From Chloroflexota bacterium (GTDB taxonomy: Bacteria > Chloroflexota > Anaerolineae > UBA4142 > SHND01), in contig JACQWQ010000072.1 in assembly GCA_016209205.1 (NCBI GenBank), positions 18,014 to 82,013 of the forward strand: a stretch of DNA of 64,000 nucleotides. The letters are read 5' to 3'. Below the pieces are notes generated by a model. It did not search any database. It saw only the letters and a program-made list of their open reading frames with translations, and was not told where the DNA came from. Position 1 is the first letter of the stretch. Each line of letters begins with the position of its first letter. The position numbers and the translations under genes are program-made. Positions 1 to 64,000 of the stretch are shown one piece after another.

Positions 1-1246
1 TGTTCGCCATGACCGCCAGCGCAAGGACAGCAGTACCGCTAATCGGACTGCTCACCCCGCTGCCCAACGCCGCCCAGGTGTTCGTCGCGGTATTCCACTT
101 GGCGATGTAGTTCGCACTCACGCCCCCGGCGGTGGTGAACCCACCTCCCACATATACATCGTTCCCCTTGACCGCCAGCGCGTCAACGGTGGAATTCACG
201 CCGCTGCCCAACGCTCCCCAGGTATTCGTGGTAGTATCCCACTTGGCGATGTGGTCCGCACTCACACCTCCGGCGGTGGTAAAGTGGCCGCCCACATACA
301 GCGCGTCCCCTTTGACCGCCAGCGTCACGACATCGTCATTCATGCCGCTGCCCAACGCTCCCCAGGTGTTCGTGGCAATATTCCACTTGGCGATGCGGCT
401 CGCACTCACGCCTCCGGCGGTGGCAAAGGCGCCTCCCACAAACAAAATGTTCCTCCTGACCGCCAGCGCATTGACATCGTAACTCACGCCGCTGCCCAAC
501 GCCGACCAGGTGTTCGTGGCGGTATTCCACTTGGCGATGCGGCTCGCACTCACGGCACCGGCGGTGGTAAAGTTGCCTCCCACATACACATCGTTCTCCT
601 TGACCAGAAGCGCTTCGACTCTGCCATTCACGCCACCGCGCAGCGCCGACCAGCCGTTCGTGACGGTATTCCACCTGGCGATGTGGTTCGCGCTCACGCC
701 ACCAGCGGTGGTAAAGTCGCCTCCCACATACACCTCGGTCCCTTTGACCGCCAGCGCATAGACCGTGCCGTTCACGCCGCCGCGCAACGGCGCCCAGGTG
801 TTCGTCTTGGAATTCCATTTGGTGATATAGCTCGCGCTCGCGCCGCCGGCAGTGGTAAAGTCACCTCCCATATACACAGTGTCGCCCATGACCGCCAGCG
901 CAATGACACTCCCGTTGACGCCTTGCCCGCCGAACTGACCGTCCCATTTCTCATCGCCGGCAGCGGCCGGGACGGGTGCCGGCGCGTTCACTCCGTCCCC
1001 GCGGACAAAGCGCGGCTGACCGCGCCCGGTGGTCTCCATCCGCCAGCCGCGCACGTCGAGCATGCCGCTCAAGCCGGTCGTCAGGTTCAGCGTCCGATCG
1101 TCATTTAGGAAATCCTCAAGCGGCGTCAGCGGTTGTCCCTGCAGCGGATTCGCTCGAGCCACTCCCGCCTGGGGCGCCATCAACGTCATCAGCACGAGCA
1201 AGACGGCAAGCCCCAGCGCGCGTTCCAGAATGTTTCGCGTTTTCAT
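1..1246 (-). CDS. Secreted repeat protein (beta-propeller-like), 3' end outside window
   Basis: Read manually: ATG at 1246, signal-like MKTRNILERALGLAVLLVLMTLMAPQAGVA, then 48-aa repeats of type WNTATNTWSALGSGV..VNALAV.GN.VYVGG.FTTAGGVSA..IAK; frame open to window edge, so not in the ORF track. Confidence 0.85.
   Translation of the reverse strand, partial: MKTRNILERALGLAVLLVLMTLMAPQAGVARANPLQGQPLTPLEDFLNDDRTLNLTTGLSGMLDVRGWRMETTGRGQPRFVRGDGVNAPAPVPAAAGDEKWDGQFGGQGVNGSVIALAVMGDTVYMGGDFTTAGGASASYITKWNSKTNTWAPLRGGVNGTVYALAVKGTEVYVGGDFTTAGGVSANHIARWNTVTNGWSALRGGVNGRVEALLVKENDVYVGGNFTTAGAVSASRIAKWNTATNTWSALGSGVSYDVNALAVRRNILFVGGAFATAGGVSASRIAKWNIATNTWGALGSGMNDDVVTLAVKGDALYVGGHFTTAGGVSADHIAKWDTTTNTWGALGSGVNSTVDALAVKGNDVYVGGGFTTAGGVSANYIAKWNTATNTWAALGSGVSSPISGTAVLALAVMAN
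91..954 (-). repeat. 144-bp (48-aa) in-frame tandem repeats
   Basis: Motif tattccacttggcgatg recurs at 91, 235, 379, 523, 667 and 811, an exact 144-nt period. Confidence 0.95.
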
Positions 1247-1545
1247 TTTTGTCCTCCTCGATGTCTAACCAGCCGCAAGGCACACTGTCCGCTCTACCGT
1301 CCCCCTTGCTTGACACACAAGATCAACATCCCGGCTGAAGTAATAGACGCGGGCGCGCTCGATCCCAGATTGCGGCGACCGAGAAAACGAAAGGTGTGCG
1401 TGCCCGAAACATTGTCAAGCCCAATACCATTGCATCCTTCCTCCAAGCGCAGATATGGTTTGACGGCGCATCTCCAAGTGGCATAAGGATGCGCCGTCAA
1501 GCCAGGTTTTGTGTCCCATCTTGCATACAAGGGCGCAGCCGCGCA

Positions 1546-2133
1546 TTACGGCGGACCCTTGAACTCTTCGCGCCAGCCGATTGCGCCGCCCGCACTCTCG
1601 ATGCGGATATAGTCAATCAGTGCATTGGATCGCCCAGTAGCGATGTTGTCAGGCGTATCATCCAGCCAGATGCAGACCATCTGGATGACCACGTTGGTGG
1701 GGAGTGTAAAGGACTTGGTCACATAGCCCTTGCGCGCATCCACAGCCAGCCACTGAAGGGCTGCCGGATATTCGCAATTGCCAGTGGTGGCAGTGGAATA
1801 TCCGACATAGGCAAACCCATAGTCGCTCAGGTCAATGCTTGCCTTGAGGATGGGATGGGCGTTGGTGTTGACGGTTACATCGGTTGTCTTGTATTGCAAT
1901 TCTTCATCAGCGGCGTCATTATTGATGAACCAGAACAACGCGGCTTCGTTCTTTTTCCCCATGCCCGAGGCAATGTCGTCCCACAGTCCATACTCGCCGC
2001 CCGCGATGTTGGTGGCGGTCAGCAATTCCCAAGTGTGATTGAATGCCGCCGCCTTGGGTGGCGAACTCGCGGTGAACCAGACGAGCGCCAGCAGGACGAC
2101 CAGCGCGAGACAGAGTACGATTTTGCGTTTCAT
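1546..2133 (-). CDS. Hypothetical secreted protein
   Basis: 195 aa with N-terminal signal MKRKIVLCLALVVLLALVWFTASSPPKAAA. Confidence 0.7.
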   Translation of the reverse strand: MKRKIVLCLALVVLLALVWFTASSPPKAAAFNHTWELLTATNIAGGEYGLWDDIASGMGKKNEAALFWFINNDAADEELQYKTTDVTVNTNAHPILKASIDLSDYGFAYVGYSTATTGNCEYPAALQWLAVDARKGYVTKSFTLPTNVVIQMVCIWLDDTPDNIATGRSNALIDYIRIESAGGAIGWREEFKGPP

Positions 2134-2291
2134 TCGAGTTTCTCCTTTTCATGGCAAACCACCGATGTTTCATGCGGCGAATTGCGCTGCAACGTCGGAG
2201 GTTCGCTCTATTCACGATGCTCCACGAAAGACACAAAGAACATAAAGGGTTTCGTAGTGCGGCAATTTTTCAGGTGTTGCGCGCCAAGCGG

Positions 2292-2717
2292 TCATCGAGT
2301 ACACGGTTCGCCGATGCCGACGTTCAGCCGCACCCGTGACCCGCGTACAAGTCCCATGATGCGACGCTCGACCTTTCTCACCACATTGCCACGCGCGTCG
2401 AGCGCGCGTAGGGCGAGGCAGTGCGGTCCAAAAGTGGCAGGCGCCCACGTTCGTGCGACGACTTGGCCCGGCTGGGCCCAGCCCATCGCTAGCTGCGTAT
2501 CATCCACCGTAAGTTCCAGCGCCGCTGCGCCGCCGCTGACGCCATACTGTACTTGAATCGCTTGGTCGAGCGGCAGGGCGACCCCCACAGGCGGCGAGAT
2601 GAAAATGATTTCTGGCGATGGCGCTCCTTGGCCCCTGCTAATGTTCACGGGTGCAAGAAAAGTAATCAGTACCACCAACATACTGATCACCATTCCACGC
2701 AGCACGATAACTGGCAT
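2292..2717 (-). CDS. Hypothetical secreted protein, possible Ig-like fold
   Basis: 141 aa, hydrophobic N-terminus, PEIIFISPPVGVALPLDQAIQVQYGVSGG. Confidence 0.6.
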   Translation of the reverse strand: MPVIVLRGMVISMLVVLITFLAPVNISRGQGAPSPEIIFISPPVGVALPLDQAIQVQYGVSGGAAALELTVDDTQLAMGWAQPGQVVARTWAPATFGPHCLALRALDARGNVVRKVERRIMGLVRGSRVRLNVGIGEPCTR

Positions 2718-2808
2718 CTACTGATCCTCGTCGGCATCATAACGGTTCCGCGCGAGAGCTGCCTGCGCACAAGCCAGCGGCAAGCCATCGCTTTCCCATC
2801 GCTTTCCC

Positions 2809-2861
2809 ATCGAAAAAAAAGAAAGCCATCGGGCGGCGGATAATCGCCGCCCGATGGCTTT
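2809..2861 (-). terminator. Rho-independent terminator downstream of the kinase gene
   Basis: AAAGCCATCGGGCGGCG/CGCCGCCCGATGGCTTT 17-bp stem followed on minus strand by TCTTTTTTTT. Confidence 0.9.
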
Positions 2862-2889
2862 GCTCTTGCAAATGAATCGTTTTACGGAC

Positions 2890-4959
2890 TCAGGTTATCA
2901 GACGATACCCCAAGCCGCGCACTGTCACCAGCAGCGCGGGATGGGCGGGATCCGGTTCGAGTTTTTCACGCAGTCGTTTCACGAGACTTTCGATTTGATA
3001 ATCGTAGATGTTGCCCTGACTGTCGCGCCAGACCGCGTGGGCAATCTCATCTTTGCTGCACACCTGATTACGCCGCGTCCACAGCAAGCAAAACAACGCG
3101 CGCTGCTCTGCCGAGAGCTGCACAGCGCACCGATTGACCCAGATTTCGCCGGTCAGTTCGTCCATCCACAGGCGCGGAAAATGGCGTGTCTCGAGCGTCG
3201 TGTCGGGATCACGAAACGTAAAGCGCGCGCCCGCGATTTCGATCACATCGCTGTCCTGCAAACGCGCCGGTGTGTGCAATTCGCGATCATTCAGTCGCGT
3301 ACCGTTCCGGCTGCCCAAATCGCGCAATACAAAACCCGCGTCTACGCCCGTCCCCGCCGCGCCCTCTGCGTGACTGATTTCGGCGTGGCGCCGCGAGGCG
3401 CGTGCATCGGCAATGACGATTGCACAATCCGCCACCAGAGAGAACTTGGGACGCAGGTTGACGTCTTCGTACTTTGTCGTGTAGACCCACAGGTGAGCCA
3501 TGCCAAAGCTGTCGTCGGTCATGCGCACGGCAAGCCCATAGTTGGGCTCGCCTTCGAGCCAGCCGCGCACCGCTGGCGTGATGTCCAGATCGAGCCATCC
3601 TTCCGTGTCAACCAAGTTCGTCAAAGTCACGACAGTCGTCGGCTCGAGATCCATGTCCACCTTCGGCTCCAAGCCGGGGCGACTCCACGGCGTCAAATAC
3701 GTAGCGGTTTTGGGATCCCAATCGCGCTTGATGCGATATACGGCGACAGCTGCATTGCGATTGTCTTTGCTCCAGGGGACCGTGTAGACACTCAAGGTCG
3801 CCGTAATCAGCCGAGTCTCTGCGGGCCATTCCGGCAAGGTCAGGCGATAGATAACGCGGTCGGGAGTCGAAGGTCCTTGCAGATGTACCTTGGGGTCCTC
3901 ATAGGCGGCACGGTCGGGCACATCTGGATCAATCCAGGTTTCCTCGATGGCAGGCGCACCTTGGAGCGCGAGCAGCGACGGCGTCGGTTTGGCGGCAGCA
4001 ACACTGCCCGCTGGACTCGAAGCAAAGGGGAGTTGATCCAGACGCCAGGCGGCGAACAGGAGCGCGAGGAACAAAAGGATGACTATCGCTAACGCGAAAG
4101 CGGGGGCGCGCCAACGCGATTGCGGGGCGCGGTTCAGACCATCGCGTAACGCGGCAGCAAACGCGGCAGCGGTAGGATAGCGCGCGTCGGGGTCCTTGGC
4201 GAGCGCGCGCAGGACGACATCTTCCAGGGCTTGAGGCACGGCGGGACGCACCGCGCGCGGCGAAGGCGGCGGAGTATGAATGTGCCGCAGAATGAGCGAG
4301 TACGGCGAATCCGCGCTAAACGGCGGACTGCCCGTGAGCAATTCAAAGAGGATCACGCCGAGCGCGTAAATGTCGCTGCGCGCATCGCCGGGTTTGCCTT
4401 TGCCCTGTTCGGGCGCCATGTACGTCGGCGTGCCGAGCGTGGTCCCTTCGCCGGTATTCAAAGTTTGCTCGACCATCCGCGCCACGCCAAAATCGGTCAA
4501 CACGGGCTGGTCGAGCTGTCCGTTGCGGAGCAGCACATTCGAGGGCTTGACATCACGATGGACGATACCGCGGCTGTGGGCGTGCTCCAGCGCGTCCGCC
4601 AACTTGGCTGTGAGCTGCACCGCGTCCGCGATCTCTAATGGCGCGTCGCGCTCTTGTAGAAATCGTTTGAGCGATGGACCATCAAGCAGCTCCATCACCA
4701 AATAGCCCACGTCGCCGTCGGCGCCTTGATCGAGAATGCGAATGATGTTGGGATGATCGAGCAAGGCAGCCGCTTGCGCTTCCCGGCGAAAGCGCTCGAC
4801 AAATCCTTCGTCGTTCGTGAGGTGGGGATAGAGGACTTTGATGGCAACCTGCGCGCCGCTGGCAGGGTCATAAGCCCTGTAGACTTGCGCCATTGCTCCC
4901 GCGCCAAGCAGCTCGTTCAGCTGGTATCTGCCAACCGTTTTGCCGCTCAAGTCAGCCAT
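2890..4959 (-). CDS. Ser/Thr protein kinase with TM, DNRLRE-like, FHA and OmpR-type winged-helix domains
   Basis: Kinase motifs (GAGAMAQVYRAYD, HRDVKPSNVLL, DFGVAR, APEQ), TM FALAIVILLFLALLFAAW, DNRLRE-like LDITPAVRGWLEGEPNYGLAVR, FHA SRRHAEI..LRDLGSRNGTRLND, C-terminal LVKRLREKLEPDP..LLVTVRGLGYRL. Confidence 0.92.
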   Translation of the reverse strand: MADLSGKTVGRYQLNELLGAGAMAQVYRAYDPASGAQVAIKVLYPHLTNDEGFVERFRREAQAAALLDHPNIIRILDQGADGDVGYLVMELLDGPSLKRFLQERDAPLEIADAVQLTAKLADALEHAHSRGIVHRDVKPSNVLLRNGQLDQPVLTDFGVARMVEQTLNTGEGTTLGTPTYMAPEQGKGKPGDARSDIYALGVILFELLTGSPPFSADSPYSLILRHIHTPPPSPRAVRPAVPQALEDVVLRALAKDPDARYPTAAAFAAALRDGLNRAPQSRWRAPAFALAIVILLFLALLFAAWRLDQLPFASSPAGSVAAAKPTPSLLALQGAPAIEETWIDPDVPDRAAYEDPKVHLQGPSTPDRVIYRLTLPEWPAETRLITATLSVYTVPWSKDNRNAAVAVYRIKRDWDPKTATYLTPWSRPGLEPKVDMDLEPTTVVTLTNLVDTEGWLDLDITPAVRGWLEGEPNYGLAVRMTDDSFGMAHLWVYTTKYEDVNLRPKFSLVADCAIVIADARASRRHAEISHAEGAAGTGVDAGFVLRDLGSRNGTRLNDRELHTPARLQDSDVIEIAGARFTFRDPDTTLETRHFPRLWMDELTGEIWVNRCAVQLSAEQRALFCLLWTRRNQVCSKDEIAHAVWRDSQGNIYDYQIESLVKRLREKLEPDPAHPALLVTVRGLGYRLIT

Positions 4960-5191
4960 GATAGATTATCTCCAATGAGCGAACATGCTCAAAATGTTGG
5001 TGGAAAAACTGAGCCATTACCACAGAATCAGGCTGAAAACAGTCCATTCAAGCCAGCGTCGCCACTGGATTTTGAGCATGTTCCAATGAGCGGATTACGC
5101 GCAGCCGCCATCCACAAGAAGAACACGTCACACAGTCCAAGCCGATTCATCAGCAGCTCCATAGAACCGGCTTGGTGTGCAATGTGAAAAT

Positions 5192-5220
5192 AGTATAACA
5201 CTACCAGAGTGTCAATTCAA
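5192..5220 (-). promoter_or_regulatory. Sigma70-like promoter for the kinase gene
   Basis: Minus strand TTGAAT-17 nt-TATACT. Confidence 0.6.
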
Positions 5221-5273
5221 GAGCAAAAAGCCCCATCCGGGCGTACTTGGCCAACAAAATCATTACACAAAGC

Positions 5274-5374
5274 ATTACCTTCGCCAAAAGCGATTTCCCC
5301 TGCACGCGGCGGAGGTGAATGAACCCTCTTGGAGTAACCCCGCGCGAGCGAAAGGAAATTGGCGAAGGTATTAT
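5274..5374. repeat. MITE-like element with ACCTTCGCCAAAA/TTGGCGAAGGT ends
   Basis: Terminal inverted repeats; related copy at 15961-16145. Confidence 0.7.
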
Positions 5375-5425
5375 CTATTGGAGGCGCAGTTTGCAGGAAT
5401 GGGCGCTGGCTCTTGTGCGTTCGCG

Positions 5426-6019
5426 TTAATCGGTCACATTCACCCAAGCTTTGTAGAGCGTGATGGTGTCGGTTGCGTTTGGAAAGCGCAGCATGACACT
5501 CACGCCCAACGACGAACGCCAGGTGGCTGGACTGAACGTTTTCGAAAAGCAATGATAGGCATTGTCTGCGGGCCAGCTGATGGCATATTGACCGATGCTC
5601 ACATCGTTATCGTACAGGTCCATCCAAATCGGTTTCGTCACCGCGCCGTTGCTGGACTTGGCGCAAAATTCGACCGATTTGATTTTGCGCGCGATGCCTT
5701 CGTGATAGGTCATCAACGGAACGCCGATGTGTACCCACTGGTCCTGGTAGCCAGTGGCTTTGCGTTTTGCTTGTACGCCCCACGCGAACGGACGCCACGT
5801 GCCGAAACCTTTGCGGACTTCGGGCTGCCACATCGTGCCTTGCATGACGATGTGTGTTTCTCCCGGATTCGCAGGTTCAAGCAAGGGCGAATACGCCAGA
5901 TTGGTATTGGACGGATTCTCTGCGGCAAGGGCGGCTGTTCCACCGGGCGGACTGCTTGTCATTACGATTACAAGCAGCGCCGCCAACAGCGCCGTCATGT
6001 AAAGAATTTTGTTTTGCAT
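5426..6019 (-). CDS. Hypothetical secreted protein
   Basis: 197 aa, signal MQNKILYMTALLAALLVIVMTSSPPGGTAALA. Confidence 0.7.
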   Translation of the reverse strand: MQNKILYMTALLAALLVIVMTSSPPGGTAALAAENPSNTNLAYSPLLEPANPGETHIVMQGTMWQPEVRKGFGTWRPFAWGVQAKRKATGYQDQWVHIGVPLMTYHEGIARKIKSVEFCAKSSNGAVTKPIWMDLYDNDVSIGQYAISWPADNAYHCFSKTFSPATWRSSLGVSVMLRFPNATDTITLYKAWVNVTD

Positions 6020-6031
6020 GGTTGTTTGTCC

Positions 6032-6577
6032 TCACTTTCCACGCCGGTGAACTTGCCAGCGCGTGTTCATGATCCGGTCTTCCCATGTCATTGTGTTTTC
6101 ATCCACGACCGTAAAATAGACGGTCCAGCTCAGCGGGCGGGACAACGCGGTGCCCTTGTATTCTTTGGGCTGATAGTCTTGTACGGAAAAGTGAATGAAA
6201 CCATCACCCGCTTGATAAACTCCAACCTCGTACGTCATCAAGTCGCCCCAGCGCACCTGATGTGAATAATTATTATTCCTTTCCAAGATCGTTTCGGCAT
6301 ACACCGTACCGTACTGGGTCGTTTCCGCAGAGGTCCAGATGCCGACCAAATCTATTGCGCCGGGCGCTGTGTCCGGCGGTGGTTCTAGGGGCACATTGCC
6401 CACGGGGGGAAATTGATTTGCTGGCGGATTGTTCTGTGCAGGTAGAGGTTGTTGCTCGGGAGCTTGGGGTTGTGCCGGCGCCGGGGCAGTGGTGTTACAT
6501 GCCGCGCCCAAGACAATTGCCAATGTGCTCGAAACAAGACACCACACTGTGATGCGCGTCAAGAATCTCAGTGTCAT
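6032..6577 (-). CDS. Hypothetical lipoprotein
   Basis: 181 aa, lipobox-like VLGAAC, Pro/Gln-rich linker. Confidence 0.75.
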   Translation of the reverse strand: MTLRFLTRITVWCLVSSTLAIVLGAACNTTAPAPAQPQAPEQQPLPAQNNPPANQFPPVGNVPLEPPPDTAPGAIDLVGIWTSAETTQYGTVYAETILERNNNYSHQVRWGDLMTYEVGVYQAGDGFIHFSVQDYQPKEYKGTALSRPLSWTVYFTVVDENTMTWEDRIMNTRWQVHRRGK

Positions 6578-6600
6578 TCCGCATGCTCCTTGGGAACTCG

Positions 6601-6740
6601 AAACAAAAACCGACTCGATGGGTCTCGAGTCGGTCCATCAACTCTCCGCGTGGCACACGAACATTCAGAGAGTGAAAAGTGGGTATGTCGTGCAGCGTGC
6701 CACTCATTGCTATTATACGTCTCTATGCGGCGCGATTCAA
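6601..6740 (-). promoter_or_regulatory. Promoter plus leader element A with terminator-like hairpin upstream of the lipoprotein operon
   Basis: Minus strand TTGAAT-17-TATAAT (6740-6712), leader stem GTGGCAC/GTGCCAC, then GAGTTGATGGACCGACTCGAGACCCATCGAGTCGGTTTTTGTTT. Confidence 0.75.
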
Positions 6741-6921
6741 TCTCCCAAAACAATTCTCAAGACCGGATCCGCGGGGTAGCGTTGGGGTTCGTGCCCGGGA
6801 CGCAGGTCGCCCCAATTGTCCGCGCGCGAGATATTGAGAAATCCCAGCGCGCCATTCTGGTTTACCCGAATTTCGCCGGGCAGATTCGCCGGAGCCTCTG
6901 CCGAAAAATCACATCGCCTTG

Positions 6922-6944
6922 TAATTTTTGACCGCCTTTAGACC
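6922..6944 (+). repeat. 23-bp dispersed repeat TAATTTTTGACCGCCTTTAGACC, copy 1
   Basis: Identical 23-mer at 9350-9372. Confidence 0.9.
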
Positions 6945-6968
6945 CAATACTGTTTAGTTAGCCAGCCA

Positions 6969-7034
6969 AGACCTTCGAGGTTTTCATCGCGAACGCGTAA
7001 ATTGACGCATAGTGTTCGAAAACCTCGAAGGTCT
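6969..7034. repeat. AGACC...GGTCT palindromic element (17-bp stem)
   Basis: AGACCTTCGAGGTTTTC ... GAAAACCTCGAAGGTCT; related inverted copy at 22575-22639. Confidence 0.85.
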
Positions 7035-7129
7035 CTGGGCCGCGACCACGCAATTTCATCAAGTTGGAGTACTAGCCAGCGTGTGCGTCACGTTTTTGGG
7101 CGACGATCATCACCTCCGTTGCCTCGCGC

Positions 7130-7164
7130 AAAAATACAAAAACCGACCCTGTGTGCAAGGTCGG
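7130..7164 (-). terminator. Terminator D (CCGACC..GGTCGGTTTTTGTATTTTT)
   Basis: Minus-strand hairpin with T tract, downstream of 7313-7747; preceded by 12-bp stem GTGTGCCTCGCC/GGCGAGGCACAC. Confidence 0.75.
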
Positions 7165-7312
7165 CAAGTCGTCGGCACTGCTCCGATGCGCCGCGCTCGG
7201 TAACTGTGTGCCTCGCCATTGCGCACGTCTGTTGGTTTCTCTCTCCCCGGCTCGAAAGGGGGCGAGGCACACCAGCAATGTTGTCGAAATTACCTCCTTT
7301 GCTGGTTCGGGC

Positions 7313-7747
7313 CTATGTCTCCATCCGCGTTTTGAGGTTCGCGACGAAAACATCCATCTCATGCTCGTTCAGCTTGAGCACAATGCTCTCGGCAAGCTTG
7401 CCCAGCAAGGGCACGGGCACGGTGTATTCGATCTCCTCGTGGAAACGAGTCTGACCGTTTTCGCCCTCAAACGTGTACACAAACGCGCTGGAGATGCCGC
7501 CGCTGCTCTGGGAGACAAGGCGTTTGTCAGGGACATATTCGGTCCTTGTGCTCTCTCCCTCAAAGCGCATCCCAGCCATCTTGTACGCCCAGTGAAAGGT
7601 GTCGCCGACATGCTGCGGCGTCTCTTTCACATCCTTGACTTCGACCAGACTGGGCCAAATTTCCAGCAGGTTGGTCGCGTGGGTCAAATAGTCAAAGACC
7701 TTGTGCACCGGCGCGTTGATGGTAATCGTTCGCTCGAGCTTGACCAT
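7313..7747 (-). CDS. SRPBCC family (polyketide cyclase/dehydrase-like) protein
   Basis: MVKLERTITINAPVHKVFDYLTHATNLLEIWPSL typical SRPBCC N-terminus; RBS GGAGGTGAG. Confidence 0.85.
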   Translation of the reverse strand: MVKLERTITINAPVHKVFDYLTHATNLLEIWPSLVEVKDVKETPQHVGDTFHWAYKMAGMRFEGESTRTEYVPDKRLVSQSSGGISSAFVYTFEGENGQTRFHEEIEYTVPVPLLGKLAESIVLKLNEHEMDVFVANLKTRMET

Positions 7748-7830
7748 AGTTCTCACCTCCTTTCAATTTGGATTTACTCGCTGCATGACCGCACCAACGA
7801 CCGCAAGGTGTGTCTTTGCCCATTCAAATC

Positions 7831-9030
7831 TCACCATTTACATCCCCCTTTGAGACGAAAGTAGATGATTCGCTTTTCTTCGCCCGATGGCAGCTTGGAG
7901 CCGGATGCCAAGCGCGGCGTAAAACGGTACTCTCCGGGCAGTGCGTGGACTTTGGACAAATTGGTCCAGTTGTTCAGCGCGGGAATCTCGGTGCCGGTGG
8001 CAGCGCCGCTAAAAACATGGTCAACTCGCCAGCGCGGATGCGTGATGCTGTCGGACTTGCCGCTGTCAATAATAATTTGGCTGACCTTGATGTTCTGGTC
8101 ATAGGTATGGTCCGGAAGCTGTGCCGTCCAGAATTTATACTCGGGCTCATACGTTGCCGTCTGTGAAATCTCTTCTCCTTCTCCCACAACGTAAACGTTC
8201 ACTTCGTCGGTCACTGAATCGCACTCGCCTTGGGTTTCGCCCGTAAACGCGGTGCTTTTCATGACCGGGTCTTTCAATGTCGGATTCGAAATGTCAGGCA
8301 GCTCCTGATAGCCGGTTAGATTTTTGACCCCTAACAACGGCTGAATGTCCACTTGGGTACAATTCGTGGCTTGCCACAGCAGGATGATCGGCGTCTTGGC
8401 GCACTTCCAGACTTTTTTGGGCGCTTGTTTCGCGGACTTGCCATAAAACGAAGAGGTCTTGAGTCCAACGCCAAGCGAGAGAGTAGCAGAGCACGGGATC
8501 TCAGTAGTGAATTGATCACCGACAATTGAAAGCCCTGCCAGCGGTCCATCCGGGATAGTCCACGTGCCGGCATCCGTCTTGAAACGTCCACTGGTCAAAT
8601 CGAGCCAGCCGCGTTCCTGAAATTGAAACGGAATTGGTTGTGCCGCGAATTCTTTGTATTGGGGCAGAAAATCGGGGCGCACGACAAGTCGGATGTTAAG
8701 TGTGATGTATCCGGTTCTAAAGTCGTATTCGCCGCCGCTCCGCCGCAGGTCAAAATCACGCGCCGTGAGCCGTAAATCGTCAACTTCGATGCACTCTAAC
8801 ATGCCATCCCGGTCAATATCGAAAGGAATGAACAGGGGGTCGAGCGCAACCGAAATATCTTTGATGCGCACGCGCGCGATATTTTTGTCCCTTGTCGCCT
8901 CGAAGCGCAACGTCCAAAACCCACTCCCGCGCGCAATCACTCCTCTGCCGCCTTCGGGCGTCGGGTAAACCAAGGCGCGTAAATTCATCGGCAACTCAAG
9001 GGTCAATGGTAAATCTTTTTGGTCTGCCAT
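7831..9030 (-). CDS. Hypothetical protein
   Basis: 399-aa uninterrupted ORF with GGAGGGAG upstream of ATG. Confidence 0.7.
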   Translation of the reverse strand: MADQKDLPLTLELPMNLRALVYPTPEGGRGVIARGSGFWTLRFEATRDKNIARVRIKDISVALDPLFIPFDIDRDGMLECIEVDDLRLTARDFDLRRSGGEYDFRTGYITLNIRLVVRPDFLPQYKEFAAQPIPFQFQERGWLDLTSGRFKTDAGTWTIPDGPLAGLSIVGDQFTTEIPCSATLSLGVGLKTSSFYGKSAKQAPKKVWKCAKTPIILLWQATNCTQVDIQPLLGVKNLTGYQELPDISNPTLKDPVMKSTAFTGETQGECDSVTDEVNVYVVGEGEEISQTATYEPEYKFWTAQLPDHTYDQNIKVSQIIIDSGKSDSITHPRWRVDHVFSGAATGTEIPALNNWTNLSKVHALPGEYRFTPRLASGSKLPSGEEKRIIYFRLKGGCKW

Positions 9031-9146
9031 GGGTCTCCCTCCTTTGGATTTGACTCTACTTGGGGTAGAGCGCGGTGCAAACGCACGACGCCACCTTTGC
9101 CATGAACGCGTTTTTCAAAGCGCACGGCTCAATTACTTTGCACGGA

Positions 9147-9256
9147 AACAAAAACCGACCCCCCTCGGAGTCGGTTCACCAGCTCGTCACACACTCCTTG
9201 CAGACTGCGGCGCATTTGCAGTTTTGTACATTACAAGGTCGTGCACGGTTATTATA
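9147..9256 (-). promoter_or_regulatory. Leader element B with terminator-like hairpin upstream of 7831-9030
   Basis: Minus strand TATAAT (9256-9251), leader, then GAGCTGGTGAACCGACTCCGAGGGGGGTCGGTTTTTGTTT. Confidence 0.65.
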
Positions 9257-9349
9257 CGAGTTTCTGCCTCTATAAGCTCCTACGAGTTTTCCATTGCGCT
9301 TTTCTTACGACGCGCCAATGAGTCCGCTGCAACGTGAAATGAGATACTC

Positions 9350-9372
9350 TAATTTTTGACCGCCTTTAGACC
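9350..9372 (+). repeat. 23-bp dispersed repeat, copy 2
   Basis: Same 23-mer as 6922-6944. Confidence 0.9.
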
Positions 9373-9525
9373 GCGCTGGTACAAACCCCACACGCAAGGT
9401 ACGGTAAATTCAGATAGCGTCGCTCCGCTGACCGGAGCGCCAAACGTTGTACGCCGACAGTTGCCACGCACTGGCTGAACTTGCTCTCAAGGTCGTCTTT
9501 GTGGTCGCTGAAAAAATACTGACTC

Positions 9526-11793
9526 GTGCTGTGGTCAAAGACGACTGCACACGAGTCTTTATGTTTGACGGATAGTTGTCGAGGTATCTCTGTGTTCAAG
9601 CGCATCTCGAATAGCCGATTGAGTCAGACTGCACTGCGCCTGTGGACGCGCGTGTGGGTTTGGCCCCAAATGGGCATTGGTCTCAAGATGACGCTGCTGG
9701 TCATCGTCGGGCTGATTTCGCTCATCGCGCTGTTCGACTATATGGGCACGGCGGCGTTGAACGAAAATATCCGCCACTCGCTGGAAGAGCGCGTCGTCGT
9801 CGCACAAACCGTCGCGCGGCACGTTGACTATATTCTGGCGAACATCGAGCACGCGTTGACGGATGCCGCGCAGCGGGGCGGATTGGACGATCTCGCGCGG
9901 CGTGACGAGGCGCTGCGCGCGGCGTATGCGCGTTTGAGTTTTTTTGGAAATCGCGTTCTGCTCGTTGATCCCAGCAGTCATGTCGTCGCCGCCTATCCCC
10001 CCATCAACGCGGACATCTCGTTTCCCGATGCGCAGCCCGTACAGTTGGCGCTGAACGGGCAAGCGTTCGCCGTGTCGCGTCGCGCGCATCCCGTGGGCGC
10101 AGAAGGACAATCGGCGTTGGCGGCGGCGCCGGTGCGAGATGCCAAGGGCGAAATTGTCGGCGCGCTGGTCGTGACGATTGACTTTTATAATCCCAACGTG
10201 CAAACGTTCACTCACCCGGTCGGTCTGGGCGGCAGCGGCTATTTGGATTTGGTAGACACGGATGGCTTGATTCTGGCGAGTACGCACGCCGAACGCGTGG
10301 GGTTGCCCTCGCGCCAATGCGGAACCGCGTCGCGAGATGCTGGCGTTTGCGCCGGTCACGCGGGCAGAGTGGGGCATCACGGTGCGTCAGGATGAAGAAG
10401 AAGTCCTGGCAACGTCGAATGAATTGCAGCTGCGTATTTTTGCGCTGGGCGCGATCACGCTGTTTGGCGCGCTGGTGCTCGTCTATTTGACGACGCACAG
10501 TGTCATTCAACCCGTGCAAGCGTTGACCTCGGCGGCGCGGCGCATGGCATTAATTGATTTGGATACTCCAATTCCCGCCGAGGGACGCGACGAAATTGGC
10601 GTGCTCTCGCGCGCCTTTGACACCATGCGTTCAAAGCTCAAAGATTCGATGGCGGAAATCCATGCGCTCAATCGCCAGTTGGACGCGCGGGTGCAGGAAC
10701 GCACTGCCGCGCTTGTCGCCGCGCAGCGCCAGGCGCAGGAATCGCGCGATCACTTGCAAACCATTATTGACAGCTTGAGTGACGAACTCGTCGTCATTGA
10801 TCGCGAGTTTCGTGTGATGCGCGTGAACGCCGTGGTCGAGCGGCAGCGTCGCGATGGCGTGGCGTTGATCGGTCTGCCGTGCTATCAGGTAACGCACGGC
10901 GGTGTGCCCTGCCAACCGCCCGATTGTGAATGTCCCTTGCGCGCGGTCTTTCGCACCGGCAAAGCGCGACGGGTCATGCACCGGTTGGGTGAGGACGGCG
11001 GCGTGCGCTACATGGAAGTGATTGCCTCGCCGTTGTTTGGCAGCGATGGACAGGTCAATGGGGTCGTCGAATTGCTGCGCGATGTGACCGAAGAAAAACG
11101 ACTCGCCGTGCAACGTGTGGAGCTGCTGCGGCGCGTGCTGTCCGCGCAAGAGGACGAACGAAAGCGCATTGCGCGCGAGCTGCACGACGAGACGAGCCAA
11201 ACGTTGACCGCGCTGCTGTATGCCCTCGATACCGCCGTGCCTTTGGCGGAAACGCCCGAGGCGCTCGGCTTTATTGAAAAGACGCGTCAATTGACGCAGA
11301 GCGCGTCTGACGGCGTACACAAAATCATGCTCGCGCTGCGCCCGCGCATGCTCGATCAGTTGGGGTTGGTTGCGGCGGTGCGCTTGTATGCCCAATCGCG
11401 CTTGAATGAATTGGGAATTCGGGTGGAGATCACCGAAGCCGGACGCGTGCGACGTTTGAACTCATCGGTCGAAACGGAATTATTCCGCACCCTCCAGGAA
11501 GCCATCAACAATATCGCGCGGCATGCCGCCGCGCAGCACGTACATCTCACCTTTGATTTTCAAACGGATACGCTGGAAATTCGGGTCGAGGATGACGGGG
11601 TAGGGTTTGATGTGGATCAGGTCCCCGCGTCCGCAGACGGGCGTCGTGGTCTCGGGCTGATCAGTATGGAAGAACGTGTAAGCATCGTGGGCGGTGAATT
11701 CGCCCTTCGATGCCGGGGCAAGGGACGACGATCCACATACGCGTGCCAATCAAGGAGAATGGTGATGACGCAAATTCGAGTACTGGTCGTTGA
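9526..11793 (+). CDS. Sensor histidine kinase (HAMP, PAS, NarL-type HisKA_3/HATPase), disrupted by two apparent frameshifts
   Basis: HAMP ...SVIQPVQALTSAARRMALIDLDTPIPAEGRDEIGVLSRAFDTM; ERKRIARELHDETSQTLTALL; GLGLISMEERVSIVGGEF. Two frame changes near 10310-10345 and 11720-11727. Start codon uncertain. Confidence 0.85.
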
Positions 11794-12403
11794 CGATCAT
11801 GCCGTCTTGCGCGAGGGCATTCGCGCGCTGCTTGCGAAACAATCGGACATCACAGTCGTCGGGGAGGCGGGCAGCGGCGCGGAGGCAGTGGAACAAGCGC
11901 AAGCCCTCAAGCCGGATGTCATCCTGATGGATATTTCGATGCCGGGAATTGACGGCATGGAAGCGACACGCCGCATCAAAGCCCACACGCCCGCAGCGCG
12001 CATTCTGGTCTTGACCCAACACGAGGACGAGGAATTGATTGTTCCGATGCTGCAAGCCGGAGCGGCGGGATATATCTTCAAGCGCGCCGGGGGCGCGGAA
12101 TTGGTGGACGCGATTCGCGCCGTACAGCACGAGGGCGCGTACATTCACCCGCGCGTGGCGCGCGCCTTGATGCATCAAGTGAGCCGCGTCGAGGAGCCAT
12201 CCGAACCGCATCTCAGCGAGCGTGAAAAAGAAGTGCTTACCCTAATCGCGCAGGGTTTGACCGGACGCGAGATCGCCGAAAAATTATGCCTGAGCGAAAA
12301 GACCGTCGTCGCCCACCGCACCAGCATCATGGAAAAACTGGACCTGCACCACATCGCAGACCTGGTACGCTATGCAATTCGTGAGGGCTTGGTGAAACCG
12401 TAG
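11765..12403 (+). CDS. LuxR/NarL-type response regulator
   Basis: MTQIRVLVVDDHAVLREGIRALL, DVILMDISMPGIDG, C-terminal HTH LSEREKEVLTLIAQGLTGREIAEKLCLSEKTVVAHRTSIMEKL. Confidence 0.93.
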   Translation: MTQIRVLVVDDHAVLREGIRALLAKQSDITVVGEAGSGAEAVEQAQALKPDVILMDISMPGIDGMEATRRIKAHTPAARILVLTQHEDEELIVPMLQAGAAGYIFKRAGGAELVDAIRAVQHEGAYIHPRVARALMHQVSRVEEPSEPHLSEREKEVLTLIAQGLTGREIAEKLCLSEKTVVAHRTSIMEKLDLHHIADLVRYAIREGLVKP

Positions 12404-12417
12404 GAAGCGTGTTGTTC

Positions 12418-12500
12418 GCGCAAGAGTTGGACTCTTGCGCCGTGAGCTGTGTGAGTTCAACTCGTCACGCGCGCGATGGCAAGAGTCCAACTCTTGCCAT
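12418..12500. repeat. Cluster of three AGTNNNACT-core palindromes
   Basis: GCGCAAGAGTTGGACTCTTGCGC, GAGTTCAACTC, ATGGCAAGAGTCCAACTCTTGCCAT. Confidence 0.85.
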
Positions 12501-12537
12501 AACGGAGCTTCCCCCTCAAAAAGGAACGGCACGCAAG

Positions 12538-12573
12538 AAAAAGCACCCGGGTCAAGTGGCTCGGGTGCTTTTC
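12538..12573 (+). terminator. Rho-independent terminator after response regulator
   Basis: AAAAGCACCCG...CGGGTGCTTTTCT. Confidence 0.85.
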
Positions 12574-12670
12574 TATTTCCGGGCGTTCCCATCCGACTCA
12601 TTTTCCAAATACCCGATTGCTCAATAGTACCTTACCAGTGAAATTCTTGCACAAAAAACAAGAATTTTCC

Positions 12671-12742
12671 CACCGCGAATCTTCGCGAATCTACGCTAAT
12701 TTTTTCTGTGCCGATTCGCGTAGATTCGCGTAGATTCGCGGT
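12671..12742. repeat. Inverted array of AGATTCGCGT units
   Basis: ccgcgaatcttcgcgaatctacgc ... gcgtagattcgcgtagattcgcgg. Confidence 0.8.
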
Positions 12743-12825
12743 TAACCTGTTTGGTTTCGGCTTGTGCTGTTCCAGAATTCAATCGCGGCAGAATGTTGGC
12801 GACGCTATAGATGGAGGAGTGAAAG

Positions 12826-13086
12826 GTGTCTGGTGATCTGGTAAGACTCGGGCAGGACGTTTTGGTAGTGTTGTTCCTGTTTGCTCTGCGGGTCGGCATA
12901 CCACTCCTCATCTTGTTCGTGGTCGGCGCCTGGCTGAAAAAACTGTTTGAGCCGCAAACGACATCCGGGCTTGAATTGGTCAAGGTGAAAAACGCACATC
13001 GCATTGAGGTCTGGAGCGGCGGGCTTGTGCGCCGATTTCGATGGATCCAAGTCTGGCTGCGTGAACAAGCCACAAAGCACGTATAG
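12826..13086 (+). CDS. Small single-TM protein (redox module accessory, paralog 1)
   Basis: GTG start after GGAGGAG; DVLVVLFLFALRVGIPLLILFVVGAWLKKLFEP. Confidence 0.7.
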   Translation: MSGDLVRLGQDVLVVLFLFALRVGIPLLILFVVGAWLKKLFEPQTTSGLELVKVKNAHRIEVWSGGLVRRFRWIQVWLREQATKHV

Positions 13087-13102
13087 GAAAGGAAGTGAAA
13101 TC

Positions 13103-13324
13103 ATGGATACCAATATCTTGGATTTCATTCGCGACGTGTTGGTCATCGGCTATTTTTTCGTTCTGCGCATCGGCGTGCCGCTCTTGATTGTTTTCATGTG
13201 GGGCGCGGCGCTTAAAAAGTGGCTGGACAAGCCGCCCGTCGCGGTCACGTCCCCGGCGCCCGTCGAAAAACAAGAAGCAGACGATCAGGGCAAGCTAGAA
13301 AACCCGCAATCGGTCTTGCGCTGA
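13103..13324 (+). CDS. Small single-TM protein (redox module accessory, paralog 2)
   Basis: ATG after GGAAGTGAAATC; DVLVIGYFFVLRIGVPLLIVFMWGAALKKWLDKP. Confidence 0.75.
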   Translation: MDTNILDFIRDVLVIGYFFVLRIGVPLLIVFMWGAALKKWLDKPPVAVTSPAPVEKQEADDQGKLENPQSVLR

Positions 13325-13368
13325 ATCCGCAAGTGCTACTGCCATCTTTTTGCTGAGGAGTGACCAAG

Positions 13369-14259
13369 ATGAAAGACAAGCTTTCACGGCGCGAATTTTT
13401 AAAGTATGCAGGAACCGGCACGCTTGCCTTTGCCGTGTTGCCAATTTTTGATCGAGCCGCGCTAGCGCCCTATTTGAGCGGCGAAAATGGTTCGCAGGTT
13501 GGCGTACTGGTGGACACGACGCGCTGTATCGGCTGCCGGGCATGTCAGCTCGCATGCAAAGAAAAGAATAACTTGCCTGCGGATGCTCCAACTCTTCCGC
13601 CAAATCGCACCTTTCCGGAATCGCTTTCGGCGACAACCTTTTCCCTGGTCGAATTTCGTCGGGTTGGCGGGGATGACCAACATCCCGAAATCCGTCCGGT
13701 GAAAAAACAATGCATGCACTGTCTCGAACCCGCGTGCGTTTCCGTCTGTCCGGTCGCGGCGATGCAAAAGACCGCGCGCGGACCCGTGGTCTATGACGCC
13801 GAAAAATGTATCGGCTGCCGTTACTGTATGTTGGCGTGCCCATTCAACGTTCCCAAATTTGAATGGGACTCGGCGAATCCGCGAATTCGGAAATGTCAAA
13901 TGTGCGCGGATTTGATCGAGCAAGGCAAGCTACCGGCATGTGTGCAAGCGTGCCCGGTGCAAGCACTCACCTTTGGCACGCGCGCCGAGTTGATCGCCGA
14001 AGCGCAAGCGCGGGTTTCCGGCGCGCCGGCCAAGTACATTCCCTACATCTATGGATTGAACGAGGTTGCCGGAACATCCTTTTTGTATTTGGCAAATGTT
14101 CCGTTTGACCAGCTCGGCTTTGCGGTGAACCTGCCCGACACTCCCCTCCCGGACAACACGCGGCAGGTGCTAGAAAAGCTTCCGGCAGTGGCAGCGGGGA
14201 TCGGGTTGTTTCTCGGTGGCGCCGCTTGGTGGAATGCGCGCCGCGCCCGGCATGAATAG
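13369..14259 (+). CDS. Tat-exported 4Fe-4S ferredoxin-type subunit (HybA/DmsB-like) with C-terminal TM
   Basis: SRREFLKY Tat motif; CIGCRACQLACKEKN, CMHCLEPACVSVCP, CIGCRYCMLACPFNVP, CQMC...CVQACP clusters. Confidence 0.92.
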   Translation: MKDKLSRREFLKYAGTGTLAFAVLPIFDRAALAPYLSGENGSQVGVLVDTTRCIGCRACQLACKEKNNLPADAPTLPPNRTFPESLSATTFSLVEFRRVGGDDQHPEIRPVKKQCMHCLEPACVSVCPVAAMQKTARGPVVYDAEKCIGCRYCMLACPFNVPKFEWDSANPRIRKCQMCADLIEQGKLPACVQACPVQALTFGTRAELIAEAQARVSGAPAKYIPYIYGLNEVAGTSFLYLANVPFDQLGFAVNLPDTPLPDNTRQVLEKLPAVAAGIGLFLGGAAWWNARRARHE

Positions 14260-14388
14260 TTTCACAATGTTGGTTCTGGAGTTGTACTCCAGAACCCCTG
14301 CATTTCGGAGTTTAACTCCGCTGGCGGCGGGCACACGCGTACAACTCGTGCGCCATCAAGGAATGCGCGCCGCGCCCGGCATGAATAG
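14231..14388 (+). repeat. 29-bp direct repeat flanking a ~100-bp hairpin-rich insert
   Basis: ggaatgcgcgccgcgcccggcatgaatag at 14231-14259 and 14360-14388; insert carries GGTTCTGGAGTTGTACTCCAGAACC and CGGAGTTTAACTCCG. Confidence 0.92.
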
Positions 14389-14415
14389 ATAGAAAGAAAA
14401 AATCAGGAGGCGTAT

Positions 14416-15756
14416 ATGTCGAATTTATTCTCGGATCTGATGAACCTCGCGTTCTTGTTCCTGTTGCGCGTGTTCTTGCCGCTCCTCATCCTGACCGCAA
14501 TCGGTTATCTGGCTTGGCGATTCTTTGCTCCACAAGAGGCAATAGTGCGGCGGATGTCCTTTTCCCGGTTCATGCTGCGCCTGCGCGAGCATCCCGAATT
14601 CCGCGTGCCGGAGCTCTCTGCCAAAGCATATTTCATTCTGCCAATCATCGTCTTGATCTGGATTGCAGGCGCGGGCGTCCTCATCGCGCGGTTCTTTTGG
14701 GGACTCGGCGCAGTCACGGCGTTGAATGATGCGGTGCCGTGGGGCTTGTGGATTGGCTTTGATGTGATGGCAGGCGTCGCGTTGGCGGCAGGCGGATTTA
14801 GTCTGGCGGCGACGGTTTATGTATTTCGACTCGAACGCTATCGCCCGATTCTGCGCCCGGCGATTCTCACCGCGCTGCTCGGCTATACGCTGGTCATCAT
14901 CGGTCTGGTCATTGACCTCGGACGCTGGTACAACATTTTTCATGTGCTCTGGATGTGGAATCCACACTCGGTCATGTTCGAGGTTGCCTGGTGTGTAATT
15001 TTGTATACCACCGTGTTGGCGCTCGAATTCAGCCCCGCCGTGTTCGAACGGTTTCACGTGATGTGGGCACAGCGGCTCTTGCACAAAATCATCGTCCCGC
15101 TGGTCATTCTCGGCTGCGTGCTTTCGACGCTGCACCAATCCTCACTCGGTTCGCTGTATTTGATCTTTTCGCTCAAGCTCAGCCCCGTCTGGTGGACGCC
15201 AACCTTGCCGGTGCTGTTCTTTGTCTCGGCGCTCGCCGTAGGTTTGGCTATGGTGATGATTGAAGCGGCGCTGACCGCCGGGGCGCTCAAGCGGCGTCTG
15301 GAGAATGATTTGCTCGCCAGTCTTGCCAAGCCCGTTATCATTCTGCTGGCAATCTATTTGGCAATCAAGTTGGGCGATCCACTGCTGCGTGGAACGTTTG
15401 CAACGCTGCTGACGCTCAATCTTGCGACCGCGTTCTTCTGGATCGAAATTGTGCTGGGCATCCTCATCCCCATTGCGATTTTTTCGACCAAAAAGGGACG
15501 CGAGAATCCCAGTCTGCGTTTTCGCGCGGCGCTGTTCGTGATTATTGGCGTCCTGCTGAATCGCATGGATATTGCCGTATTTGGGTTTTACGATTACACC
15601 GCCGCGCTGGGGACGATTTATTTCCCGTCGCTGGGTGAATGGGTCGTCACGTTGGCAATTGTCACCGCGGGCATTGCCGTCTATGTTGCCGCAGTGAAAT
15701 TCCTACCTATCTTGCCCGATGAGAGTCCCGCCAAGGCGCACGCGCTGGTCGAGTGA
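14416..15756 (+). CDS. NrfD/HybB-like polytopic membrane subunit with extra N-terminal TM module
   Basis: AVPWGLWIGFDVMAGVALAAGGF..., DLGRWYNIFHVLWMWNPHSVMFEVAWCVILYTTVLALEF typical of HybB/NrfD family; RBS AGGAGG. Confidence 0.9.
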   Translation: MSNLFSDLMNLAFLFLLRVFLPLLILTAIGYLAWRFFAPQEAIVRRMSFSRFMLRLREHPEFRVPELSAKAYFILPIIVLIWIAGAGVLIARFFWGLGAVTALNDAVPWGLWIGFDVMAGVALAAGGFSLAATVYVFRLERYRPILRPAILTALLGYTLVIIGLVIDLGRWYNIFHVLWMWNPHSVMFEVAWCVILYTTVLALEFSPAVFERFHVMWAQRLLHKIIVPLVILGCVLSTLHQSSLGSLYLIFSLKLSPVWWTPTLPVLFFVSALAVGLAMVMIEAALTAGALKRRLENDLLASLAKPVIILLAIYLAIKLGDPLLRGTFATLLTLNLATAFFWIEIVLGILIPIAIFSTKKGRENPSLRFRAALFVIIGVLLNRMDIAVFGFYDYTAALGTIYFPSLGEWVVTLAIVTAGIAVYVAAVKFLPILPDESPAKAHALVE

Positions 15757-15888
15757 GTCAACGAATTTGGCGATGCAGTTCATCGCACGAATAAACGAAT
15801 GAATCGCGCGCCAATTCGTTTATTCGTTGCGATGGTTTCTGTCGCACTATTCGTTGACACCGTATTTGCCGACAGAGTCGTTTTATTC

Positions 15889-15959
15889 GACAGGATTAAC
15901 AGGATTAACAGGATTAGACGCGGATTCAATCCTGTTAATCCTGTTAATCCTGTCTTTTT
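15889..15959. repeat. ACAGGATTA inverted tandem array followed by T tract
   Basis: GACAGGATTAACAGGATTAACAGGATT...AATCCTGTTAATCCTGTTAATCCTGTCTTTTT. Confidence 0.85.
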
Positions 15960-15960
15960 G

Positions 15961-16145
15961 ATAATACCTTCGCCAAAATCACTTTTCCCTGCTCGCGGCG
16001 GATGCGAATGAACTCCGATGCATCGGACGAACTGCGTCCGCTTCATCGGAGCATTCGAGTAATCCGCATTTTCCCGTCGGGATTACTCGGATGAACGCCA
16101 TCCGCAATCCCTCGCGAGCAGGAGGCGATTGGCGAAGGTGTTGTT
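15961..16145. repeat. MITE-like element, second copy of the ACCTTCGCCAAAA family
   Basis: ATACCTTCGCCAAAATCACTTTTCCCTGCTCGCG ... CGCGAGCAGGAGGCGATTGGCGAAGGTGTT. Confidence 0.75.
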
Positions 16146-16291
16146 TAAGCGAACGACGAAGGTAACGAAGCTATTTTCGCGTGGGGTGTTTCTCTCATTT
16201 GCTCCGATTTTTTTGACCAAAATGGAACTTATAAATGCTATAGTGGCGATATTCACAACGCCCCATCTTTGGGGAAAAAGGAGCACATAGT

Positions 16292-18076
16292 ATGAAAATC
16301 CGAGAGCTTTTGTTTGCGGGCGTAGTTGCGCTCTGCGTATTGTTTGTGTTTGCGCTTTCTGGCGCGACACCCGCAATCCTGGCGCAAGGCGGCACGTACG
16401 AATTAACCATCGCGCACACCAACGACGTGCACGCGCGCTTGATGCCCATCACTTCGTCCAACAGCGACTGCAAAGCCGAAGACGATGCGGCGGGCAAATG
16501 TTTTGGCGGCGTGGCGCGGCGCGCGACGGCATTGCAAAAAATCCGCGCGGAAGGTAAGAATTTGCTCGTGCTCGACGCGGGCGATCAATTTCAAGGTTCC
16601 CTCTTTTACTATTTGTACAAGGGCGAAGAGGGTCAAAAGTTTTTGAACGAGCTGGGTTTTCAAGCGACGACCTTTGGCAATCACGAATTCGACGATGGAC
16701 CCGCGAATGCGGCGCGTTACATTGACGGTTTGAAATTGCCATTGGTCAGCGCGAACGTGGACGTGAGCGCCGAGCCGACGCTCGCGGGCAAAGTAAAACC
16801 GTACACCATTCTTGAAGCGGGCGGCGAAAAAATCGGCGTGACCGGCTGCACGACGACCGAGACGCCCATTCTTTCGAGTCCCGGACCCAACATCAAATTC
16901 GACGATATTGCTGCGACGGTCAAGGCGCAAATCGCGGCATTGGAAAAACAGGGCATTAACAAAATCGTCCTGCTTTGTCACGAAGGATATGAACCGGACA
17001 AGGTGCTCGCGGCGGCGTTGGACGGGATTGATGTCATTGTCGGCGGGCATTCGCACACGTACTTGTCCAACAATCCGCCCGATCAGGACAAGGACAAAGC
17101 GTTGGGTCCCTATCCGACGGTTATAAAATCACCGAACGGCGATCCCGTCCTGGTCGTGCAAGCATTGGCGTACGGCAAATATCTCGGACGCCTGGATGTG
17201 ACGTTCGACGAAAAAGGTGTGCCGACGAAATGGGGCGGCGCGCCGATTTTGTTGGACGCGAGTGTTACGCCTGATCCCAAGATTGCCGAAGAGGTTGCGA
17301 AAATGGACGTGCCCCTGCAAGAGCTGCGCAAAAAAGTGATTGGGCAATCGTCCGTAGACTTGAACAACGTGGACAATGAGTGTCGTTTTGGCGAGTGCAA
17401 CATCGGCGATTTGATTTCCGACGCGATGTTGGAGAGCCAGCAAAAGGAGGGCGTCCAAATCGCCTTGTTGAACGGCGGCGGCATTCGCGCGAGCATTCCT
17501 GCCGGAGACGTGACGTTGGGTCAAGTGCTGACCGTGCTGCCGTTCGGCAACACCATCGCGAATTTTGGTCTGAAAGGTTCCGATTTGCTCGTCGCATTGG
17601 AGAATGGCGTGAGCCGCGCGGAAAATCCCGGCAATGAAGGGACCGGACGCTTTCCGCAAGTCGCGGGCATGCGCTATGTGTGGAATCCGAAACAACCCGT
17701 CGGTTCGCGCATCGTGAGCGTTGAAATAAAGCAAGCCGACGGCAGCTACAAGCCGCTCGACCCGAACGTGACGTACAAAATCGCGACGCTCGACTTTACG
17801 CGCCAGGGCGGTGACGGTTATTCTGTCTTTGCCGAAAAAGCGATTGACCCGTATGATTTCGGACCGACGCTTTCGGACGTCGTAGCCAATTACATTGGCG
17901 CGCATTCGCCTGTGGCGCCCGCCATCGAAGGGCGCATCAAGCAAGGCGAAGCCGCCGCGCCCTTGCCAAGCACCGGCGCAGTGATGCCGAATCAGGTATG
18001 GTTTGCATCCCTCGTTTTGGGCGGCGCGTTCTTGTTGGCGTTGGGCGCGCTCTTGTATCGCCGCAGCGTGCGCTGA
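16292..18076 (+). CDS. 5'-nucleotidase/2',3'-cyclic phosphodiesterase family protein (UshA-like) with LPXTG-like C-terminus
   Basis: LTIAHTNDVHARL, GDQFQGS, GNHEFDDG, GGHSHT, NGGGIR; C-terminal LPSTG + hydrophobic stretch + RRSVR. Confidence 0.93.
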   Translation: MKIRELLFAGVVALCVLFVFALSGATPAILAQGGTYELTIAHTNDVHARLMPITSSNSDCKAEDDAAGKCFGGVARRATALQKIRAEGKNLLVLDAGDQFQGSLFYYLYKGEEGQKFLNELGFQATTFGNHEFDDGPANAARYIDGLKLPLVSANVDVSAEPTLAGKVKPYTILEAGGEKIGVTGCTTTETPILSSPGPNIKFDDIAATVKAQIAALEKQGINKIVLLCHEGYEPDKVLAAALDGIDVIVGGHSHTYLSNNPPDQDKDKALGPYPTVIKSPNGDPVLVVQALAYGKYLGRLDVTFDEKGVPTKWGGAPILLDASVTPDPKIAEEVAKMDVPLQELRKKVIGQSSVDLNNVDNECRFGECNIGDLISDAMLESQQKEGVQIALLNGGGIRASIPAGDVTLGQVLTVLPFGNTIANFGLKGSDLLVALENGVSRAENPGNEGTGRFPQVAGMRYVWNPKQPVGSRIVSVEIKQADGSYKPLDPNVTYKIATLDFTRQGGDGYSVFAEKAIDPYDFGPTLSDVVANYIGAHSPVAPAIEGRIKQGEAAAPLPSTGAVMPNQVWFASLVLGGAFLLALGALLYRRSVR

Positions 18077-18132
18077 ACCAAAACGCTACGTGTTTTTGAC
18101 TTGAACGCGACTCGCGCGTTCTAGCTTGTGTC

Positions 18133-18170
18133 GGAAAAAATCGTCGCCAAACCATGACGGCGATTTTTTC
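18133..18170 (+). terminator. Rho-independent terminator after nucleotidase
   Basis: AAAAAATCGTCGCC...GACGGCGATTTTTTC. Confidence 0.75.
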
Positions 18171-18303
18171 TACAATTCACTTTCGGGTCAGTTATTTTTT
18201 GAATCTCAGCCGTATCGCGAGTAAGATAACTGCATCTCCCATTTATCTCTGCGCGTAGGGCGATTTGGCAAATCGCCTTACCTCTGCAAAGGAGCATAGA
18301 TCC

Positions 18304-20188
<1,885 letters not shown>

Positions 20189-20189
20189 A

Positions 20190-20262
20190 GTGGGGAATGA
20201 AGGGAAATGAGGGAAATCAGGGAAATCAGGGAAATAGGGAACTCAGGGAACTGAGGGAACTT
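20190..20262 (+). repeat. Low-complexity AGGGAAATC/AGGGAACTC repeats
   Basis: Visible short tandem units. Confidence 0.85.
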
Positions 20263-20414
20263 TGTAGTCGTCGTTCGCCGTAACGACGAGCCCTCGCCGT
20301 AACAACGTATGCGCGATACGATTGGATAGTTGGTTGGCAGGAATCAATCAACTATCCAATTTGTTTAGACAACCGTCGGGCGTTACAATCATTACAACCA
20401 TCGAGGTGAAAGCT

Positions 20415-20663
20415 ATGCCAGTCGTATTACGCGTGAAAGGTTACAAATTCTGGTTCTATGAAGGCGACCTTGATGAACCGCCACATGTACATGTCGGCAA
20501 AAGTGGAAATGAAGCCAAGTTTTGGATCGACCCAATTTCATTTGTGAGAGCACGCGGCTTTCGTGAACACGAGCTGAACGAAATTGAAAAAATCACCCGC
20601 GAGAACCGAGCCAAACTTTTGGCAGCATGGCGAGAGGAAGGAGAGAAACGTGATAACGGTTAA
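20415..20663 (+). CDS. DUF4160 domain protein
   Basis: MPVVLRVKGYKFWFYEGDLDEPPHVHVGKSGNEAKFWIDPI. Confidence 0.85.
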   Translation: MPVVLRVKGYKFWFYEGDLDEPPHVHVGKSGNEAKFWIDPISFVRARGFREHELNEIEKITRENRAKLLAAWREEGEKRDNG

Positions 20664-20970
20664 AGCAAAAATTCACGTCTTGAGCGAAGAGTCACCTGTT
20701 GTACCTATCGTTATTCCCGACTTGGATGAGGTGCGCGCCTTCGCAAACGATTTGCACAAAAAAGGATTGCCGTGGCAAGGTGAAGCATTTGGTTGGTCAG
20801 CCGAGTACACTCCCGAACGCGCCGAACCACCGCTCGACTCGAAAATGACATTCACCCCCGCCGATTTTGTGATTGGCGAAAGTGGGATTTGGTTTTTTTC
20901 GATGATGTGGGAACACGGCAAGGATAGAGCGCCGGTAGAGTTTTTAGATGATAAGAATATTGTGCCGTGA
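20650..20970 (+). CDS. Hypothetical partner of the DUF4160 protein
   Basis: GTG start, overlaps the upstream stop; 106 aa. Confidence 0.6.
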   Translation: MITVKAKIHVLSEESPVVPIVIPDLDEVRAFANDLHKKGLPWQGEAFGWSAEYTPERAEPPLDSKMTFTPADFVIGESGIWFFSMMWEHGKDRAPVEFLDDKNIVP

Positions 20971-21017
20971 CGTGTTCTGTTTTTGTGAATGGGGTTCTCG
21001 TAACGAGGAGGACTAAT

Positions 21018-21290
21018 ATGGCAGACTTTCAGATTCCAGACATGCGAAGTACGGAGCCCAAAGATTATGTTCATGCACACCGTCGAGGACGATTGAAGCA
21101 ATCTTGGGCGATTGGGGTAGAAAGCCAATCAAACGAAATGCTGATGTTCAATGAGGGTCTGACGTGGGGGAGTATTGGACAAATTCTCGGATATCTGTTC
21201 GGCGATACTGACGACGCGTTCCAAGACGAGATGTGGGAGAGGATGCTTGACAATTACAAGCGGATGAAGCGTGGTAGTGCGATTGAATAA
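21018..21290 (+). CDS. Hypothetical protein
   Basis: ATG after AGGAGGACTAAT; 90 aa acidic C-terminus. Confidence 0.6.
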   Translation: MADFQIPDMRSTEPKDYVHAHRRGRLKQSWAIGVESQSNEMLMFNEGLTWGSIGQILGYLFGDTDDAFQDEMWERMLDNYKRMKRGSAIE

Positions 21291-21410
21291 CAGAAATTGT
21301 CCAAATCGCTCTTATGACTTCGTCCTATTGTCCACCATAAGCGGCAGTATGCGCGAAATCTTCGGTCAGCGGACGACAAAGCGGATAAACGGATAGCGCG
21401 CGCTATCCGT

Positions 21411-21575
21411 TTATCCGCTTTCCACATCCGTTGTCCGCGCGCTCACACTCGCCGCGCGTTCCAGCGTGAGCAGCGTGACGGATGAATTTTCGGGGTTGAG
21501 CAAACGGTCTAGCGCGGAACGACTGGTTTTCATTTGCTTTGCCATGGCGGCTTTGGTGAGTTTACGGCGTTTCAT
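21411..21575 (-). pseudogene. Truncated copy of XRE-type HTH protein
   Basis: MKRRKLTKAAMAKQMKTSRSALDRLLNPENSSVTLLTLERAAS matches 22181-22468, then diverges. Confidence 0.8.
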
Positions 21576-21650
21576 GTCATGTCCCTCTGCGGGGCTTGCG
21601 CGCGACAAGAGCATACGCTAGAATCTTGGAAAGGAAAGGAGTAGACCAAA

Positions 21651-21848
21651 ATGGAGATGGAGCAAGAACAGTACGTCATTGATACGAAAGGGAAAAAGTT
21701 GAGCGTGATTCTTTCGCTCGAACGATACGAGCGATTGATGCAAGACCTGCATGACTTGGCAGTGGTAGCCGAGCGACGAGACGAACAACCGATTAGCTTG
21801 GAAGAAATGAAACGACGGTTGAAAAAAGATGGAATCCTATACCGTTGA
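21651..21848 (+). CDS. Phd/YefM-like antitoxin
   Basis: MEMEQEQYVIDTKGKKLSVILSLERYERLMQDLHDLAVVAERRDE; overlaps toxin start. Confidence 0.75.
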   Translation: MEMEQEQYVIDTKGKKLSVILSLERYERLMQDLHDLAVVAERRDEQPISLEEMKRRLKKDGILYR

Positions 21849-22095
21849 CTTTAAGCCGTCTGTCCACAAGGATTTTCGTCGTCTGCCCAAGTCGGTGGTT
21901 GAGCGCGTGATGAAACGTATCGAGAAACTAAAAGATGACCCTTTCCCTCACGGCGTGACAAAACTCGAAGGTGTTGAGCGATTATATCGGATTGTCGTGG
22001 GCGATTATCGCATCGTGTACGAAGTTGACACGCAGGCAAAGCAAATAACAATCTTCTACGTCCGGCATCGCCGCGACGTGTATCGCGCGCTTTGA
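21829..22095 (+). CDS. RelE/ParE family toxin
   Basis: YTVDFKPSVHKDFRRLPKSVVERVMKRIEKLKDDPFP..KLEGVERLYRIVVGDYRIVYEVD...VRHRRDVYR. Confidence 0.92.
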   Translation: MESYTVDFKPSVHKDFRRLPKSVVERVMKRIEKLKDDPFPHGVTKLEGVERLYRIVVGDYRIVYEVDTQAKQITIFYVRHRRDVYRAL

Positions 22096-22180
22096 ACGGA
22101 CTGGAAAACACACTGCGCGAACTGGAAACGGATAGTGCGCGTTTATCCGTTTTCCGCATCCGTTGTCCGCGCGCCCACAC

Positions 22181-22468
22181 TCAAGCCAACTTGACCACCA
22201 ACTTTTTCCCCAACACACTCGCCGCGCGTTCCAGTGTGAGCAGCGTGACGGATGAATTTTCGGGGTCGAGCAAGCGGTCAAGCGCGGAACGACTCGTCTT
22301 CATTTTTTTTGCCATCGTCGCTTTGGTGAGTTTTCGGCGTTTCATTTCTTGCGCGATTTGAAAAGCGAGAACACGCTTGATGGCAGTCGCCGTGGCATCG
22401 CTCAACATTCCTTCTTCGCGCAAAAAATTATCAAAATCACTGCCGAGGCGCCGCTTGTTCATATTCAT
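22181..22468 (-). CDS. XRE-type HTH (HigA-like) protein
   Basis: FQIAQEMKRRKLTKATMAKKMKTSRSALDRLLDPENSSVTLLTLERAASVLGKKLVVKL. Confidence 0.85.
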   Translation of the reverse strand: MNMNKRRLGSDFDNFLREEGMLSDATATAIKRVLAFQIAQEMKRRKLTKATMAKKMKTSRSALDRLLDPENSSVTLLTLERAASVLGKKLVVKLA

Positions 22469-22574
22469 TCCTCCGTCTCCAAATTCAAACGTCGTCCTCT
22501 TGCCGTTTCTAAATCCATTGGTGGGGTTTTGTTGGATTTCTTGACTAGAGCGAATTCCCGGTTGATTGGTGGTG

Positions 22575-22639
22575 AGACCTTCGAGGTTTTAGAACGATAC
22601 GCTGAATTTACGCGAACTTTTCGAAAACCTCGAAGGTCT
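22575..22639. repeat. AGACC...GGTCT palindromic element, inverted copy
   Basis: AGACCTTCGAGGTTTT ... AAAACCTCGAAGGTCT; loop resembles reverse complement of the 6969-7034 loop. Confidence 0.85.
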
Positions 22640-22731
22640 TGCGCCCACAAACGATATAGGAAATCGCTCCAAGCCGCAAACAAAATCGTCGCACAGTGGC
22701 GACGGTTGTTTGAACGCAGGAAGCAATTCCA

Positions 22732-23091
22732 TCAACGAAGGGGAAGATAATTTATTTGGTCGGCATATTCGTCAGGTAGCGCCGCACCCCAAATCAGTGC
22801 CAATTCTTCAATGGTCTCGCCGATTGACATACTCGGACTGATGGTAAATATTCCAGGAATATGCCGACCTGCAGCAAGATGGTCACGCAAGTGGTCGGGC
22901 ATCGAGTCACGATTGTTGGTCACTAACGAAAAGCCGCGCGCTTCACACCAAATCAAAATTTCAGGGTCAAGCGTTCCAATCGGCGGCGCCGTGGGGTCCC
23001 CGATGCGCCATACAACAATTTCGGGATAACGCGCGCGCAAGCCCTTGCTCAAACTCTTGCCTACGTGTTCATCCAAAAGATATTTTCTCAC
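22732..23091 (-). CDS. DUF5615 PIN-like protein (putative toxin)
   Basis: MRKYLLDEHVGKSLSKGLRARYPEIVVWRIGD...LVTNNRDSMPDHL. Confidence 0.8.
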   Translation of the reverse strand: MRKYLLDEHVGKSLSKGLRARYPEIVVWRIGDPTAPPIGTLDPEILIWCEARGFSLVTNNRDSMPDHLRDHLAAGRHIPGIFTISPSMSIGETIEELALIWGAALPDEYADQINYLPLR

Positions 23092-23423
23092 GGCTTTTCA
23101 AGTGACGCGGCTTGCCGTTCCGCAGCAATCCGACGCAATCTTTGGATCGCGGGTGACGGGTTGCGATTCTGTTCTTCCCGTCGCCGTTCCGCGTTTTCTA
23201 GCCAGTTGACGAGATACGCCGTCACCTTTTCTTTATTATGCAGGTAATAGGTAATCGTAGCGTGTACTTGTTCAAGAGTCAACGAAGGATATTCTGCTGC
23301 AATGTCTTCGGGAGAACGGCTGCGATAGATATAGTCATAGAGCACCGTTTCTATCCCCACTCGCGTACCTTTGATGCGAATGTCATTGGGCGCAAGGAAA
23401 TTGAAATAATCTTCAAGTTGCAT
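23088..23423 (-). CDS. DUF433 family protein (putative antitoxin)
   Basis: IRIKGTRVGIETVLYDYIYRSRSPEDIAAEYPSLTLEQVHATITYYLHN; RBS GGAGGTGATTCCT; overlaps downstream ORF by 4 nt. Confidence 0.85.
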   Translation of the reverse strand: MQLEDYFNFLAPNDIRIKGTRVGIETVLYDYIYRSRSPEDIAAEYPSLTLEQVHATITYYLHNKEKVTAYLVNWLENAERRREEQNRNPSPAIQRLRRIAAERQAASLEKP

Positions 23424-23504
23424 AGGAATCACCTCCCAACGAAAATTATAGCACACATGACAAGGGAAAGTATGTTCGCAAAATCCCTGCTCAAGGAATC
23501 GTAA

Positions 23505-25160
23505 ATGCGAATCATCCGCGCCTGCTGTTTCATTTTCCTCATCCTCATCGCTTCGAGCGCTTGCATCGCCCGACGACCATCCGCTGCGCCTGCTGTCCCA
23601 ACCATCTCTGTCGCAACTGTCACTCCTCCCGCCGCCGCGACACAAACATCGGCAACAAGTGCGCCGATGACTGTGCCAATTTCCAACGCGCCCATTGTCA
23701 AAATTCAATCCGGCGCACTGCAAGGCGTACGCGAAAATAATTTGAGCGTGTTCAAGGGAATTCCGTACGCCGCGCCGCCGATTGGCGAATCGCGTTGGCG
23801 CGAGCCGCAGCCCGTCGCAGCATGGAGTGGGGTGCGCCCGGCGGATGCGTTCGGCAAGGCGTGTATTCAACCCGTCGCAAAATCGTTGGAAGGCGCGGGC
23901 GAGGTCGGTCCACAAAGTGAAGATTGTTTGTATCTCAATGTGTGGACGCCCAACCCCGACCCCGCCGCTAAATTGCCGGTGATGGTTTGGATTCACGGCG
24001 GCGCGCTCGTCATCGGCGCGGGCAGTTTGCCGCTGTACGACGGCGCGGCATTGGCGCAGCGCGGCGCGGTAGTGGTGACATTTAATTATCGCCTCGGACC
24101 ACTCGGTTTCTTTTCACACCCCGCGTTGGAACAAGCGAATCCAAAGGGTCCCGTAAATTTCGGTCTGCTGGACGAAATCGCGGTGTTGAAATGGGTGCAG
24201 CAAAATATCGCAGCGTTCGGCGGCGACCCGAACAACGTCATGATTTTTGGCGAATCAGCGGGCGGAGAAAGTGTGCTCGCGTTGTTTGCTTCACCGCTGG
24301 CGCAAGGATTGTTTCACAAAGGTATCGCGCAAAGCCCGTACGGCATCCCCAGCCACACGCGCGTCAAGGCGCAAGAGGCGGGTATTCAAGCGGCGAACGC
24401 GATGGGTTTGCGCGGCGCGAACGCAACCTTACAGGAATTGCGCGCGGCGCCCGCAGAAAAATTCGGGGCGTTGAATCAAAAGGGCGCGTCGCTCGCGCCG
24501 AGTTTTGTCTATGGCGACGCCGCGCTGCCCGAACCGATTCTCGACATTTTTCAAAAGGGCAAAGAAGCGCCGCTGCCGCTTATCATCGGCAGCAACAGCG
24601 ATGAATCCACCGTCGCCGTTTTGTTTGGCATTGACCCTGCCAAGTTGATTGAAAAGCTGGGCGTTGCCAAGGTTGCGGTCAAGCGGCTCTATCCCGGCGT
24701 CAACGACGATGCGGACTTGGGACGTGAGGTGATTCGTGATTTGATTTTCACCGCGTTCGTCAAACGCATCGCCGATTTGCACGCGCCGCGCGCGCCGAGT
24801 TGGCGGTACTATTTCAGTTACTTGCCCGAGAAATTGCGCGGCAAGGTACCCGGCGTGTCGCATGGCGGCGAAATTGTTTTTGTTTTTGATACGGGCGCGC
24901 TTACACCTGAATACAAAGACCTTTTCACGGATGCGGATCGCGCCATGGCGAAACGCGTCGGGGATTATTGGCACGCGTTCGCGCAGATGGGTAAACCAGA
25001 CCCGGCGAGTGAACCCGCGTGGTCGCCGTCCGATGCCAAGAATGACACGGTGATGGAATTTGGCGAGACAATTGCGCTGCAAGAGAATTTTATGAAGGCG
25101 CGGCTCGATGTGTTTGTGGGGTTGTTGAACATTCTCGGCAAGCTCTTGGACCGGGAATAA
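23505..25160 (+). CDS. Type B carboxylesterase, lipoprotein-like signal
   Basis: FKGIPYAAPPIGESRWREPQP, SEDCLYLNVWTP, FGESAGGESV; signal IASSAC. Confidence 0.92.
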   Translation: MRIIRACCFIFLILIASSACIARRPSAAPAVPTISVATVTPPAAATQTSATSAPMTVPISNAPIVKIQSGALQGVRENNLSVFKGIPYAAPPIGESRWREPQPVAAWSGVRPADAFGKACIQPVAKSLEGAGEVGPQSEDCLYLNVWTPNPDPAAKLPVMVWIHGGALVIGAGSLPLYDGAALAQRGAVVVTFNYRLGPLGFFSHPALEQANPKGPVNFGLLDEIAVLKWVQQNIAAFGGDPNNVMIFGESAGGESVLALFASPLAQGLFHKGIAQSPYGIPSHTRVKAQEAGIQAANAMGLRGANATLQELRAAPAEKFGALNQKGASLAPSFVYGDAALPEPILDIFQKGKEAPLPLIIGSNSDESTVAVLFGIDPAKLIEKLGVAKVAVKRLYPGVNDDADLGREVIRDLIFTAFVKRIADLHAPRAPSWRYYFSYLPEKLRGKVPGVSHGGEIVFVFDTGALTPEYKDLFTDADRAMAKRVGDYWHAFAQMGKPDPASEPAWSPSDAKNDTVMEFGETIALQENFMKARLDVFVGLLNILGKLLDRE

Positions 25161-25283
25161 ATGTTGTTTGACGGAACGGGTAACAAACAGGATCAAATAC
25201 ACCATTGGTGGTGCAAAGGGAGGACTGACGCATCCCGAGACAAAGGATGCTGCGCCATAGCGCGAGCCAGAAAGGGGAGCAAA

Positions 25284-26150
25284 ATGGAAAAACGTCGTTT
25301 CGGACGCACAAATCATCAGAGCACGGTCGCGATTTTTGGCGGCGCTGCGCTTTGGGACACAACGCAATTTGTGGCCGACCGCGCGATGGAGCAGGTGATT
25401 GCCGCAGGCGTCAATCACATTGACGTCGCACCGTCGTACGGCAAAGCGGAAGAATTGATCGGGCCGTGGATGCCGCGCGTACGCAAGGATTTTTTTCTCG
25501 GCTGCAAAACATTGGCGCGAACGAAACAAGGCGCGTGGGGCGAATTGCAGCGGTCATTGGAAAGGTTGCGCGTGGATGCGTTCGACCTGTATCAGATTCA
25601 CGCCATCACTTCGCTTGACCAATTGGACGAGGCGCTGCGTCCCGATGGCGTGCTCGACGCGATGCTGGAGGCGCGTGCGCAGGGCTTGACCAAGTACATC
25701 GGCATTACGGGACATGGCAACGCTGCGCCCACCGTGTTTATGGAGGCGCTGCGCCGTTTCGATTTCGATTCGATTCTTTTTCCCATCAACTTGGTCCAAT
25801 TCGCCGATGCCAGCTATCGCGCGAGCGCGCAGGCGCTCTTGCAAGAATGTCGCAAGCGCGATGTGGGCACGCTGATTATCAAAGCGGTAGGCAAAGGCGT
25901 GTGGCGCGAACAGCCGCGCACGCACACGACGTGGTATGTCCCGTTCGACACCGCGCCCGAAGTGCAAACGGCGGTCAACTTTGCGCTATCGCAAGATGTG
26001 ACGGGATTGTGCACGGCGGGCGACCTGAGTGTGCTGCCGCTGTTTTTGGACGCGTGCGCGCACTTTGAACCCATGCGCGCGGAGGAACAGGCCAAGTTGA
26101 TCGCAACGGCGGAACAGTACGAATCTGTGTTCGCGTTGAACGGACCCTGA
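25284..26150 (+). CDS. Aldo/keto reductase
   Basis: MEKRRFGRTNHQSTVAIFGGAAL, NHIDVAPSYGKAEELIGPWMP, LQRSLERLRVDAFDLYQIH. Confidence 0.93.
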   Translation: MEKRRFGRTNHQSTVAIFGGAALWDTTQFVADRAMEQVIAAGVNHIDVAPSYGKAEELIGPWMPRVRKDFFLGCKTLARTKQGAWGELQRSLERLRVDAFDLYQIHAITSLDQLDEALRPDGVLDAMLEARAQGLTKYIGITGHGNAAPTVFMEALRRFDFDSILFPINLVQFADASYRASAQALLQECRKRDVGTLIIKAVGKGVWREQPRTHTTWYVPFDTAPEVQTAVNFALSQDVTGLCTAGDLSVLPLFLDACAHFEPMRAEEQAKLIATAEQYESVFALNGP

Positions 26151-26198
26151 GACAGTGGTCAGTAAACAGTGATCAGTGATCAGTGATCAGTAAGGCAC

Positions 26199-26307
26199 CG
26201 TCCAAAAATAAGTTGAGCACTTTTCCGCAAAAAGCAGACATGAAATCGTTTACATTGGCTATTCTTGCATCGCTGTATGGACGAACTGCTCAAGTTATTT
26301 TTGGACG
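26199..26307. repeat. MITE-like element, 109 bp, 21-bp TIRs
   Basis: CGTCCAAAAATAAGTTGAGCA ... TGCTCAAGTTATTTTTGGACG (20/21 match). Confidence 0.85.
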
Positions 26308-26500
26308 AATCCTAAGCAGTCAGTAGTAGGCAGTTTTGAGAGAGCAGAAGTTAAAAAGCAGTTGCATAGCTGTTTGCATGTCGCAAGTTGCCCGTAAAAC
26401 AATGTGACATGTGACCCTTGTCACAAGTATCTTTTACGATAAAACTCGTAGAGAATCGCGGCCTGGAGCGATGTCGCTCCAAAACCATGGAGGTCAAGCT

Positions 26501-27217
26501 ATGTTTACCGTGAGTACATTGCTGCCGCTGGCGTCGGCGGTATTGAGTTTTGTGTTCGCCGTTGCCGTCATCAAAAAATGGAGCGCGCGGCGTTCGCATA
26601 AACATCTGTTGGTGTGGGGCATCGGTCTCGTCTTTTATGGCATCGGCGGCGCTGCCGAAGCATACACGGGCGCGTTCGGTTTCAATCCGCTCGTCTTGAG
26701 AATTTGGTATTTGTTCGGCGCGGTGCTGGTTGCCGCGTGGTTGGGGCAGGGCACGGTCTTTTTGCTCGCGCGTGACAAGTGGGTTCGCATCACGACGATC
26801 ATTTTGACCGTCGCGTCGGTCGGCGCGGCAATTGCGGTTTTTGTCGCGCCCGTAGACCCCGCGTATCAAGCAGGCGCGGAGCTGACCGGCAAAGCATTCA
26901 GCGTAACGTGGGTGCGGATGATTACGCCGTTCTTTAATATCTATGGCACCGTCACGCTCGTCGGCGGCGCGCTGTATTCCGCGTTTTTGTTTTGGCGCAA
27001 GCGCGTTTTGCCGCAGCGCATGATTGGCAACATTCTCATCGCGACGGGCGCGTTGGCGCCGGCGCTGGGCGGCTTGCTCAATCGGTTTGGTTTACCGGGA
27101 TTGTATCTCGGCGAATTTGTCGGCGTGTTTTTGATGTATATCGGTTTTCTCGAAGCCGCGCGCTCGGCGGCAACCACGCGTCAAACTGTTTCCGCGCGCG
27201 CGAACACGGCAGAATAA
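26501..27217 (+). CDS. Polytopic membrane protein, unknown function
   Basis: About 7 hydrophobic segments; ATG after ATGGAGGTCAAGCT. Confidence 0.75.
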   Translation: MFTVSTLLPLASAVLSFVFAVAVIKKWSARRSHKHLLVWGIGLVFYGIGGAAEAYTGAFGFNPLVLRIWYLFGAVLVAAWLGQGTVFLLARDKWVRITTIILTVASVGAAIAVFVAPVDPAYQAGAELTGKAFSVTWVRMITPFFNIYGTVTLVGGALYSAFLFWRKRVLPQRMIGNILIATGALAPALGGLLNRFGLPGLYLGEFVGVFLMYIGFLEAARSAATTRQTVSARANTAE

Positions 27218-27360
27218 GTTTCGCGTCCATCACCGCGCGATGATTTCACCGGATGGGCGCACTTACGAAAAGGAGAAGCACAAGATAACGTCGCGTGCTT
27301 TCAAACCAAAATCTAATTGGATCGAGTCTACGTAACTCGGTCGAGCCGAAACCATATTGT

Positions 27361-27437
27361 GCGACAGGATCAACAGGATTAAAGCGCAAGTTCATCGCAC
27401 ATCGCAGGAATCCTGTTAATCCTGTTAATCCTGTCCA
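27361..27437. repeat. ACAGGATTA inverted array, second copy
   Basis: gacaggatcaacaggatt ... aatcctgttaatcctgttaatcctgtc. Confidence 0.8.
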
Positions 27438-27454
27438 AAAATCAAGTCGCTACT

Positions 27455-28342
27455 ATGACAGCCACACTCATTGACGGCAAAGCCGTTGCAGAATCCGTAA
27501 AAGACAAAGTAAAAGAAGGCGTGATGTATCTCAAAAGCGAGTACAACGTTACGCCCGGACTGGCGACCGTATTGGTCGGCGAACGTCCCGACTCGAGAGC
27601 GTATGTCGCGTCGAAACAAAAAGCATGCGCCGATCTGGGCATGAACTCGTACGGACATACCCTACCGGCAGATATTGCGCAAGGTGATTTGTTGGAAATT
27701 GTGCAGGGGCTGGCGCGCGATTCGAATGTGCACGGCATTCTCGTGCAACTGCCGCTCCCGGGTCACCTTGACGCGGAAGCGATTCTCGGCGCGATTCCGA
27801 TTGAAAAAGATGTAGATGGTTTTTCACCGCTCAACGTCGGACGCCTCTCGATGAAAAATCGCGAACCGCTGTTTGTGCCGTGCACGCCGCTCGGCTGTTT
27901 GTATCTCATCGAATCGGTGGGGACAAAAATCGAAGGCGCGCGCGCGGTCGTTTTAGGACGTTCCAATATCGTCGGTTTGCCGATGGCGTTCCTGCTTTTG
28001 CACCGTAACGCGACGATTACGATTTGTCATTCGCGCACTCAAGATTTGCCCGACGTGGTGCGTCAAGCGGACATCATCGTGGCGGCAATCGGCAAAGCGC
28101 GGTTCGTGCAAGCAAGTTGGGTGAAACCGGGCGCGACGGTGATTGACGTGGGCATTAACGAAATTCCCGACGCGACGAAAAAATCCGGCAAGCGTCTCGT
28201 AGGCGATGTAGATTTCGACGCGGTGAAAGAGGTGGCGGGCGCGATCACGCCGGTGCCCGGCGGCGTCGGTCCGATGACCATCGCGATGTTGATGCAAAAT
28301 ACGTTGACGGCGGCGCAAAGAGCGGCGGGGTTGGTCCGGTGA
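27455..28342 (+). CDS. folD: Methylene-THF dehydrogenase/cyclohydrolase
   Basis: GILVQLPLPGHLD, KDVDGFSPLNVG, VVLGRSNIVGLPMAFLLL, TPVPGGVGPMTIAMLMQNT. Confidence 0.96.
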   Translation: MTATLIDGKAVAESVKDKVKEGVMYLKSEYNVTPGLATVLVGERPDSRAYVASKQKACADLGMNSYGHTLPADIAQGDLLEIVQGLARDSNVHGILVQLPLPGHLDAEAILGAIPIEKDVDGFSPLNVGRLSMKNREPLFVPCTPLGCLYLIESVGTKIEGARAVVLGRSNIVGLPMAFLLLHRNATITICHSRTQDLPDVVRQADIIVAAIGKARFVQASWVKPGATVIDVGINEIPDATKKSGKRLVGDVDFDAVKEVAGAITPVPGGVGPMTIAMLMQNTLTAAQRAAGLVR

Positions 28343-28379
28343 AAAAAAATTGACGAGTCAGCAACTCGTCAATTTTTTT
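28342..28379. terminator. Bidirectional terminator
   Basis: AAAAAAATTGACGAGTCAGCAACTCGTCAATTTTTTT. Confidence 0.9.
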
Positions 28380-28446
28380 GGCTCGGCAAGATGAACCAGA
28401 ACGTGCTTTCTGCGCCGCGCGCGGCTTCAATACCGATTTGTCCGCT
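28369..28446 (-). pseudogene. C-terminal remnant of a histidine kinase
   Basis: Minus strand reads SGQIGIEAARGAESTFWFILPSQKN*, a histidine-kinase C-terminus; no kinase upstream. Confidence 0.7.
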
Positions 28447-28490
28447 TGTTTCAAATTGACGCAAGTCGAATCGGAATGTTTTGTTCCCGA

Positions 28491-29282
28491 CTAAAATAAG
28501 GGGTTGATGACACAGTGGGCAAAGTTGCTAGACAAACCAGCCCAGTAACGTGGCGCGTAAATGTTTGCCCCATAAAGATCCGGACAGATCCCTGGAGGAA
28601 AGGTCCACAGGTTGTTAACATTCCCACCCGCACTTGCTGGCCAATCTTGAAAGCCCGTGCCCCACACCATGTACTGTGGACGATTGTGATAAAACTCAGC
28701 ATAAATATGTGGATCTGGACCAGATACCCCAGCATACGCTTCCTCTGTAGTAACTTGCACTCGAAAAACCTGCAGACTGGGATGGAAAATCTTTGCCACG
28801 TCATAGGCGCGGCCATTCTGGTCATATATACGGGCAATCCAAAAGCCTTGATTCATATAGGTGACCAACTCCACTTTGGTCCAGCGGCCAAGTGCGACCA
28901 AATCATTGTAATTCCCAGAGCATCCTAATCCTGGCCACTGCTCATCAGAGCCTCGCAAACACTGTGTCGCTTGATAGTGCCCTTGCTCACTATAAACAAA
29001 CCATCTGACACCCTTCGCGTTGGTTTGCAAGCCTACCTGCGTGAACCTCCAGGGATATATCTTTCCATTCGGCGCTGGCGTCTGGTCATTCTCGGCTAAA
29101 TTGATGCCAAGCCAGCCTGCGGTGTAACTGGATAAGTTCGGTACAGAAGAAGGTTTTCCACCGGCCAGAATCTCAGATGTATAGTCCTTTGCTTGATTGA
29201 CGATGGCATCAGCCCGTAGGTCTCCAACTACATGGTCATTTCCATTTTTTAGTTGTTTCAGCGACAATTGATCTATTGTCAC
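28491..29282 (-). CDS. Hypothetical protein
   Basis: 263-aa ORF in AT-richer segment. Confidence 0.6.
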   Translation of the reverse strand: MTIDQLSLKQLKNGNDHVVGDLRADAIVNQAKDYTSEILAGGKPSSVPNLSSYTAGWLGINLAENDQTPAPNGKIYPWRFTQVGLQTNAKGVRWFVYSEQGHYQATQCLRGSDEQWPGLGCSGNYNDLVALGRWTKVELVTYMNQGFWIARIYDQNGRAYDVAKIFHPSLQVFRVQVTTEEAYAGVSGPDPHIYAEFYHNRPQYMVWGTGFQDWPASAGGNVNNLWTFPPGICPDLYGANIYAPRYWAGLSSNFAHCVINPLF

Positions 29283-29291
29283 GCGCTTGCC

Positions 29292-29852
29292 TTATAATGG
29301 ACCGTTCGCCCAGATATGCACGTCAAAGTTTGTTGTCCCATAAGGTACAACAAAAGCGCAGACAAGCTTTGTATAAGTGCTTGAATTTGCCGAGTCACAT
29401 GTTACATCTCCAGACGCATTAGAATAGAATCCAAGGTTCGCGGTTACTCCATTCGTGTAGACGAATGCCTTGAGTCTGTATCTATATCCCGGATTGACAG
29501 CAACATTTTGATACAACTCTTTATATGCCCCTCGAGGTTCAAGGTAAGCACTATAACTTCCCGATTTCGCGCAACAGTTTTGTACACCCACTACACCAGG
29601 ACTGCCCCAACCAGACCAAAATGAAAGATTCCCAGACTCGAACGATGGGTTTTGGAGCAGATTTACACCGGTTGCTTCATCAGATTCAGGATTTGGATCT
29701 TGGGCAGAGGTTAATTCGGGAGATAGAAACAGCACGATGAAGGCAGCAAACATGAAAATCAATATCAATCGTGCCACAGTCTTGGACTGAAAAATGGCTC
29801 CCATCAAGAGCGCGCGAGCCGTTAGGCGGCTAAGAAACGGTTGAATGTTCAC
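29292..29852 (-). CDS. Secreted protein with CBM-like region
   Basis: TM/signal then LLQNPSFESGNLSFWSGWGSPGV, typical of carbohydrate-binding-like modules. Confidence 0.65.
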   Translation of the reverse strand: MNIQPFLSRLTARALLMGAIFQSKTVARLILIFMFAAFIVLFLSPELTSAQDPNPESDEATGVNLLQNPSFESGNLSFWSGWGSPGVVGVQNCCAKSGSYSAYLEPRGAYKELYQNVAVNPGYRYRLKAFVYTNGVTANLGFYSNASGDVTCDSANSSTYTKLVCAFVVPYGTTNFDVHIWANGPL

Positions 29853-29907
29853 GGGATGCCTCCGATTGCTTGATGGTATGAGAATTTCAGCTTTGACGAT
29901 TTAAATT

Positions 29908-30402
29908 CTATTGCGAAGGTGTTGGAGGTGGCACGCTCGTCGGACCTACAGGTGAGGAACCCGTTGGTTGTACAGACCTCCCGGTATCGGGGTGTGTAAA
30001 AGCATCTGGTGCAAGTGTCGGTGGTTGGTGACCCATTAAAGACATTGGCGGACCGATTATAAGGATCGAATCGAGGGGCGAGAGGTGGCTCTCGATCTCG
30101 CTCAGACTCGTTTCCGGCGCAAACAGAAGGAGTTCATAACTCCCGTCAATGCGACGGACAAGCACACTAAGCTTGTCTTCTCTCGCAACATTTGGCGCGA
30201 AATCAGTCCTGTGAGAGGGGGTAGGGATGAGACCCTCTGGGATCTCATCCGAGGTTGGCGCAGGCCCGGGAGTTACCCTACCCAACATCGGTGTGGGGGT
30301 TGGACGCCTGACGTTGGATCTGACTTGTTGATAACTCAGAATGCCAAAGCCCAAAATTACCACAAGAGATACTACAAAGAAGAGTAGACCTTTTTTGCTC
30401 AT
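29908..30402 (-). CDS. Hypothetical secreted/anchored protein
   Basis: MSKKGLLFFVVSLVVILGFGILSY then Pro-rich region. Confidence 0.6.
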   Translation of the reverse strand: MSKKGLLFFVVSLVVILGFGILSYQQVRSNVRRPTPTPMLGRVTPGPAPTSDEIPEGLIPTPSHRTDFAPNVAREDKLSVLVRRIDGSYELLLFAPETSLSEIESHLSPLDSILIIGPPMSLMGHQPPTLAPDAFTHPDTGRSVQPTGSSPVGPTSVPPPTPSQ

Positions 30403-30694
30403 AGATCTTCTCCTGAAAAGGGGGTGGGTGATGATTGACGTGATGGGAACACTTCGCTACATCAGTCGTCCTCCGGTGCCGGCGTTCATAAGTTCAGCGG
30501 GAATTTCCCTGAAAAGATCTCGTCACCTCAATTGCGCGACGACTGACTTCCAAGTGACTTGGAAATCGAACTTTTCGAGACGCTTCAAAAAGACATAATA
30601 ATTATACATCAGCATGTCAATCCAACCAAGCGATCGAGCGATCTAGCTGTGTAAAATGCTACCTTGTGTAGTATCATCGTGACATTTGATAATG

Positions 30695-32062
30695 TTATTC
30701 ACTTGGCAAGGTGAACCAAAACTCACTTCCTCTCCCCGCCTCACTCTCCACGCCAATTCGTCCGCCCATCGCCTCGACCCACGCTTTCGCAATCGCAAGA
30801 CCCAAGCCCGTGCCGCCTGTAGTACGCGTGCGCGATTTGTCCGCGCGATAGAAACGTTCGAACACGTGCGGGACATCTTGCGGCGCAATCCCTTCGCCTG
30901 TGTCGCGCACCGTCACACGCACGAATTCTGCTTGGGGCTGCGCGCCAAGGGTAATCGTTCCCCCTTCGGGCGTGTGCCGCAGCGCATTCGCCAAAAGATT
31001 GCGTAACACCTGCGCGACGCGGTCGCTGTCCGCGCGGACGCGCGGGAGAGATTGGAGACCGGAGACCGTTACACGCACGTTTTGTGCGTCGGCGGCGATA
31101 GAAAAATTCGCGGCAGCGTTTTGTAGTACATCGTCCAGCTTTACACTTTGCGCGTTGAGCTGCAGCTGTCCCGCGTCCGCCAACGCCAGTTCGCGCAAAT
31201 CGTCCACGAGGCGCGCCAGCAAACGCGTTTCATCATACAGCGTCGCGATTTCGCTGCGGTCGAGCGGATACACTTGGTCGAGCATCGCGTGGAGATTGCC
31301 TTGCATCACCGCGAGCGGCGTACGTAATTCGTGCGCAATATCCGCAATCATGTTACGGCGCGTGGTCTCTTGACGCTCCAAATCGTCCGCCATGCGGTTG
31401 AACGCGGTCGCCACCTCGGCGACTTCATGTGCGCCGCGCACGGGCACGCGCTGCTGCCAATCGCGCGCGGCGAAACGATGCGCCGCGGTTGCCAGGTTCG
31501 CCAGCGGTGCAGAAAGCGTACGGCTCAGCCCGATGCCGAGCGCAATGCTCAGCATGCCCGCGAGCAATCCGGCGATGACGAGCGTGCCGCGCAATTGTTC
31601 GAAAAATTGCTGCGCGGAATTTTGCAGCGGCATCGTCATGCCCTGCGGCGTGCGAAACACCGCGTAACCGACGGTTTGTCCATTGGCGACGATGGGAATG
31701 GCTTGCGCGCGCAGTGCCGCATCGAGAACCGTGCCCGTCATCCTGCCGTCCTGAGCGTACACCACATAGCCGTTCGCATCGGCAATCAACACATCGCCTT
31801 TGAAGCGCCCGCGTTGGTGTATCCCGCCGCGCGGAAAACCCCCATAGCTCCAGCCCACCTGAATGCCATCCCAACTCGAATTATCTTGATAATACGCGGC
31901 AAGTTGGTCAGCCAGGTCTTGCAGCTGTTCCGTTTCTTGCTGCGCCAAGAATTTGCGAAAGTTGCTGTCGGTGCGTGCGCCTGCCAAAAACGCGACCAAG
32001 CCCACGCCGACCAGCGTGACGACGAGGAACGCGAGCGAAAGCTGGAACCATAAGCGGTTCAT
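30695..32062 (-). CDS. Sensor histidine kinase (HAMP, HisKA, HATPase_c)
   Basis: MIADIAHELRTPLAVMQGNLHAMLD, NLLANALRHTPEGG, RADKSRTRTTGGTGLGLAIAKAWVEAMGGRIGVES. Confidence 0.95.
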   Translation of the reverse strand: MNRLWFQLSLAFLVVTLVGVGLVAFLAGARTDSNFRKFLAQQETEQLQDLADQLAAYYQDNSSWDGIQVGWSYGGFPRGGIHQRGRFKGDVLIADANGYVVYAQDGRMTGTVLDAALRAQAIPIVANGQTVGYAVFRTPQGMTMPLQNSAQQFFEQLRGTLVIAGLLAGMLSIALGIGLSRTLSAPLANLATAAHRFAARDWQQRVPVRGAHEVAEVATAFNRMADDLERQETTRRNMIADIAHELRTPLAVMQGNLHAMLDQVYPLDRSEIATLYDETRLLARLVDDLRELALADAGQLQLNAQSVKLDDVLQNAAANFSIAADAQNVRVTVSGLQSLPRVRADSDRVAQVLRNLLANALRHTPEGGTITLGAQPQAEFVRVTVRDTGEGIAPQDVPHVFERFYRADKSRTRTTGGTGLGLAIAKAWVEAMGGRIGVESEAGRGSEFWFTLPSE

Positions 32063-32360
32063 CCCTCACCCCCAGCCCCTCTCCCAGAGGGAGAGGGGGG
32101 TGCATCGTCGCATGTTTCGCGCGATGCGGCGCGACCTCTCCCAAAGGGTGCGGAAGGTTCTCGAAAACGATAGCCGACCCCAAACACAGTTTCGATATAA
32201 CGCGGCGCGCCGGGGTCGGTCTCGATTTTTCGGCGCAGGTTTTTGATGTGACTGTCGAGCGTGCGATCCAAACCCTCGTACGCATAGCCCATCGCTTTTT
32301 CAATCAATTCTTGGCGCGTGAACGCGTGGCGCGGGTTTTCCATAAACGTTTTGAGCAAAA
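32059..32360 (-). pseudogene. OmpR-type response regulator, winged-helix domain only (receiver domain missing)
   Basis: VLLKTFMENPRHAFTRQELIEKAMGYAYEGLDRTLDSHIKNLRRKIETDPGAPRYIETVFGVGYRFRE, preceded directly by a Gly-rich secreted protein in another frame. Confidence 0.85.
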
Positions 32361-32570
32361 CCCGTATCCGCCGCGCATCCCAAAACCGAAACCGCCGTGC
32401 ATTCCAAAACCGCCGCGCATACCGCGCCAAAAGCCAAAACCACCCGGTTGGGTATTGGGGGTTGGATTCGGCGTCGGCGCCTGCGCCGACGCGACCGCGC
32501 CGAATACGACCACGCCGATTATCCCCGCCGCGACAGCGGCGCCTAACATTTTGAACCATTTGGTTTTCAT
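32361..32570 (-). pseudogene. Gly-rich secreted protein, 3' truncated by fusion
   Basis: MKTKWFKMLGAAVAAGIIGVVVFGAVASAQAPTPNPTPNTQPGGFGFWRGMRGGFGMHGGFGFGMRGGYGF. Confidence 0.65.
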
Positions 32571-32900
32571 GTACACTCTCCTTGAGATTTTCCCAAATTC
32601 CGAATTGATTAACGGGATTGGTGTAGGGGCGACGGCTTGTCCTCGCCCAGTGCGGTTGGACAACCACAAGGGATTGCCCCTACGGCCCACACATCAAATC
32701 GGAATTTTTTCTAATCCGCGAGCAATTCGGATCCGGTCATCCATGCTTTCGATCCTGACCTTTTCCGAATCACTCGCGGTTTCTGAACTCAGTGTAGCAA
32801 GCGGCTGTGGAAATGTGATGGAGAGACGGTGAGAGTTTGGTAAAAAAAGTTCCACTTGGCTGGATTTAATGCCTTGCCAATTTTCAAATGCTAACGTTGT

Positions 32901-32943
32901 TTCATGCGGTGAAAGCATTCGCCGCATGAAACTTTTTTTGTAC
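32901..32943 (+). terminator. Terminator-like hairpin in the leader of the ECF sigma operon
   Basis: GTTTCATGCGGTGAAAGCATTCGCCGCATGAAACTTTTTTTG about 30 nt upstream of ORF 32969. Confidence 0.65.
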
Positions 32944-32968
32944 CAGACCGTGTTACAAGTAGAGTCAC

Positions 32969-33631
32969 ATGTCGTTTTCAATTCCCGCCAGTCGCCCAAG
33001 CATATTTCTCGCGCTCGCGTCGAGCATGGACCGCGTGCGTGCGCGTTGGCGGGTCGCGCGCCCACGCACCCGCGAAACGGAAACCCACGCGCCCGACGAT
33101 GCGACGTTGGCGGCAAAACACCTGGCGGGCGATCCGCACGCGTTTGCCGAATTGGTGAAACGGTACACGCGCGCGGTGTATCACGTTACGTATCGTTTCA
33201 CCAACAACGCCGCGGACGCGGAAAATCTGACCCAAGAAACTTTTTTGCGCGCGTGGAATGCGCTGCCGCGCCTCGCGCTCGACAAACCGCTCAAACCGTA
33301 TTTTGTAAAAATCGCGGTGAACTTGTGTCGCGATTGGGCGGCGCGCAATCGCGTGGAGCTTACACCGCTCGACGCGGACGACGAAACGATTTTTGCCGCC
33401 GACGCGCACGATCCTTTGCAAACCGTAAGCGATCAAGAACTGCGCGCACGCGTGCGCGCCAAGTTAGAGTTACTGCCGCCGTTGTATCGCACGGTGATTG
33501 CTTTGCGTTACGGTGAAGAAATGGCGTACGAAGAAATGGCGACCGCGTTGGAGATGCCTTTGAATACCGTACGTACGCATTTGCACCGCGCCAAAGCGCG
33601 CTTGCGCGAATTGTTGGAGCAAGACGAATGA
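32969..33631 (+). CDS. ECF-type RNA polymerase sigma factor
   Basis: AFAELVKRYTRAVYHVTYRFTNNAADAENLTQETFLRAWNALPRL; LPPLYRTVIALRYGEEMAYEEMATALEMPLNTVRTHLHRAKARLRELL. Confidence 0.95.
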   Translation: MSFSIPASRPSIFLALASSMDRVRARWRVARPRTRETETHAPDDATLAAKHLAGDPHAFAELVKRYTRAVYHVTYRFTNNAADAENLTQETFLRAWNALPRLALDKPLKPYFVKIAVNLCRDWAARNRVELTPLDADDETIFAADAHDPLQTVSDQELRARVRAKLELLPPLYRTVIALRYGEEMAYEEMATALEMPLNTVRTHLHRAKARLRELLEQDE

Positions 33632-34038
33632 AGTCCGACGAACGCTCGAGCACAGACGAGCGCATCGAGCGCGCGCTGCAAGAGTTGGATATCGCGCCCG
33701 CGCCGGATTTAGCCGCGCGCATCATTGCGCGGCTGCCGCCGTCGCGCGCGGCGAATCCGCTGCTCGGCGCGGCGACGATGCTCGCGGCGCTGCTCGGCGT
33801 GGCGCTGGCGTACCAGACCGCGTTCGATTTGCACACCAATGGCGCGTTCGAGCTGCTGTCGTATTACACCGCGCAGCCCGCGATTGTGACGACGTACCCC
33901 GGCGAAGCATTGGGCGCGCTCGCACAGGCGATTCCGTGGCTGACCGTTTTGCTTGGCGCGAGTGTTTTGGGGATCGCCTTGTATTTGGTGCAGCGCTTGA
34001 CGGCAAACGCGCGCGTGGCTGTGGCGCGGCGTACGTGA
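33628..34038 (+). CDS. Putative anti-sigma factor-like membrane protein
   Basis: ATGA overlap with the sigma gene; two TM segments. Confidence 0.65.
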   Translation: MKSDERSSTDERIERALQELDIAPAPDLAARIIARLPPSRAANPLLGAATMLAALLGVALAYQTAFDLHTNGAFELLSYYTAQPAIVTTYPGEALGALAQAIPWLTVLLGASVLGIALYLVQRLTANARVAVARRT

Positions 34039-34049
34039 TAGATTGACCT

Positions 34050-34517
34050 ATGCGCGAACGTTTTTTGAGTTGGTCCAAGAGTGTCGCAGCGCTCCAAACC
34101 ATTGCGTTGATCGTACTGTGCTTGCTCCTCGCGAGCGCGTTCGGGCTGGGGGTCATCGTGGCGCAAGTGAATTATCCCCCCCCCCTCCCGCCGCTGGGAA
34201 TGCCGCCGCGAAATGCACCAGCGCCGGTGCGCGGGACGTTTGGCGCGATTGATCGCATTGACGGCAATGTGATTCGCCTGCGCGACCCGCGTAACGGACG
34301 TACATGGTTGGTGCGTACGGGACGCGACACGGTGATCGAATCCGGGCCGCGTCGTCCGATTCCCTTGAACGCCTTGCGCCCGGGACAGCGCGTGTTCGTG
34401 GTCGGTTCGCCGGGCTCGAATGAGTGGGATGCACAATTTATCGGCGTGGTGTATGGGCAAGGGCAGCAGTTTGTACCGCCTGCGCAGCTGCCGGTGTGTG
34501 AGGATTGTATAGATTAA
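34050..34517 (+). CDS. Membrane-anchored beta-rich protein
   Basis: N-terminal TM, RGTFGAIDRIDGNVIRLRDPRNGRTWLVRTGRDTVIE. Confidence 0.65.
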   Translation: MRERFLSWSKSVAALQTIALIVLCLLLASAFGLGVIVAQVNYPPPLPPLGMPPRNAPAPVRGTFGAIDRIDGNVIRLRDPRNGRTWLVRTGRDTVIESGPRRPIPLNALRPGQRVFVVGSPGSNEWDAQFIGVVYGQGQQFVPPAQLPVCEDCID

Positions 34518-34541
34518 GTCCCGCAGGTTACAAGGCAGTTG

Positions 34542-34650
34542 GACTGCCGTTGGCGGGTCGCAGTACAACTGCTCCCGAACTCGACTGCCGTTGGCGGGTC
34601 GCAGTGCAACTGCTCCCGAACTTGGCCGCCGTTGATGGGTCGCAGTGTGT
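34542..34650 (+). repeat. 41-bp tandem repeat, about 2.7 copies
   Basis: gactgccgttggcgggtcgcagt at 34542, 34583 and (diverged) 34624. Confidence 0.9.
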
Positions 34651-34725
34651 TGCTCTTGGACACGAGCAACTTGCTCTGAAACACAGCGAATACAGCTCCG
34701 CCATCATTCTCACAGGGAGGTTTTT

Positions 34726-35703
34726 ATGACGAAAGGTCGTGTGATTGGATTGAGCTTGGGAGTGTTTTTGATTCTCGCCGCGTTCGGCATTGTCTTGTGG
34801 CAGGGCATGAACATGCCGACCACAAGCATCGCGTTCGCACAGGCGGGAGCGACGCCGACGACCGCGCCGACCAAAGCGCCGTCTACTGCCCCGCAGCCGC
34901 AAACCATCGGCGATTCGTTTTGGGCGGCGCTCGCGGCAAAACTCGGTGTGAGCGCGGACGATTTGAAAAAGCAAGCGGTGGAAACGCGCAAAGAAATGAT
35001 TGATCAGGCGGTCAAAGACGGACGCATCACCCAAGAGCAGGCGAACGCGATCAAAGACCGCATCAATTCGAACAACATCATTGCGCCGATCCCATTGCCG
35101 CGCGTGGCGCAAGGCAATCCGCCGGGGCGCGGTTTCGGTCCGTTCGGCAATCGCAACCCCGGACGCGCTCCGAATTTTGGCAATGGGTTCCCCGGCATGA
35201 TCTTTGCACGCGGCATGTTCGGCGGTGGATTGCAAGAGATCGAAGCGCTTGCCAAGGTGCTCAAACTGGATGCCAAAGCGTTGATTACGCAAATGGCGCA
35301 GGGCAAAACGTTGGCAGAGATCTCCAAAGCGCAAGGGGTGGACGAAGCAGCAGTCAAGCAAGCGCTCATTGACGTGCGCAAAGCGCAAATTGATCAACTG
35401 TTGGCTTATGGTTTGATTTCTCAAGTACAAGCCGACCAGCTGAAAGCGCAGCTCACGCCGGACAAGATTGATCTGACGCGCCCGTTCTGGTTCCAATTCC
35501 ATAAAGTACCGACTGCGCCAGGGTCTTCGCAGCTTGTTCCCGATTTCGGCATGGTGGAGGTGTTTGGCGATCTGAATCAGGACACCGAGCTGTTTGGCGA
35601 AGCGTTCGGCGTTGCGCCCGACGACATGCCGTTGTTTGGCGCTCCGTTTGGCGCGCCGGATGGCGGTATGATGCTGCCGCAAAGCGACATTCAAACACAA
35701 TAA
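34726..35703 (+). CDS. Secreted helical protein
   Basis: Signal TM; helical FWAALAAKLGVSADDLKKQAVETRKEMIDQAVKDGRITQEQANAIKDRI; RBS GGGAGG. Confidence 0.75.
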   Translation: MTKGRVIGLSLGVFLILAAFGIVLWQGMNMPTTSIAFAQAGATPTTAPTKAPSTAPQPQTIGDSFWAALAAKLGVSADDLKKQAVETRKEMIDQAVKDGRITQEQANAIKDRINSNNIIAPIPLPRVAQGNPPGRGFGPFGNRNPGRAPNFGNGFPGMIFARGMFGGGLQEIEALAKVLKLDAKALITQMAQGKTLAEISKAQGVDEAAVKQALIDVRKAQIDQLLAYGLISQVQADQLKAQLTPDKIDLTRPFWFQFHKVPTAPGSSQLVPDFGMVEVFGDLNQDTELFGEAFGVAPDDMPLFGAPFGAPDGGMMLPQSDIQTQ

Positions 35704-35844
35704 GCCGGAATTCCACAACAAACCGAATACGCCCATTCGGACGTATCCTATACAGGCAAGGCAAGCCGCGCTCGTTCTGTAATGAACGCCGCTTGCCTCT
35801 TGTTTTGCATATCCATATTTGCTCCGCTCCACAAGGAGAGCTAG

Positions 35845-36478
35845 ATGAAATTTCTTGCACGGCTGTTTGTATTATGCACGCTCGTCGTTATTTTTGCGGC
35901 GGGTTGCAGCGCGACGACGCCCGGTGCACCGCCGCCCACGAATGCGCTCGCGCCAACAAATGCGCCCGTCGCAGCGAATCCCGCACAACCGACGAACGCG
36001 GCAAATGCGCCTACCGATGCCCCGGCGGCGACCAGTGCACCGGCTGCAAATGCAGACAGCGGGGGACTGCCGCCAAATGTCGCAGCAGGCGAAGGAAGAG
36101 TTTACACTTTTCAGGTCCTTCCTGAGCAAACGACCGTCGAATATGCGGTGAATGAGATTCTCTTTAACAATCAACAAACCACGCGCGGGAAAACGAACGC
36201 GGTGCAAGGGGAATTCAAATAAATACCCATTTGCCGAGTTTGTCGCAAATGAGATCGTCGAGTTCCCCGCGACGGCAAGTGCGGGTCAAGAAGTAAAGGT
36301 CCAGGTGCGCGGCGACATGACGATTCGCGGAATCACCAAGCCCGTCACGTTTGACGTGACCGTAAAGCAAGATGGCGATACGCTCGTCGGCGTCGGCACA
36401 ACGCAGATTTACATGAAGGATTTCGGTTTTGATCCTCTAATTTCCCCAATCCGACGCGATGTACAATTTCCGCTCTGA
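35845..36478 (+). pseudogene. YceI-like lipoprotein, internally deleted, frameshifted and 3' truncated
   Basis: Lipobox FAAGCS; YTFQVLPEQTTVEYAVNEILFNN; after a frame change NKYPFAEFVANEIVEFPATASAGQEVKVQVRGDMTIRGITKPVTFDVTV. Confidence 0.75.
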
Positions 36479-36907
36479 CCGTGCTCGCTCGTTTGTGCGT
36501 AACGTCACCTCAAACAAATGCGGTCCACCCATGCCCTCGTGCATTGTAAATTCAGTCCACACGATAGTGGATTCGCCGGGCTGTAGAGTCGCCGAACCGA
36601 CGACCAGGCGCGGCGGTCAGCAGCCCTCTAGCGCGCGTACCGGCGTCGAGCTGTCCAACGTGAGCACACGGTCACCCGTGTTCTTGATTTGGAACTCTGC
36701 GCGCACCATTTGCTCGAACGGCTGTTTGCCCAGCTCCAAACGTTCTTGATTCACTGTGAATAACGGTCCAACACCGTCTTGCGTTTCTGGAGCAAGCAAC
36801 ACCCAAATCCCGACTGCGGCGATGCCGAGCAGCGCAATCGCGCCGACGAGAAAAACCCCTGTGGGGATCGAGCTTGTCGCACTTGGTTTCCGGTTGTACC
36901 CTGCCAT
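36437..36907 (-). CDS. Membrane-anchored protein with DUF1573-like region interrupted by in-frame UGA (36617-36619)
   Basis: MAGYNRKPSATSS..TM..QIKNTGDRVLTLDSSTPVRALEGC[UGA]PPRLVVGSATLQPGESTIVWTEFTMHEGMGGPHLFEVTLRTNERARSERKLYIASDWGN*, read codon by codon. Confidence 0.7.
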
Positions 36908-36920
36908 CCATTCCTCCGCC

Positions 36921-38411
36921 TCAATTGAATGCCATTGCTTGTGGGTGTGCCGCCGCCGAATGGCCTGCCAGCGGCAGTGAGAAATAAAACGTTGAGCCCT
37001 TGCCAATTTCGCTTTCGGCCCACAATCGGCCGCCCATCGCTTCGACCAATTTAATCGAAATATACAAGCCCAAACCATAACCGTACGTTTTGCGCGCATC
37101 GTCGCGCTCGACGCGATAAAACTTGTCAAAGATGAGGTGCAGATCTTCGCTCTCGATGCCCTTGCCCTGATCGCTGACCGCAATCACCATTTCGCCGTCG
37201 CGTGTTTCGCTGCGCACGCGAATCTCGGTATCCGGGTCAGAATACTTGTACGCGTTTTCCATCAAATTGGTCAACACTTCTTCAATCCGGTCGCGGTCTG
37301 CCCACACCGATGGCAGGTTGCCCGGCGTGTCCGCGATCCAAATATGTTCGTTGTCGCACAGCTGCCACTGTTCGCACAGGCGCTCGATCAGCGCCGTAAG
37401 ATCGAACGCTTGCATCTGCAAAAGCGTTTGACCCGCTTCGATGCGCGAAACGTTCAGAATGCCGCGCACCAGCCGTGTGAGCCGCGCGGCTTGATCGTTC
37501 GCCAACGACAAAAGGTCGCGCTGATTCGTCGTCAAACTGCTGGCGTCCGACAACAGCAACTCTAGCGAGCCAGAGATATTGGCAAGCGGCGCGCGCAATT
37601 CGTGCGAGACGAGCGAGACGAATTCCGATTTGAGTTCGTCCAATTGTTTCAGTTCGGCGTTGGCTTTTTCCAGTTCGTATTGGCGGCGGCGCAGCTCGCG
37701 ATTGGATTCCGCCAATTCGCGCGTGCGCTGCGCGACGAGCGTTTCGAGTTGGCGATTCAATTCACGCACCTCCATAGCACTTTTTTCGCGTGCGGTGACA
37801 TCGTGCAACGTCGAGGAAGAGCCGATCACTGCCCCGTTTTCATCGCGCAAGAGCGTGCGCGTCAATTCCACCGTCAGTTTGCGCCCGTCACGCGTCAGGC
37901 GTTGAGTAATCCAATCGCGCACGAATCCTTTTTCATGGAGCAGCGTATGGATGCGCTCGATTTCGGCGGTACGGTCCGCAGGCACCAGCACTGCAAAATG
38001 CTTGCCGACGATTTCGGACGGTTGGTATCCAAAGAGCAATTCCGCGCCGCGATTCCACGATTTCACGCAGCCCTCATTGTCCAACAAAAGGATCGCGTCG
38101 GCGGAATTCGCCGTGATCGTCGCCAACAAACGCTCTTGGGCGCGCGCTTGCCGGTCGCGTTCGATATTCTCGTCAACCAGGCGGCGCACCCAACCCAACG
38201 CAACCCAAACTGCGACCGCGCCAAAAAGACCAAAGATAAGAAACTCGAGGATAAAATGCGTCCACCGGGGTACGTTCTCGACCAACAGGATTTCAAAGAT
38301 GCCTGCATAGACCGCGACGGCGATGGCGATGCCGACCGGCAGTGCAATTTGGAGGCGCACCAATGTCGCATCGAGACGCGCTTGCTCAGGCGGACGTGTG
38401 AGGTTCATCAT
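36921..38411 (-). CDS. PAS-containing sensor histidine kinase, two N-terminal TMs
   Basis: ANSADAILLLDNEGCVKSWNRGAELLFGYQPSEIVGK; FVSLVSHELRAPLANISGSLELLL; GYGLGLYISIKLVEAMGGRLWAES. Confidence 0.93.
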   Translation of the reverse strand: MMNLTRPPEQARLDATLVRLQIALPVGIAIAVAVYAGIFEILLVENVPRWTHFILEFLIFGLFGAVAVWVALGWVRRLVDENIERDRQARAQERLLATITANSADAILLLDNEGCVKSWNRGAELLFGYQPSEIVGKHFAVLVPADRTAEIERIHTLLHEKGFVRDWITQRLTRDGRKLTVELTRTLLRDENGAVIGSSSTLHDVTAREKSAMEVRELNRQLETLVAQRTRELAESNRELRRRQYELEKANAELKQLDELKSEFVSLVSHELRAPLANISGSLELLLSDASSLTTNQRDLLSLANDQAARLTRLVRGILNVSRIEAGQTLLQMQAFDLTALIERLCEQWQLCDNEHIWIADTPGNLPSVWADRDRIEEVLTNLMENAYKYSDPDTEIRVRSETRDGEMVIAVSDQGKGIESEDLHLIFDKFYRVERDDARKTYGYGLGLYISIKLVEAMGGRLWAESEIGKGSTFYFSLPLAGHSAAAHPQAMAFN

Positions 38412-38706
38412 TCTGGCTGCTTTCCAACCGAGTTTGCGGTGATGCCGCGTTGCTGCGCGGAGCAAGGCGGACAAATTTCGTCCATCCTTCATAAATGATG
38501 CGGTCGCGGTTGCGTTCGGTAATGACGAGCGTGCCGGCATGACTGCCCGAGAGAACCTTGACGACCAATTCCGGCGCGCCGTCGTCAATGACATTGCCGA
38601 GACAGCCGCGCGCGGGTACCTCGCCGGTGCGCAAAAAATCGGCAAAACATTCTTCACAGGCGGGCAATTGATGCCCGCAGCGGTCGCGGTGCAAAGTGAG
38701 GTGCAT
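38386..38706 (-). CDS. Hypothetical Cys-rich small protein overlapping the kinase start
   Basis: MHLTLHRDRCGHQLPACEECFADFL; same strand, overlaps kinase start. Confidence 0.5.
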   Translation of the reverse strand: MHLTLHRDRCGHQLPACEECFADFLRTGEVPARGCLGNVIDDGAPELVVKVLSGSHAGTLVITERNRDRIIYEGWTKFVRLAPRSNAASPQTRLESSQNDEPHTSA

Positions 38707-38828
38707 AGTGAAACTCGCTTGGTCTTTCTATGGCTAGCATAGGCGCAAAGACAAGACGCAACAAGGGACAGATGTAATTGGATTGGGGGGACAGGCGCGC
38801 AGTTGAACTCGTTACGCAACGGCGCCAA

Positions 38829-38895
38829 GACCCCAAGTGTTTGCCCGCGATACTTCTCATCGAGCGGCGCAGCGCGACAAAAACACTTGGGGTCT
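38829..38895. repeat. AGACC...GGTCT palindromic element (15-bp stem)
   Basis: AGACCCCAAGTGTTT ... AAACACTTGGGGTCT. Confidence 0.85.
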
Positions 38896-38987
38896 GGCTG
38901 ACTTTTGACAGCGCCCCATCTCATAAAGAGGACACGAACCACTAGGTGTGGTATCATTGGATCAACATCATTTCCGAGAGATTACCC

Positions 38988-39947
38988 ATGAACCTCAATC
39001 GTTACGCCAAATACGCGTGGAGCGTCGTCGCCTACAACATCCTTGTTATTTTGTGGGGCGCATTTGTGCGCGCGTCATTTTCGGGCGCGGGCTGCGGCAG
39101 TCACTGGCCCCTGTGCAACGGCGAAGTCGTGCCGATGAATCCAAGTATTGAACGCATTATCGAGTTTACCCACCGCGCCACGTCCGGCATTGCTTTGGTG
39201 CTGATCGTCGTGCTCATCGTCTGGGCTTTTCGCGCGTATCCGTGGGGTTTGGTGCGCAAGGGCGCGGTGGCGACAGGCGTGTTCATCATCACCGAATCCC
39301 TGCTGGGCGCATCGCTAGTCCTGTTCGGTTGGGTCGCGCTGGACCGCTCCGTCTGGCGCGTGTACTCGATGGGTTTGCACCTCATCAACACGTTCTTGTT
39401 ATTGGGCGCAATGACACTGACGGCGTGGTGGGCGTCGGGTGGGAAAGCGATTCAATTTCGCGGGCGTCCGACCCAAACGACCTTGCTAATTGTAGCGCTC
39501 GTCGGCGTTGTCGTCATTGGGGTAACGGGCGCGATCACCGCGTTGGGCGATACGCTTTTTCCCGCGCAATCCCTTGCCCAAGGGTTGAGACAGCATTTTG
39601 ATCCCACCGCGAATTTCCTGATTCAACTCAGCGTCGTGCATCCATTCATTGCCGTGGGCGTGAGCGCGTACCTCTGGTTCCTCACCGTTTTCATGAACCG
39701 CGCCGAAACCGCCCTCACACGTAAATTGGGGCTTGGGGTGCGCGTGCTCGTCATTGTGCAGCCGATTGTGGGCGTAACCAACATTCTCCTACTCGCGCCC
39801 ATCTGGATGCAAATCGTGCACCTGTTACTCGCCGACTTGCTGTGGATCACTTTGATTCTGTACGGCGCGTCGTTCCTCGCGGCGGAAACCACGCCGACGC
39901 GTGAATCCACAACGCCGCGCGGCGCGGTGAATGCGCCAGCGGAATAA
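38988..39947 (+). CDS. ctaA: Heme A synthase (COX15/CtaA family)
   Basis: WGAFVRASFSGAGCGSHWPLCNGEVVP, EFTHRATSG, HLINTFLLLGAM, VHPFIAVG. Confidence 0.93.
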   Translation: MNLNRYAKYAWSVVAYNILVILWGAFVRASFSGAGCGSHWPLCNGEVVPMNPSIERIIEFTHRATSGIALVLIVVLIVWAFRAYPWGLVRKGAVATGVFIITESLLGASLVLFGWVALDRSVWRVYSMGLHLINTFLLLGAMTLTAWWASGGKAIQFRGRPTQTTLLIVALVGVVVIGVTGAITALGDTLFPAQSLAQGLRQHFDPTANFLIQLSVVHPFIAVGVSAYLWFLTVFMNRAETALTRKLGLGVRVLVIVQPIVGVTNILLLAPIWMQIVHLLLADLLWITLILYGASFLAAETTPTRESTTPRGAVNAPAE

Positions 39948-39953
39948 GCCACA

Positions 39954-40610
39954 TCACTTGATCCATGCCGCCGTACCGGCGACCGCATCAATCTTTTCTG
40001 CCAGCGTAATAAAATCCGCGGGCGCGCCAAAATACGCGTGCACGCGTTTGCGAAAATCTCCCACTTGCCACGTCACAAACGTTGACGGCAAATCGGTCAC
40101 CATCACACTCGTTTCCTGTACTGTGCCGTCGGGCGACACGTCAATGTCGCGCCCCTGCACATATTCATCGCGAAACGCGGTAAAGTCAACGCGATAAAAT
40201 TCCCGCAGCAGTTCGATCACCGCTTGCTGCGGAATTTTTTTCGACTGCGCGCCCGTTACCCGGACGAATTGTTTTCCCGCGTACTCGACCCGCCCATCGC
40301 CGTGAATCGTCACGCTGTATGCGGGACACGCGCCAAAACACACCGTACGTTCCAACGTAATCGTTACTTCGCTCAACGGGTATGCGTCTGGCGGTTCCGT
40401 CAGCGCATTGGGTGAGCTAGTTGGGACTTGGGTCGGTTGCGACGCGCGCGTGGGTTGAATGGTCGGTCTAACCGGCGTCCGGTTTTGTGTCGCTGCTGTC
40501 GCAAGCGTTGTCGGCTCGGGCGGTTCATACGTTGGCATTGCCGCGCCGCCGCACGCGCTCAAGCCAATGAAAGATAGGCAGAGAATCAGAATGATCCATT
40601 TTGATTTCAT
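39954..40610 (-). CDS. Lipoprotein with DUF6438-like domain
   Basis: Lipobox GLSAC; TITLERTVCFGACPAYSVTIHGDGRVEYAG. Confidence 0.75.
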   Translation of the reverse strand: MKSKWIILILCLSFIGLSACGGAAMPTYEPPEPTTLATAATQNRTPVRPTIQPTRASQPTQVPTSSPNALTEPPDAYPLSEVTITLERTVCFGACPAYSVTIHGDGRVEYAGKQFVRVTGAQSKKIPQQAVIELLREFYRVDFTAFRDEYVQGRDIDVSPDGTVQETSVMVTDLPSTFVTWQVGDFRKRVHAYFGAPADFITLAEKIDAVAGTAAWIK

Positions 40611-40955
40611 TTTGTGTGCTCCTGAAAATGCCAGCTGTCAGTGGAGGTGTCATTTCGAAGCGGAGTTGCGACGAACTGCGTCGCCGAAATCTCAGTTTTC
40701 CCAAGCGAGATTTCTCGCCGCCGCTGCACAGGACTTGGCATATCGAGCCACTGCTGCGAGCGAAGCGTGGCAGGCTCCATGAGATATCTCACTCCGTTCG
40801 ATATGACAGTCCTGAGCCCATACAGCCCCTGCGGGCTGACCATCTCGAAATGACAGTGAAATTATGCTGCACTGTGACAGGTGAAAGGTGACCGGGGAAA
40901 GCCGATTTGCAAGCCCATGTTACAATACGATTGAAATTTTCACACGATTCCATGT

Positions 40956-41789
40956 ATGCCTGAACTCCCCGAGCTGGAAGTCGTCCGCGATGTTTTGCAG
41001 CGACGCGTCGTCGGCAAAACAATTACGCGCATCGAATTGTTCCAACCGATGGCTGCCCTCGTCGTGCGCGATCTCACCGGACGCGGTTTTGCCGAAACGC
41101 TCACCGGCGCGACATTTGACAACGTAACGCGGCGCGGCAAATTTTTGCTTTTCGCGTTCACGCGTCCTGTAAGCGCGTGGTTGGTGCTCAATCCAAAACT
41201 GACCGGACGCTTGCAGCTCGCGACAGCACAGACCAAACGCTTCAAGAAAACCGCTGTCGCGTTTACTTTGTCCGATCAAACCGAGCTGCGTTATTACGAC
41301 GACAAGACGATGGGGCAATTGTACCTCACCGACGCGGTGGAACGTGTACCCGATTTCGCGGGCATGGGTCCCGAACCATTCGACATTACGCGCGAAGAAT
41401 TCCGCGAACGGCTCAAACTCTATCGCGGGGAAATCAAAGGCGTCCTCACGCGCGGCGAATTTCTCGCGGGCATCGGCAACGCGTACGCCGACGAAATCCT
41501 GTGGCACGCGCAATTGCACCCGTACCGCAAACGCACGCAATTAACGGCAGACGAAATTGACCGCCTGTACGACGCGATCCAAACCACCTTGCGCGAATCC
41601 ATCGCACAGGTGCGCGCCGCGATGGGCGAAAACATTCACCTCGAACCCCGCGATTTCCTTAACGTTCACCTGCGCACGGGCGAAGCGTGTCCGCGCTGCG
41701 GCACGACGATTTCGGAAATCAGCGCCAACCAACGCATCACCAATTTTTGCCGCACGTGCCAGCCCGGGGGACTGATTCGGGGAATGTAG
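40956..41789 (+). CDS. mutM: Formamidopyrimidine-DNA glycosylase
   Basis: MPELPELEVVRDVLQRRVVGKTI; C-terminal zinc finger CPRCGTTISEISANQRITNFCRTCQ. Confidence 0.96.
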   Translation: MPELPELEVVRDVLQRRVVGKTITRIELFQPMAALVVRDLTGRGFAETLTGATFDNVTRRGKFLLFAFTRPVSAWLVLNPKLTGRLQLATAQTKRFKKTAVAFTLSDQTELRYYDDKTMGQLYLTDAVERVPDFAGMGPEPFDITREEFRERLKLYRGEIKGVLTRGEFLAGIGNAYADEILWHAQLHPYRKRTQLTADEIDRLYDAIQTTLRESIAQVRAAMGENIHLEPRDFLNVHLRTGEACPRCGTTISEISANQRITNFCRTCQPGGLIRGM

Positions 41790-41832
41790 GAATTTCAGAT
41801 TTTGGATTTCTGAAAAGGGATGTTCTACCTAT

Positions 41833-41960
41833 GGGTGTGCGTCACGTTTTTGGGCGCGTGCGCATTTTAACGTGCGACGCACGTTTTTCGCACGGATCGC
41901 GGGCGATTCAAATCGCCCGACGTGCGAATTCCCGCTTACCCAAAACTTTGACGCACACCC
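41833..41960. repeat. MITE-like element, 128 bp, 22-bp TIRs
   Basis: GGGTGTGCGTCACGTTTTTGGG ... CCCAAAACTTTGACGCACACCC (19/22); 22-mer GTGTGCGTCACGTTTTTGGGCG also at 7081-7102. Confidence 0.85.
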
Positions 41961-42070
41961 CTTATGACTATGCGTATTGAAACCGCGCGCGGGAGATGAT
42001 ACAATGCGCGCAAGCCCACCGGTCGGTTTAGAACATTTGTATTCTAAACCGGCGGGGTGTTCTGATTTCT

Positions 42071-43192
42071 ATGCCCAGAGACGACGAACTCAAACCATCC
42101 GGCGGCGCGTTGTCCGCGAGCGCTTCCGCCGCCGCAGGTGGAACTGACCCACTCGAACCCTTTCGCGCGCGCATGGCGACGCTCAAAAGCAAAATTGACG
42201 ACCTTCCCGCCAAGGTCCGCCTCAGCGAGGGGCGCGACGCGGCAGAAAATGTCGAGACCGAATCCAATCGCGTTGCCGATTTAGCGAATCGCGTGCGCGA
42301 ACTCGGTTACGCGTGGGAAAAAGACTTGGAAGCGCGCTGCCTGGACTATCGCCGCCGTTGGCAGGAGCTTCGCCCGCAAGTGCTCGCGGCATTGGACAAG
42401 GAAAGCGCGGCATTATCAGGACGCGTCACGCAAGTTGCCTATCAGGGCAATTACGCGCTGCAGCACGCCACCAATCCCGCGACCGCCGACCAAATCCTGT
42501 CCGACGGCGAACGCCCCGTTGCCGCGTTGATAAACGAAACTGAAGCCGCCGCCAAAACCATTCGCGGCATGTTCGACAACTTTTCGTCCGACTTGCACAG
42601 GGAACAAGCGCATCTCGAAAAAATTCAAGCCATGCTGGAACGTGCGGCGCAATCCAAAATCGCGTGGCTGCCCGGCGAAGCCGTCGTCGGCGCGGTCAAG
42701 GCGAAATGGGACCGTGACGGCAAGGACGACCCGCGCGGCTATTTGTACCTCACCGATGCGCGCCTCATTTTTGAACGCGATGAAGAAATCGCAACCAAAA
42801 AAGTGTTGTTCGTCGCCACCGAAAAACAGCGCATGCAGCAAGTGATGTTCGAGGCAAAACTTGGCGAAATCGAAAACGTCCTGGCGAGCAAGCGCGGCAT
42901 GTTTGGCAATGAAGACCATCTGGATTTCAATTTCGCTCCCAGCGCGAACGCGCGCCAGGCGCACTATCACATTGACGGGCAAGACGCGAACGAATGGCAG
43001 GGCCTGGTGCAGCGCGTGAAAACGGGCGGCATGGAAAGCACGCGCGTTACCGCGCTGTCCGACGCGGAAAAGCAGCGCCTCAGAAACGCGCCGACGAAAT
43101 GTTCCAACTGCGGCAGCCCGCTCACCGCGCCGATCTTGCGCGGGCAGACCGACGTTAAATGTCCCGCGTGCGGCAGCGTTACGCGCTTTTGA
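42071..43192 (+). CDS. Hypothetical protein with C-terminal zinc ribbon
   Basis: Coiled-coil-like N-terminus; CSNCGSPLTAPILRGQTDVKCPACGSVTRF. Confidence 0.75.
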   Translation: MPRDDELKPSGGALSASASAAAGGTDPLEPFRARMATLKSKIDDLPAKVRLSEGRDAAENVETESNRVADLANRVRELGYAWEKDLEARCLDYRRRWQELRPQVLAALDKESAALSGRVTQVAYQGNYALQHATNPATADQILSDGERPVAALINETEAAAKTIRGMFDNFSSDLHREQAHLEKIQAMLERAAQSKIAWLPGEAVVGAVKAKWDRDGKDDPRGYLYLTDARLIFERDEEIATKKVLFVATEKQRMQQVMFEAKLGEIENVLASKRGMFGNEDHLDFNFAPSANARQAHYHIDGQDANEWQGLVQRVKTGGMESTRVTALSDAEKQRLRNAPTKCSNCGSPLTAPILRGQTDVKCPACGSVTRF

Positions 43193-43235
43193 GGTTTCCG
43201 ATTTTTGCAGTTTTTGGGCGAAGGTGTTTCTTAGC

Positions 43236-44453
43236 ATGTTTGATTTTAATTCGGCGCCGCTCGCGCTCACGCACGACAGCGCGCTCGACCCAAAAATTTT
43301 TCCCGCGACCGTGAACGCGGCGCGCGCGTGGCTCGAGACAGAGCCACATGCAGACATCATTCTCGCCAATTTACCCGCGCTCGAACTCGCGCTCGCGGGG
43401 TACGTTAAAAACCAAGACCCTACGTCACTCGCGTTGACGCGCGCTGCGGCGCAGCGCGTGAATGCTGCTGCGCAGGAAAACCTTTCGCTCGATACGCTCG
43501 CCGCGCGGCTCGTTTTGAATACGCACCTGTTTCAAATTACGCGCGACGCGCTTTTTCAAACCGCCGCGCAGCGTTTGACGGCGCAGAGCCGCGCGCGTTT
43601 CGACGCGGAACGCGGTTTCTTTGCGAACGCGACGGACGACGCAAATGTTTTTTGCACGGACGTGAACGCGCAGCTCGCCGAGGCGTTGTATTGCGCCTGG
43701 CGCGTTTGGGGCGATCAACCGTCGCGGGAAATGGCAGGCGATGTGTTGGGGCAGGTCGGCGCGGCGTTTCAAGCACCTGTCGGTTTGGCGCAACGCGTCG
43801 CTTTGGCGGACGATATGAAAACGGACACGCGCCACCTGCCCGCATACGCCGCCGTGATGCAAATGTATTTGACCGCGACCGAAACGACGGGCCGCGCCAC
43901 GTACGTGGCGCGCGCGCGGATTGTCGGCAATTACGCCCGCGCCAACTTGTGGGACGACGCGCTGGGCGCGCCACGTGCGCCGCGCGCACAACTTGCCGAC
44001 GCGTTCACGCGGCTGGCGCAATTCACGAGTGCGGACGCGTATCGCGCTGCCGCGCACGCCTTGTTGCACGACGCGTCCGCTGTGGCCCAAGACATTGGCG
44101 CGGCGCGTTACGCGTTGGCGGTGGAACACGCGACGCAATTTCCATTACACCTCGTCATTCTCGGCAATGCAGACCATGACGAAACCGCGCGGGAGATGTG
44201 GAACGTGGCATGGAACACTTTCGGCTCGGCGCGCGCAATCGAAATCCTCGACCCGCAGCAACATACGGCGCGCCTTGAAACGCTGGGCTATTCCGCCGCT
44301 GATCCAGAGACACGCGCGTATGTCTGCCGCGGTCCAATCTGTTTCCCGCCCGTCCGTTCCGCAGAGCAATTGCGTGCGATGGTGGAGACTGGAGAGATGG
44401 AGGGATGGAGTGATGGAGAGATAGAGGGGTTGGGTGATTGGGTGATTGGGTGA
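43236..44453 (+). CDS. Protein resembling the C-terminal part of YyaL/DUF255 proteins
   Basis: C-terminal YVCRGPICFPPVRSAEQLRAMV resembles YyaL-like ends; no thioredoxin domain seen. Weak. Confidence 0.5.
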   Translation: MFDFNSAPLALTHDSALDPKIFPATVNAARAWLETEPHADIILANLPALELALAGYVKNQDPTSLALTRAAAQRVNAAAQENLSLDTLAARLVLNTHLFQITRDALFQTAAQRLTAQSRARFDAERGFFANATDDANVFCTDVNAQLAEALYCAWRVWGDQPSREMAGDVLGQVGAAFQAPVGLAQRVALADDMKTDTRHLPAYAAVMQMYLTATETTGRATYVARARIVGNYARANLWDDALGAPRAPRAQLADAFTRLAQFTSADAYRAAAHALLHDASAVAQDIGAARYALAVEHATQFPLHLVILGNADHDETAREMWNVAWNTFGSARAIEILDPQQHTARLETLGYSAADPETRAYVCRGPICFPPVRSAEQLRAMVETGEMEGWSDGEIEGLGDWVIG

Positions 44454-44524
44454 TTAGGTGATTGCGATTTGCCATCCGCGATTTGCGATGTGCCATACGC
44501 TATCGGCTATCCGCCATTTGCACC

Positions 44525-45184
44525 ATGCAAATCTTTGACTTGAGCGTACCGTTACGGAACGAGATGCCGTATTATCCGGGCGATCCGGCGCCGCAAATCA
44601 CGCGTTTGGAAGACCATGAACGCGGCGATGCGTGGACGACGACGCACCTCTCTGTTTGCGCGCACGTTGGAACGCACGTGGACGCGCCGCTGCATCGGAT
44701 TCGGGGCGCCGCTCCCGTAGATGCGTTGAGTTTGCAGACGTTGATCGGGCGCGCGTACGTAGTGGATTTGAGCGACGTGGCGTCGGAAATTCACGCGGAA
44801 GATTTGGAAGCGCGGAACATTCCGTTGAGCGCCGAACGTTTGGTGCTCAAGACGCGCAATGCGCGGCTTTGGGCACGCGAGGGCTTTCAAACCGATTTCG
44901 TCGCGTTGGGCGAAAGCGGCGCGCATTGGGTGGTGGAGCGCGGCATTCGTCTCGTCGCACTGGATTATTTGAGCGCGGACCTTTTCACAGCGCAAAATTT
45001 TCGCGCGCATGAGGTGTTACTCGGCGCGCGCGTAGTGATTGTCGAAGGTATCCTGTCCGGCGAAATTGCGGAAGGTTGGTATACCTTGATTTGTTTGCCG
45101 TTACGTTTGCAAGGCGCAGATGGCGCGCCCGCACGTGCGGTATTGATTCAGGGGGAACTCGAATCCAAGGAGGATAAAGCATGA
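44525..45184 (+). CDS. Cyclase family protein (kynurenine formamidase-like)
   Basis: MQIFDLSVPLRNEMPYYPGDPAPQ, HVGTHVDAPLH. Confidence 0.9.
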   Translation: MQIFDLSVPLRNEMPYYPGDPAPQITRLEDHERGDAWTTTHLSVCAHVGTHVDAPLHRIRGAAPVDALSLQTLIGRAYVVDLSDVASEIHAEDLEARNIPLSAERLVLKTRNARLWAREGFQTDFVALGESGAHWVVERGIRLVALDYLSADLFTAQNFRAHEVLLGARVVIVEGILSGEIAEGWYTLICLPLRLQGADGAPARAVLIQGELESKEDKA

Positions 45185-46092
45185 AACCCCGTACGTTGCG
45201 CGCTGCAATCGCAGCGCTGCTGGGCGCGATTCTCGTTGGCGCGCTGGGCCTGGCAATGCCGCAGCCGCTGTACGCCGCTTCGCGCAGCGAGTCATCATCG
45301 CAAGTGCTTACTGCCCAAGTTGGTTTTTGCACCGTGACCGTGCGGCGCGGGGAAGCATTGTACATGATCGCGGCGCGTTTTCATACCACGACCGCGTATC
45401 TCGCGGCGTTGAACAATCTATACAATCCGAATTACATTTATGCGGGCATGGTGTTAAAAGTGCCGTGCGCGCCGCAACCCCAACCCTATCCACAGCCACA
45501 GCCGTATCCACAGCCGCAGCCCTATCCGCAGCCGCAGCCACAGCCATATCTGATTTGCACATATTACACCGTGCAGCGCGGCGATTGGCTCAAGACGATT
45601 GCCGCACGTTTTGGGATTGCGTGGCAAGTGCTCGCCCAGGTGAATGGGTTGCACAACGCGAATTATATTTACACGGGGCAAAAATTGGCGATTCCATGCC
45701 CGCAGCCGTACCCGCCGCCGCCACCGCCCCCACCAGTCTGTCCGGGGTGTCCGCCGTGTCAGGGCTGCCCGCCTGTTTATCCGACGCCGGTCCCGCCCAC
45801 ACCAATACCGCCCGTAATGAACATGGTCGAAATCAGGGACGACTTTTTTACCCCGCCCGTGATTACGATTCATCAGTATCAATTCGTCATGTGGACGAAT
45901 CGCGGCAACCGACCGCACAGTGTCACGCAGGGATTGTGTCCAAACGGGCAGTGCACGCCGACGCCGGGCGGGTTCAATTCGGGACTGCTCCACCCCGGTG
46001 GAACTTATGCGTTCCCATTTCTACAGTTGGGCACGTTCGCGTATTTTGATCAAGCCACAGGAGTTGGCGCAACGGTGGCGGTGGTACCGTAA
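45181..46092 (+). CDS. Secreted protein with two LysM and one cupredoxin-like domain (paralog 1)
   Basis: VRRGEALYMIAARFHTTTAYLAALNNLYNPNYIYAGMVLKVPC; VQRGDWLKTIAARFGIAWQVLAQVNGL; C-terminal cupredoxin-like. Confidence 0.88.
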   Translation: MKPRTLRAAIAALLGAILVGALGLAMPQPLYAASRSESSSQVLTAQVGFCTVTVRRGEALYMIAARFHTTTAYLAALNNLYNPNYIYAGMVLKVPCAPQPQPYPQPQPYPQPQPYPQPQPQPYLICTYYTVQRGDWLKTIAARFGIAWQVLAQVNGLHNANYIYTGQKLAIPCPQPYPPPPPPPPVCPGCPPCQGCPPVYPTPVPPTPIPPVMNMVEIRDDFFTPPVITIHQYQFVMWTNRGNRPHSVTQGLCPNGQCTPTPGGFNSGLLHPGGTYAFPFLQLGTFAYFDQATGVGATVAVVP

Positions 46093-46300
46093 CAGAGTCC
46101 TGACAGGTTTGTGGAATCGCAAGGCGATTCCGACAAACCTGTCACAGTGCATCACAGTTTTGGACGCGGATGAACGCGGTTAAACGCGGAAAAAATAGTT
46201 TTGAAATCCGCGTTCATCCGCGCCGACGTTCTGTGTCGGATAAATCACGCGTCCCATACAGAGAATTGTGATGTACTGTGTGAGGTCTTGGAATTTTCCC

Positions 46301-47242
46301 ATGAGCGCAGCACCCCAACCCAGCCCGCGTCGTTTGCCGTGGAGCAAGACAACTATCGTGGTCTTTAGCTTTTTGGCATTGACGATCTTGCCCGCGTTTA
46401 TCGCATTTGCTGTAACTCCGCAAGACGCGCTGGTGGTCACCTCCGTGCAGGGCTGGAATGGCTGCGCCTACACGGTGCGACGCGGCGACAATTTGTTTCG
46501 CATCGGTGCGCGGTACGGCGTGACGTATCAGTATCTGGCGCAATTGAACGGTATCTATAATCCGAATTATATTTGGGCGGGTCAAGTCATCAGCGTGCCG
46601 TGCGGCGCAGTTCCTCCCATTCCCTACGACCAATATGGACGCCCCTCCGGCAAAGTGTATCCGCCATATCAATGCCCGTGGTGTCAGCCCTTTCAGAAAC
46701 CTGACAACTGCGGCAATACGGTCCAGTACCTCGTGCAAGCGGGCGACAACTTGTTTCGCATCGCGGTCAACAATGGTTCGACGATTCAATGGATTCGCAC
46801 GGACAATGACTTGTGGGGCAAAGTGCTGCGTCCGGGGGTGACGCTCAACGTACCGTGTCAAGGGTACGTCAAATACGGTCCGAATATATTTACGCCGACG
46901 CCCGGAGGCGGCGGTATCATTACCGCTACGCCGCCGGTCCCGACAGTTGTTCCGCCGACGCCAGTGCCAAGCCGTGTGCGCATGAACACCGGTCAATTCC
47001 GTCCCGCATCGCTGACGGTCAAAGTCGGAACGACGGTCACGTGGGTGAATAACGAACAGCAAGGCGGTGAATCGTACAGTGTCACAAGCGGCGTCGGCGG
47101 TTCACCCAATGGTCTGTTCGATTCGGGCTTGGTCCAACCCGGCGGCACGTTCCAATTCACGTTTACCACGCCGGGCAACTATGGCTACTATTCGATCACG
47201 AACCCGACAGGCATGACGGGTGAGATCATAGTGAATCCGTAA
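46301..47242 (+). CDS. Secreted protein with two LysM and one cupredoxin-like domain (paralog 2)
   Basis: VRRGDNLFRIGARYGVTYQYLAQLNGIYNPNYIWAGQVISVPC; VQAGDNLFRIAVNNG; FRPASLTVKVGTTVTWVNNE...GNYGYYSITNPTGMTGEIIV. Confidence 0.9.
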   Translation: MSAAPQPSPRRLPWSKTTIVVFSFLALTILPAFIAFAVTPQDALVVTSVQGWNGCAYTVRRGDNLFRIGARYGVTYQYLAQLNGIYNPNYIWAGQVISVPCGAVPPIPYDQYGRPSGKVYPPYQCPWCQPFQKPDNCGNTVQYLVQAGDNLFRIAVNNGSTIQWIRTDNDLWGKVLRPGVTLNVPCQGYVKYGPNIFTPTPGGGGIITATPPVPTVVPPTPVPSRVRMNTGQFRPASLTVKVGTTVTWVNNEQQGGESYSVTSGVGGSPNGLFDSGLVQPGGTFQFTFTTPGNYGYYSITNPTGMTGEIIVNP

Positions 47243-47269
47243 ACCAATCCCATTTTCAGGAGAACAAGT

Positions 47270-47524
47270 GTGTCGTTCAAGGTAGGCGACCGCGTACGTT
47301 TCAAGAATCTCGGCAAGTTCAAACGCCGCCCGTTATTTCCCCCTCCCGCCGTCGGCGCGCCGCACGCGTACGAAGGCGAACTCGGCACGGTAGTTCACAT
47401 TCCCGACGAAACGCGCATCGCCGTACGTCCCGATGACAAAGAGCACGCGCACGGTCACGACGCGGGCTGGGTGTTTCGACCGGAAGAATTAGAATTGATT
47501 GACGCGGCGATTCGAGCGTGCTAG
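47270..47524 (+). CDS. Small SH3-like hypothetical protein
   Basis: FKVGDRVRFKNLG...YEGELGTVVHIPDETRIAVRPDD. Confidence 0.65.
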   Translation: MSFKVGDRVRFKNLGKFKRRPLFPPPAVGAPHAYEGELGTVVHIPDETRIAVRPDDKEHAHGHDAGWVFRPEELELIDAAIRAC

Positions 47525-47642
47525 AATTGTTTTGAAACACAGGCAGGCGTCCCCCCAAATCGGACTCGCTGCTTGGCTTTCGCAATGGTCAAGCCGCGAG
47601 TTGATGGACCGACTCGGAATTCCGAGTCGGTTTTTGTTTTTT
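47499..47642 (+). promoter_or_regulatory. Promoter plus leader element C with terminator-like hairpin
   Basis: TTGACG-17-TAGAAT (47499-47527), leader stem GCTTG/CAAGC, then GAGTTGATGGACCGACTCGGAATTCCGAGTCGGTTTTTGTTTTTT. Confidence 0.75.
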
Positions 47643-47678
47643 CCGCGCTGCCGCTACTCGAGGAAAGGACGATGCAAG

Positions 47679-49268
47679 ATGAAAACCTTCATTACCGCGT
47701 TCGCGCGCACATGCGTACTGGTATTATTGACACTCGGCGTGTTTGTGCGGAATGACGTTCGCGCGCAACCTCTACACGCGCCCGACGCATGGACGCAGCA
47801 AGCGAAAGTGACGGCGACGGATCTGGATACGTATGGATGGTTTGGAATTTCTGCGGCGCTCGACGGCGATACACTCGTGATCGGCGCGCACGGCGCGCGG
47901 GTTGACGGCAAGGCGCAGCAAGGCGCGGCGTACGTGTTTGTCAAACCGCCAGGGGGTTGGACCGATGCGACGCAGAGCGCCAAGCTCGTCGCGTCGGGCG
48001 CGGGCAGCGGTGAAAATGCCGGGCAATCGGTAGCCATCAGCGGCGATACCATCGTCATTGGCGCACAAAACGCGGATGGTTGGAAAGGCGTGGCGTACGT
48101 CTTTGTCAAACCGGTGGGAGGTTGGACAGGGACGGTCAATCAAGTCGCGCGGCTCACCGCGTCGGACGCCGTGGTGGAAAGCGGCTTTGGCGTGTCGGTG
48201 GGGATTAGCGGCGATACGACTGTCGTCGGTTCGTATTGGCAAGATGTGAACGGCAACGACAAACAAGGCGCGGCGTACGTGTTCAACAAACCGCTGGGTG
48301 GTTGGAGCGACATGACGGAATCCGCCAAATTGACTGCCTCGAATGGTACGGCAAACGATTGGTTCGGGCAATCGGTCGGCATCAGCGGCGACACGATTTT
48401 GAGCGGCGCGCAGCGGCATGACGTAAGTGGACGCCCGGATCAGGGCGCGGCGTACATTTTTGTGAAACCGACCGGTGGCTGGGCGGGCAACTTGAACGAG
48501 AGCGCGAATCTGGTCGTATCGGATGGAGACACAAGCGACATGTTCGGATTTCCCGTCGCCATGAGCGGCGACACGGCGGCGGTGATTGCGCAAGAAGCGG
48601 AAGGACGCGGCAACGGGTACGTGTTTGTCAAGCCCGCCGCCGGATGGAGCGGGAACGTGACCGAGACCGCGAAACTCCATTCCACCGATGCGGGTGTGAA
48701 CGAGTTGTTTGGTGATTCGGTCGCGACCGATGGAAATACCGTCGTGATTGGTTCGCCGTGGTACGGCAACGGCGCGGCGTTTGTGTTCAAAAAGCCCGGC
48801 GGCGGATGGGCGAACATGACCGAGACCGCGAAATTACTCGCGGCGGACGCCGGCGTGATTGACAATTTCGGCGAATCGGTCGCGGTGGACGGCGATACGA
48901 CTGCGGTGGGCGCGTATTGGGATACGATCAACGGCAAAGTGGCGTGGGGTTCCGCGTATGTGTTCGGTTACAGTGGACCGCCCGCGCCCAATACGCCGAC
49001 GCTGAAAAAACCGGCGAACGGCGCGACGGTGACAACCAAGCGTCCGAAACTCGATTGGACAGATGCGACGAACGCGACCGCGTATCAAGTGGAACTGCGC
49101 GAGAAAAAGAAAACGGGCAAATTGATTGCCAACCCAACCGTCGCGGTTTCCAATTACAAGACGCCCAAGCTCAAGAATTTGAAATACTGGTGGCGCGTGC
49201 GCGCGTCGAACGAAACCGGCTATAGCGCGTGGACGGGCTGGCGAAGTTTTGTGGTGAATGTGCCATAG
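47679..49268 (+). CDS. Secreted FG-GAP-like beta-propeller protein with C-terminal FnIII-like domain
   Basis: Repeats GWFGISAALDGDTLVIGAHG..GKAQQGAAYVFVKPPGGW; C-terminal LKKPANGATVTTKRPKLDWTDATNATAYQVEL. Confidence 0.88.
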   Translation: MKTFITAFARTCVLVLLTLGVFVRNDVRAQPLHAPDAWTQQAKVTATDLDTYGWFGISAALDGDTLVIGAHGARVDGKAQQGAAYVFVKPPGGWTDATQSAKLVASGAGSGENAGQSVAISGDTIVIGAQNADGWKGVAYVFVKPVGGWTGTVNQVARLTASDAVVESGFGVSVGISGDTTVVGSYWQDVNGNDKQGAAYVFNKPLGGWSDMTESAKLTASNGTANDWFGQSVGISGDTILSGAQRHDVSGRPDQGAAYIFVKPTGGWAGNLNESANLVVSDGDTSDMFGFPVAMSGDTAAVIAQEAEGRGNGYVFVKPAAGWSGNVTETAKLHSTDAGVNELFGDSVATDGNTVVIGSPWYGNGAAFVFKKPGGGWANMTETAKLLAADAGVIDNFGESVAVDGDTTAVGAYWDTINGKVAWGSAYVFGYSGPPAPNTPTLKKPANGATVTTKRPKLDWTDATNATAYQVELREKKKTGKLIANPTVAVSNYKTPKLKNLKYWWRVRASNETGYSAWTGWRSFVVNVP

Positions 49269-49292
49269 CGCGCGGGGGGGTGAAATAGAGAC

Positions 49293-49336
49293 AACAAAGA
49301 ATGCGTCACTTGGTGGCGCATTCTTTGTTTTGGTTT
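49293..49336 (+). terminator. Rho-independent terminator
   Basis: AACAAAGAATGCG...CGCATTCTTTGTTTTGGTTTT. Confidence 0.85.
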
Positions 49337-49400
49337 TACCACTTCAGGCGAATGAATTCGCGCCAACAAAAACACAAAACCTGCCTCCGCAGGTTAGGGT

Positions 49401-49491
49401 CAATACGGTTTAGTTAAGGATCCTCGCAGAGACCTTTCGGGTTTCCGGAAACCCGAAAGGTCTTGGGTCACGGCTTATCTAAACCGTATTG
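49401..49491. repeat. AGACC...GGTCT palindromic element nested in outer inverted repeat
   Basis: CAATACGGTTTAG ... AGACCTTTCGGGTTTCCGGAAACCCGAAAGGTCT ... CTAAACCGTATTG. Confidence 0.9.
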
Positions 49492-49707
49492 AGGTTAGGG
49501 TTCGAGTTTGGGCAGGCAAACTTGGTGCGGTTGTAGGCGCAATTTCAATTGCTCGCCAACTGCAAAATTGCACTGGACTCGACAACTTGTGTTATAGTTC
49601 CACCGAGATTTAGCACCCGAAGGGTATCATCTTGTTCGCAAAACCATCCAATGTATGCGACACGGACGCGCGGCGATGCCGTAAAACGGAAAGATAACGC
49701 GAGAGAT

Positions 49708-49983
49708 TTAACTGGGTAGTGGCATGGTCAGTTCTGCGGACTGCGCTTCCGTTTCCATTTTGTACAGGAAATCCGGGGCAAAGTCGGCGCGGTTGGGCCA
49801 GGTCACGGTTCGCGAATCCGGGTCGAGATAGGCGCGCGCGAAATACGCGGGGTCGCGCAGCGGCTCAAAAATTGGACCGTACAACTCGCGGCGCAAGTTC
49901 ACGCGTTTCCGCGTGCCATTATCAAATTCGAGTTCGAGCGAATGAGGACCGACGACTTTAACGCGCGTGACATGAATAATCAT
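49708..49983 (-). CDS. DUF2442 family protein
   Basis: [70 protein letters not shown]. Confidence 0.9.
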
Positions 49984-50037
49984 TTTGATTTGATCCTCAT
50001 GGTTGGCACAGAAAAAGTACAAGGGAAGCACGTTGGC

Positions 50038-51669
50038 ATGTCAAGCGAAAATAAATCTGGTGCGACAACCCAAACCATCGCCATCATTGATTTCGGTTCG
50101 CAATACACCATGCTCATTGCGCGGCGTGTGCGCGAGTTGAATGTGTATTGCGAAATTTTTTCCCCGCGCGTGACGCGTGAGGAATTTCTGCGCGTGAACC
50201 CTCAAGGCATTATTTTGTCCGGCGGACCTTCAAGTGTGTACGACGAGGGCGCGCCGCGTTTGCCCAAATTTATTTTGGAACTCGACACGCCAATTCTGGG
50301 AATTTGTTACGGGATGCAGATTTTGTCCTACACGCTCGGCGGACGCGTCGAACGCGCGCCGCACCGCGAATTCGGTCCCGCCACCGTGCGTGTCACCAAC
50401 CCTGTTTCCCTGTTTACCAATTTACCTCTTTCCCAAGATGTGTGGATGAGTCACGGCGACAGTGTGTTGGCGCTCCCGCCCGGTTTTGAAAAACTCGCGG
50501 AATCGGACACCTGCGCGTTCGCGGCAATGGCAAACGACGCGCGCAAAATTTACGCGCTGCAATTTCACCCCGAAGTCGCGCATACGCCGCAGGGGAAAAA
50601 TATCTTGCGCTATTTTTTGTACGAGATATGTAGGTGCACAGGCGATTGGACGCCGCGCGCATTCATCGCCAGCAGCGTCGAACAAATTCGCGAACGCGTC
50701 GGCGACGCGCGCGTGCTCTGCGCGTTGAGCGGCGGCGTAGATTCGATGGTCGCGGCGACGCTCATCGAACGCGCGATTGGTTCACAATTGACGTGCGTGT
50801 TTATTGACCACGGTTTGCTGCGCCAGGACGAAGCCGCGAACGTCGCGGCGCTGACGGAACAAATCGGCATCGAACTCGTAACGGTGGATGCGCGCGATTA
50901 TTTTTTGGAAAAACTGCGCGGTGTGGTTGACCCTGAACAGAAACGCAAAATCATCGGCGCGGCGTTTGTTGCCAAATTTGAAGAGACCGCCCTCAGTCTC
51001 TTCAAACTTGGCAAAAATTCTGACGAGACCGCGCGCAATCTTGGCGAACATAAATTTCTCGCGCAGGGCACGCTGTATCCCGACGTGATTGAAAGCGCCG
51101 CGCCGCTCGACGCCGCGCAGGGACGTACGCACGCGACGGCGGCGACGATCAAGACGCATCACAATGTCGGCGGCTTGCCCACGACGTTGCCGTTTCAATT
51201 GCTCGAACCGCTGCGCCATTTGTTCAAAGACGAAGTGCGCGCGGTGGGCGAAGAACTCGGTTTGCCGCACAACGTCGTATGGCGGCAGCCGTTCCCCGGT
51301 CCCGGACTCGCGGTGCGCGTCATCGGCGACATTACGCGCGAACGTTTGGAGGTGCTGCGTGCGGCGGATGCGATTGTGCGCGAAGAAATCGAGCGCGCCG
51401 CACCCGATCTGGATTTTCGCGTGTGGCAGTATTTCGCGGTGCTCACGCCGCTTCAAACCGTCGGCGTGATGGGCGATGAGCGGACGTACGAAAATGTGCT
51501 GGCGATTCGCGCGGTGACGAGCGAGGACGGGATGACGGCGGACTGGGCGCGCTTGCCGCACGCTTTGTTGGCACGGATGAGCGCACGCATTGTGAATTCG
51601 GTGCGCGGCGTGAATCGCGTCGTGTACGACATTACGAGCAAACCGCCGGGAACGATTGAGTGGGAGTGA
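50038..51669 (+). CDS. guaA: GMP synthase (glutamine-hydrolysing)
   Basis: [85 protein letters not shown]. Confidence 0.96.
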
Positions 51670-51872
51670 GCGCGAAGCACGAGCGCGGATATGCGCTCCA
51701 CGCGGAATGTGGTATATTTAGCGTCCGGCTGCCTTCGCAGCAGCCCGTTTCTATCTCGCGTTTTTCATAGGAGGTTCCTGCAGAAACAAGCTTGGCTCTG
51801 AACGCCTCTACATTGGGTCTTGGTTAGATCGGCGCTGTGCAAGGACGACACGATTTACGAACGAGGCACACC

Positions 51873-52367
51873 ATGCTTGAACCTACTCAACCACTTTCCC
51901 ATGCGCCCTGGACCCAGGTCCACCTCAAACCACGCGGCAAAGCGCGTACGCGCGTCGAGTTTCATTTTTCACCCGATTATGTGTCGGCATTGTGGAAGGC
52001 GAACGCTTTGCCCAGGCTCGATACCCGCGCCGCGTTTCCTTCGCCCCATCACGAACGGCTCTTGCTCGACGATGTGATCTATATCGAAGACAAGACCGTC
52101 TTTGTGCACGCTTGGCTGGTTCCTGCCGTGGAACCAGAGTATTTCCATCTCCGCGTCCGAGTCGCCGCCCCCACGCTGTTGACGCGTAATGGACGCCTTT
52201 CACTGCACTGGGGCAGCCATCAATACTCGCTGCCGTTAAAGGCGGGGGTGGTGGAATTTGAAGATATCTCCCCACCCAATTTTTCGCGCTATCACAACAA
52301 TCTGCCGTCGCATCGTTTGCGTCTCAGTTTTGAATTCGAGAGCGGCGGGAAAAACGGCAAGCATTGA
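51873..52367 (+). CDS. Hypothetical protein
   Basis: 164-aa ORF between guaA and the regulator gene. Confidence 0.55.
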   Translation: MLEPTQPLSHAPWTQVHLKPRGKARTRVEFHFSPDYVSALWKANALPRLDTRAAFPSPHHERLLLDDVIYIEDKTVFVHAWLVPAVEPEYFHLRVRVAAPTLLTRNGRLSLHWGSHQYSLPLKAGVVEFEDISPPNFSRYHNNLPSHRLRLSFEFESGGKNGKH

Positions 52368-52409
52368 AACCCTGGTCACCAGACTCGCGCGTTGACTACA
52401 CGGCAGCCC

Positions 52410-55133
52410 ATGGACAACGCCATACCCAGCCCAGTCGCTTGGCTGGCACAAACCAAATTCGAGCCGCCCCGCCTGCGCGCGGATATTCTTGCGCGTATAC
52501 GCTTGCTGACGGCACTGCACGCTGCGGTCTCTGTGCATTCCCTCACGCTTATTTCCGCCCCCGCCGGTTACGGCAAAACGACCCTCCTCGCCGCGCTTGT
52601 AAAGGATGAAGACGGAAGTGTCTGTCCTGAACGGAGTGAAGGACAAGCACCTCATCCTTCATCCTTTGCGTGGCTCTCGCTCGACGCCCAAGACAACGAC
52701 CCGACGCGTTTTCTGACCGCATTGATCGCGTCTTTGCAGAAACTAGACCCGCAATTTGGCGCGACCACGCAAGCCCTCTTGACGAGTCTGCCCAATCCAG
52801 CCGCCGAAGCGCGCCGGGTGATCGGAGTGCTTATCAACGACGTTTTGGAAACGCTGCCCGAGCCCTTTGTCCTAGTGCTCGACGATTTGCAACTGATTGA
52901 CGCGCCCGCGGTCTATGCCGCGCTCGATTACTTGCTCGAACGGCTCCCGCCGCAAATGCGCCTGATCGTCGGCACGCGCCACGATCCGCCCCTCGTCCTG
53001 GCGCGCCTGCGCGCCCGCGGGCAGCTGGCTGAACTGCGCGCTCCCGATTTGCGTTTCACCGATGCCGAATCTACCTTGTTCCTCAACGAGAAACTGCGCC
53101 TGGGTCTGTCGTCCGACAACCTCACCGCGCTGCAAACGCGCACCGAGGGCTGGCCCGCCGGTCTGCGTTTGCTCGCCGCTTCGCTGGATCGCATTCCTTC
53201 GGGCGCCGAGCGCAGCGCATTCATCCATCGTTTTGCGCAGAGCGATCGCTATGTCTTTGACTTCCTCGCCAACGAGGTGCTGAATCACCAAGAGCCAGAG
53301 CTGCGCGCGTTTCTGCTCAAGACCTCCATCCTGGCTGAATTGACGCCTGACCTCTGCAGCGCGGTCAGCGGTCGGAACGACGCGTGGGCGGTGCTGGACG
53401 ATTTGTATCGCCGCAATCTCTTTCTCGTCCAGGTGGGACCCGGGGCAGACACCTTCCGCTACCATCACCTGTTTGCCGAATTTCTCCAGCAGCGGCTGAA
53501 CCAGGAGCTGCCGGGGCTTGCGAAAGAGCTGCACCGCCGGGCGGCATCCGCAGAGACTACGCCCGTGCGCGCCATCAATCACTATCTTGCCGCGGAAATG
53601 TGGGAACAAGCCGTGACAGCCATCGAGCCAGTGATTGGGGAAATGCTTCAGCGCAATCTGGTGGACACGGTGCAAAGCTGGATTCTCGCCGTGCCAGAGT
53701 CGGTGCGCGACGCGCATCCGGCGCTCATCTGGTGCCTCGGCAACTGTGCCTTCTCCAAGGGCGATTACCAGAGGGCCCAAGCCCTCTTGGAAAAGGCGCT
53801 GCATGATGTCGAAGCAAGCGGCAGGATCGAGAGCGAGAGCGAAACCCTAGCGAGCATGGCGATCAATGCCTACCTACAGGGCAATTTCGAGCACAGCGGC
53901 GAACTCATCCGCCGCACCCTGGCGCGCCCGGTCTCGCGCCCTAGTCTGATGCAGCTGCTAATGGTGCGCACCTATCTGGGAATCTTGCAGGGCAACCGAA
54001 TGCAGGCGGCGGCTGACCTGGAGGCGGCGCTCGCAATAACCGAAGTGTCCGACGACGCGCAGACGTGGCTGATTATGGCTTTCTTTGTCAAGCCGAACCT
54101 CGCCACCCTGCCGCGCGGTTTGGAAAACATCGAGCGCTTTTGCCGCCTGGCAGCCAGACACGCGCCGGAGCCGTCCAGCCTGATGCAGCTGGCGCTCGCC
54201 GACCCAATGTGTTTCATTCACATGTGGCGCGGACGGCTCGCGGAAGCCATTCAGACGGGCGAGAGCATGTTGGCGCTCAAAGAAGAGTTGGGCGGCGGCT
54301 ATTTCTATCTCGGCGCGATTGCCGCGGCTTTTGCGGGAACTGCTCACGCAGCGCGCGGCGAGTATGATTCCGCCGACCGCTTTTTCGAGATCATGCGCGC
54401 GCAGGTCGAAGAGACGGGACCGACGCGCGCCGCCAGACCCAGCGCGTTGTTTTTGATTGGACGAGCGCGCTGGCTGCAAGGACGCTTTGAGCAAGCCCGC
54501 CAAATCTATGCTCAAATGTGCGCCGCCGATCCTACGCTCAAGGCCGAATCGCCCGAAGCGCCCGTGCTGCGCGAATTGATGCGCGCACTCGTCGAAATGA
54601 TCGATCATCACTATGCCGATGCGGAACGCGCACTGCGCAAGGCAGTTTCACTTGAACGCAATGCCCCTTCCGCGACGCTGTTCGGCAGCGCCCGCGTGTG
54701 GTTGGCGTACTTGTACTGGCAGTGCAGCCGACCGCAGGACGCGCTCGCCGAACTTGCGCCCGTGATTGGCGAATGTGAACGGAATGGAACGCCCGGCGTG
54801 ATTCTCAAGGAAGGCGCGGGTATGGCACCGCTCCTGCGCCTGGCGGTGGAACACGGCGTCCATGCTCCATTCGCCTCATCTCTGCTCGACTTGTTGGGCG
54901 CGAGCCAGGAATTGAAATCGGTGCGTATTCCCGATACCGGCGAAACACTCACCCCGCGCGAAGTCGAGGTGCTTAAGCTCATCGCCGCGGGCGCGAGCAA
55001 CCACGACATCGCTTCGCAACTCGTCATCAGCGAACACACGGTCAAAGTCCACGTCACGAATATCCTCGCCAAACTGCGCGTCTCCTCGCGCACCCAAGCA
55101 GCCGCACGCGCGCGCGAACTGCGCCTGGGGTGA
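52410..55133 (+). CDS. MalT-like LuxR-family (STAND) transcriptional regulator
   Basis: [15 protein letters not shown] Walker [12 protein letters not shown]-terminal [46 protein letters not shown]. Confidence 0.95.
52601..52667. repeat. 67-bp palindromic element inserted in frame within the MalT-like gene (PERSEG type)
   Basis: AAAGGATGAAG...CTTCATCCTTT with inner TGTCCT/AGGACA; encodes [22 protein letters not shown]. Confidence 0.85.
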
Positions 55134-55325
55134 ATAGAAGGCAGAGAAGGCTCAAGAAGGCTCAAGAAGGCTCAAGAAGGCACAAAAGGCGCGCCCTCTG
55201 CGCCTTCTGCGCCCTCTCCGCACTACAAGCCCCCCTCCCCCTTCGAATAATACTTTTTTCTGATGCCCGCGCCTCCTTTTGGGTTCAAACTGTGCTTGAA
55301 AATCTGGCACAGGAGAATCGCCTTG

Positions 55326-55733
55326 GTGGACGAGCTGCGCGACCGAATTGCCACTTACCTCTCGAGCCATCGTGTATGTGTGATCAGCACGACCGCGACA
55401 CACGGCACGTGGGCAATCCCGGCTTGGTATCGCAGCTGCGCGCTGCAAGTCGAATGTGTTTTTCCGCGCTGGTCAGATGTGACCTATTACCTCACGCAGA
55501 ACCCCCGCGTCCTATTGCTTATTCTGGACCTTGAACTGCCCGGTCTACGCTGGCTTGAATATCGCGGAGCAGCAGAGCTCGTCACCGCGCCCGACTGGGA
55601 GAACCTGCTGCCCGACAGTCAGCTCGGCATTCAGCCGCAAGCGCGATACGTTGCCGCGCGTGTCAAGCCCGAGCGAATTGATCTGATAGATGAAAGTCGC
55701 GGGTGGGGTCTGCGCGAGACATTGGATTGGTAG
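55326..55733 (+). CDS. Pyridoxamine 5'-phosphate oxidase-like FMN-binding protein
   Basis: LRDRIATYLSSHRVCVISTTATHGTWAIPAWYRSCALQVECVFPRWSDVTYYLTQNPRVLLLI. Confidence 0.7.
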   Translation: MDELRDRIATYLSSHRVCVISTTATHGTWAIPAWYRSCALQVECVFPRWSDVTYYLTQNPRVLLLILDLELPGLRWLEYRGAAELVTAPDWENLLPDSQLGIQPQARYVAARVKPERIDLIDESRGWGLRETLDW

Positions 55734-55871
55734 CAACTGCAAACATGAATCGGACAGTCAAGATCGTTATCGAGTTCAAGGAGATAAAGAAATGAAAACG
55801 CAACTCGTACGGCAATTGGCTCACCATCCTTGAGACACGCCAACTTAAAAGATTATACGAGAAGGTACAAA

Positions 55872-57848
55872 ATGATTTCGCGAAACCTGTTTACCCAACT
55901 GTTTGGCGCGAGGGTCGCCGGCGTCCGCGTGACCCTCGCCCTCGTGCTGTGCGTTTTGGCGTTGGCGATCCAGCCCGCGCCGGCGGCGCACGCCGCAACC
56001 ATCACCGTCAACACACTCACCGATGAAAACGACGGCAGTTGCAGCGATGAAGACTGCTCCTTGCGCGACGCCATCCAGGTTGCCGCCGCCGGGGATACCA
56101 TTAACTTTAGCGTCACGGACACCATCACGCTCGTGCTCGGTCAACTGACTATTGACAAGAACTTGACCATCACGGGACCCGGGGCAGATTGGCTGACCAT
56201 CAGCGGTGGCAGCGCCGTACGCGTGTTGATGGTAAACGCCGGTGTCACGCTCAACCTACAGGACTTGACGTTAGCCAATGGAATGGACGCGAACGGCGCT
56301 GGCGTGAGCAACACTGGCACGCTCAATGTTGCCAATAGTGTCTTGTCTGGCAACACGGCGATGGGGGGGAGTGGTGGCATTTCTACCGGCGGCGGTATCT
56401 ACAGCATCGGCGCGGTGACGATTATCGGCAGCACGTTTTCCGGCAATAGCGCGCGTGGCGTCCCCGGCACGCGCGGCGGCGGCATCTACAACAACGGCGG
56501 AACGCTGAGTGTCACCGATAGCACCTTCTCCGACAATATCACGGACGGCGACGGAGGGGCAATTGAAAATGTTGACGGCGCGGCGACGATCACGAACAGC
56601 ACCTTCTCCAACAATAGGGCGTCCTATGGCGGTGCGATCCTTGCCGGCTATGTCAGCGGCACCGCTCCGGTGACCGTCACGAATAGCACTTTCTCTGGCA
56701 ATATCGCGACAGGCGGCGGCACGAACAACGGAGGCGCCATCTGGAGCAGCATTGACTCGATGATTGTCACCAACAGCACCTTCTATAACAATAGCGCGAC
56801 TGGCAATGGGAGCGCCAACTACAGGGGCGGCGGGACGCTGACGCTTCGCAACAGCATCGTCGCCTTTAGCGCGGCAAGCCCGAATTGCGGCGGAACGATT
56901 ACGGACGGCGGCGGCAATCTGGCGTGGGAAGATGCCTCTTGCCCCGGCATCGTTGCCAATCCCAAGTTCAATACGCTCGCAAACAATGGCGGTTCCACGC
57001 AAACGATGAAACTCGACTCGGACAGCCCGTCGATTGACATGGCGATTGCCGCCAACTGTCCCAGCGCCGACCAGCGCGGGGAAAATCGCGATGACCTCAA
57101 TTGCGACATCGGCGCGTTCGAGGTGACGATGAACGACAGCAACTGGGTCCAGCGCACCGTCTCTGCCAGCGCGCTCTCGACCTTTGGTCCCGCGCGCGCC
57201 GGGATACAGTACAGCGGCGCGGATCCCGGTCAAACTACGATCACAAAGGCGACGACCTGGCCGAGCCAACCGTCGAACGCGCTGGGCGTGTGGTGGAACA
57301 TTGCGCCGACGACGGGCAGCGGCTTGAATCTCACTCTGGCGCTGTGCTATTCGACGACGGAACTGCGCGGCTTGACGGAGGGTGATCTGCTTTTCTGGCG
57401 TTTCAGCAGCGGCAGTTGGTCGCAGGTGGGAAGCGCGCCAACGTTTAGCGGGACCTCACCCAACCGGTGCGCCCAGATTACAGGCGTCACGGACTTGAGC
57501 GGCTGGACGCTTGCGACTGGCAATCCTGGCAGTCCGCCCACGGCAGTCACTCTCCAATCGTTCAGCGCGCGCTGCATTCCAGACCGGGGCGTACGCGTGA
57601 AATGGACGACGGGTACCGAACTGCAGGTCATCGGCTTTAACGTGTGGCGTATGAAAGGTGGCGGCGAATGGCGGAAAATGAATCACCGAATGATCGCCGC
57701 CAAGCATCCCGGCGGAGTCTTTGGCGCCAAGTATGCGTTCACGGACAAAAGGGTGAAGGCGGAGCATACGTATCGCTACAAGTTGGAGGTCGTCAAGTCG
57801 GATGGAACGTCCGAGTGGAGCCGGGTGGCTCGAGTCAAGGTACCCTGA
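55872..57848 (+). CDS. CSLREAI-domain beta-helix secreted protein
   Basis: ITVNTLTDENDGSCSDEDCSLRDAIQ; repeated NSTFSGN; C-terminal LQSFSARCIPDRGVRVKWTTGTELQVIGFNVWR. Confidence 0.92.
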   Translation: MISRNLFTQLFGARVAGVRVTLALVLCVLALAIQPAPAAHAATITVNTLTDENDGSCSDEDCSLRDAIQVAAAGDTINFSVTDTITLVLGQLTIDKNLTITGPGADWLTISGGSAVRVLMVNAGVTLNLQDLTLANGMDANGAGVSNTGTLNVANSVLSGNTAMGGSGGISTGGGIYSIGAVTIIGSTFSGNSARGVPGTRGGGIYNNGGTLSVTDSTFSDNITDGDGGAIENVDGAATITNSTFSNNRASYGGAILAGYVSGTAPVTVTNSTFSGNIATGGGTNNGGAIWSSIDSMIVTNSTFYNNSATGNGSANYRGGGTLTLRNSIVAFSAASPNCGGTITDGGGNLAWEDASCPGIVANPKFNTLANNGGSTQTMKLDSDSPSIDMAIAANCPSADQRGENRDDLNCDIGAFEVTMNDSNWVQRTVSASALSTFGPARAGIQYSGADPGQTTITKATTWPSQPSNALGVWWNIAPTTGSGLNLTLALCYSTTELRGLTEGDLLFWRFSSGSWSQVGSAPTFSGTSPNRCAQITGVTDLSGWTLATGNPGSPPTAVTLQSFSARCIPDRGVRVKWTTGTELQVIGFNVWRMKGGGEWRKMNHRMIAAKHPGGVFGAKYAFTDKRVKAEHTYRYKLEVVKSDGTSEWSRVARVKVP

Positions 57849-57874
57849 TTCAAGGTCACTACCAGGGGCGAATA

Positions 57875-57942
57875 GAGACCTTTCAGGTTTTTGCGATGGT
57901 TACTGCGATGATTATATCGCCGCGAGAAACCTGAAAGGTCTC
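57875..57942. repeat. AGACC...GGTCT palindromic element
   Basis: GAGACCTTTCAGGTTT ... AAACCTGAAAGGTCTC, 16-bp perfect stem. Confidence 0.85.
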
Positions 57943-57984
57943 AGAGCAGTGTAGCGCAAGTCTATTCATCAGGAGAGGAAAGCT

Positions 57985-58929
57985 ATGGCATCACAGCAAC
58001 AATTGACTCGGACTAACGTCAACTGGCGCGAGGTTGTCCTGTTCAGCATCCTGGCATACACCGCGAGCTGGCTCTGGTGGGGATTCAAGCTCTACCCCTA
58101 CCTGGGACAGCTGTCATTGACCGAGATGCCCAAGGACCTTGCGGACAAGATCGGGTACCTGGACCTGGTGCTCGGAGATTTTGGTCCGCTGATCGCCGCG
58201 GTCATCATGCGGCTGTTCGTCAGCAAGGAAGGGTTGAAAGGTTCGCTGGGGTTGCTGCGTTCCTGGAAGTACTATCTGATCGCGCTGATCGCGCCGCCCA
58301 TCTTTTTTAGCATCGTGGTCTTGTTCGATCAGGTGACGGGTCTGGGAACTTTTGTTTGGACAGGGCGCGTGCCGCAATGGCCGATGGAACTGCCGCTGTG
58401 GGCATATTATCTGTCGCTCCTCATCAACACAATGTTTATCACGATTTTCGTCTTTGGCGAAGAGTACGGCTGGCGCGGTTATTTGCTCCCGCGGCTCTTG
58501 CCATTGGGTGAAATCAAGGCGACGGTGATCGTGGGTTTGATCTGGTCCTTCTGGCACTTGCCGCTCATCTTCGCGGGCATGAACTTTCCGGGGCAGAATC
58601 CGCTGCTTGCCACGCTGGTCTTTACCTTTACCGTCGTGTTCTTGTCTTTTCCCTTTACCTGGTGCTATGTCGAGACAGGAGGCAGCGTAATGGTGGCAGC
58701 GCTTTTGCACGGCTCAATCAACGCTTATGGGGACGGACTGACCTCGCGCGAGCTCATCCCGAATGGCAATCCGCTGTTGGTGAGCTCTGCCGGTCTCGTC
58801 ACCGGCATCTTCCTCATGTTGCTGACGTTGGTGGTCTATGTCGTATTCAAACGCTCGCCGCAGGTGAAAAACATAGAGAATCTGCGCCATCCACAGATGG
58901 ATGGAACATGGCGCGATTGGCTGCGCTGA
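57985..58929 (+). CDS. CPBP family intramembrane metalloprotease
   Basis: FGEEYGWRGYLLPRL, WSFWHLPLIF. Confidence 0.92.
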   Translation: MASQQQLTRTNVNWREVVLFSILAYTASWLWWGFKLYPYLGQLSLTEMPKDLADKIGYLDLVLGDFGPLIAAVIMRLFVSKEGLKGSLGLLRSWKYYLIALIAPPIFFSIVVLFDQVTGLGTFVWTGRVPQWPMELPLWAYYLSLLINTMFITIFVFGEEYGWRGYLLPRLLPLGEIKATVIVGLIWSFWHLPLIFAGMNFPGQNPLLATLVFTFTVVFLSFPFTWCYVETGGSVMVAALLHGSINAYGDGLTSRELIPNGNPLLVSSAGLVTGIFLMLLTLVVYVVFKRSPQVKNIENLRHPQMDGTWRDWLR

Positions 58930-59045
58930 GCACTGCTGGAGAGGAGGTGGAGCTATCGAACGAACGACAAGTTTTGTTTGCATTGCAAGTGGCACGCCAG
59001 CGCGTGCCATCGGTGATTCTTGCGGTTCAGAAAGGAGCCAAACCA

Positions 59046-59432
59046 ATGAAACTCAGTACTTTTCTCGCGATTGCCGCTGTCATCTACGGCATTTTCGGGG
59101 TGGGCGAATTGCTCGCCCCGGCACAATTCTTGGCAACCATGGGCGTTACGCTGAATGAGGGCGGGCAACTGGCCACCCGTGCAGGTGCAACAGCCGCCAT
59201 TGGTTATGCCGTGATCTTTTGGTTCGCCAGGAAAGCGGAAATGAGCGCGGCACTGCGCGCGATTCTGCTTGGCAACGTCGTTTTCCTCGTCCTTGAGATC
59301 ATCGTGTTGGGGCTCGGGGTGCTGTCAGGCGACATGAGTCCAGCCGGCTTGCCTGGGCTCGTCGTGAACGTACTGTTGCTGGTGGGCTTTGGGTACTTTT
59401 ACTTTAAGCCCGGGGCGCTCCGCACGGCTTGA
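59046..59432 (+). CDS. Small polytopic membrane protein
   Basis: 128 aa, about 4 hydrophobic segments; RBS AGGAG. Confidence 0.7.
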   Translation: MKLSTFLAIAAVIYGIFGVGELLAPAQFLATMGVTLNEGGQLATRAGATAAIGYAVIFWFARKAEMSAALRAILLGNVVFLVLEIIVLGLGVLSGDMSPAGLPGLVVNVLLLVGFGYFYFKPGALRTA

Positions 59433-59606
59433 GAATCAACTCAACTGTCAAGCCAGGGCTTTCCCAAAGTAGGCTCACTGGTCATTGTGAGCGTTTTTTG
59501 CGAAGCAATCTCCTCGCTGGCAATAAAACGAGATTGCTTCGTCGGCAAAAAACGCCTCCTCGCAATGACAGGCTGAGTAGTAGTTACGAAACAGGAGGAT
59601 TATCCA

Positions 59607-60035
59607 ATGTCTGAAGAACTCAAAGCTCTCGCTCGCGGCTGGTACGATGCCATGACCAAGGCATTTGCTACGGGTGACATGAACGCGCTTGATGCATTCA
59701 TCGTCGCCGACTTTGTCGAGCACAATCCTTCACCCGGACAGGGTCCCGGATTGGCAGGGCTCAAACAGCTCTTTGCCGGGTTCCAGAGCGCGTTCCCCGA
59801 TATGAACATCAGCGCAGAGGACGTCATCGCCGAAGGAGATAAGGTGGCGGCGCGGTTTGTCATGCGTGGTATGAACACCGGATCCTTTGCGGGCATGCCC
59901 GCGACCGGCAAGCAAGTGACGGTGGAGGGAATTGACATCCTTCGCGTCGAAGGCGGCAAAATCGTGGAACACTGGGGGCAGTACGACCAGCTGGGTATGA
60001 TGCAGCAGCTCGGCGCAGTTCCGACGCCGGGATAA
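59607..60035 (+). CDS. SnoaL-like ester cyclase family protein (copy 1)
   Basis: FVEHNPSPGQGPGLAGLKQLFAGFQSAFPDMNISAEDVIAEGDKVAARFVMRGMNTGSFAGMPATGKQVTVEGIDILRVEGGKIVEHW. Confidence 0.9.
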   Translation: MSEELKALARGWYDAMTKAFATGDMNALDAFIVADFVEHNPSPGQGPGLAGLKQLFAGFQSAFPDMNISAEDVIAEGDKVAARFVMRGMNTGSFAGMPATGKQVTVEGIDILRVEGGKIVEHWGQYDQLGMMQQLGAVPTPG

Positions 60036-60047
60036 GGAGCATGAATC

Positions 60048-60473
60048 ATGTCAACCGAACAAAACATAGCCCTCGTCCGCCGATTCGTGCAAGAGGTAAT
60101 GAACAAGGGCGACCTCGCCGCCATGGACGAGTTCTTTCCAGTCGACGTCGTCGACCACACTCCCGAAGTGCCTAATCTCCCGCCCGGTCGCGAAGGCGCG
60201 AAAATACTTTTTGCCGCGTATCGCGCAGCTTTCCCCGACTATCATGTCGCCATTGACGACATCCTCGCCGAAGGCGACAAAGTCGTGTGGCGCTGGACTC
60301 TGACCGGGACCAATCAAGGCAGCATGATGGGGATGCCCGCGACCGGCAAGCAAGTGAAGGTCGAGGGCATTGACATCTTTCGCATCGCCGACGGCAAAAT
60401 CGTCGAACGCTGGGCTAGCTTTGACCAGTTGGGCATGATGCAGCAGCTCGGCGCAGTCCCGGCGCCGGGTTAG
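60048..60473 (+). CDS. SnoaL-like ester cyclase family protein (copy 2)
   Basis: VVDHTPEVPNLPPGREGAKILFAAYRAAFPDYHVAIDDILAEGDKVVWRWTLTGTNQGSMMGMPATGKQVKVEGIDIFRI. Confidence 0.9.
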   Translation: MSTEQNIALVRRFVQEVMNKGDLAAMDEFFPVDVVDHTPEVPNLPPGREGAKILFAAYRAAFPDYHVAIDDILAEGDKVVWRWTLTGTNQGSMMGMPATGKQVKVEGIDIFRIADGKIVERWASFDQLGMMQQLGAVPAPG

Positions 60474-60641
60474 GATGCATCGTTCAAAAACGGGTGTGAA
60501 GAGGCGAGAGGGCGGCCCGGAGTCATGAGCGGATTGAGCCGAGCTACTCAAAAGCGCCGGGCGCCCCTCGCCAGATTCAGCCCGCCCGGGTGCAAAACAA
60601 TAGTGATAGGCACGTTTCACATTTCACTAATCGAGGTCAAA

Positions 60642-61931
60642 ATGAAAAGCCAACAAATCCGACGATGGTTTTACGCGATTGCGCCAGCCCTGCTGCTCTC
60701 GAGTCTGCTGGCGGCGCTATCCAGCCAGGCGGTGGCCCTCGGAGCCCCGTCAGTCACTTTCATCGTCAACTCGAATAACGATGCGAACGATGGTACCTGC
60801 GACGTTACGCACTGCAGTCTGCGCGAAGCGATCAACGCCGCGAATGCCAGTGCGGCTGTCGTGGACACGATTACCTTCAACATCGGCGGGGGCGGAACAC
60901 AAACGATCGCGCCTACCAGCGCCCTACCGGCGATCACCGATCCCGCGACGATTGATGGCACGACGCAGCCGGGCTACGCCGGCGCCCCGCTCATCGAACT
61001 GGATGGCACGAATGCGGGGGCCGGCGTGAACGGACTGAATATCTCCGCAGAGAACAGCACGGTGAAAAGCCTGGTGATCAATCGCTTTGGTGGGAGTGGG
61101 ATCGTATTAACTACCGGCGGGGGCAATGTGATCGTCGGTAGCTTTATCGGCACGAACGTCGCCGGCGACGCGGATCTAGGCAACGGTATGGACGGCATAC
61201 AAATCGCCAGCGGGTCCGGCCTCAATATAATTGGGGGCAGCAGGCCCGCGGGACCGTGCGTCAGCCCCTGCAACCTCATCTCGGGCAACGACGACGTCGG
61301 CATCCTCATTTCCGGTGGATCCGGGAATCTGATCCGAGGCAACTTGGTCGGCACCGACGTTAACGGCACGAGCCCTCTGGGCAACACGTTCGATGGCATC
61401 GGCATCGTCGGCTCGATCCACAATATGATCGGAGGCCCTAGCAAAAACGTCGGGAATATCATTGCCTTTAACGGTTTCCACGGCGTGTCCGTCAGAGAAG
61501 ACGCCAGCACCGAGAACCAGATCTTGAGCAACTCCATCTACGGCAACGCCCAATTGGGGATTGACTTGGGCAACGACGACGTCCCGACGCCCAATGACGA
61601 CGATGATGTGGACACGGGGCCGAACAACAATCAGAACTATCCGAGAATCGCCTGGGCTACCAGTTGGGACAGACGGGTCAGGGTTACCCTTGACAGTGCG
61701 CCGAATACCACGTTCTTGATCCAGGTTTTCGAGACTCAACCCTGCGACAGGAACCGCTATGGCGAGGGCAAGAAACTCATCGGCTCGAAGAACGTGACGA
61801 CCAACGCGACCGGCTATGTCGCCCTCACTCTCAAGGTGAAGCGGTTCGTAAAGAACCGGCAAATCACCGCGACGGCGACGGACCCGAACTACAACACCTC
61901 CGAGTTCTCCAAGTGCAGAAGGGCGAGTTAA
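60642..61931 (+). CDS. CSLREAI-domain beta-helix secreted protein (second)
   Basis: FIVNSNNDANDGTCDVTHCSLREAINAANA; parallel beta-helix repeats. Confidence 0.92.
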   Translation: MKSQQIRRWFYAIAPALLLSSLLAALSSQAVALGAPSVTFIVNSNNDANDGTCDVTHCSLREAINAANASAAVVDTITFNIGGGGTQTIAPTSALPAITDPATIDGTTQPGYAGAPLIELDGTNAGAGVNGLNISAENSTVKSLVINRFGGSGIVLTTGGGNVIVGSFIGTNVAGDADLGNGMDGIQIASGSGLNIIGGSRPAGPCVSPCNLISGNDDVGILISGGSGNLIRGNLVGTDVNGTSPLGNTFDGIGIVGSIHNMIGGPSKNVGNIIAFNGFHGVSVREDASTENQILSNSIYGNAQLGIDLGNDDVPTPNDDDDVDTGPNNNQNYPRIAWATSWDRRVRVTLDSAPNTTFLIQVFETQPCDRNRYGEGKKLIGSKNVTTNATGYVALTLKVKRFVKNRQITATATDPNYNTSEFSKCRRAS

Positions 61932-61959
61932 GGCGTAGCGCCTGGCGCGTGATCCCGAC

Positions 61960-62066
61960 ACGAAACCTTGCCCTGAGCCATGTCCTGACCCTGAGCGGAG
62001 CGAAGGGGAAGGACACGGCTCAGGCAAGGTTTCACCCCTTCGGCTGCGCTCAGGGCAAGGTTTGAC
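61960..62066. repeat. Palindromic PERSEG-type intergenic repeat
   Basis: gaaaccttgccctgagccatgtcc..gagcggagcgaagg..ggacacggctcaggcaaggtttc. Confidence 0.8.
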
Positions 62067-62087
62067 GTTTTACTTCCGGAGGTCACT

Positions 62088-62744
62088 GTGTCATCTGAAC
62101 CAGCATCGAGCGCGAGTCACTTTAACGCCGAACTGAATTTCGAGCGGCTGGTCTTTTTCAGCGATGCCGTCATGGCAATCGCCATTACCCTGCTAGCGGT
62201 AGAGCTCAAGGTGCCAGAGATCGCTCCCGCGCTGGCGGCGGAAGAGCTGCCGCACGCGCTGCAGGAGATGACGCCCAGGTTCATCAGCTTTGTCATCAGC
62301 TTTTTCGTCATCGGCATCTACTGGATGTCGCACCATCGCGCCTACGGCTTTATCAAACGCTACGACACCCGGCTGCTGCTGCTGAACCTCATTTTTCTGT
62401 TGTTCATCGTCACGCTGCCGTTCGTGACGCACTTGATCGGGGAGTACGGTAACATGCCGCTGCCCAATGTGATTTACGCGCTGGATGTCGCTATGCTTGG
62501 TTTTGCCACCAGCGCGACATGGTTCTATGCCACACATCGCCATCGGCTTGTTGACCCGGCGCTCGACCCACAGCTTGTTCGTTTGATTGGTCTCAGCGCG
62601 GTAAGCGCGCCGCTGATCTTTTTGCTTTCGATACCGTTTGCGCTCGTCACCCCCTACATCCAGGTCATTTGGGTGCTCGCTGCGGTGGCTGCCGCATTTT
62701 TGGGAAGGCGAATCGCGGCGCGGAGCGTGACGGGTGACGGGTGA
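62088..62744 (+). CDS. TMEM175-family (DUF1211) channel-like protein
   Basis: FERLVFFSDAVMAIAITLLAVELKVPE. Confidence 0.92.
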   Translation: MSSEPASSASHFNAELNFERLVFFSDAVMAIAITLLAVELKVPEIAPALAAEELPHALQEMTPRFISFVISFFVIGIYWMSHHRAYGFIKRYDTRLLLLNLIFLLFIVTLPFVTHLIGEYGNMPLPNVIYALDVAMLGFATSATWFYATHRHRLVDPALDPQLVRLIGLSAVSAPLIFLLSIPFALVTPYIQVIWVLAAVAAAFLGRRIAARSVTGDG

Positions 62745-62819
62745 CGAGTGACAAGGGAGGGTTGACGTTTCACGCTTTACGTTTCACGCTTCACGTTTCT
62801 CAAAGAGGAGTGAACAAAG

Positions 62820-64000
62820 ATGCAGCAACCAACACCCAACTCCAACTATTCAGACCGCTATTCCTATCTCTGGCTGCTCGTCGGCGCGGGCTTGAGCTTA
62901 TTTTCAGGCGGACGTTGGACGATTCCGCTTGCGGCATGGTTCAGCGCGATCTTTTGGCTGCGCTTTATGCGAACGCAAAAGCCACTGCGCGGCTATGTGA
63001 TCGCCGTGGTGGTAGGCGCGCTGGTCACCTATATCGCGCTGCAAGGAATCATGCCCGTCGGTCCCAGCGAGTACCTCGTGACCATCGCGATCGGCGCGCC
63101 CATCGCGGTTCTGCCGCTTTTGGCAGATCGTTTGATGGCGCCGCGACTCGGGGGCTTTGTTTCCACGCTTGTGTATCCCACGGCGACCACCGCGCTCGAA
63201 TATCTCATGTCGCTGACTCAACCCTTTGGCACATGGGGTTCGACAGCATACACACAAGCGGACAATCTCGCTTTGATCCAAATCGTATCGGTAACTGGAA
63301 TCTGGGGCATTACTTTTCTGCTGGCGTGGTTCGCGTCGGTGGTGAATTGGGCGTGGGAGCGCGAGTTCGATTGGAAACAAATCCGCGTCGGCGCGGGAAT
63401 TTACGCGGGGATCATGACGCTGGTGTTCTTGTTCGGCGGTGCGCGGTTGGCGCTCTTTGCGCCGTCGTCCGACACAGTCGTCGTAGCAGGGGTTGACTCG
63501 CCCGCGTTTGAATCATTGTGGAAGCAAGAGTTCGAGCCAGTGTTTCTCGGCGGCGGAGACATTGCCGCGCTCAAGTGGGACGCGATTCTCGCCAGAACTC
63601 CCAACGTCAACGACGACTTGCTCAAGTTGAGCGCGCGGGCGGCGCGCGCCGGCGCCAAGATAGTTTTCTGGTCGGAGGCGAGCGCGATTGTGCCGCAAGC
63701 AGAGGAAGCCGCGCTAATCGAGCGCGGGCGCGCCTTGGCGCGGCAAGAACAAATTTATTTGGGCATGACGCTGTGGACGATGCTGCACCGCGACGCGTCG
63801 CTCTTGCCCGCGACCAAAATGGTCGAGAACAAAATCGTGCTGATTGATCCGCAGGGCAACGTGCAGTGGCAGTATCTCAAAACGATTCCGGTGCCGGGCG
63901 CGGAGGAAGCGATGACCGTGAAAGGCGACGGCAAGCTGCCCACTCTCGACACGCCTTATGGACGAATCGCGGCAGCGATTTGCTTTGACATGGATTTCCC
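62820..64000 (+). CDS. Apolipoprotein N-acyltransferase/nitrilase-like membrane protein, 3' end outside window
   Basis: Read manually: N-terminal TMs then nitrilase-like KIVFWSEASAIVPQ, TPYGRIAAAICFDMDF. Confidence 0.8.
   Translation, partial: MQQPTPNSNYSDRYSYLWLLVGAGLSLFSGGRWTIPLAAWFSAIFWLRFMRTQKPLRGYVIAVVVGALVTYIALQGIMPVGPSEYLVTIAIGAPIAVLPLLADRLMAPRLGGFVSTLVYPTATTALEYLMSLTQPFGTWGSTAYTQADNLALIQIVSVTGIWGITFLLAWFASVVNWAWEREFDWKQIRVGAGIYAGIMTLVFLFGGARLALFAPSSDTVVVAGVDSPAFESLWKQEFEPVFLGGGDIAALKWDAILARTPNVNDDLLKLSARAARAGAKIVFWSEASAIVPQAEEAALIERGRALARQEQIYLGMTLWTMLHRDASLLPATKMVENKIVLIDPQGNVQWQYLKTIPVPGAEEAMTVKGDGKLPTLDTPYGRIAAAICFDMDF

Follow-up and report, generated by a model that had tools for sequence, protein, structure and literature searches.

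Our analysis suggests, on balance, that element A, which lies on the minus strand ahead of a putative lipoprotein gene, represents a lineage-restricted type of transcription attenuator, off by default and opened by a factor that holds a GAGUUG/CGACUC hairpin. The element was found in ten copies (A–J), distributed over six species in two families of one order. Each copy combines a strongly covarying terminator with near-invariant arms that could instead form a mutually exclusive alternative hairpin.

Element A and its recurrence in the window

The initial annotation described a minus-strand promoter (TTGAAT-17-TATAAT), a leader with a GTGGCAC/GTGCCAC stem, and a 3' half that can pair either upstream (GAGTTG/CGACTC) or downstream as a terminator. 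All three are present as described: the promoter is near-consensus and both pairings can be formed. The letters at 6644-6627 (minus strand) are GAGTTGATGGACCGACTC. The terminator reads GGACCGACTCGAGACCCATCGAGTCGGTTT TTG and was called independently by a terminator scan; 27 nt separate its T-tract from the ATG of the lipoprotein gene. The main features of A, of its two further copies in the window (i.e. the whole 64,000-nucleotide stretch analysed) and of the genes behind them are as follows.

6922..6942, minus strand: 21-mer TCTAAAGGCGGTCAAAAATTA, common only to the regions upstream of A and B
6712..6740, minus strand: promoter of A, TTGAAT-17-TATAAT, 10/12 consensus matches (TTGAAT at 6740-6735, spacer of 17 nt, TATAAT at 6717-6712)
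6645..6711, minus strand: leader of A from the -10 box to arm 1, 67 nt, with a long irregular hairpin GTGGCAC...GTGCCAC
6627..6644, minus strand: alternative (antiterminator-type) hairpin of A, GAGTTG-ATGGAC-CGACTC
6604..6636, minus strand: intrinsic terminator of A, then TTTTTG; its 5' arm overlaps the 3' arm of the alternative hairpin
6032..6577, minus strand: gene after A, 181-aa putative lipoprotein, AAGGAG ~7 nt before the ATG
5426..6019, minus strand: second gene after A, 197-aa exported protein, starting 12 nt past the lipoprotein gene
9350..9370, minus strand: second copy of the 21-mer TCTAAAGGCGGTCAAAAATTA, upstream of B
9251..9256, minus strand: -10 box TATAAT of B (the -35 is poor)
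9149..9185, minus strand: core of B, GAGCTGGTGAACCGACTC plus terminator
7831..9030, minus strand: gene after B, 399-aa protein of an uncharacterized family
47499..47527, plus strand: promoter of C, TTGACG-17-TAGAAT
47598..47636, plus strand: core of C, GAGTTGATGGACCGACTC plus terminator
47682..49268, plus strand: gene after C, 528-aa exported FG-GAP repeat protein

Written as GAGYTGRTGRACCGACTC, the 18-mer has exactly three occurrences in the window (6627-6644 and 9168-9185 on the minus strand, 47598-47615 on the plus strand), against none expected from 100 shuffles. The promoter pattern TTGA-N19-TANAAT was found three times in the 64 kb (0.2 expected), with the A and C promoters accounting for two of these sites. 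The core had been said to recur at 9147-9256 and 47499-47642; this is true of the ~45-nt 3' part (alternative hairpin and terminator) but not of the leader 5' of it. Likewise, when 1.2–1.9 kb of sequence surrounding each copy was compared by BLAST, unrelated copies had only ~45 nt in common, from arm 1 (GAGTTG) to the T-tract. Among the 11 strong terminators on the 82-kb contig, only those of A, B and C have an ORF close behind, a count that missed copy F owing to its tail. The 21-mer TCTAAAGGCGGTCAAAAATTA has only its two listed occurrences in seven genomes of the genus, and may represent an operator common to both sites or the remains of a duplication. Elsewhere in the window, five 144-bp tandem repeats (51-926) possibly encode a repeat protein.

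Distribution of the element

The initial annotation had proposed a covariance-model search of related genomes, and pattern and model searches did yield seven copies beyond A–C. D and E came from a mismatch search of the window's own genome and its relatives; model R1 (five sequences) added F, which lies 8 kb to the left of the window on that contig; and model R2 (six sequences), run on 298 genomes of the class, added G (G018, E = 3e-7), H (G013, 2e-5), I (G011, 9e-4) and J (G009, 0.015). Copies A, B, C, D and F belong to the own genome, E to a congener (JAKOPZ010000079.1) and G–J to another family of the order. The score of J is marginal, with several false matches expected at such a level over 298 genomes; however, its arms are exact, its promoter reads TTGACA-17-TATAGT and the gene immediately after it encodes a NarL-type regulator. 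A dispersed repeat lies ahead of D, which may be a remnant; the leaders of H and I contain a palindromic insertion. In L249 and L250 (two species), a palindromic insertion (GTAGAGACG...CGTCTCTAC) lies inside the leader stem TGCCTG...CAGGCA, no more than ~100 nt ahead of arm 1, and another small palindrome is located between the terminator and the ribosome-binding site.

An exact-pattern scan of 85,462 species genomes returned copy E (L068) as its only true match; the other 31 matches lack the full motif, and most look like coincidences in coding sequence. Matches in viral contigs (3 and 1) were also judged coincidences, and the plasmids searched contain no copy of the motif. Beyond the five seeds, F was the only convincing R1 match in the genus, the weak remainder being ordinary or TPP-riboswitch terminators. 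The ten-copy set leaves out two candidates as unproven: (i) a weak core relative in the own genome (L138 2014-2058, minus strand, 17.6 bits), just ahead of a possible start codon, which is possibly a further divergent copy; and (ii) a leader with a terminator, immediately upstream of argC in a different family of the class (L254 1501-1541, 29.9 bits with model R3), which has no Rfam match. When 1.93 Mb of the own genome was scanned for promoter–terminator–ORF successions, few comparable arrangements emerged; these included a tRNA-like gene and c-di-GMP-II-GAG riboswitches.

Promoters and leaders

A promoter is recognized in seven of the ten copies: TTGA-N19-TA lies 46–70 nt before arm 1 in five, and TATAAT at 65–67 nt in two more, while shuffled upstream regions contain the promoter pattern at a mean of 0.075%. 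D, H and I have no recognizable promoter at the expected place. The leader sequence between promoter and GAGTTG is unrelated among copies except in B and F, which precede paralogous genes; these two leaders align and both retain GCACGACCTTGT...TGCAAG stems, in which G-C pairs have changed to G-U, while their apical stem is replaced. An irregular hairpin ahead of arm 1 can form in every leader, with modest support in A, B and E (z from -1.4 to -2.0). The leader hairpin of C has a z of -5.2, and arm 1 of C pairs better with the upstream leader.

Terminator and alternative hairpin

Covariation in homologues, the lack of which the initial annotation would have taken as evidence against its reading, is strong in one of the two structures and absent in the other. 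In the ten-sequence alignment, 98.9% of the cells of the terminator stem are paired, and changes on both sides occur at five of its ten pairs (8 cells), a level reached by none of 500 shuffles and not approached by slid controls. The GC-rich hairpin, the U-tract and these compensatory changes identify an intrinsic terminator, and its place between promoter and gene on the same strand is the layout of an attenuator. The alternative hairpin can be formed in all ten copies (96.7% of cells paired) and is conserved without any compensatory change among them, its arms being near-invariant. Changes affect 2/60 cells in arm 1, 2/60 in arm 2, 15/60 in the loop and 11/20 in the distal terminator stem, counts of limited weight because the copies are related and few (n = 10). 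The two changes in arm 1 (B and F) each break a pair of the alternative hairpin, whereas the A to G change in arm 2 (H and I) still allows a G-U pair with arm 1 and leaves its terminator partner paired.

Two explanations that do without an alternative RNA fold bear on these data. Firstly, the copies could be ordinary terminators of the lineage (AACCG...CGGTTTTTGTTT style), non-regulatory (e.g. insulating against upstream transcription) and spread by duplication. Many terminators in the genus, those of TPP riboswitches included, do share a similar stem base and tail, and a simple scan found a comparable alternative stem at ~21% of 255 terminators in the own genome. However, the copies sit between a good promoter and a gene, and arm 1, although not part of the terminator, is as conserved as arm 2 while all the flanks differ. 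This conservation fits an alternative pairing or a recognized hairpin rather than a plain terminator, and makes ordinary terminators an improbable explanation. Secondly, GAGTYG-N6-CGACTC could be a palindromic transcription-factor site in the DNA that overlaps the terminator by chance, as its near-palindromic arms and invariant letters, and the site of D right at a possible -10, would allow. Such an operator is not expected to tolerate the observed variation in spacing (6 nt in eight copies, 7 nt in H and I); it would also have to overlap a covarying terminator in ten of ten copies and to act from 46–70 nt after the -10 box, an unusual position for a repressor site. We therefore regard it as very unlikely.

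The calculated free energy is -2.8 to -8.5 kcal/mol for the alternative hairpin and -13.5 to -22.1 kcal/mol for the terminator. These values point to termination by default, and the weakness of the alternative hairpin means that a stabilizing factor must be assumed.

Genes behind the copies

The genes that follow the copies are diverse. Lipoprotein genes lie behind A and I, an exported carboxylesterase gene behind H and a DUF1254/DUF1214 protein gene behind E, and the gene after F encodes a paralogue (69% identical, same contig) of the 399-aa protein behind B. Signalling genes follow D (MalT/LuxR-like ATPase), G (membrane sensor kinase) and J (NarL-type response regulator). The 181-aa protein behind A has no match in Pfam or NCBIfam, and its gene is probably co-transcribed with the 197-aa gene. 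No counterpart of the proteins behind A, B and E was found in the remaining species of the genus, which suggests that the element accompanies accessory genes. In the window, a sensor kinase and a NarL-type regulator are encoded at 9526-12403 (plus strand), divergent from B; as noted, signalling genes follow D, G and J as well.

The main rival explanation concerns the relation to these genes: each element could be a standalone small RNA of ~100 nt that runs from promoter to terminator, with the downstream gene read by occasional read-through or from its own promoter, and with the conserved GAGUUG stretch before the terminator serving as a base-pairing or protein-binding site. Many small RNAs have the same layout (promoter, structured variable body, conserved segment, strong terminator), the terminator is far stronger than the alternative hairpin, and, within the own genus, promoter and arm are separated by a nearly fixed distance (65–70 nt). 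However, the next gene lies on the same strand in all ten copies, mostly 15–120 nt away, which is unexpected for small RNA genes, and the body is not conserved; an attenuator would likewise yield a terminated, released RNA. We thus consider standalone small RNAs a real but clearly less probable explanation than attenuation.

Comparison with known RNA families

Rfam gave no match on elements A–F (E up to 10) or G–J (E up to 1), although the same library detects TPP and c-di-GMP-II-GAG riboswitches in this genus. Those riboswitches have leaders with terminators of a similar style, and the c-di-GMP-II-GAG ones lie upstream of exported-protein genes; A–J differ from both in having neither a conserved aptamer upstream of the expression platform nor an Rfam match. 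In the own genome (L164, contig C23), two c-di-GMP-II-GAG matches (1749-1852 and 3323-3424, minus strand) with terminator-like hairpins nearby sit ahead of exported-protein genes.

Three further systems are similar in part. T-box leaders (RF00230) also have a conserved segment directly before the terminator and an alternative pairing, but the elements do not match the Rfam model, their leader is only ~60 nt long and their genes are not amino-acid related. LicT/SacY-type RAT elements share a weak, protein-dependent hairpin that overlaps a terminator; the motif here differs in sequence and size, and no CAT_RBD antiterminator protein was found in either genome (positive controls in four reference genomes). 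A similar layout is that of the ANTAR dual-hairpin leaders (EutV, NasR and AmiR targets), where the 3' arm of a short hairpin is the 5' arm of the terminator, between promoter and gene. In ANTAR-type antitermination, a two-component ANTAR regulator would bind hexaloop hairpins and block the terminator. ANTAR proteins above the Pfam cut-off are indeed encoded here (three in the own genome, three in the congener), and the hexaloop of A and C, AUGGAC, has A1 and G4 on a stem that overlaps the terminator. Studied ANTAR systems require a dual hairpin together with loop A1 and G4 (PMC3369931), whereas the upstream hairpin is absent from A–F, where a single hairpin is found, and the second-hairpin rule fits A and C only, G4 being missing in D, E, G and J and A1 in B and F. 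An ANTAR-type target therefore has little probability.

Two peptide-based candidates were rejected. The ATG in GAGTTGATG, the possible start of a leader-peptide attenuator, is CCG, ACG or TCG in F, G and I, and a conserved ELMDRL reading frame through the motif changes downstream and is broken by F. A literature search with a limited set of terms found no description of such a motif, a weak negative.

A proposed model of factor-dependent attenuation

The initial annotation had suggested attenuation or a riboswitch. The exclusive hairpin and terminator in ten copies from six species favour attenuation in general, while the unrelated leaders and the lack of an Rfam match speak against the second option, and a classical metabolite riboswitch appears unlikely from the sequences. 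Given the lack of conservation in the preceding leader, a metabolite aptamer is improbable and a binding protein or RNA is the more likely trigger.

In the proposed mechanism, RNA polymerase would start at the promoter and transcribe a leader of ~60 nt, followed by arm 1 (GAGUUG), arm 2 (CGACUC), arm 3 (GAGUCGG) and the U-tract. By default, arm 2 would pair with arm 3 and transcription would end after ~100 nt, short of the ribosome-binding site. If a trans-acting factor held arm 1 and arm 2 together (6-bp hairpin, loop NYG...), the terminator would not form and the gene would be read. We infer the use of the alternative hairpin, the default-off state and a protein or RNA trigger, as opposed to a metabolite bound by the leader.

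To our knowledge, little is known about RNA-level regulation in uncultured Chloroflexota. Ten copies with strong terminator covariation and an invariant exclusive hairpin define the motif well enough for modelling, searches and tests, and they suggest that genes with nothing else in common have a shared regulator. More tentatively, the copies may represent an undescribed family of factor-dependent attenuators in one Chloroflexota order, which could place accessory surface proteins, together with signalling proteins (sensor kinase, NarL-type and MalT-like regulators), under one RNA-level signal through the invariant GAGUUG/CGRCUC hairpin. If the trigger is a protein, it would belong to an antiterminator family outside the ANTAR and LicT rules.
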